Source: Parabacteroides sp. (GTDB lineage: Bacteria > Bacteroidota > Bacteroidia > Bacteroidales > Tannerellaceae). Taken from it: a stretch of 33,888 bases of DNA. Below the pieces are notes generated by a model, which saw only the letters and a list, made by a program, of their open reading frames with translations, was not told the origin of the DNA and made no database searches. The translations under genes were made by a program, and so were the position numbers. Location: positions 1 through 33,888 of the forward strand of contig JAJPZM010000066.1 in the NCBI GenBank assembly GCA_021204335.1, written 5' to 3'. Shown here one piece after another: positions 1 through 33,888 of this stretch (positions within the stretch are counted from its first letter, which is position 1; each line of letters starts with the position of its first letter).

Positions 1-118
1 AAATAGGACATTATGAGGATAATCATAACGCTTATAAATAGTACCTTTACAAACAGAATCGGACGGCCAGTTTACTCCGAGGATAACCCGCAAGTTATCG
101 CTAAAAAGGGTAAAATGA
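1..118 (+). CDS. 3' end of an unrecognised protein (partial, frameshifted)
   Basis: Frame 3 reads GHYEDNHNAYK and then meets TAG at 39-41. Continuing in frame 2 gives IVPLQTESDGQFTPRITRK and ends at TGA 116-118. The two pieces join smoothly if one A is missing from the AAA at 36-38. The basic, aromatic C-terminus reads like real protein, and a terminator follows 30 bp later on the same strand. I do not recognise the family. The gene begins left of the window. The junction at the A-run is inferred from reading sense, not from an alignment. Confidence 0.45.
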
Positions 119-149
119 GTGATTCTATCTTGTAAAAGATCGTGTGAGT

Positions 150-186
150 GGGACAGCTCTTCTATAGAGCCTGTCCCCTTTTTTGG
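150..186 (+). terminator. Intrinsic terminator
   Basis: GGGACAG at 150-156 pairs with CTGTCCC at 171-177, with an inner CTC/GAG, and is followed by CTTTTTT. The T-run lies on the plus strand, so it would end the partial gene to its left. FecR converges on it from the right. Confidence 0.75.
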
Positions 187-246
187 GGCAATTCTTACGT
201 CATAGGCTTCACAATTTTTTAAGATTAACAATTTATTTACTCTCTA

Positions 247-1274
247 TTACGGCTTCTCATCCAATATGATCGTATCTCCATGGGATTCATAAGTAATGGG
301 AGCCGTAAGGCTGATTATTTCTATTACATTGTCTAAGCTGTTATTTTTGATAACACCCGAAAAACGATAGTGTTTTATCTTTTCTGATTTGAATTCGAGC
401 TGCACATTGTACATCCGGTTTAATAATATGGCGATGTCGTCCAGTTTCTCTTTTTCAAACGCCAGTTCGTTGTTGCGCCACATGCGGGCATACGCCACAT
501 TATCCGAAGTGCCCACAGTCAGGCTTTTACTTTGCCGGTTCAGGCTGACGTGCTGGTCGGGAGTTAGAATAACCGTATTGTTTTCTCCTGTCCCGGCCTT
601 TATACTTCCTTCGAATAGGGTGGCAACAAAATTCGGATCTTCATCGTACGCCTTTACATTAAAAGATGTACCTAAAGCTTCGACTTCCATTTCCCCTGCT
701 TTTACGATGAAACGATGTTCTTTATCTTTTGAAACTTCAAAATAAGCCTCTCCATTCAGAGAAACATTACGCTCTTTTATTCCATAATCACTTTTATAAC
801 GGAGTTCTGTGTGGGAGTTCAGCCAGACTCTAGTCCCATCTGGTAATGTGATACTCGCTCTCTGGCCTTTTTCCGCCGATACTATATATTCATTGGCTAC
901 CGGCAAATCTTTCCGGGTGTATAAATAAGAGGAAAATGCAATGCCTATACATAATAATATGGTAGCAGCATAAGGCAGGAAGCGCATAAAATAGGATCTT
1001 TGTTTGATTGGCGTGATCTTCCGGTCTTCATTCGATTTCTCTATTTCATGCATTCTCTCTTTGATACGCAGGAACATACGTCCTTGTATTTCTGCCGGCA
1101 ATTCCTCGTCGGAGGTTTCAATCCAACGTTGTTGATAAAATTCCAGTATTTCATCTTTGGACGCAGCATTGCGGAGCCATTCCAGAAGCAACTGTTCTTC
1201 CTCCGGAGATGTTTCGCCACGCATAAAGCGGTCTAGTAGCTCTATATTTATATTGTTTTTTTGTCATCATTCAT
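247..1274 (-). CDS. FecR-family anti-sigma factor
   Basis: This is an inner-membrane anti-sigma factor that passes a signal from a SusC-type TonB-dependent transporter to its ECF sigma factor. The 325-residue ORF has a cytoplasmic N-terminal part (GETSPEEEQLLLEWLR), one membrane segment near residues 78-98, and the periplasmic FecR domain (LPDGTRVWLNSHTELRY, LNGEAYFEVSKD, VEALGTSFNVKAY). The C-terminal part, YRFSGVIKNNSLDNVIEII, is the usual STN-interacting region. The start is uncertain. Family-like residues (NINIELLDRF) continue upstream of the ORF ATG and reach an ATG at 1274 if one A is missing from the A7 run at 1256-1262. It follows the ECF sigma factor on the same strand with a gap of about 57 bp. 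Its cognate SusC is not in the window on this side. Confidence 0.85.
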
Positions 1275-1331
1275 GTTATATATCCGTATTAAAGGTCAAT
1301 CCCTTACAAGAGGAGTGAAAAAAGTATGTAT

Positions 1332-1928
1332 TTAACATTCGTTAGCCAAAACGAATAGTAATATAGCCAATAAATGATCATCGGACAATTTCTGTTTCAA
1401 AAAACGTAATGAACGGCAAAGTTGAGTCTCGACTGTTTTCTCGGAGATCGACAGGCGAGCCGCTATTTCTTTATTCGATAAGTTCTCTTTCCTGCTCAAT
1501 TCAAATATTTTTTTTCGTGACAGGGGTAATTGTTCGATCAGGGAATCGATATAGAGACGAAGCGAATCTGCGTCCAACTTTTCTTCCATCAGGAAGTCTT
1601 CATCGGACTGTTGTTGTGATAATGCATGAAATGCCGATTCAGACAGCAGGCGATTTTCAGTTTCTTTATAGACCATATTGCGGGCTATGGTAAACAGATA
1701 AGCATCAAAACCTTTATCCAAATCAATCGATTCACGTCTTTCCCATATCTTCATGAAAACACTTTGGGTAATATCCTCCGATAAAATCCTGTCGTATAAT
1801 AGTGAGTTGATAAAGTTAAAGACATGTGAATTGTATTTCCAGTAAATGGATTCGAAAGCTGTTTCATCACCTTCCTTCAGGCGCTTTAATACAACTGCAT
1901 CTATGCTTTTCAGTGTGTGCTTCTCCAT
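1332..1928 (-). CDS. ECF RNA polymerase sigma-70 factor (FecI-like)
   Basis: This is an extracytoplasmic-function sigma factor that directs RNA polymerase to PUL promoters when its FecR partner releases it. Region 2 is visible as YWKYNSHVFNFINSLL...ILSEDITQSVFMKIWE, and region 4 as a helix-turn-helix (LSNKEIAARLSISEKTVETQ). It is of the normal length, about 198 residues, with a hydrophobic C-terminal tail typical of Bacteroidetes members. I chose ATG 1928. The longer ORF starts at TTG 1943, and a -7 box (TACCTTTG on the minus strand, 1951-1958) would make that start nearly leaderless. AGGAGG lies only 2 bp ahead of ATG 1928, which is unusually close. The gene is intact and pairs with the FecR downstream. 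Confidence 0.92.
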   Translation of the reverse strand: MEKHTLKSIDAVVLKRLKEGDETAFESIYWKYNSHVFNFINSLLYDRILSEDITQSVFMKIWERRESIDLDKGFDAYLFTIARNMVYKETENRLLSESAFHALSQQQSDEDFLMEEKLDADSLRLYIDSLIEQLPLSRKKIFELSRKENLSNKEIAARLSISEKTVETQLCRSLRFLKQKLSDDHLLAILLFVLANEC

Positions 1929-1950
1929 ATCCTCCTTCTGCAAACTCTGG

Positions 1951-1958
1951 CAAAGGTA
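1951..1958 (-). promoter_or_regulatory. Bacteroidetes -7 box for the sigma/FecR operon
   Basis: The plus strand reads CAAAGGTA, which is TACCTTTG on the minus strand and matches the TAnnTTTG consensus. It lies 23 bp upstream of the sigma-factor ATG. I see no clear TTTG -33 box at the expected distance, so the promoter call rests on the -7 box. Confidence 0.55.
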
Positions 1959-2014
1959 AATATTTATTTGAATGATGAAATTCTTTTAACAGTTAGGTAC
2001 TGAATAAATGTACA

Positions 2015-2118
2015 TGAATAAAAAGGAAGAAGAGAGAATCTTGCCAGACCCTCTCTTCTAAAATGTGTGATTCAATTAAACACCCATTGCCGTGGGATTA
2101 TGTTTAATCTTAAAACGC
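2015..2118 (+). repeat. Leader-like element, left inverted copy
   Basis: The plus strand here closely matches the SusC leader at 14672-14788, which lies on the minus strand. In the 60-base block 2041-2100 the copies differ at only about nine positions. A 30-base core (starting CTCTCTTCTAAAATG) is identical, as are CCATTGCCGTGG and AATCTTAAAAC. The purine-rich flank before it (AAGGAAGAAGAGAGAATC) is also similar. No gene starts after this copy on the plus strand; the next 85 bp run into the 3' end of the GH31 gene. It could be a relict or duplicated promoter/leader, or one end of an invertible or mobile segment. Confidence 0.8.
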
Positions 2119-2203
2119 ACCAAAAGTATAAATAATTGGGCGATAGGTCTCTATCCGAAGGTGAAAAGAACTATAATAATTACAAATTAGCCTCTGCTGC
2201 GCG

Positions 2204-3804
2204 TTATTTTATCCGCTCGAACCAAGGCAACCTCTCGAGTGGAGTATTTACCTCTATCGTTTTGGGACCACGGAACTTCTTGCCAGTATCGTCTTTCCAT
2301 TCCCCCTTAGGCAACATCACCGTACGGGTATGTTCCCGGGTAACGACCGGAGCTACCAGATATTTATCGCCCAGCATAAACTGGTCTTTGCAATCGATAA
2401 AGCCTTGGTGCGGGAAAGCATATTCCATGTGACGGATAATCGGTTCGCCGGACAGAGCTGACCGGCACGCCTGTTCAAGGATATAGGCTCTCATCTGTTC
2501 GTGCAGGTGGGCGTAATTGCGGCAGATTGCCAGATGCTTTTCATCCAGGATGCGCCAGGGAGCGACGGAGAACTGCATCATAGGCATTAAAGCATGCACC
2601 TGGCAGGAACGGACAATCAACTCCTGGTCAAGCTTGGTCTGGTCGACTCCCAGGAAAGAGCCGAACTGTCCGCCGCCAATCATATCGGGACAGGTGTATG
2701 CATAGCCCAGCAGGCCGGCGGCAATCATATCGGGAATTAACAGCCCCATGGCATTCCAGGAATAATCCTTGTCGCCCAGCCGTTGCACAAGCGCCTGTCC
2801 GCCCATCTTCCAGCCGGCACGATATTCATTATAAGGGAAGTCGAGGCCGATCTTCGCCCAATATTCGCACATATCGACCGAGGTGGCCGACTTATCGTAA
2901 AACTCCAGCGAAGGGTCATTGTAATGGCCTATGTCGCCGGCGTCGAACTTAAAACCATCCACTCCGTATTTCTCCTGTGTAGCGCGCAATTGTTGTTTCA
3001 GATGTTCGGCAGCAGCCGGGTTGCTTAAATCGTAGCAGGCGCTATATCCGTTCCACCAGGGGATGATGGCAGCCTCGTTGGTCCCCTTCCGTTTGATCAG
3101 ATATCCTTTCTGCTGCAACTCGCGGAACTCCGGGCTGTCCGGGCTTACGAACGGACATATCCAAAGCATGATGCGGAAGCCGTCTTTATGAAGCTGTTCG
3201 ATCATCCCTTTCGGATCGGGGAAACGCTCCGGCTTGAAATCGAAATTGCCATAATATTTCTGCCAGTTATCGTCGACCATGAATACGCCAACAGGGAATC
3301 GTTCTTCAAAATGTTGTCTGCATATTTGAGAATATCTTCCTGATTCTGGTTATACATCAACTCGATCCATGTATTATACTGGGGTATGGAGAAAAACAGG
3401 GAGTCGGGTAGCTTACCCGAAGGCGGAAAGTGCTTTGCGGAAGCAGCCAGATAGGCATCTTTCAGGGTGTTGCCGGCAAGCACCGGTTCCAGACTTTCAT
3501 AATCGGAATAGATGCGTAAATCCCCGTTCTCCACTTTAAAGGAGAAAGGCTTGTCGCTCCAGATATACCGTCCCTGGGAAGAGACGAGCAACGGTACATT
3601 CTGATTATTCAGGTTCTCTGCGGCAAGGTCGAACAAGCGCAGATCCTTAAAAGGCATTTGGGAGCCTAATCCTACCATGCCACCCCACCATTTTTCGTTT
3701 TCCAGCGAAGTGATTCTGGATTCGTATTTGCTCCCTGCCCAGCCGGGTAATATCCCCAAAAGAAGGGATAAGGCTACCAAAAAGACTTTCATTGAATGCT
3801 TCAT
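2204..3804 (-). CDS. Glycoside hydrolase family 31, MYORG/PsGal31A-like (frameshifted)
   Basis: This is a secreted alpha-glycosidase. An N-terminal signal peptide (MKVFLVALSLLLGILPGWAG) is followed by a short beta domain, then the GH31 barrel. The motif DGFKFDAGD carries the likely catalytic nucleophile Asp and resembles the KFDAG(E/D) form of the MYORG / Pedobacter alpha-galactosidase group rather than the WxDM form of classical alpha-glucosidases. PDMIGGGQ is in the usual acid/base region. Alpha-galactosidase activity is therefore an inference. The gene is split into ORFs 3202-3804 and 2204-3280. Restoring one base at ~3300 (coding AACGATTCC, expected AACGGATTCC) joins them as NGFPVGVFMVDDNWQKYYG. 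It is the last gene of the operon, 43 bp after GH2. Confidence 0.82.
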
Positions 3805-3847
3805 GTTTGTTAGATTAGTTGATTGTCTTCACAAAGATAAAGCATTT

Positions 3848-6264
3848 TTACTTGATTGCCAACTCGACAGTTGCTGATTGCAACAGTGGGGAGGTTAATT
3901 TCACCTTAACCGTGCCCTCCTTATCCGTCACCTTCAAATAACCGACCAGCTTTCCCGACCGGCAACGCAGTCTGGTGCCTTTATAATTATCCGTCACGTT
4001 AGAGCCGCCGTTTTCCATGCCGACCAGACGGGCAGGGCCTTCCAGGTGGCAGGTCACTTCGTTGTCTGCCAGAACGACAGGGATATTGTTTTCATCCACA
4101 ACCTGAATCAGTAACTGCAAGAGGGTGTCTTTCCCGACCTGTTCTTCTTCAAAGAAAGAAGCTTTCAAGGCATAAGGGCGTCCGGACGTTTGTATCTTGT
4201 CTTTAGCTGCAGCCTTGCCGTCGTTGTAGGCAACCACTTCCAATACTCCGGGTTTATAAGGGATGTCCCAGGAGATAACAGCCGTTTGGTCATCGTAAGG
4301 CTTACGTTCGCCCACCAGTTCCCCGTTCAGGTAAAGTTTGGCTTCCCGGCAATTCGTGTAAGCAACGACTCGGATCGTTTCTCCCGCTTCGTAATTCCAG
4401 ACGGCCGGCGCATTCGTATCCATCCAGCGGTTTCGTCCGGCAGGTTGATAAGTACCCAGATAGGCAACCGGAGCGTCCGACCATAAAGCGCGCTGGAAAT
4501 AGCCGCTTGGTTTTATATTCCTGCCATATCCACCAGTCCGGCTGTAGAACCGCGCGATGGCCAGGGGCCAGTTTTACCCAGAAAGTCATATCCCGCCCAG
4601 ATAAACTGGCCGAAAACATAGTCGTTATCGCGTACTGCTTTCCAGGCTTCCAGCCCGCGGCTCGTTTCGCTTCCGTAGAGAATACGGTCGGGATATTTCT
4701 CATGGTCTTGCTGATAGCGTTTTTCCGTATAGTTATAGCCTGCCACATCGAGCACCTTCGGATAATCGGTTTCGTTAGACATCACCGGGCCGGCAAGGGC
4801 GGCTGTCACCGGACGGGAGAGGTCGTGCTTTTTGGCTTCACGTACCAGGTTGCGTGCAATCTCGCCCAGACGTTCCGCCCGTGGTTGTCCTTTCTGGTAT
4901 CCTTTGACATGTTGCTGGCCGATACCTTCCTAGTTCAGGATAGGATGAGAATAGGGATCGTTGGGATAATCGACTTCATTTCCGATACTCCACATGATAA
5001 TGGAAGGATGGTTCCGGTCGTGGCGGATCATATCGGCCAGGTCGCGCTCCGCCCATTCACGGAAATAGCCGGCTGATCCCTGAAAACCGGGAATACCGTT
5101 ATTCCAGCCGGTGATCCATTTCTTTTTAGGATATTCCCACTCGTCGAATGCTTCATCTTTTACCAAAAGCCCTAACTCGTCGCAGAGATCGTATAGATAA
5201 GGAGCCTGCGGGTTATGGCTCAACCGGATGGCGTTACAGCCGATCTCTTTCAATACCGACAGGCGGCGGCGCCATACTTCTTTCGTCACGGCAGCTCCCA
5301 AGCATCCGCCATCGTGATGGATACATACCCCTTTGATCTTCCGGTTCTGCCCGTTCAAGGAGAATCCTTTGTCCGGGTCGAACGCCAGCGTGCGGATGCC
5401 GGCATGGGTTTCCGATTCGTCTATTACTTTCCCGTTTTGGGTAACAAGCGTCTTTATCGTATATAGATAAGGAGTTTCCAGATCCCACAGGACGGGAGAA
5501 GTTATCTGGCACGACTGTTCCAGCGTTTCCACCCGGTTGCCCTGCAAACTGATATTCTTACTGCTGCTTCCTACCTTACGATGTTCTTTGTCGAATACTT
5601 CCTGCTTTACGGTCAATGTCGCGGGTTTGTCTGTTGTATTATTCAGTTCCGTCCGAATGGCGAGCGTGGCATTCTTTCCCTTCACTTCCGCTTCATAGCT
5701 TACTCCCCACAGGTTGATATGAACCGGGTTGGCATAGACCAGGTATACATCTCTGTAAATGCCCGAACCGGTGTACCACCGGGAATCTGCCGATTGGGAA
5801 TGGTCGACCCGTACCGCCAGCACATTACGTCCGCCCCAGTTAATGTAGGGCGAAAGGTCGTACATGAAGGAGATATAGCCGTTCGGGCGTTTCTCGATCC
5901 ATTTCCTATTGATGAAGACTTCACTATTGTTGTACACGCCTTCAAAATAGATATAGGCTTTCTGTCCTTTCCGATCGGCCGGGACATCCAGTTCTTTCCG
6001 GTACCAGCCAATCCCACCGGGCAAGAAGCCGGTACGGCTGGCATTGTCGGGACTCGCTATCTGTTCTACACTCCAATCGTGGGGAAGATCCAGTGTCTTC
6101 CAGTCCGAATGATCGAAAAACTCTGCCCCGGCATAGTTGATATCCCCCAGATGGAAAAACCAGTTATCGTTAATTAATTTATCTTTACCAAATCCCTGCC
6201 CCCATACGTCAACTGAGAATAACTGCATCAACAGCAGCACAACTAAATACTTCGTGTTCTTCAT
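3848..6264 (-). CDS. Glycoside hydrolase family 2, beta-galactosidase-like (interrupted)
   Basis: This is a secreted GH2 enzyme that would remove beta-linked galactose from imported or surface-bound oligosaccharides. Signal peptide: MKNTKYLVVLLLMQLFSVDVWG. It has a sugar-binding domain (LPHDWSVEQ, GGIGWYRKEL), an Ig-like domain and a TIM barrel. The acid/base Glu is in WSIGNEVDYPND and the nucleophile Glu in ILYGSETSRG. C-terminal Ig-like domains follow (LYLNGELVGERKPYDD). Two lesions are seen: TAG at 4930-4932 (HPILN*EGIGQQ, Gln plausible), and a missing base at 4518-4519 that turns GNIKPSGYF into GI*. With both repaired the protein is about 806 residues, a normal length. It lies between GH43 and GH31 in the operon. 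Confidence 0.88.
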
Positions 6265-6357
6265 AACTACTTGTTTTTCTAAATATAAAGATGGTCAGAA
6301 AGATTCAACCTCCTGACCACCAAAGATATATCATTATTTCGAATTAAAATGTATGAT

Positions 6358-7946
6358 TTACTTTAATTCTTCAACACGAAAATAATCTACATCAACAAAT
6401 CCTTTCCCGTCAATAATATCCGGGTTAATACAAAAAAAACTCCGACTTTCGAACCGATCCACTGACCTTTATCTATTTTCAATGTAAAATCGAAGGGAGT
6501 ATAATCATCCCCGTTCACACTATATGAATATTGGCAGGTTGCATTGGAAAGAACGCAGACTTTTAACCATAGGTTTTCAACGTCGCACTCCACGGTGCTT
6601 AATTCTCGGGGAGGATAACCGCAGGTTTCCTGATTTCCTTCATATAATACAATTTCTTTCTTTCCCTTATTATTCCGGGCACAAAGGTAAGTATGGTAGT
6701 TCCCCATCATGACTAATCCGGCTCTTTCCCCATCCTGTAAAGCGGATATGTTCATTTTGGTTGTAGCATAGAACTCTGGTGCCGGCAGTTTTTGCAATAA
6801 CAAATTACCGGAATAGTATAAATTGCCTTCTTCCGTTGGAGATGAAGCAGCGTATAAACGGATGTTTCCTTTGGATTCCGAAAGAGAATACCACTTGTTT
6901 TGTTCTGCAGCTTGCTATTGCCATTGTAATCCTAAGGATGAGTCGTTAAATTCGTCGGTACTTTGGGGTACTTCAACCGGATAAGTCGAGCCTACATTGG
7001 GTTTTTTATATTTCAAAACAGGTATTCCGCATCCTTCCTGCTTTTCGTCCAGTCCTATTATAGGCCAGTCATTAATCCATTTTGCTGGCTGCAGATGAAC
7101 TATCCTTCCGTAGGCATTTTTATCCTGAAAATGAATGAACCATCATTCTCCAGTTTGCGTATCAACTAATCCTCCCTGATGAGGACCGTTAATTCCGTTC
7201 CCTTCTTTCAGTACTTTCTTTGCTTCATAAGGACCCTCTATATTTTAGACCGTAATACCGTTTGCCAGCCCGTAGCAACACCTCCTGCCGGTGCAAGAAT
7301 GTAGTACCATCCGTTGCGTTTAATCATCTTTAATCCTTCAAGTACAGGATTTTCCTCGTTATTCCAGCAAACGATTTTTCCGTTATCCAGCAAACTTAAT
7401 CCGTCATCCGTCATCCAATGAAGGTAGGCAGGACCTCCGCATAGTTTGCTTCTAACCAAATAAGCATTTCCGTTATCATCCCAGAAAGGGCATGGATCTT
7501 CCCACTGCGAAACTTTTAATATATTCTTCAGCATCCATTTTCCTGCCGGATCGTCTGTATAAGCGGCAAACAAACCTTCTTCCGGCGTACAAAAATAAAC
7601 ATAAAATAACCCGTTATGATAACGGATCGAAGGAGCCCAGGATCCTTGTCCATGTGCCGGATATTTATAGCGGTCAAACGGTAGTTCGGTATATACATGG
7701 TTGATGATTTTCCAGTTAACCAAATCTTTAGAATGCAAAACCGGGATTCCCGGCGCACAGGTGAAACTGGATGCAACCATGTAATAATCATCATTTACAC
7801 GAATCACATCGGGGTCTGAATAATCGGCATGAATAATGGGGTTTGTATAAGTTCCATCCCCCATTATCGGGTGACCATACCTAAGAACTCATCGAAAAGA
7901 CCCTCAATAATAAACAGCTGGTTAACAGCAAAATCTTGTTTCTCAT
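6358..7946 (-). CDS. Glycoside hydrolase family 43 with C-terminal lectin-like domain (multiply interrupted)
   Basis: This five-bladed beta-propeller enzyme resembles the beta-xylosidase / alpha-arabinofuranosidase group, probably subfamily 12. The base Asp is in IIHADYSDPDV, the pKa-tuning Asp in WEDPCPFWDDNG, and the acid Glu in ENPVLEGLKMI. The concanavalin-like C-terminal domain begins near GLQWQ. I start it at ATG 7946 with signal MRNKILLLTSCLLL. Lesions: TAG 7881-7883 (Gln before VWSPDNGDG); one extra C in C5 7858-7862; one T short at 7243-7246; TGA 7143-7145 in GE*WFIHFQD (Trp expected); TAG 6915-6917 in LQWQ*QAAEQ (Trp expected); one A short in A8 6432-6439. Repaired length is about 529 residues. 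It is the most damaged enzyme in the window for its size. Confidence 0.85.
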
Positions 7947-8003
7947 GATTCCATTTTTATATATTCTTTATAATTAACGATAGCACTCATTACAACCAAT
8001 GGA

Positions 8004-9542
8004 TCAGTTATTAAAAACCTGCATTACAAACCCGGGGTCTGATTCATCTTTATCCGACACTTTCTGAAGGCCGATTTCCATAATCACATCTTCCGGGATA
8101 ATTACCCGATTGTCTTTAATAAGTATGCGGTTGGTAATATTGGTCGCCTTGTCCATCGCCAAATCTTGTCCCCAGACTGTTACGTTGGAAGCATCTATCG
8201 GTTCAGGATATATTAACGTTACCTTTTTAAACTTTCCAAATATACCAATAGGATATGAACCCAGAGGAACAGTTTGTTCGACCTCTACCGGTTCTGTCAC
8301 ATAGTCACGCGATAAGGTACGACCAATTGAAGCAATAGCAATCGCACCGTTCGGATATAGCGAAGATAAAAGGAAAGGACGGTTTGGATTATCCGTTGTA
8401 CAGGTTAATAAAGGTAGGTTTCTGCTTACTCGTGCCGGAGCCGACGCCTTGATCGTTTTGCCTGGTTGTCGATTTTCATCCCAGTGCATCCAGCTTCCCC
8501 TATCTTTAAATACCCAATAATCTTCCAGCTTTACATTGTCAATCGCATATTCGCCTCCAACACCGAACGGTTGTGCTATACGGTGCCATCTTATACCGCG
8601 AATGACTTCGTCGCGACGTTGTTTGATGTTACGTCCTGCCGGCGGAAAGCTCCAGTCCTGCTTCCCGTTGGGAAATGTTCCCGTAAGCGGATGCCTCATC
8701 ACACCGATTGCACAACCCAGTCCGGCAGCAATATAAGGTTCATCTTCACAATTGATAATACCCTTCGCTCCTTTCTCTGTTTTATAAGGTAATAAATCTA
8801 CTATTCTGCCAATAGTTGTAGGTTGGCTTATTACATTTTCGACATCGTAAGTACGAAAAGCATCGCTAAAAGTTATAAAACTGTTATCCAAAGCATGTTC
8901 AATAAATAAATGCGGAGCATATTTATGTCCCAGGTCTGATAACATCCTTCTCCATTCGGCATTGATAGATTGCTTTCCCCAATCCACTTTCCAGTAAGAG
9001 AACTGAGCCGCTTCTGCTTCTTTGAGTCTTTCTATCCAAAAGTTTTCCGGATCGATTTCTCCCAATATCGGTGGTTCCTGGGCACATACCCAACCGCCGG
9101 CTCCGCGTCATCCCCGCTCTTTTATAGCAGTTACAAGCTTAGATAAACGTTCTGAATTGCTTCCTGTAAAGGAAGGAAAACGAGTACTATCCAAAACCAT
9201 TGAACCGAGATAATCGTTGTCGGAGCTATTCTGGTTTTGTGGAATATCCCATGAATCATCCATAACAAAATCCATATCCATCCTAATTTCAGGAAAAGCA
9301 TTCAACCAATTCTCCAGAGGTCCATCTCCAAAAAGATAATTCTCATTCATCGCGTAACGAAACTCCTCACTCGATTTATGACTGCATACATAACCTTGAA
9401 GGTTCCATGTGCAGAAATAATCCGGCGCTTTACTGGGAGTATCCGGTACTAAGCTTAACGGTAAATCATTATTACATGAAAAAAACGAAGCTATTAAAAC
9501 CATCAATAAAATTGATTTATATTTGAACTGTGATATTTGCAT
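8004..9542 (-). CDS. Lipoprotein with GH27/GH36-like TIM barrel, function unassigned (nonsense)
   Basis: The signal ends in a lipobox (VLIASFFSCNND), so the protein is a lipoprotein. The next part has MDDSWD, RFPSFTG, LVTAIKERG.RGAGGWV and, at 9065 and below, FSYWKVDWGKQS. The order DDxW, a long-helix/strand unit and KVDWG mirrors GH27/GH36 clan barrels, in which the Asp of KxDxG is the nucleophile. A beta-sandwich-like C-terminal part follows. I cannot name a family, so alpha-galactosidase-like activity is an inference. ORFs 9108-9542 and 8004-9065 are one frame interrupted by TGA 9108-9110 (KERG*RGAGGW), where Trp (TGG) fits. It sits between SusD and GH43, the usual place for a surface glycan-binding or glycan-cleaving lipoprotein. 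Confidence 0.7.
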
Positions 9543-9625
9543 ATTTAATTATTTATTATTTAAAATCGGAGATGGAGTAATCCATCCCCGATTAAAACAT
9601 AATTGAACTTATTCTGACATTGTAT

Positions 9626-11319
9626 TTACCAGTTCGGATTCTGTTTAAGATTCGGATTCAAATCGATTTCTGATTGCGGTATCGGATTGATATATTGTTT
9701 AGCAGGATCAAAGAAGCGAGTTTCGACATATCTGCGGGGAACACCGTCTACCAATACGGTTCTGTCATCTTTACCTACACCATCTAGGCGCATATAAGCA
9801 CCATATAAATCGCCTTTTAACCCATAGGTATATATTGTCGTTGTTTTTTCTGCAATTTTCCAACGCAATAAGTCAAAATAACGCAAGCCTTCTCCGGCGA
9901 GTTCCACACGACGCTCATTACGCACAAGGTCGATAATATCTTCTTTTGAATTATAATTTCCCCGATGTATCAATCCGGCGCCGCAGCGTTTGCGTAACTG
10001 ATCCAGCAAATCACAGATATCGCTTTTAGAACCGGCTCCGTACAATTCAGCTAAAGCTTCTGCCCGGATCAGCAGCACTTCTGCATATCGCAACATGATC
10101 AGGTCATTCGTACAATCCAGGATATCATTCATGGCATACGGTGACCAGTCTACATATTTATTCCACATATATCCGGTAGATGAAGGCTCCGACGCATTAT
10201 ACTGTTGTACGGCTATTGTTGAAGGGTCTTCCGGGTCATACAGGGTTCTTTCAATCGTATTCGTAGCCGAATTCAGATACCGGATCTATCCTGTAGGGTA
10301 AACAATCGATTGATAAAAACGAGGATCACGGTCCTTATAAGGATTTCTGGGATTATAAGTTGATCCGTTTTCATGTATCAAACGTCCGTCTGCCATCGGG
10401 TATGAATCAACTAGGGAACCTGTTGGCATAACAGCTCGGAAAGGGTCATCGCCAGAAATACCTTTCAACAGAAAAGTACGGTTCGCGATATGTCCGGTTT
10501 TAATACTACCCACTGTTTTTTTCTCTTGGAATTGACAGGATGATTTCATTGCTATTTTCAGCCATGCCTGAAAATAAATCCTCATAAGGCGTATCACCCG
10601 CCGTATTAAGCGTATATTTTCCCATCAGACCATCTGTAACAGCTAACGCCCCGGCCCAATCACCCTGAAATAATAAAACACGCGCTTTAAAAGTCTGACA
10701 TGCCCCCCCCATGTGATTCTTCCCCAATCCATTTGCTTACCATTCAGTAAACCGGATGCGAGATCCAACTGTGAAACGATAAAATCAACAACCTCAGTTT
10801 TGGAAGCCTGTGTCAGATTTTTGCTTTCTTCCACAGTTAGGACCTTATCGACCAAAGGTACTTCAGCAAAATAGAGTACCAGTTGGTTATAATTGTAGGC
10901 CAGCATAAAATGTACTTCTCCAAGCATCCTGTTCTTTAAATCTTCAGATAATTCAGGAACTCTCTCTACGTTTTCGAGAAACTGATAACATTTACGTATA
11001 TTCTCATAACTATTAGCCCATATGTTGTAGGGAACATCGCTATAAGAAGTTAAAGTTCCGTTTGCAACCTGTTGCTGGCCTCCATACCAGTCCCAAACCA
11101 TGTGCGCATTATCGGACATTGCTTCATCATAAGTAATAGAACCTGTTCCGTCTGTTTTCAGAGTACGGGAATATATATCTGTTAAGAACTTAAGGGCATC
11201 ACTTTCCGATTGCCAGAAGTTTTCTTCCGTTACTTTATCTTGTGGAACTGTTTCCAGAAAATCGTCACAGCTGCAAAAGCAAACGATCATTGTCAGTATA
11301 AAAATATATTTTTGTTCAT
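9626..11319 (-). CDS. SusD/RagB-family glycan-binding lipoprotein (interrupted)
   Basis: This outer-membrane lipoprotein caps the SusC channel and binds the glycan. Reading from ATG 11319, one extra T in the run opposite 11300-11304 gives MNKNIFF then ILTMIVCFCSCDDFLE, a good lipobox. SusD features are DFLETVPQDKVTEENFW, the TPR-like helices (GRITWG, QTFKARVLLF) and the C-terminal signature YINPIPQSEIDLNPNLKQNPNW. Lesions: that N-terminal indel; a frame change at the G8 tract (C8 on plus, 10703-10710); one A short at 10516-10522; and TAG 10286-10288 (YPTG*IRYLN, Gln plausible). The gap to the SusC stop is only 10 bp, as expected for a coupled SusCD pair. Confidence 0.88.
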
Positions 11320-11329
11320 ATCGCTTTTA

Positions 11330-14300
11330 TTAAAATAATAGATTAACACCAAATGAATAGACTGCCACATGCGGGTAAGTCGATCTATCCCCGACCTTTG
11401 TTTCTGGATCCCATATTCTGAATTTAGTAAGAGTGAATAAATTTTCTCCTGACACCATCAAGCGGACTTTATCAATCCCCATTTTAGCAATATCGAACGT
11501 ATACCCGATTTGCAAATTCTTCAAACGTATATAAGATGCATTTTGTACCCAATGTTGCATGTTCCCATAGTTATACATCCAAGAATTGGTAATACGGGGA
11601 AAATAAGCGTTCGGATTCGGGTTTTCCGGATTAAAAGAATCAGTATAATGTTCTTTCAATGCAGAATAAATGCCCATAGGTATAATCAATTCATCTTTCA
11701 CATAACCATCCGCTTTTCCCACTCCCTGGAAAAAACAAGAAAAATCAAAATTTTTATAATTGAATCCCAGATTGATACCGAAAGTAAAACGGGGAATTGA
11801 ATTACCTATTACTGTTTTGTCTTCAGAATCTATCTTTCCATCATCATTTCTGTCTTTTATAATAACATCCCCGATATTCCAGTTTCCATTATAAGTTAGC
11901 ATCTGATCTTTATATTTTCATATTATTCTTGTGTAGTACAGATGTCCAATGTTTCCCAACCAAAAAGTGCATCGATCGGTTCTCCTTCAATTCTGGCCAT
12001 CAAATCTCCTGTCGGTGATTTATATCCTTTCAGGTCAGTGATCTTATTTTTGACATCCGAAAGATTGAAGCCTACAAAATAACTAAAATCCGTACCTATC
12101 TTATCACGCCAGTTGATCGACAAACCCCAACCTTTATTCTGCACGGAACCGGCGTTTTGCATGGGAGCATCTATACCTAAAGCCTTCGGTGCTTTCAGAG
12201 ATAATAAAATATCATCCGTATTTCTTTTATACCAGTCGAATGTTGTCTGTAATCGATTGTCAAACAAAGAGAAATCGACACCTAGGTTCAGGTTGGTAGA
12301 AGTTTCCCATGTTATATTAGGATTTCCTATTAATCTTTCCGCATATCCGGTGGAGATCACATTTCCAAAAATATAGCTATCACCTGATCCATAGGTTGAA
12401 TAATACTGGTAATCGTCTATTTGTTGATTACCTAATTGTCCCCAAGAGGCTCTTACTTTCAAATTCGGAACAATCGTTTTTACATTTTCAAAAAAGCTTC
12501 TTCTGAAATACGCCATCCTACAGAAAAAGAAGGGAATAAACCAAAGCGATTTCCTTTAGCAAACTTAGATGAACCGTCATATCTCAAATTGGCTTCTATC
12601 AGATATCTTTCTGCAAAAGAATAGTTCAAACGTCCGAAAACGGATGCCAACGCTGATTTGGTTGAATTACCTTCTGCACTGGCTGTATTCGGGTCTCCTG
12701 CATTTATCTCTGAAAAGTTATTATTTGGGAAATCCCTTCTGGAGGCTTTGGTATAGGCCCACTTGAATGTTTCAAGCGAACCTCCGGCCATCACCTTAAA
12801 GTAATGGGCATCAATCTGTTTTTCATAATTCATGGTAGCTGATGCAGTCAGGTTATTCCATTGTTCCCATTTGTCCATTTGCTTATTTCTTGCCACTACG
12901 TTAGTACCGGACTGACCTGCCGGTTCAAAAGACTTATAATCAACAGTCTTGTTAAATTGCTTGTTTCTATAACTGCTGGACTCGTAGGCAAATATTCCCT
13001 TAATGTTCAAACCTTCAACCAGATTAAACTCTGGACTGATCAAAGCGGAGATATTGTTATTATTTTTTATCCTGCGTCCATAATCATCTGTAACCATACG
13101 GACAGGATTAGTCGGAGCAGACAGATAAGACCATGTTCCGTCAGAATATTTTACCGGCATATATGGAACAGCCCTTCCTACACGTTGAAATGCCTTAAAA
13201 GAACCTCCATCACCGTCGATATCATCTGCATCGCCGGTGGTGTCGGTTTCCTGTCCGTTAAGATAAGTCAGGTTTACTCCCAGCTTAAACCACGATGTTA
13301 CTTTTGCTGTCGTATTAATTCTCAAATTATAACGCTCATAGGATGAATTAGGGATAATATCATCCTGCGACATATATCCCAAAGATGCCAGATAGGTAAT
13401 TCTGTCACTACCTCCCGCGAGAGAAACATTATGGGAATGCTGGAGAGCTGCAGAACGTAAAAATTCTTTATACCAATCGGTATTTCCTTCCAATAAGTCA
13501 GGATCTCCTCCGTTTTTCATTCGTTCTATTCTATCCTGGGGAAATAGAGAGGAAGACTTACCTTCGTTTTTTCATTGATTGGTTATACAATTCTCCATAC
13601 TGCCACGACTCTACCATCTGAGGCGTACGTATAGGTGTCTGAAAACCTATGTTTCCGGTGTAACTCAATGAAATTTTACCTTTCTCTCCTTTCTTGGTAG
13701 TAATCAGAACGACTTCATTAGCAGCTCGTGACCCATAGATAGAAGCAGATGCTGCATCTTTCAAAATAGAGATGCTTTCTACATCGGAAGGAACCACATC
13801 GTTAATGCTCATTGCAACACCATTAACCAGAACCAATGGGTCTGCATTTTGCCAAGTTCCTACATCTCTGATACGGATATTACCCTGATCGGCCTTAGGT
13901 TGCCCTGTATTCTGAGTGATCGTAACACCAGCAGCTTCTCCTGCCATTGCCTGCATCAGAGTTGTTACGGGTTTTGTTCCTATACGGGAAGATTTAATGC
14001 TCTCTACCGCACCTGTTAAATTCGTCTTCTTTTGAGTGCCATAACCTACTACAACGACCTCTTCAATACTTTGGGTATCTTCCTTCAATTGCACCATTAT
14101 ATTGTTTTTGCCATTCAAAGGAAAATTCTGGGCAATATAACCGATATAACTAATTTGCAAAATGGCATCCGGGGATGTTTCCGAACGAAATTGTCCATCT
14201 ATATCGGTAATAGTTCCATTGGTTGAACCTTTTTCTATTACATTAGCTCCTATGATCGGTTCCCCTGTAGCATCCTTGACTATACCGGTAATTATACGGC

Positions 14301-14674
14301 TTTGTTGGGGGACAGCTTTCTGGGGATTTACACTTAAGACGATATGACGGTCTTTAATTGTGTATTTCAAGCCTGTTTTCGAAACAATAGCATCCAGAAT
14401 ATCCTGAATACTCGCATTTTTTACTAATAGAAATTGTTTCATTCTTATTGATCTCTTCCAGATTATAAAAAAACAAGAATTCAGATTGTTTTTCTATTTG
14501 TTTCAGTACATTTTCCAATGTTTCATTTTTAGCTGAAACATTCAGTTTCGTTGTTTGTGCATAAGTTGCGGCTACTATCTGCGATAAACAGATGATTAGC
14601 ATTAACAAGGTTAATTTCATAATGTTTATAGTTCTTTTCAGGTTTACAGAAACAACTATACGTTGATTTTCCAT
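11330..14674 (-). CDS. SusC/RagA TonB-dependent transporter with STN domain (multiply interrupted)
   Basis: This outer-membrane channel for glycan fragments is spread over ORFs 14354-14674, 13558-14442, 12480-13520, 11923-12516 and 11330-11902. From the N-terminus: signal (LTLLMLIICLSQIVAATYA), STN domain (KLNVSAKNETLENVLKQI), carboxypeptidase-like domain (ITGIVKDATGEPIIGANV), TonB box and plug (VVVVGYGTQKKTNLTGAV), then the barrel, ending in YSFGVNLLF. The STN domain indicates FecR/ECF-sigma signalling. Lesions: 14417-14422 (A6), 13567-13572 (A6, 5 fits), 12490-12495 (T6, 7 fits), TAA 11923-11925 (TTQE*YEN, Gln fits) and 11909-11911 (3 bases, 4 fits). It has four frame changes plus one stop, the most of any gene here. 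It is the first gene of the operon and follows the repeated leader element. Confidence 0.9.
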
Positions 14675-14788
14675 CCTTTGATTGTTTTAAGATTTAACAC
14701 ATATTCCACGGCAATGGAAATTTAATTGAATCACACATTTTAGAAGAGAGTATCCGGCAAGATGTTTCTCTTTCTTCTTAATTTCTTA
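14672..14788 (-). promoter_or_regulatory. SusC leader element, right inverted copy
   Basis: On the minus strand this lies directly ahead of the SusC start. It contains the same core as 2015-2118 in opposite orientation: TTGCC, the 30-base identical block, CCATTGCCGTGG and AATCTTAAAAC. The segment TTCCA-TTGCCG-TGGAA can form a small hairpin; the left copy has CCCA-TTGCCG-TGGG, so the pair next to the conserved CCA/TGG changes on both sides together. An ECF-sigma promoter and/or 5' untranslated regulatory RNA is the likely role, but no known promoter consensus is obvious. Confidence 0.65.
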
Positions 14789-14835
14789 CATTATCCACTC
14801 ATATTCTTAGATTTAAAAGTTAGTTACCCCATTTG

Positions 14836-15813
14836 TTATTTTTCAGAAATTGTTACTCGCCGGTCGTCAATCTTGTATTTGACCGGAATAGACAGATTTA
14901 TGATTTCCATGATATCTTTTATGCTTTGTCCTCGATAGAATGTACCGGTAAACGTCCGGTTATTCAATGCCCCGGAATTAACTGCAAATTGTACTCCGTA
15001 GACATGACTTAACCTGGCAAGAATTGCTTTCAGGCTTTGTTCGTGGAAATAGTAATAACCGGCAGTCCAGGAAATGAATTGTTCTGCATCTACTTTATAC
15101 AAATAGGCAGATTGGGTATTACGGTTATACACAAACTGCTGATCGGGTTTCAGGATTGTCGGTTTAGCGATATTCTGTGTTGTCAGGCGAACCGATCCAT
15201 CCAGCAAAGTGGTTATTACCAAAGAATCTAAAGGATAAGCCATTACATTAAACTTGGTACCTAAAACCTCGATATCCTGTTCTTTCGTTTTTACTACAAA
15301 GGGTTTGTTTTTCTGTTTTGTCACCTCGAAGTAAGCTTCCCCTTCCAGATAAACGATACGCTTGTCTTTCCCAAAATCTTTGTCATAATGGAATGTGGTT
15401 TTCGAACCCAGGCTGACATGTGTTCCATCCGGCAGTTCTACTACATCGGCTTCCAACCCATCTCCTCCGATATATCTGGAATACATCCCATTGTCTGTCT
15501 CATTAATAAAAAGGAAATAGGCCGAACTGGCAGCCACCGCAACTATAACAGCTGCGGCATAGCTTACTACACGAAGCCAAATATTAGACTTATGGGGAGA
15601 ACGATTCTTCTCATCCAGCAAACGCTGCCAGCTTTCAGCAATATCCAGCGACTTGCCGACTGCTAATCCGGCATCATACATTGCCTTAATCTCGAAGAAC
15701 AACTCTTTATTGGATGTATTTTCATTCACCCAGGTATAAAAGAGTTCCGTTTCCTCTTTCGTGAGACTACCTTGCAAGTAATCTATAATTAGTTCTGTAT
15801 ATTCGTTTTTCAT
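14836..15813 (-). CDS. FecR-family anti-sigma factor (no adjacent sigma factor)
   Basis: The frame is intact at 325 residues. The N-terminal cytoplasmic segment (IIDYLQGSLTKEETELFYTWV) is followed by one membrane helix near residues 83-103 (VVSYAAAVIVAVAASSAYFLF). The periplasmic FecR domain has VELPDGTHVSLGSKTTFHY, YLEGEAYFEVTKQKN and IEVLGTKFNVMAY, and the C-terminal STN-contacting part has RTFTGTFYRGQSIKDIMEII. It lies upstream of SusC on the same strand, so it should regulate that transporter. Unlike the two other FecR genes in the window it has no ECF sigma gene before it. The nearest candidates are the sigma factor at 1332-1928, beyond the far end of the operon, and the one at 24436. 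Confidence 0.93.
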   Translation of the reverse strand: MKNEYTELIIDYLQGSLTKEETELFYTWVNENTSNKELFFEIKAMYDAGLAVGKSLDIAESWQRLLDEKNRSPHKSNIWLRVVSYAAAVIVAVAASSAYFLFINETDNGMYSRYIGGDGLEADVVELPDGTHVSLGSKTTFHYDKDFGKDKRIVYLEGEAYFEVTKQKNKPFVVKTKEQDIEVLGTKFNVMAYPLDSLVITTLLDGSVRLTTQNIAKPTILKPDQQFVYNRNTQSAYLYKVDAEQFISWTAGYYYFHEQSLKAILARLSHVYGVQFAVNSGALNNRTFTGTFYRGQSIKDIMEIINLSIPVKYKIDDRRVTISEK

Positions 15814-16089
15814 GTTATTATTCTTAACCCGTTATTTTCCGGCTTTTTCGATGCCTTTACATATTTACAACGAACGGCAGCAAAAAAGTACTCACAAGAA
15901 AATGAACTTTTTTCATTTATCAAAATGTTATTAGTATAGCGACTAATTGTGATTAATATACCGGGTAAATGGAATTACCCATACGACTAATATATTTTAA
16001 CATATCAGAAAGATTATGGATATATGGTTTATCCATGCAATTTGTCATTCTCTTTTCCTACCTTTGTCCATAGACTAAATTAAAATATC
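15814..16089. other. Divergent intergenic region
   Basis: This 276-bp A+T-rich gap separates the minus-strand FecR from the plus-strand protease. Apart from the protease -7 box at 16059-16066 I see no gene, strong hairpin or repeat in it. Confidence 0.6.
16059..16066 (+). promoter_or_regulatory. Bacteroidetes -7 box for the tricorn-like protease
   Basis: TACCTTTG matches TAnnTTTG and lies 23 bp ahead of the ATG at 16090. A TTTG is present upstream, but its spacing of about 14 bp is shorter than the usual 19-21, so the -33 element is unclear. Confidence 0.55.
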
Positions 16090-19000
16090 ATGAACAAGAA
16101 ACTTATTCTTTCCTTGCTCGCTTTAGCCGGTGTCCCTGCCTTACTAATGGCAGCGGATGATGCACGCCTGTTGCGCTTCCCGGCTACAAATGGAAACGAG
16201 ATTGTATTCTCGTATGCGGGCGATTTGTATAAAGTTCCTGTAAATGGAGGAGAAGCACAGCGATTAACTTCGCATGTAGGCTACGAAATGTTTCCACGAT
16301 TCTCCCCTGATGGAAAAACAATTGCCTTTACCGGGCAGTATGATGGTAATACCGAAGTATTTACCATGCCTTCAACCGGCGGTGAACCTTTGCGCGTAAC
16401 TTATACGGCCACAAACTCACGCGATGACCTGGGCGATCGTATGGGACCCAATAATATTGTCCTGACTTGGACGCCTGATGGCAATAAAATAGTCTATCGC
16501 AACCGCATCAGCACAGGTTTTGACGGAAAACTTTATACGGTAGATAAGGACGGTGGGTTGTCGGAAGTTATTCCATTGCCCGAAGGTGGTTTTTGCAGCT
16601 ATTCGCCCGATGGAAAGCAGTTGGCCTACAATCGTGTAATGCGCGAGTTCCGTACCTGGAAGTATTATAAGGGTGGTATGGCAGACGATGTGTGGATTTA
16701 TAATCCGGAAAAACAATCCGTCGAAAATATAACGAATAATCCGGCACAGGATATTATCCCGATGTGGATCGGTGATGAAATTTTCTACCTTTCCGACCGC
16801 GACCGTACGATGAACATTTTTGTTTATAATACAAAGACGAAGCAGACTACTAAAGTCACTAATTTTACGGAATACGATGTTAAATTCCCCAGTGCAAATG
16901 GCAATACCATTGTATTTGAGAATGGCGGCTACATCTATAAGATGGATGCAACGGCCAAAAAACCGGAAAAGGTGGATATCCGCTTGGCTTCCGATAATAT
17001 ATATGCCCGCAGTGAGATAAAAGACGGTGCCAAATATATCACCGAAGCTAGTATATCTCCTGACGGCGAACGTATTGTGGTAACCTCACGCGGAGAAGTG
17101 TTCAACTTGCCGGTGGATAAAGGAGTAACAAAGAACATCACCCGCTCGCCGGGTCAGCATGACCGCGAGGCATAATGGTCGCCCGACGGAAAGCTGATCG
17201 CTTATATTCTGACGGAACCGGCGAGACGGAATTATATATGCAAGATGCTACGGGTGGTGAACCGGTGCAACTCACAAAGAATAACGATACCTATATCCGT
17301 TCTTTCGAATGGAGTCCCGACTCGAAAACGATTGTTTATACTGACCGTAAGAATCGTATTAATTTGCTGGATATTGCATCTAAGCAAGTCGCTCTGGTTA
17401 TTCAGGATCCGATGGCAGAAATAAGAGATGTCACCTTTTCTCCTGATAGTAAATGGCTGACTTATTCGCGTCCGGCTAGTAATGAGCATAGCATTGTTTA
17501 TGTGTATAATATTGCCGATAAGAAAGAATATCCGGTGACTGATAAATGGTGCGACTCCTCTAATCCTGTATTCAGCAACGACGGTAAATATTTGATATTT
17601 TCTTCCACCCGCGATTTCAATCCGACTTACGGCTCACTCGAATGGAACCATGTTTATAATAATATGAATGGTGTTTATCTGGCTCTGTTATCTCAGGATA
17701 CTCCTTCTCCTTTCCTGGAAAAAGATGCACAAGTAACAGTGAAAGAAGATAAAGCAAAGAAAGAAGAACCGAAGAAAGAGGAAAAGAAAGAAACTGCATC
17801 CGGAGTACCGACCGTAAAAATCGATATCGAAGGTATTTCCGACCGTATCATCCAGCTTCCGCTGGTAGGTTCATACTATTTTAATTTCTATGCGGATGGA
17901 AATAAAGTTTATTATTATACCCGTGGCGGTACAAAAGTGTACGACCTGGATAAACAGAAAGAGGATATCGTAGCCGAAGGCGCATCCATGTCTGTAGCTC
18001 CCGGAAGTAAAAAGGCTCTTTTCTATAAAGGCGAACAACTTTATGTGACCGATATCCCGTCGGGCAAAGTCGATCTGAGCGAAGCTGTCAACCTCTCGAA
18101 TATGAAGATCGCGACCGATTATCCGAAAGAATGGGCGCAAATCTTCGATGAGGCATGGCGCGCTTATCGTGATGGTTTCTATTCGGAAACAATGCATGGG
18201 GTAGACTGGAAAGCAATCAAAGAAAAATATGCCGTACTGCTTCCCTATGTGAAGACTCGTCTCGATTTGAACTATATCATCGGCGAAATGATCGGTGAGT
18301 TGAATTGTGGGCATGCATACGTTAATCCGGGTGAGCTCGATCGTCCTAAACGTATACAGACAGGCTTGCTGGGCGCTGAAATATCCCGAGACAAGAGTGG
18401 TTTCTTCCGTCTGGAAAAGATTCTGCCGGGTGCTTCCTGGAGCAAAGACCTGCGTTCGCCATTGACGGAGCCGGGTATCAATATGAAAGAGGGCGATTAT
18501 GTCGTAGCGATCGACGGTGTTGCTACCAACAGCGTAAAAGATATGTTCTCTTTGTTGGTTGGTAAGGCAAATGTTCCGACGGAACTCACGATTAACAGCA
18601 AGCCGCAACTGGCAGGAGCCCGTAAAGTGGTGATCAGTCCGCTTGCCGATGAATATCCGCTTTATCATTACAATTGGGTGCAGGATAATCTGAAGAAAGT
18701 AGAAAAGGCTAGCAATGGACGGATCGGTTACGTCTATATCCCGGATATGGGTGTAGAAGGTTTGAACGAATTTGCCCGTTATTTCTATCCCCAGTTGGAT
18801 AAGGAAGGTCTGATTATCGACGACCGTGCCAATGGCGGTGGTAATGTCTCTCCGATGATCCTCGAACGTCTTTCCCGCGAACCGTATCGTCTGACTATGC
18901 GTCGTGGTTCCAATCATATCGGAACCGTACCCGATGCTGTGCAAGTCGGTCCGAAAGTCTGCCTGATCAACAAATATTCTGCATCCGACGGCGACCTGTT

Positions 19001-19325
19001 CCCATGGGGCTTCCGTGTACTTGGCTTAGGGAAGCTGATCGGTACTCGTACCTGGGGTGGTATCGTTGGTATCAGTGGTCCGCTGCCTTATATGGATGGC
19101 ACCGATATCCGTGTACCGTTCTTTACCAGCTATGATCCGAAGACCGGCCAGTGGATTATCGAAAACCACGGTGTCGACCCGGATATCCTGATCGACAATG
19201 ATCCGATCAAAGAATGGAACGGTGAAGACCAGCAGCTCGACAGAGCAATCGAAGAGGTAATGAAAGAACTTCAGAACCGTAAGCCGTTGGCTCCGATACC
19301 GGCTCCGAGGGATTTCAGTAAATAA
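16090..19325 (+). CDS. Tricorn-like S41 family peptidase (interrupted)
   Basis: This exported peptidase is expected to degrade oligopeptides. Signal peptide: MNKKLILSLLALAGVPALLMA. The N-terminal half is made of TolB/WD40-like propeller repeats (RFSPDGKTIAFTGQYDG, TWTPDGNKIVYRN, EWSPDSKTIVYTD). A lysine/glutamate-rich linker (KEDKAKKEEPKKEEKKE) precedes the second part. A PDZ domain covers LEKILPGAS...DYVVAIDGVATNSV. The S41 catalytic core has GGGNVSPMI, NKYSASDGDLFPWGF (probable nucleophile Ser) and TWGGIVGISG. Lesions: TAA 17173-17175 in DREA*WSPDG (Gln fits), and one T short at 17207-17208, after which IAY continues as SDGTGETELYM. Repaired length is about 1,080 residues, normal for the family. 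It is followed by a strong terminator. Confidence 0.92.
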
Positions 19326-19387
19326 ATTTGTTTTTCATAGAGCCTCGGATTATCATTGTAGGTGTTGATTCCGGGTGTTAATAGATA

Positions 19388-19437
19388 ATATCACTGGATT
19401 GATAGATAAAACTTATCAATCCGGTGATATTCTTTTT
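19388..19437 (+). terminator. Intrinsic terminator after the protease gene
   Basis: A 17-base arm (ATATCACTGGATTGATA, 19388-19404) pairs with 19414-19430 with one G:T pair and a 9-base loop. TCTTTTT follows on the plus strand. Confidence 0.88.
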
Positions 19438-19496
19438 ATATCTTTTCCTGCCTTTGGTGCATAAGAAAGTATGATTTACCTAATCTGCACGAAATT

Positions 19497-19982
19497 ATGC
19501 GTATAACCTGGGTCTTGTTTCTCTTATTATTAAATGTATGTGCAGCCTCTGCACAACTGCCTGCCATCCAACTAAAGGATATTAATGGCAAAAGTCTGAA
19601 TGTCTCCGAATTGACGAAAAAAGGAAATCCTGTTATTCTTAGCTTCTTCGCTACTTGGTGTAAACCCTGCCAGCGCGAGCTGAATACGATCAGCGAAGTC
19701 TATGAAGATTGGCAGGATGAAACCGGTGTCGAACTGATTGCCGTCTCTATCGACCAGGGACAGGATGTTGCCAAAGTGAAGCCGCTTGTCGATGGAGCAG
19801 GTTGGGATTTTACTGTTTTGCTCGATCCGGGAAACGATCTGAAGCGTGCTATGGGGGTAACTGTCATACCTCATGTCTTTCTGTTGGACGGGCAAGGGAA
19901 TATCGTTTCCAGCCATATCGGATATACCGAAGGTGGCGATGCTGTCCTGATCAAAGAGGTAAGAAAACTGATTAATAAATAA
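19497..19982 (+). CDS. TlpA-type thiol-disulfide oxidoreductase
   Basis: This is a periplasmic thioredoxin-fold protein of 161 residues. Signal peptide: MRITWVLFLLLLNVCAASA. The active site is FFATWCKPCQRE (CxxC), followed by IAVSIDQGQDVAKVKPLV and the cis-proline strand VIPHVFLLDGQGNIV. This is the AhpC/TSA-Redoxin form. It is 6 bp ahead of the DUF6029-like barrel gene and probably in the same operon. Its role is thiol-disulfide exchange on exported proteins; the substrate is unknown. The frame is intact. Confidence 0.93.
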   Translation: MRITWVLFLLLLNVCAASAQLPAIQLKDINGKSLNVSELTKKGNPVILSFFATWCKPCQRELNTISEVYEDWQDETGVELIAVSIDQGQDVAKVKPLVDGAGWDFTVLLDPGNDLKRAMGVTVIPHVFLLDGQGNIVSSHIGYTEGGDAVLIKEVRKLINK

Positions 19983-19988
19983 ATCCGG

Positions 19989-21623
19989 ATGAAAAAGGTT
20001 TTCCTGGTAATAGCGATTTTATTTTTAGTGCATGTAGCCTATGCACAGGAAATACAACCGGTGCCCGACTCCACGCAAATAAAATCTGTTAAGGCACCGA
20101 AAGTACATCTTACCGGAAGCATTCAGTCGGATATCTTGTTTCCGGAAGAAGATAATGCCATAGGAACCGGTTCGTATAAAGATAAAGTGCTGACGAATAC
20201 TTACGTCGATCTGGCATTGTCTGTCGCTAACTACCTGACGGTAGGCGGCCGCTTCGAATATCTGGATCATCCGTTACCCGGCTTCGAGAAATATTTTGCC
20301 GGTTGGGGTGTCCCTTATTTTTATGCCACCGGGCGTTACCGGAATGCGGAGTTGACTGTAGGCGATTTCTATGAGCAATTCGGCAACGGACTGATATTGC
20401 GTACCTACGAAGAACGCAGTTTGGGTGTCGACAACTCCATTCGTGGTGGCCGGCTTATCCTGCATCCATTGAAAGGCGTCCGCCTGAAGGCGCTTGGTGG
20501 CAAGCAACGCCGTTACTGGGAACACAACGACAGCTATCTGTGGGGCGGTGATGCGGAAGTAAATCTGGATCAATGGTTCCATAAGCTCGACGAACAGAAT
20601 GCCCGTTTGTTACTCGGGCTATCCTACGCCGGAAAGCATGAAAAAGAAGAAGATATTTATATCAGCCCAAATGAAAAACTGAATTTGCCTTTAAATATAG
20701 CCGCATTCGATGCCCGCCTGCAATTTCAGAAGAATGGATATAACCTGATGGCGGATTATGCCTGGAAGATAAACGATCCCTCGTTCGATAACCAATACAG
20801 TTATGATCGGGGCAGTGCCCTTTTGCTTTCCGCCTCCTATTCAAAGAAAGGCATGAGTTTCCTGTTGCAGGCAAAGCGGAGTGAGAATATGGCTTTTCGC
20901 AGCTTACGGTCGATGACAGGGATTTCTTCTTTCATCAATTATCTGCCGGCTTTCGCCATGCAACAGACGTATGCATTGCCTGCTTTATATCCATACGCTA
21001 CCCAGGCATTGGGCGAATGGGCTTTTCAGGGGGAAGCGAGTTATAACTTCCGGCGGCATACCGCCTTAGGCGGCAGATACGGGACGCTGGTCAAACTGCA
21101 TGCCTCACATATTCGTGCGCTTTATGATACTCCGGGGCTAGATAATCTGTATTATCAGGATATTAATCTCATATTGGAAAAGAAGCTCAGCCGTTCATGG
21201 AAACTGAATGCCATGTATATGAACCAGCGTTACAATCAGCGGGTTGTCGAGGGACATGCCAATAACGGGGATATGATCCGGTCGAATATCTATGTATTGG
21301 AAGGAAAATACCAGGCAAGCCGTAAAGTTACTTTCCGTGGAGAACTTCAATATCTGAATACGCGTCAGGATGAAGGCGACTGGCTGTTTGCCCTGCTGGA
21401 AGTATCTGTTCTTCCGTCTCTTATGTTTACCGTTTCCGATATGTATAACAGCGGGGAGACCGACCTTCATTATTATATGGCTCCGGCTACTTATTCACGC
21501 AGCTCCCACCGTATCCAGTTGGGGTATGGACGGACGAGGGCGGGATACAGTTGTGCCGGCGGCGTATGCCGGTATGTTCCCGCCAGCAGAGGTTTTCAGT
21601 TGTCCTATAATTTTAATTTCTAG
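19989..21623 (+). CDS. DUF6029-like outer-membrane barrel protein
   Basis: The frame is intact at 544 residues. Signal peptide: MKKVFLVIAILFLVHVAYAQ. The mature protein has alternating aromatic/polar strands throughout (VGDFYEQFGNGLILRTYEER, FQGEASYNFRRHTALGG) and ends in aromatic residues (FQLSYNFNF), which fits an outer-membrane beta barrel. I recognise it as similar to the Bacteroidales DUF6029 family by the GDFYEQFGNGLILRTYEER region; no function is established that I know of. TAG (21621-21623) is its natural stop, 3 bp before the next gene's ATG, so the two are tightly coupled. Confidence 0.8.
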   Translation: MKKVFLVIAILFLVHVAYAQEIQPVPDSTQIKSVKAPKVHLTGSIQSDILFPEEDNAIGTGSYKDKVLTNTYVDLALSVANYLTVGGRFEYLDHPLPGFEKYFAGWGVPYFYATGRYRNAELTVGDFYEQFGNGLILRTYEERSLGVDNSIRGGRLILHPLKGVRLKALGGKQRRYWEHNDSYLWGGDAEVNLDQWFHKLDEQNARLLLGLSYAGKHEKEEDIYISPNEKLNLPLNIAAFDARLQFQKNGYNLMADYAWKINDPSFDNQYSYDRGSALLLSASYSKKGMSFLLQAKRSENMAFRSLRSMTGISSFINYLPAFAMQQTYALPALYPYATQALGEWAFQGEASYNFRRHTALGGRYGTLVKLHASHIRALYDTPGLDNLYYQDINLILEKKLSRSWKLNAMYMNQRYNQRVVEGHANNGDMIRSNIYVLEGKYQASRKVTFRGELQYLNTRQDEGDWLFALLEVSVLPSLMFTVSDMYNSGETDLHYYMAPATYSRSSHRIQLGYGRTRAGYSCAGGVCRYVPASRGFQLSYNFNF

Positions 21624-21626
21624 AAG

Positions 21627-22454
21627 ATGAAAAAGATAAATTTATATAGTCTCCTTACCCTGTTGTTGCTCTTGCTGTTTGGTTGCGACATCATTAATGA
21701 GGATGAGCGCGTTATCCAGACAGATAAATTGCATTTTACCAATAAAGTAGTCCTTCTGGAAGATTTTACAGGCCATAAATGTGTGAATTGTCCGGTTGCG
21801 GCCGAGGAGATTGCCCGTTTGGAGGAATGGTGCGAAGGATATCTGATTGCTGTGAGTATCCATGCGGGCAGTTATGCCAATACTGCCGGTAGTGCCTGGA
21901 AAACAGGTTTCAGAACGGTAGCAGGAGAGGCGTATAACGATTTCTTCAAACCGGACGGTTATCCGGCTGCCATGGTCGACCGCTTCTCTTTGAACGGAAA
22001 AGTAACAAATAATAATGTACCCACCTGGAGTTCGCAGGTAATCGATCGTTTGAGCGGGGAGTCTCCTGTTGAAATAAAACTGGATGCTGCCTGGCAAGCA
22101 GGTATGAGCAAAATAACACTCCATGTATCTGTTGATTTTCTCCGGACAGTCCAGGATGAACTGGCATTGCAGTTGTGGATCATCGAAGATAATATTATGG
22201 ATGCCCAGCTAATGCCCGATAATACGATCAATGCCTCTTACATTCATCGTCACGTATTCCGTGATGCCATAAACGGCATTTGGGGAGATAGCCTGGGAGC
22301 TGATTCGGCAGAAGATTCTTCAATAGAAAGAGAATATGCTTATCAGCCGGCTGTTGCCTGGAAGAAGAACGATTTACAGATCGTAGCCTTCGTGTACGAC
22401 CGGAAATCATACGCTATCCTTCAGGCTGTTAAAGCGGAAATAGAACAGGAATAG
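21627..22454 (+). CDS. Omp28-like lipoprotein with thioredoxin CxxC
   Basis: The frame is intact at 275 residues. A lipoprotein signal (LLTLLLLLLFGCD) places it in a membrane. EDFTGHKCVNCPVAAEEIARL holds a CVNC motif at the start of a thioredoxin-like fold. GYPAAMVDRFSLNGKV and the beta-rich C-terminal half (DELALQLWIIED) follow, as in Omp28 relatives. Its gene starts 3 bp after the DUF6029-like stop and ends in TAG. The Omp28 family is known as outer-membrane-associated in Porphyromonas; a redox role here is inferred from CxxC and the TlpA neighbour. Confidence 0.82.
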   Translation: MKKINLYSLLTLLLLLLFGCDIINEDERVIQTDKLHFTNKVVLLEDFTGHKCVNCPVAAEEIARLEEWCEGYLIAVSIHAGSYANTAGSAWKTGFRTVAGEAYNDFFKPDGYPAAMVDRFSLNGKVTNNNVPTWSSQVIDRLSGESPVEIKLDAAWQAGMSKITLHVSVDFLRTVQDELALQLWIIEDNIMDAQLMPDNTINASYIHRHVFRDAINGIWGDSLGADSAEDSSIEREYAYQPAVAWKKNDLQIVAFVYDRKSYAILQAVKAEIEQE

Positions 22455-22479
22455 TATTAATTATTAAATAGAATGTATC

Positions 22480-23184
22480 ATGATTAGAAAGCTGGTATTG
22501 TTTATATTGCCTGTGTTACTGGGCTGTATGTCGTTCTGGGGGCAGAGTGTGCAATGGGTGTATGGAGATAAACCTGTTGAAGAAGGTGCAGAAATCACTG
22601 TGACGGAATATGATCCGGTAATGGGACAGATGTTGTTGGAAATGGGAATCCACAATAATACTGACAAACAACTGGATGTTTCGGTAAGTAAGGAGATTCA
22701 GGAATTGGCGGAAGGTGGAGGCGTGCAACTCTGTGTCGGTACTACCTGTTACCCGGAAGGTGTTCTCAAATCAGACGAGTTTACCTTAGAGTCTAACGAA
22801 ACGAATACCTCTTTCCATGCCAATTACTTAATCCTGGATGAAAGTAAATATGGAAACAGTACGGTTATTTTCAAAATAACGGCCGGTGAGGAGACTGTTT
22901 CGGTAAAAGTTCATTTCAATTACTCCGGAACTGTTGCTAATGAAAACATCGGTAGGATAAACGGTTGGCAGATCTCTGCTGTAAACGGGTAGGCACTAGT
23001 GAAAGGCGCAGATGTCGGAAATGTATATTGCCAGATAGTAAATATCAATGGAATACCGGTTTACAAACAGTCGCTTCTCTCTGGGAGTGAAATCGTTACG
23101 CCTATACTGGCGGATGGTGTTTATGTGGTTACCCTTTATAAAGAAGGTAAAGTGCTGGCCTCTCAGAAAGTTTCTGTCAGATAA
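22480..23184 (+). CDS. Putative type IX secretion cargo protein (stop before the sorting domain)
   Basis: A signal peptide (MIRKLVLFILPVLLGCMSFWG) is followed by a beta-sandwich-like domain with a Cys pair (VQLCVGTTCYPEG). The frame is then broken by TAG 22990-22992 (SAVNG*ALVKGADVGN; Gln fits). It continues with a typical type IX C-terminal sorting domain, ending GVYVVTLYKEGKVLASQKVSVR. I merge ORFs 22480-22992 and 22999-23184 because they are in the same frame and the second lacks a start of its own. The body family is not recognised. It lies 25 bp after the Omp28-like gene and 19 bp before another sorting-domain protein. Confidence 0.78.
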
Positions 23185-23203
23185 CTCTTTGATAGCATAG
23201 CGT

Positions 23204-24306
23204 ATGAAAAGAATTATACTTTTATTTTTTTTGTATTGCTTTCTTTCTCAGTCTCTCATGCACAGGAGAATGATCTTCCGGCTTTGGAATATCGTCGTGT
23301 TGTGGTCGCTGAGGAGTTAACTGCCACCTGGTGTGGCTACTGTCCGCGTGGAATTGTGGGGATGGCTGATATGAAAGCAAAATACCCGGACTCGTTTATC
23401 GGGATAGCGGTACATGATTACAGTTATAATTATGATCCGATGGGAGTGCGTGGATATGCCGACGGGCTGTACAGGTATTTTACCAGTTTGCCTAAAGTGT
23501 TGGTAAACCGGTAACGATCCGGCGATCCTTTTTACAATCTGGAATCGATGTATAAGCAGGAAATGGCAGAGCCTGTTATTTCTGCCGTAGCTCTTTCGGT
23601 CTCGTATGCCGATGAATCGAAGAATATATTATCGGCTACAATTCAAACGAAGTTTGCTTTTGCCGCCGAAGATGCCAGATATGCTTATGCAGTGGTTGTA
23701 CTTGAGAATGAAGTGAAAGGAACTGCTTCGGGGTATGCTCAAACGAATAATTTTTCGGGAAAGAATGATCCGATAGGGGATTTCGGTTCATTGCCTTCTA
23801 CTGTACCGGCTTCTCAGATGGTTTATCAGGATGTTGCACGTACTATCTTTCCTACATTTGATGGGATGGAGGAAAACCTGCTGTCAAAATTTGAGAAAGA
23901 TGAAGAAATTAGCCTGACATACGATTTGGAAGTCCCCGGAAATGTCGTGAATAAGGATAATATGGAAGTTGTCGTTTTGCTGATCGACAGTTCGACCGGT
24001 GAAATTGTAAATGCAGCTAAAGCATCCGTTTCAGATGAAACAACAACTACTTCAGAGAATGTACGTGTTTCGAATATGGAAGTAACGGTTTATCAGGATG
24101 GTTCGTCAATATTGGTAGATTTAAAAACAGTTTCTTCCGGCAAGTGCTCCGTTGAACTGTATAATATACAGGGCCAGCATCTGGATACGAAACTGGTTCG
24201 CACTAATGGGCCGATTTCATTCGTACCTTCTAACTCGGGTATTTATTTTGTCCGGGTAACAGATGGAAAAGATACGGTAGTGAAGAAGATTGTCTATCAA
24301 CGGTAA
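23204..24306 (+). CDS. Omp28-like / thioredoxin-motif protein with type IX sorting domain (interrupted)
   Basis: From ATG 23204 the signal peptide reads MKRIILLFF and shifts frame at a T8 run (23225-23232); with nine T it continues VLLSFSVSHAQEND. The thioredoxin-like active site is EELTATWCGYCPRGIVGM (CGYC). TAA 23512-23514 interrupts LVNR*RSGDPFYN (Gln fits). The rest is beta-rich (ARYAYAVVVLENEVKG) and ends in a type IX sorting domain (GIYFVRVTDGKDTVVKKIVYQR). The body is similar in plan to the Omp28-like protein two genes upstream. It is the last gene before a strong terminator. Function is inferred as a surface or secreted thiol-active protein. Confidence 0.8.
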
Positions 24307-24337
24307 ATTAAGAAAAAGCTTATAAGCTCTATGCCGA

Positions 24338-24378
24338 AAGGTTGCATGCTATTTCCTTAAAGCATGCAACCTTTTTAC
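24338..24378 (+). terminator. Strong intrinsic terminator
   Basis: AAGGTTGCATGCT (24338-24350) and AGCATGCAACCTT (24361-24373) form a perfect 13-bp stem with a 10-base loop, followed by a T-run. It closes the envelope-protein operon. Confidence 0.92.
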
Positions 24379-24381
24379 TTT

Positions 24382-24415
24382 TTTGTTTAATCGTATGATA
24401 ATTCTTTTACCTTTG
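24382..24415 (+). promoter_or_regulatory. Bacteroidetes-type promoter for the sigma/FecR/SusC operon
   Basis: TTTG at 24382-24385 and TACCTTTG at 24408-24415 match the -33 and -7 boxes, with a 22-bp spacer that is slightly longer than usual. The sigma-factor ATG is 21 bp downstream. Confidence 0.6.
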
Positions 24416-24435
24416 CACAGAGAACTGCGTACATT

Positions 24436-25014
24436 ATGGATAAAGAATCACAGCACATCAATCAACTTAAAAAAGGGGGTATCTTGTCTTTCGAATACCT
24501 GTATAACTGTTGGAGTGGTAAGCTCTACAACTTTGTTATGCGCATTTCGAGGGGTGACGGTTATCTGGCGGGAGAAATTGTGCAGTATGTATTTATCAAA
24601 GTGTGGGAAAATCATGAATCTTTGGATCCGGACAAATCGTTTGGCGCCTATCTCTGTACGATAGCTAAAAACCAACTGGTAAATATTTATCAGCACCGGA
24701 TGCAGGAATATTTATATCAGGAAAAAACTATCTCCTCCGAACAATCCGAAAATACGACAGAGAAAGAAGTTGATTACCATTTATTGGAAGAATATATCAA
24801 CCCCCTGATCGAACAATTACCGCCAGCCCGTAAAGAAATATTCGTACTGAGCCGCCGCAGCCTGCTAACAAACAAAGAGATTGCCGAAAAGCTTCATGTT
24901 TCGGAAAACACAGTAGAGTCGCAAATAACCAAAGCTATCTCTTTCCTGCGCAGTAAGATAAACCAACATTATAGCCTCTCTATTCCGCTGCTTCTTTATT
25001 GGCTGTTTGATTAA
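24436..25014 (+). CDS. ECF RNA polymerase sigma-70 factor (FecI-like)
   Basis: The frame is intact at 192 residues. Region 2 is seen in LSFEYLYNCWSGKLYNFV and the core-binding VQYVFIKVWENHESLD. Region 4 is the helix-turn-helix LTNKEIAEKLHVSENTVESQ. A hydrophobic tail (LSIPLLLYWLFD) ends the protein, as in the sigma factor at 1332-1928. It has its own promoter and is followed after 71 bp by FecR, then SusC, SusD and a sulfatase, so it most likely controls this second PUL. Confidence 0.94.
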   Translation: MDKESQHINQLKKGGILSFEYLYNCWSGKLYNFVMRISRGDGYLAGEIVQYVFIKVWENHESLDPDKSFGAYLCTIAKNQLVNIYQHRMQEYLYQEKTISSEQSENTTEKEVDYHLLEEYINPLIEQLPPARKEIFVLSRRSLLTNKEIAEKLHVSENTVESQITKAISFLRSKINQHYSLSIPLLLYWLFD

Positions 25015-25085
25015 TAAAAGTTAAATAGTGAAACCTGCGTAACGGATTATATCCTGTTGCCTGTATACCCAATAGACATAACAAA

Positions 25086-26108
25086 ATGGAAAAGACCGAT
25101 TACATACAATTATTTGATAAATTCCTGCAAAAGCAGGCATCACCTGAAGAAGTGCAAACACTTATCCAGTGGCTGAAAAGTGAAGGCTCCTTTCAGAATT
25201 GGATAGATGAGGAATGGGATGCTGCCGCTTCTGCTATGGATACGGAGTTACAACAAAAATTACTGGGGTAGATAAAGGATAAGATCGGCCGGGAAAGAAA
25301 GATACAGTTGCCGGTGAAAAAACAACATCATAAACTTTATCAGTGGACAGCCCGTATCGCTTCGGTTATCATACTTTTGTTGTTAACAGGGATTTCGGTC
25401 TATCAGTATGCAAAACATCAGTTGGTTATGCCCGATATGATTGTTTCTGTCGAGAAAGGGCAGAAAGCAAATGTCGTTTTGCCTGACGGTTCAAAAGTAT
25501 GGGTTAATTCGGATCCCAAGCTGTCATACGGTAGCCGTTTTAACCAGGAAGAACGTGTATTAACATTGGAAGGTGAAGCTTATTTTGAAGTAACGCCGGA
25601 TAAAGAGCGTCCCTTTATCGTAAAAACGAATGAAGTGTCGGTTCGTGCTTTAGGAACCAGTTTCAATGTGAAAGCATACGGTGAAGATAATGATGTTTCT
25701 ACTGTTTTGATGACGGGTAGAGTTGGGGTGACTTCTAATTTAGATCGTTTTATTCTGAATCCGAATGAGAAAATAGTATTCGACAGGCAGACCGGGCGTA
25801 TGAACAAAAGCAGTGTGGAGGATACCGGTCACTATATCAATTGGAAACATCACATTTTGACCTTTAACGGGGAAACATTTGAAAATATCGCTCATACACT
25901 GGAAAGAAATTATAATACCCGGATAGTATTCGAGTCGGAAGCTAGGAAACAATACCGGTTTACAGGTACATTGGGTAATACAAGTCTGGAAAGCATATTG
26001 CAGATATTATCTCTGACCTCTCCATTGTCTTATGAAGTAAGAGATAGCGTCATTATTTTAAGTGAAAATGTAAATCAGAAAGCTTATTATGAGAAAGCAT
26101 TGAAATAA
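25086..26108 (+). CDS. FecR-family anti-sigma factor (one internal stop)
   Basis: The N-terminal cytoplasmic helix bundle (QLFDKFLQKQASPEEVQTLIQWL) is separated by TAG 25269-25271 (QQKLLG*IKDKIG; Gln or Glu expected) from the rest, in the same frame. Downstream are one membrane helix (ASVIILLLLTGISVYQYA), the FecR domain (VLPDGSKVWVNSDPKLSYG, LEGEAYFEVTPD, VRALGTSFNVKAYG) and YRFTGTLGNTSLESILQIL. If the stop is real, the anti-sigma domain would be made without the sensor, which could leave the sigma factor constitutively bound or free. Repaired length is about 340 residues, normal for the family. Confidence 0.9.
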
Positions 26109-26175
26109 TTATCAGTATACCATGCTTAACATTAAATCAATTTATTAGGATGAAGAATACAGGTTAACTTTTCAC

Positions 26176-26290
26176 AAAAAAAAGAATGGGACAGTGTCAG
26201 ACACTATCCCAATTCATGATTAATCAACCGCACTTGGCTATCTCGCAAATAACAAGTGCAGGTATAAATACCATTAAGTCTACAAAATTA
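26176..26290 (-). ncRNA. Candidate antisense RNA opposite the SusC leader
   Basis: On the minus strand a perfect -7 box TAATTTTG (plus CAAAATTA, 26283-26290) faces left. About 70 bp further is a hairpin (GGGATAGTG / CACTGTCCC, 26188-26210) followed on the minus strand by ATTC and eight T. The T-run is on the strand opposite to SusC, and no minus-strand gene needs this terminator. The predicted RNA of about 100 nt would run from near 26276 to 26176, antisense to the SusC leader, resembling the cis-antisense RNAs known at some Bacteroides PULs (for example DonS). I see no clear -33 box. Confidence 0.4.
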
Positions 26291-29200
26291 TGAGATTTTT
26301 ATTAACCAGGGCATATTATGTCCTTAAAAAACGGCAATTTAAGTCAATTAAATTAGTCTTGCTTATTTTATTGCTCTCTCCTTCACTGTTTGCGCAGATA
26401 ACAATTAATGTAAAGAACCAGTCCATACGCCAGACCTTGAAAGAGATTGAGCGTTTGGGTAACTACCAGTTCTTTTACAATAATGATTTATCCAGTCTGG
26501 ATAAGAAAGTATCCCTCTCTGTAAAAGATGAATCGATTGGGTCTGTAATGGATAAATTATTGGCAGATACGGATATCTCTTATAAACAGGATGAAAATAA
26601 TCTGATTGTACTAACCTTGAAAGCGACTGCTGCCGGACAACAGACAGGCGACAACGTCAAAATCAAAGGTTCTGTATTTGATGACAATGGAGATCCTGTT
26701 ATTGGTGCAAATATCGTCGTTGAGGGTTCCACCAACGGAACAATAACCGACATCGATGGAAACTTCTTTTTGCAGGTATCTAAGAATGCGTTACTGCATA
26801 TTTCTTACATCGGTTATCTGGATCAGAAGGTTAAGATAGGTAATAATACAAATATTCGCGTTGTACTGAAAGAAGATACACAAACACTGGATGAAGTAAT
26901 CGTGGTCGGTTGTGGTACAATGAAGAAAAGCGATATTACCGGATCTGTGGCTTCTGTGCGGTTGGATGAACTGAAAGATGGAGCCAGTACCTCGGTCGAC
27001 CAAATGCTTCTGGGTAAGAGTGCCGGTGTAAATGTCGTACAGAGCAGTGGTGAACCGGGTGGCGGTTTCTCTGTAAACATTCGTGGTGCAAGTTCTATCA
27101 ATGGCGGTGTCTCTCCGTTGTATGTAATCGATGGTGTGCCTATCGATAATTCCCGTCCTGTTTCACAGGGTTCGATTGTAGGGTTCAGTGATAACAGAAG
27201 TCCCAGAAACCCGATGTCGTCTATCAACCCTGCTGATATCGAATCGTTGGAAATCCTGAAAGATGCATCTGCTACCGCTATCTACGGGTCGAGAGGTGCG
27301 AATGGTGTTATCCTAATCACAACGAAAAGCGGTAAGGCTGAAAAGATGAAAGTAAGCTATTCCGGTTCTGTCGGGATCCAAAGCCCTTCCAACAAGCTCG
27401 ATTTGTTGAATGCCACCGATTATAAGAGAGTGCTGAATGAGATTATCGATGCAGGTGGCAGTAGCGAATCAAATCGGGTTGGGAATATTGCCAATGGCGG
27501 AATCGGTACCGACTGGCAGGATGAAGTAACCCGGCAAAATGCGATTACTCATGAACATCAATTATCATTCTCCGGTGGAAATAGTAAAACATTTTACTAT
27601 ACTTCATTTAACTATGTTAATCAGGAAGGTATTGTAAAGAATACCAGTTTCGAGAGACTGGGAGCACGTTTGAATTTAAAATCCGACATCAACAACAACT
27701 TAAAAATAGGAATGAATGTGACCGGTTCTTATATGAAAGACCATTTTGTCGGTAACGGTTTCGGTGTCAATGAAAATGCCGGTGTAATGTATACCGCCTA
27801 CAATTATGATCCGACTGTGGCTGTAAAGGATGAAGATGGTAAATATGCCTTATCCCCTATTCTGACACTCGATAATCCGATGGCTTTGGATGAAGGAATG
27901 ACTTCCTATTCCGATACTTACAGGATTCTGGCTTCTGCTTTCGGAGAATACTATATCACAAAAGATCTGTTCTTAAGATTAAACCTGGGTACTGACTTTA
28001 TGAATGAAAGCAGAAAGAGCTTTGTTTCAAGTCTGACCAAACAGGGTGGATTTTATGGTGGCATCGGATCAAACCAGAATTCAGAGAAAAGCAACTATGT
28101 CGTAGAAGGTACGGCTAATTATAGCAAAACTCTGAATAAACATAGTTTCGGTGGATTGGCCGGTATTTCCTATCAACGCTATGTAACCAGTTATCTTAAT
28201 AACAGGGCGGCCGATTTCCCTAACGAATCGTTAGGAGCGGAAAATCTGAACCTGGGAAATCAGGAAACATTCAGAATGCAAAACTCTGTAACGGGAAACA
28301 GGCTTGCCTCTTACATCGGTTGTGTAAATTATTCGTTTGATGATCGTTATCTGGCTACGGTAACGTTCAGAGCCGACGGTTCTTCCCGTTTCGGTAAGAA
28401 TAATAAATTCGGTTATTTCCCCTCTGCGGCTTTGGCATGGAGACTGTCTAATGAGGCTTTTCTGAAAAATATCAATCAGATCACTTCTCTGAAGCTTCGT
28501 TTGGGATGGGGTAGAACCGGTAATTAGGAAATTGGAGATTTCCCGGCACTCAGTACGTATCAGTCGGCCGGCTCTGCAATATGGGATGGTAAACAGGTTG
28601 TAGGTACCGGATCCGCTAAAATACCTAATCCCGATTTGAAATGGGAAACTACGGACCAAATAAATTTGGAACTTGATTTTGGCGTCTTTAATAACCGTAT
28701 CAGTGGTGGAATCGATTACTTCTGGAAAAAGACAACCGATATGCTTTTGCAGTTACCTGTACCCCAGTCGACCGGTTATAGCAGTATCCTGTCGAATGTC
28801 GGAAGAATCGATAATAAGGGTATCGAACTTTTCCTAAATACGGTAAATATCGATACAAAAGACTTTAAATGGGAGTCGAACATCACATTTTCTTCCATGA
28901 GAAATAAAGTAAAGGATTTGGGAGGTATCGATGAGATCATTGTCGGTGCCGGTTATACGCATGTCGAACAAGTGGCTATCCGTAAACCGGGTCTGCCATT
29001 GAACTCTTATTATGGTTGGGAAGTTGCAGGCGTATGGTAGGAAAATGATGATTTCAGTGAAATGAAAGAAGACTACAAACCGGGTGATTTGAAGTATGTC
29101 GACCAGAATAATGACGGTGTCATTAACGATGCCGACCGCGTGGTGCTGGGTGATTCATTCCCCGATTTCCAATGGTCTTTTGGCAATACATTTACTTATA

Positions 29201-29652
29201 AGAATTTCGATCTGTATGTATTCTTTGAAGGTGTTCAAGGGGTGGATATGCTGAACGGTAACCTGATCGACGGTTATTTCCCGATCAACTTCAGACGTAA
29301 TAAATTCGCTGAACCTTATTTGAACAGATGGACTCCGGATAATCCGACTAATCAATATCCGTCTTTTGTGGATCCGCTGAAGCAAGGTCGTAAGGTGGTT
29401 AACTCCCGCACCTTGTTGGATGCTTCGTATGTGAAGCTCAGAACCATCCGTTTGAGCTACAAAGTTCCTAAGTTCAGTAGTTTGATTCAGTCTTTGCAGG
29501 TGTATGTGGCAGCAGACAATCTGTTGACATTTACCGACTATGTTGGATTGGATCCGGCAGTGAACCCCAATAATAACTTTAACTTCAGAATGGATTTTAA
29601 TGCATATCCCAGTGCAAAATCATTCATTTTCGGTGCGAAGATCGATTTTTAA
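26290..29652 (+). CDS. SusC/RagA TonB-dependent transporter with STN domain (two internal stops)
   Basis: This outer-membrane glycan transporter comprises ORFs 26290-28527, 28636-29040 and 29062-29652, all in one frame. Signal: LVLLILLLSPSLFA. STN domain: ITINVKNQSIRQTLKEIERL. Carboxypeptidase-like domain: IKGSVFDDNGDPVIGANIVV. TonB box/plug: TLDEVIVVGCGTMKKSD, with Cys where Tyr is usual. The plug motif is IYGSRGANGVILITTKSGK, and the barrel ends FIFGAKIDF. TAG 28525-28527 interrupts GRTGN*EIGDFPALS and TAG 29038-29040 interrupts GVW*ENDDF; both are Gln positions in this reading. No frameshift is needed. The STN domain fits the FecR and sigma genes upstream. Repaired length is about 1,120 residues. 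Confidence 0.93.
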
Positions 29653-29676
29653 TGAACCATGTAAATAAAGAAATAT

Positions 29677-31149
29677 ATGAAATCAAGAAATAAAATAACA
29701 GTCTGCCTGTTTTCCTTATGCGGGCTATTGTCGCTACAGGGATGCGAAGGTATCCTGGAGGAACCTGTAAAATCGCAATTTACGGGAAGTACTTTATTGG
29801 CAACGAAATCGGGTATCGAGTCTGTGTTGGTGGATGCTTACGCTAAAGACGGTGGAATCAGAGATGTGATAAAAAGAGGTGAAATGACTACTGATATCAT
29901 GTGGCAAACAGGTGGAGGTGAGAATGGAACAGCCGTACCATTGATTAATTTCCGTTGGGATTCATCCAGCACTCTGGAGGCTTTCAACTGGATGAATCAT
30001 TGGGAAGAGATCAGGAACGCAAATATTGTACTTGCAAATACACCTAATGCGTCTGGATTTAATAGTGAAGCTGAACGGACCGGCTTACTTGCTGAGGCAC
30101 GATTTATCAGAATATGGGCTTATTATCAACTGTGGGATCAATTCGGTCCTGCTCCTCTTCGGAAAAGTTTGGATGACCCTCTCGAGTTGCCACGTGCAAC
30201 AGATGAAGAATTTAAAGAATTTATGGAATCGGAATTGAAAGCCATTATTCCAGATCTTTATGAAACAGGAAAGCAACCGGCTTATGGACGTGCTCATAGA
30301 GGGGCCGCTCAAACACTACTTTGTGTCTGGTATTTGAATACGCATCAATGGCAAAATTGTGTAGATATGACTCAGGAGATTATATCTAGCAATAAGTTTG
30401 CTTTATGCCCTGATTACAATAAGATGTTTGCCTTGGAAAATGAGAAAAATGAAGAATTTATCTGGGTAAAGACTTATTTGGCAAATAGCGGTCAGACAAA
30501 TAATATTCTGGCAACAAATCTGCCTTGGGATTTTTACAAGGGACTTGATGGTGGTATAGAAGGTGTCATTAATGAGAAATGGTCAAACTTTGCCTCTCAA
30601 TATCGTTTTTATGATGATTTTTATTATAGCTTTGCTCTTGAAGATCAACGTAGAGGACGTATATTGACCAAGTATGAAGATTCGAAAGGTAAAGTAGTAG
30701 ACCTTCTTGTCGATTATGAAGATGCTACTCGTGGAATGAAGTATCCGCCGGATCCGAATGCGTCGGCCAATAATCATGGTAACGACTTCCCGTTTTTTAG
30801 GTATGCAGTTGTTTTATTGTCCAGAGCTGAGGCTTTGAACGAATTGAATGGTCCTAATCAGGAATCTGTGGATTTGGTAAATCAGATAAGAAACAGGGCA
30901 GGTTTGGGTAGTGTCAATCTTTCTGATTTTCCTTCTAAAGAAGCACTGTTGGAACAGATCTTGAATGAAAGAAAATTAGAGTTCTGGAACGAAGGAAAGC
31001 GTAGAAGAGATTTGATCCGTACAAATCGGTTTATCAAATGTGCTCACGATCGTGGTATTACCAATGCTAAAGATACCCATGTGTATTTTCCTATTCCTCA
31101 ATCGGCGATAGATGCTAATCCATTGCTAAAACAGAATGATGGATATTAA
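29677..31149 (+). CDS. SusD/RagB-family glycan-binding lipoprotein
   Basis: The frame is intact at 490 residues. The signal ends in a lipobox (CGLLSLQGCEG). SusD features include RNANIVLANTP, the helix ARFIRIWAYYQLWDQFG, RGAAQTLLCVWYL, FRYAVVLLSRAEALNEL and NERKLEFWNEGKRRRDLIR. The C-terminus VYFPIPQSAIDANPLLKQNDGY is typical. It is 25 bp after SusC and 14 bp before the sulfatase, so one transcript is likely. It would bind the glycan imported by the SusC partner. Confidence 0.95.
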   Translation: MKSRNKITVCLFSLCGLLSLQGCEGILEEPVKSQFTGSTLLATKSGIESVLVDAYAKDGGIRDVIKRGEMTTDIMWQTGGGENGTAVPLINFRWDSSSTLEAFNWMNHWEEIRNANIVLANTPNASGFNSEAERTGLLAEARFIRIWAYYQLWDQFGPAPLRKSLDDPLELPRATDEEFKEFMESELKAIIPDLYETGKQPAYGRAHRGAAQTLLCVWYLNTHQWQNCVDMTQEIISSNKFALCPDYNKMFALENEKNEEFIWVKTYLANSGQTNNILATNLPWDFYKGLDGGIEGVINEKWSNFASQYRFYDDFYYSFALEDQRRGRILTKYEDSKGKVVDLLVDYEDATRGMKYPPDPNASANNHGNDFPFFRYAVVLLSRAEALNELNGPNQESVDLVNQIRNRAGLGSVNLSDFPSKEALLEQILNERKLEFWNEGKRRRDLIRTNRFIKCAHDRGITNAKDTHVYFPIPQSAIDANPLLKQNDGY

Positions 31150-31163
31150 AATTTATTATTACC

Positions 31164-32520
31164 ATGAATAAAGCAATATTACTATTAACAGCCTGCACCG
31201 GTTTAGTCCATACAATGGATATGATCGCTCAGAAACAAAGGCCCAATATCGTTATTATCTATACCGACGATATGGGAATAGGCGATTTGTCGTGCTACAA
31301 CAGCGGGTGGGTGGCTACCCCTAACATCGACAAACTGGCTTCGCAAGGCTTGAAGTTTAATCATTATTATACCTCATCTCCGGTAAGCTCCCCCTCGCGG
31401 GTGGGGCTTACTACCGGAATGTTTCCGACGGAGTGGGGCATTAACACCTTCCTGCACGAACGGAAAGGCAATGCCGATTGCGAGCAATGCGACTATCTGG
31501 ACAGCGATGCGCCTACAATGGCCAAATCGCTGAAAGCCGCCGGTTACGCAACCGCTCATATCGGGAAGTGGCACATGGGTGGTGGACGCGATGTAGGCGA
31601 TGCGCCTCAGATACCGAAATATGGTTTCGATGAATATGTGACGACTTATGAAGGCCCCGATCCCGATCCGCTGATTACGGCATCCAACTGGATATGGAGT
31701 GAAAAAGATAGCATCCAACGCTGGGATCGCACGGCTTACTTTGTAGACAAGACATTGGATTATCTGAGCCGTCACAAAGATAAACCTTGCTTCGTTAATC
31801 TCTGGCCGGACGATATGCACGATCCCTGGATCCCGTCATCCGGTTTCTATCCGTTCTCTGAAACCTGGTTGACCCGCAACAACTTCGTGGCTGTGCTCAC
31901 CCAGTATGATAAACAGATCGGACGTTTGATGGAAGGCCTCGGGCGCTTAGGGATACTTGAAAACACATTGGTTATCTTCACCAGTGATAACGACGCATTG
32001 CCGACCTTCGACAACGCACGTACCAACGGTCTTCGCGGCTCGAAGAACAGTATCTACGAAGGTGGCGTCAATATGCCTTTTATCGTCAGCTGGCCGGGAA
32101 CCATCAAAGCCGGAGAAACGGACAACGAGAGTGTAATCAATGCTGTCGACCTTTATCCCTCTTTATGTCGTATCGCAGGAGCCAAACTGATCGACGGCTT
32201 CGAGTATAGCGGCGAAGACATGAGTCAGGCATTGCTGGGAATAAAGACTCAGAAACGTACCAAAGATATGATGTGGGACTTCGGGCGCAACAAATATTCA
32301 ATAAACCCCAGAAAAAGCAACGCAGTCCGCATTTGGGTATCCGGCGGGATAATTGGAAGTTATTGGTCGACTCGGACGGAAAGAATATCGAATTCTACGA
32401 CATGGTAAAAGACCCGCACGAAACGACAGACCTCTCGGCCCGCCATCCCGAACTCTGTTCGGAACTGAGCAAAAGGTGATCGACTGGTATTTTACCAAAA
32501 GGAAAGTGAGTACGAAGTAA
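31164..32520 (+). CDS. S1-family sulfatase, Ser-type (two frameshifts near the 3' end)
   Basis: The metal-binding N-terminus is RPNIVIIYTDDMGIGDLS. The formylglycine motif is S75-S-P-S-R79 followed by VGLTTG, so the modified residue is Ser and needs the anaerobic sulfatase-maturating enzyme. HIGKWHMGGG and IFTSDNDALPTFDNARTNGLRGSKNSIYEGG complete the active site. Near the end the frame changes at 32297-32298 (one T short; NKYFNKPQKKQRSPHLGIRRDNWKL fits) and at 32470 (one C short; LSQKVIDWYFTKRKVSTK). The repaired stop is TAA 32518-32520, giving about 453 residues. It removes sulfate from the glycan of this PUL; the substrate is not predictable here. Confidence 0.9.
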
Positions 32521-32581
32521 ACCTGTATTAATATTGCTTAGTGAATAATATCTTTAGCGGTATAAGTATCAAAACATACGA

Positions 32582-32617
32582 TATAGCATCCGGCAGGTAA
32601 CTGCCGGTTATGCTATA
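32582..32617. repeat. Strong interrupted palindrome (hairpin)
   Basis: TATAGCAT then CCGGCAG, a GTAA loop, CTGCCGG, a TT bulge and ATGCTATA: 15 pairs in two perfect segments around a 4-base loop. No T-run follows, so it is not a standard terminator, although it lies 62 bp after the sulfatase stop. It could be a REP-like palindrome or a transcript-end stabiliser. Confidence 0.75.
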
Positions 32618-32651
32618 AGCTACAAGTTAGCACGCAATAGAGAAGAATCCG

Positions 32652-32719
32652 AAACAATAGTGCCATACCTGCCGGCATGAGTGTCCTGGATGACCAAAAC
32701 AATAGTGCTACCACCTGCC
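32652..32719. repeat. Imperfect direct repeat pair
   Basis: AAACAATAGTGCCATACCTGCC (32652-32673, quoted in part elsewhere) recurs with small changes at 32697-32719 (AAACAATAGTGCTACC then ACCTGCC). The spacing is about 45 bp. No coding sense is seen. Confidence 0.55.
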
Positions 32720-32881
32720 AAACCGGCTAAAAACAGTTTCCCACAAAGCAATTCCAACTTTAGGTGTCAGCCGTCACTACCTCCAGCTAGCTGAGATATA
32801 GCAAATTATACTGAAAGGAGAATTGTTTTGGCTTTTTTTAAGAAAAACACGACAGAGTGTCCTAAACGACCATCCATAAAG

Positions 32882-32941
32882 AAACGGACAGGCATCGAAA
32901 GGCAAACGGATAGGCATCGGATAACAAACGGACAGGCACCC
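32882..32941. repeat. 22-bp tandem repeat, three imperfect copies
   Basis: Units start at 32882, 32904 and 32926, each beginning AAACGGA(C/T)AGGCA. The first two are complete and the third diverges after 16 bases. A period of 22 is not a multiple of three, so it is not a protein repeat. Confidence 0.8.
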
Positions 32942-33211
32942 ATTTTTAAAGGTCTGGTGTTTTGAAATGTTAAGTCCTTAGTTTTGATTTCAAAATAAAG
33001 GACTTCTGAGTTTAAAAGATTGGTATTTTTTCGGTTGATCAGCATAGCCTGGCTGAAACCAACAGGGTTCAGCGTATCTGTCTATTCTTTAGTTTGTTAC
33101 AAGACAAATGAAACGTGAAGGCAAGATGTTGAAGTGACATTGAGAGAGCCGGTTTGTCAAGCTCGAATGGCTAAAACCAATCCGGGGAAGCAATCAAATC
33201 TAATTATTCCC

Positions 33212-33219
33212 TATCTTTG
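33212..33219 (+). promoter_or_regulatory. Bacteroidetes -7 box for the exonuclease gene
   Basis: TATCTTTG fits TAnnTTTG and lies 27 bp ahead of ATG 33247. No convincing TTTG -33 box is seen at the right distance. Confidence 0.5.
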
Positions 33220-33246
33220 TGAAGTTGTAATACAGAGAAACGCTTT

Positions 33247-33774
33247 ATGGAACGCTTTGCCGCAATCGATTTTGAAACAGCCAATGGGAAACGCAGCAGT
33301 GTATGCAGTGTAGGTGTCGTGGTTGTTGAAGACAATAAGGTAATCGACCAGGTATATAGCCTGATACGCCCTTATCCCAACTATTATACCCAATGGACGA
33401 CAGCCGTTCATGGACTTACGCCTGCCGATACCAACGATGCACCCGACTTTGAAGAAGTCTGGGCGGTAATCGACCCGAAGATCAAGGATCTGCCTTTGGT
33501 GGCTCATAACAGCCCTTTCGATGAGGGATGCCTGAAAGCGGTTTTCCAGACTTACGAACTAGCCTATCCCAAATACCAGTTCTATTGCACCTGCCGCCTG
33601 TCGCGGAAGATGTATCCTTTCCTGGTCAACCACCAGTTGCATACGGTGGCGGCCCATTGCGGTTACGACCTGACCAACCATCACCATGCGATGGCCGATG
33701 CATACGCCTGTGCGCATATCGCGGTCACAATGATGCGCGAGAAAGGAGTCAATACTTTACAGGAATTATTATAA
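33247..33774 (+). CDS. DnaQ-like 3'-5' exonuclease (DEDDh)
   Basis: The frame is intact at 175 residues. Exonuclease motif I is AAIDFETANG (Asp, Glu). Motif II is in VAHNSPFDEGCLKAVF (Asp). Motif III is NHHHAMADAYACAHI, with the His and Asp of the DEDDh type. There is no polymerase or BRCT domain, so this is a stand-alone proofreading or repair-type nuclease, as in the short DnaQ/Exo-T group. It has its own promoter and terminators and is not linked to the PUL genes. Confidence 0.92.
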   Translation: MERFAAIDFETANGKRSSVCSVGVVVVEDNKVIDQVYSLIRPYPNYYTQWTTAVHGLTPADTNDAPDFEEVWAVIDPKIKDLPLVAHNSPFDEGCLKAVFQTYELAYPKYQFYCTCRLSRKMYPFLVNHQLHTVAAHCGYDLTNHHHAMADAYACAHIAVTMMREKGVNTLQELL

Positions 33775-33780
33775 CGGTTT

Positions 33781-33828
33781 TTCATTTACACCTAGGTCTA
33801 ATTTGATTTAGAGGTAGGTGTAAATGAA
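33781..33828. repeat. 14-bp perfect inverted repeat after the exonuclease gene
   Basis: TTCATTTACACCTA (33781-33794) and TAGGTGTAAATGAA (33815-33828) are perfect complements around a 20-base spacer, 7 bp after the stop. No clear T-run follows; it may act together with the next hairpin. Confidence 0.7.
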
Positions 33829-33835
33829 TTTAGAA

Positions 33836-33866
33836 GGGGCTGTCCAAAAAGTGGATAGCCCCTTTA
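33836..33866 (+). terminator. Intrinsic terminator
   Basis: GGGGCTGTCC (33836-33845) pairs with GGATAGCCCC (33853-33862) with one G:T pair and a short A-rich loop, followed by TTTA. It ends the exonuclease transcript. Confidence 0.75.
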
Positions 33867-33888
33867 GTTATTGTTTATTTCGGTAAAA

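Follow-up and report, generated by a model that had tools for sequence, protein, structure and literature searches.

A Cluster of Five Envelope Genes with Conserved Cysteine Pairs

Five genes for envelope proteins lie head to tail on the plus strand at positions 19497–24306 of the window (the whole 33,888-nucleotide stretch of Parabacteroides sp. DNA analyzed here), with intergenic gaps of 6, 3, 25, and 19 bp. This is the layout given in a preliminary description of the sequence, which had put the gaps at 3–25 bp; its reading of genes 4 and 5 as one open frame each does not hold, as both are broken by stops or a frameshift in the assembly. A terminator-like hairpin of 19 pairs, found by a hairpin scan (19387–19431, plus strand), parts the cluster from an upstream tricorn-type protease gene. 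At the other end, the single terminator described earlier corresponds to a perfect 11-bp stem with a 12-nt loop and a following T-run (24339–24372, plus strand), which was read directly from the sequence because the loop exceeds the scanner's limits. All five protein families have a conserved cysteine pair.

The first three products had been described as TlpA (WCKPC), a DUF6029-like barrel, and an Omp28-like lipoprotein (CVNC), and domain and family matches confirm each. Gene 1 (19497–19982, plus strand) encodes a TlpA/ResA-like periplasmic thiol-disulfide oxidoreductase of 161 amino acids (PF00578, 7.9e-22). The cysteine codons of its WCKPC motif lie at 19659–19661 and 19668–19670. W54, C55, and C58 are invariant in the family alignment, and 116 of 119 homologs have WCxxC.

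Gene 2 (19989–21623, plus strand) encodes a DUF6029 outer-membrane β-barrel of 544 amino acids with 24 predicted strands, which matches PF19494 over its full length (1–538 of 538; E = 7e-175, 583 bits, passing the curated cut-off). A CAGGVC motif, C522/C527 (codons 21552–21554 and 21567–21569), sits in the loop that joins the final two strands; this pair was missing from the cysteine proteins listed in the preliminary description, whose other entries stand. The pattern CxGG(V/I)C is invariant in 130/130 DUF6029 homologs, 50 of which were gathered by a search that used no cysteine-containing pattern (motif in 50/50). From the AF2 model of the barrel (pLDDT 89, pTM 0.81) and its loop lengths, the dithiol is predicted to face the cell surface, and the surface-side loops are unusually conserved. 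A Pfam search of DUF6029 found neither a TonB plug nor a receptor domain, and accessory domains of the plug, chaperone, or usher kind were not seen in the barrel. Foldseek placed the FimD usher pore first (TM about 0.5, 10% identity); we do not claim homology to ushers, since the unrelated barrels MOMP, BtuB, and OprC score almost as well. Among the papers searched, one mentions DUF6029, in connection with another subject.

Gene 3 (21627–22454, plus strand) encodes an Omp28 lipoprotein of 275 amino acids, hereafter Omp28a (NF033782, 221 bits, cut-off 150), with an LFGC lipobox (Cys codon 21684–21686) and acidic residues past the lipobox cysteine. Its closest fold is that of HBP35 (5Y1A, E = 1.2e-12). 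The cysteine codons of its CVNCP motif lie at 21780–21782 and 21789–21791, and CxxC is present in 120/120 homologs. The NCBI family NF045500 is a selenocysteine relative of Omp28.

Gene 4 (22480–23184, plus strand) encodes an N-domain with a C-x4-C pair (LCVGTTC; codons 22732–22734 and 22747–22749), followed by a T9SS C-terminal sorting domain. Both features had been noted earlier, as part of a single open reading frame; the frame is in fact interrupted by an in-frame TAG (22990–22992, plus strand), and the part past this stop still matches TIGR04183 (25.4 bits, cut-off 23). A family profile, A7, built from 17 homologs hits the crystal structure of the PorA N-domain (PDB 6KJK; E = 4.9e-7) and aligns the two cysteines; single-sequence PDB searches with the PorA homologs from L018 and L111 did not find 6KJK. 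The gene 4 product also hits profile A8, which models the N-domain (1.9e-36), and two columns are 100% cysteine across 88 PorA-like proteins. A hit to PF00107 (0.003, below cut-off) is attributed to chance. On the basis of these profile matches, gene 4 is a member of the PorA family, after the T9SS cargo protein that regulates type IX secretion in Porphyromonas gingivalis.

Gene 5 (23204–24306, plus strand) encodes Omp28b, with a signal peptide, a thioredoxin-like CGYC (codons 23332–23334 and 23341–23343), an Omp28 domain (PF11551, 35.4 bits, cut-off 34.9), and a T9SS sorting domain (TIGR04183, 41.3 bits). The preliminary description had recognized the CGYC and the sorting domain, overlooked the Omp28 family, and again assumed one open frame. 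The L018 ortholog matches HBP35 (5Y1A) at E = 4e-5 and, judged by these similarities, gene 5 is a second Omp28 protein, probably an HBP35-like one.

Interruptions of Genes 4 and 5

Frame reading located the breaks. The copy of gene 4 in L018 is intact at the position of the TAG. In gene 5, the frame from the ATG at 23204 is lost after a T8 tract within the signal-peptide codons (23225–23232, plus strand), and an in-frame TAA (23512–23514, plus strand) replaces what is a sense codon in L018. The CGYC, Omp28, and sorting domains of gene 5 are thus spread over interrupted frames here and lie in one open frame in a congener (G018), in which all five genes of the cluster are open. The upstream tricorn-type gene is also frameshifted, by a 1-bp deletion near 17207, as is one PorU copy elsewhere in the source genome (split on contig C21), so that assembly error and real decay are indistinguishable. 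Relative to G018, dN/dS for genes 4 and 5 is 0.10 and 0.06 before the stops and 0.34 and 0.20 after them, the compared segments being different domain types. With both genes broken in this assembly, this strain may lack a working version of the complete module. The source genome does carry T9SS components: PorU (C174), SprA (C370), and 28 sorting-domain matches.

Conservation, Co-occurrence, and Fusion of the Components

A gene-neighborhood survey, which the preliminary description had proposed as a check, found the association conserved. TlpA is the immediate upstream neighbor of DUF6029 in 115/123 testable loci, Omp28 is the immediate downstream neighbor in 119/128, and the order TlpA-DUF6029-Omp28 is kept across the class Bacteroidia. 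This synteny excludes the idea that the three are ordinary neighbors.

Co-occurrence with PorA was surveyed with profile A8, which covers the N-domain only; it was chosen because a first profile, SortA, also caught the sorting domains of unrelated cargo. Among 296 genomes of the class, counted without regard to kinship, 136 have both the PorA N-domain and DUF6029, 2 have PorA only, 72 have DUF6029 only, and 86 have neither. The PorA N-domain is therefore almost confined to genomes with DUF6029 (136/138), and the distribution is similar in T9SS-positive genomes alone (135, 2, 72, and 66). In 38 of 119 genomes the two genes are on different contigs, and in the set of relatives, PorA accompanies DUF6029 in 9 genomes and occurs without it in 0. 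In the 72 DUF6029-positive genomes in which the N-domain profile did not detect PorA, it is either divergent or absent.

The components are also found fused. Omp28a is joined to PorA at three loci (L156, L159, and L160), and Omp28a, PorA, and Omp28b form one lipoprotein at two more (L109 and L155), in two genomes without PorU. G090 has no T9SS (PorU, SprA, and the sorting domain are all absent) and G422 lacks PorU, and both keep the module. We therefore reject the idea that it exists only to serve the T9SS: since two genomes without PorU keep it, and the PorA and Omp28b domains can be fused to a lipoprotein, the module is not solely for T9SS cargo. DsbD follows the module immediately in two lineages (L024 and L026) and is nearby in a third locus (L079); it is not beside the cluster in the window. 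Considered together, these data strongly support an association of the module components.

Relation to Known Systems

In P. gingivalis, PorA (PGN_0123/PG2172) has an N-domain with the same cysteine pair and a sorting domain, and differs from gene 4 in being uninterrupted. Its locus tag and that of an Omp28 lipoprotein (PG2173) are consecutive, as are the genes in this cluster. HBP35 (PG0616), with a thioredoxin-like CxxC, an Omp28 domain, and a T9SS sorting domain, resembles gene 5 but, unlike Omp28b in the cluster, is not beside PG2172-PG2173. It reduces insulin via its CxxC and is a hemin-binding protein, and growth of hbp35 mutants is poor when hemin is absent (PMC2907840). In a preprint, high-fat diet is linked to a surface thioredoxin of Muribaculaceae that resembles HBP35; the module is not described there.

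The trypsin-degradation locus 00502–00509 of Paraprevotella (PMC9477747) is homologous to this module. Its 00502 product is, like gene 5, an Omp28-related T9SS protein, and in P. xylaniphila (L055) the 00502 homolog adjoins TlpA-DUF6029-Omp28a-PorA. This homolog has ∼900 extra N-terminal residues (1260 amino acids, versus about 365 in the window and G018), and the long WD40/Ig region of 00502 is absent from the window and G018 proteins. Paraprevotella 00502 is reported to recruit and degrade trypsin, a thioredoxin function not being discussed, and the P. clara genes between 00502 and 00509 (00503–00508), which probably include module genes, are dispensable for trypsin degradation in vitro (PMC9477747). 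Cysteine-HCl was present at 0.5 g/l in the medium of that assay (PMC9477747), so a thiol supplied from outside could have hidden a need for the neighboring genes.

The claim that this combination of genes has no described function thus stands in part: gene 4 is a PorA homolog, and gene 5 is akin to HBP35 and 00502. In the papers searched, PorA is nowhere connected with TlpA, with DUF6029, or with its own cysteines, and we found no paper joining TlpA, disulfide, outer membrane, and type IX secretion in Bacteroidetes.

A Candidate Thiol-Redox Module of the Outer Membrane and Surface

The cysteine pairs, synteny, co-occurrence, fusions, and the two DsbD-containing lineages lend support to the earlier proposal that a dedicated thiol-redox system reaches from the periplasm over the outer membrane to the surface. 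A surface and outer-membrane thiol-redox module is the best explanation of the cluster, although we consider the chances evenly balanced that it is correct. These data do not demonstrate that it folds or loads secreted thiol proteins. A combination of DsbD with a TlpA/ResA-type oxidoreductase would follow the logic of DsbD-DsbC, CcdA-ResA, and ScsB-ScsC. Those pathways end in the periplasm, whereas four of the five components here belong to the outer membrane or lie outside it.

In such a module, DsbD would probably keep periplasmic TlpA reduced, and TlpA would pass dithiol electrons toward the outer membrane, where the 24-stranded DUF6029 barrel would form the core. The conserved surface-side loops of the barrel, including the CxGGVC dithiol, may dock the thioredoxin-fold Omp28a, which would swap disulfides with the accompanying surface proteins: PorA, whose cysteine pair could work either as a redox switch or as a receptor, and Omp28b, a putative surface thioredoxin of the HBP35/00502 type. 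We infer that electrons take this path in the reductive direction, that thiol equivalents cross the barrel or go through it, and that PorA signals its redox state. Several observations count against the module reading: the predicted surface-side position of the barrel dithiol leaves the membrane crossing of TlpA electrons unexplained, DsbD adjoins the module in only two lineages, the co-occurrence counts disregard kinship, PorA went undetected in 72 DUF6029-positive genomes, P. clara 00503–00508 are dispensable in vitro (PMC9477747), and genes 4 and 5 are broken in the window.

The barrel could instead act in export, either as a translocon independent of the T9SS or as an assembly factor, and take Omp28a and PorA to the surface, TlpA only holding their cysteines in the right state on the way. 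This would account for PorA at the surface in T9SS mutants, and it draws on the Omp28a-PorA fusions without a sorting domain that come after DUF6029, the conserved surface-side loops, and the pairing of a FimD-like best match for the barrel with a FimH-like PorA N-domain. We regard it as unlikely: the FimD match is weak and nearly equaled by MOMP, BtuB, and OprC, accessory domains of the plug, chaperone, or usher kind were not seen, and the invariant CxGGVC would be left unexplained.

Exposed proteins commonly carry disulfides, and short C-x4-C loops could be structural, so that the pairs might simply steady surface proteins against host proteases, with TlpA as a generic quality-control enzyme. 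Such an oxidative or structural role appears quite improbable given the thioredoxin-type CxxC of Omp28a and Omp28b, a motif that is catalytically active in HBP35 (PMC2907840), the existence of a catalogued selenoprotein Omp28 family (NF045500), and the class-wide linkage to TlpA and presence of DsbD in two operons, which point to thiol exchange. The hemin phenotypes of HBP35 (PMC2907840) would fit a further reading, in which the barrel imports or exports a thiol compound or heme, or handles metal, with the lipoprotein as its surface binding partner. We think this very doubtful, as the Pfam search of DUF6029 gave neither a TonB plug nor a receptor domain, the conserved trait that unites the five proteins is a pair of cysteines and not heme ligands, and the co-occurring partner is PorA rather than a TonB receptor.

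Extending the thiol-redox module to its full reach, we propose, as a speculative and rather unlikely model, a trans-outer-membrane dithiol relay from DsbD through TlpA, the DUF6029 barrel, and Omp28a to PorA and Omp28b. By this relay Bacteroidota would set their own surface redox state and report it to type IX secretion via PorA, and gut species would use reduction to unlock disulfide-containing host proteins, trypsin among them.

In the control of type IX secretion, PorA stands upstream of PorXY-SigP and works via mediators yet to be named, and the authors of that work state that other factors must mediate between PorA at the surface and the inner-membrane kinase PorY (PMC7712824). Omp28a, DUF6029, and TlpA, which accompany PorA throughout a class and in some cases are joined to it, are concrete candidates, and the conserved cysteine pair of PorA offers a testable chemistry for signaling. 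A thioredoxin-type role is likewise suggested for the trypsin-degrading 00502. If thiol redox power is indeed moved to the cell surface, DsbD systems would extend beyond the periplasm.

Organization and Conservation of the Five-Gene Cluster

The cluster comprises five genes, all on the + strand and head to tail between 19497 and 24306, in agreement with the preliminary description: TlpA (19497-19982), a DUF6029 barrel (19989-21623), the Omp28 lipoprotein Omp28a (21627-22454), a PorA-family protein (22480-23184), and Omp28b, a second Omp28 protein with a type IX secretion system (T9SS) sorting domain (23204-24306). A hairpin of 19 pairs (19387-19431) forms the upstream border; the downstream border, read from the sequence, is a hairpin of 11 bp followed by a T-run (24339-24372). 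In the gene-neighborhood survey proposed as a check, the neighbors of DUF6029 are conserved. Across 130 loci from many families of the class Bacteroidia, TlpA is the immediate upstream gene in 115/123 testable loci, and Omp28 the immediate downstream gene in 119/128. The class-level subset, gathered by profile and independent of neighborhood, gives 31/40 and 32/40, respectively. In distant class members, genes for a small outer-membrane barrel (PF13568) and an ∼190-aa flavoprotein (PF02441) often come after the TlpA-DUF6029-Omp28a triad (L113 4829-6006, L128 9061-10255).

The best match of the Omp28a model is HBP35 of Porphyromonas gingivalis (5Y1A, E 1.2e-12), and the third is the Omp28 domain structure 2R2C. 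Recombinant HBP35 reduces insulin, an activity lost on replacement of C48 and C51 (PMC2907840). The homolog profile of gene 4 matches the PorA N-domain (6KJK, E 4.9e-7) with both cysteines aligned. P. gingivalis carries PorA as PG2172 and Omp28 as PG2173 (PMC9722745, PMC7712824), consecutive tags that fit the gene arrangement of the cluster; by way of locus L111, which holds exactly TlpA-DUF6029-Omp28-PorA, PG2174 and PG2175 would be DUF6029 and TlpA. Full T9SS expression needs PorA, acting through PorXY-SigP; PorA still arrives at the surface in T9SS mutants, and its signaling to PorY requires further mediators (PMC7712824). It is also the second most abundant partner of Sov, in a PorA-PorV-Sov complex (PMC8754138).

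In the window assembly, the PorA-family gene is broken by a TAG at 22990, and the Omp28b gene is broken twice, at a T8 tract (23225-23232), where the frame is lost, and by a TAA at 23512. All five genes are open in the congener G018, with 68-88% identity to those of the window and a purifying substitution pattern. The upstream tricorn-type protease gene (16090-19325) lacks 1 bp near 17207 relative to G018, in which it forms a single 1080-codon frame, and is split as a result; this suggests indel errors in the assembly or decay. A second copy of the T9SS sortase PorU (contig C21:4624-7976 of the same genome) is broken into two overlapping frames, a further frameshift. Because these genes are likewise frameshifted, sequencing error is as probable as recent decay for genes 4 and 5, and the strain may carry broken copies of both. 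The T8 tract falls in signal-peptide codons of a surface-protein gene, where slippage could toggle expression on and off; two further stops lie close to it. Elsewhere, a stop interrupts DUF6029 in one Bacteroidales MAG (L068 7917-9614).

A Conserved Cysteine Pair in Every Component

All five components carry a conserved cysteine pair. The pairs described previously in four of the proteins stand, with WCxxC in 116/119 TlpA homologs, CxxC in 120/120 Omp28a homologs, and exactly two columns of 100% cysteine in the alignment of 88 PorA-like proteins. The barrel had been given none, and this view needs revision: CxGG(V/I)C is present in 130/130 homologs. As 80 loci were gathered by patterns, one of which overlaps this motif, the count is given separately for the 50 found without a cysteine-containing pattern (50/50). 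Some PorA-like proteins have a tandem pair of C-x4-C motifs (L054 3670-4758, L089 10399-11538).

The AlphaFold2 model of DUF6029 has 24 strands (pLDDT 89, pTM 0.81), with a mean loop length of 15 residues on one side versus 4.5 on the other. These lengths fit surface loops and periplasmic turns, respectively, placing the long-loop side at the surface and CAGGVC in the last long, predicted surface-side loop. The most conserved parts include three surface-side loops (YEQFGxGxxxRxYEERSLG, the YPYAT loop, and CxGGVCRxVPA), suggesting that the surface face has a conserved partner.

PorA Is Associated with the Module More Than with T9SS

Among 296 class genomes, a PorA domain and DUF6029 occur together in 136, PorA alone occurs in 2, only DUF6029 in 72, and neither in 86; the corresponding numbers for T9SS-bearing genomes only are 135, 2, 72, and 66 (Fisher p 2e-27 and 9e-22, counting genomes as independent and ignoring kinship). 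The two genes lie on separate contigs in 38/119 genomes, so the association is more than linkage; fragmented assemblies contribute to this count. Full DUF6029 occurs in two genomes of the window's genus, and it is these two that have PorA; nearly all of the other 34 genomes searched have T9SS, and these contain neither PorA nor DUF6029 save for one 45-residue match. Contrasts within three genera (g1; g27, G090 versus G128; g29, G238 versus G214) agree. PorA is associated with the module more than with T9SS.

Gene fusions join the same components. In G420 and G482, a single lipoprotein, in which a sorting domain is absent, comprises Omp28a and a C-terminal PorA domain (E ∼1e-18). Omp28a is also fused to a PorA domain in G365 (5e-5), and in G490 has an extension with a cysteine pair for which the PorA profile falls below threshold. 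Two genomes of one genus, G090 and G422, encode a single ∼700-residue lipoprotein comprising Omp28a, a PorA domain, and Omp28b (L109 3393-5459, - strand; L155 6381-8495, + strand). The PorA part of the G422 protein is weak alone (8.5e-4), but the complete protein shares 72% identity with its G090 counterpart. The class survey gave 209 DUF6029 matches, the window's genome included, and PorU is present in all of these genomes except G090, where searches of the genome found no PorU, SprA, or sorting domains; PorU is also absent from the G422 genome. Without the secretion system, the surface partners are retained, tethered to the lipoprotein. Such retention strongly supports joint action of Omp28a, PorA, and Omp28b and a role for the module in its own right.

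Electron Supply and a Possible Role in Trypsin Degradation

DsbD is the usual route by which cytoplasmic thiol electrons enter the periplasm. Its gene directly follows all five module genes in G056 (L026) and the triad in G055 (L024), which favors a reductive direction. We infer a path in which electrons would pass from DsbD to TlpA, possibly through DUF6029, to Omp28a and on to PorA and Omp28b. Membrane crossing is its weakest step, since the barrel's sole invariant cysteines belong to a predicted surface-side loop. TlpA or an Omp28 domain might reach into the wide DUF6029 barrel, small thiols might pass, or TlpA might act ahead of export. Alternatively, DUF6029 could serve as a translocon that exports PorA and Omp28a.

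In Paraprevotella xylaniphila (L055), a 1260-residue Omp28 protein with GQDCPNCP adjoins TlpA-DUF6029-Omp28a-PorA, beside another probable secreted protein; this locus corresponds to 00502-00509, of which 00502 recruits trypsin and sets off its self-degradation (PMC9477747). P. rara and P. muris are listed as trypsin degraders in the same study, and in both (Xylanibacter rarus, L030; Palleniella muris, L066) the triad adjoins an Omp28b; P. rara was scored as lacking 00503-00508 under the identity cut-offs of that work. The words thioredoxin and disulfide are absent from its text. 00503-00508 were dispensable in vitro, in medium containing cysteine (PMC9477747). Medium cysteine could have stood in for an internal electron supply in that assay, and this dispensability may thus be reconciled with a redox role.
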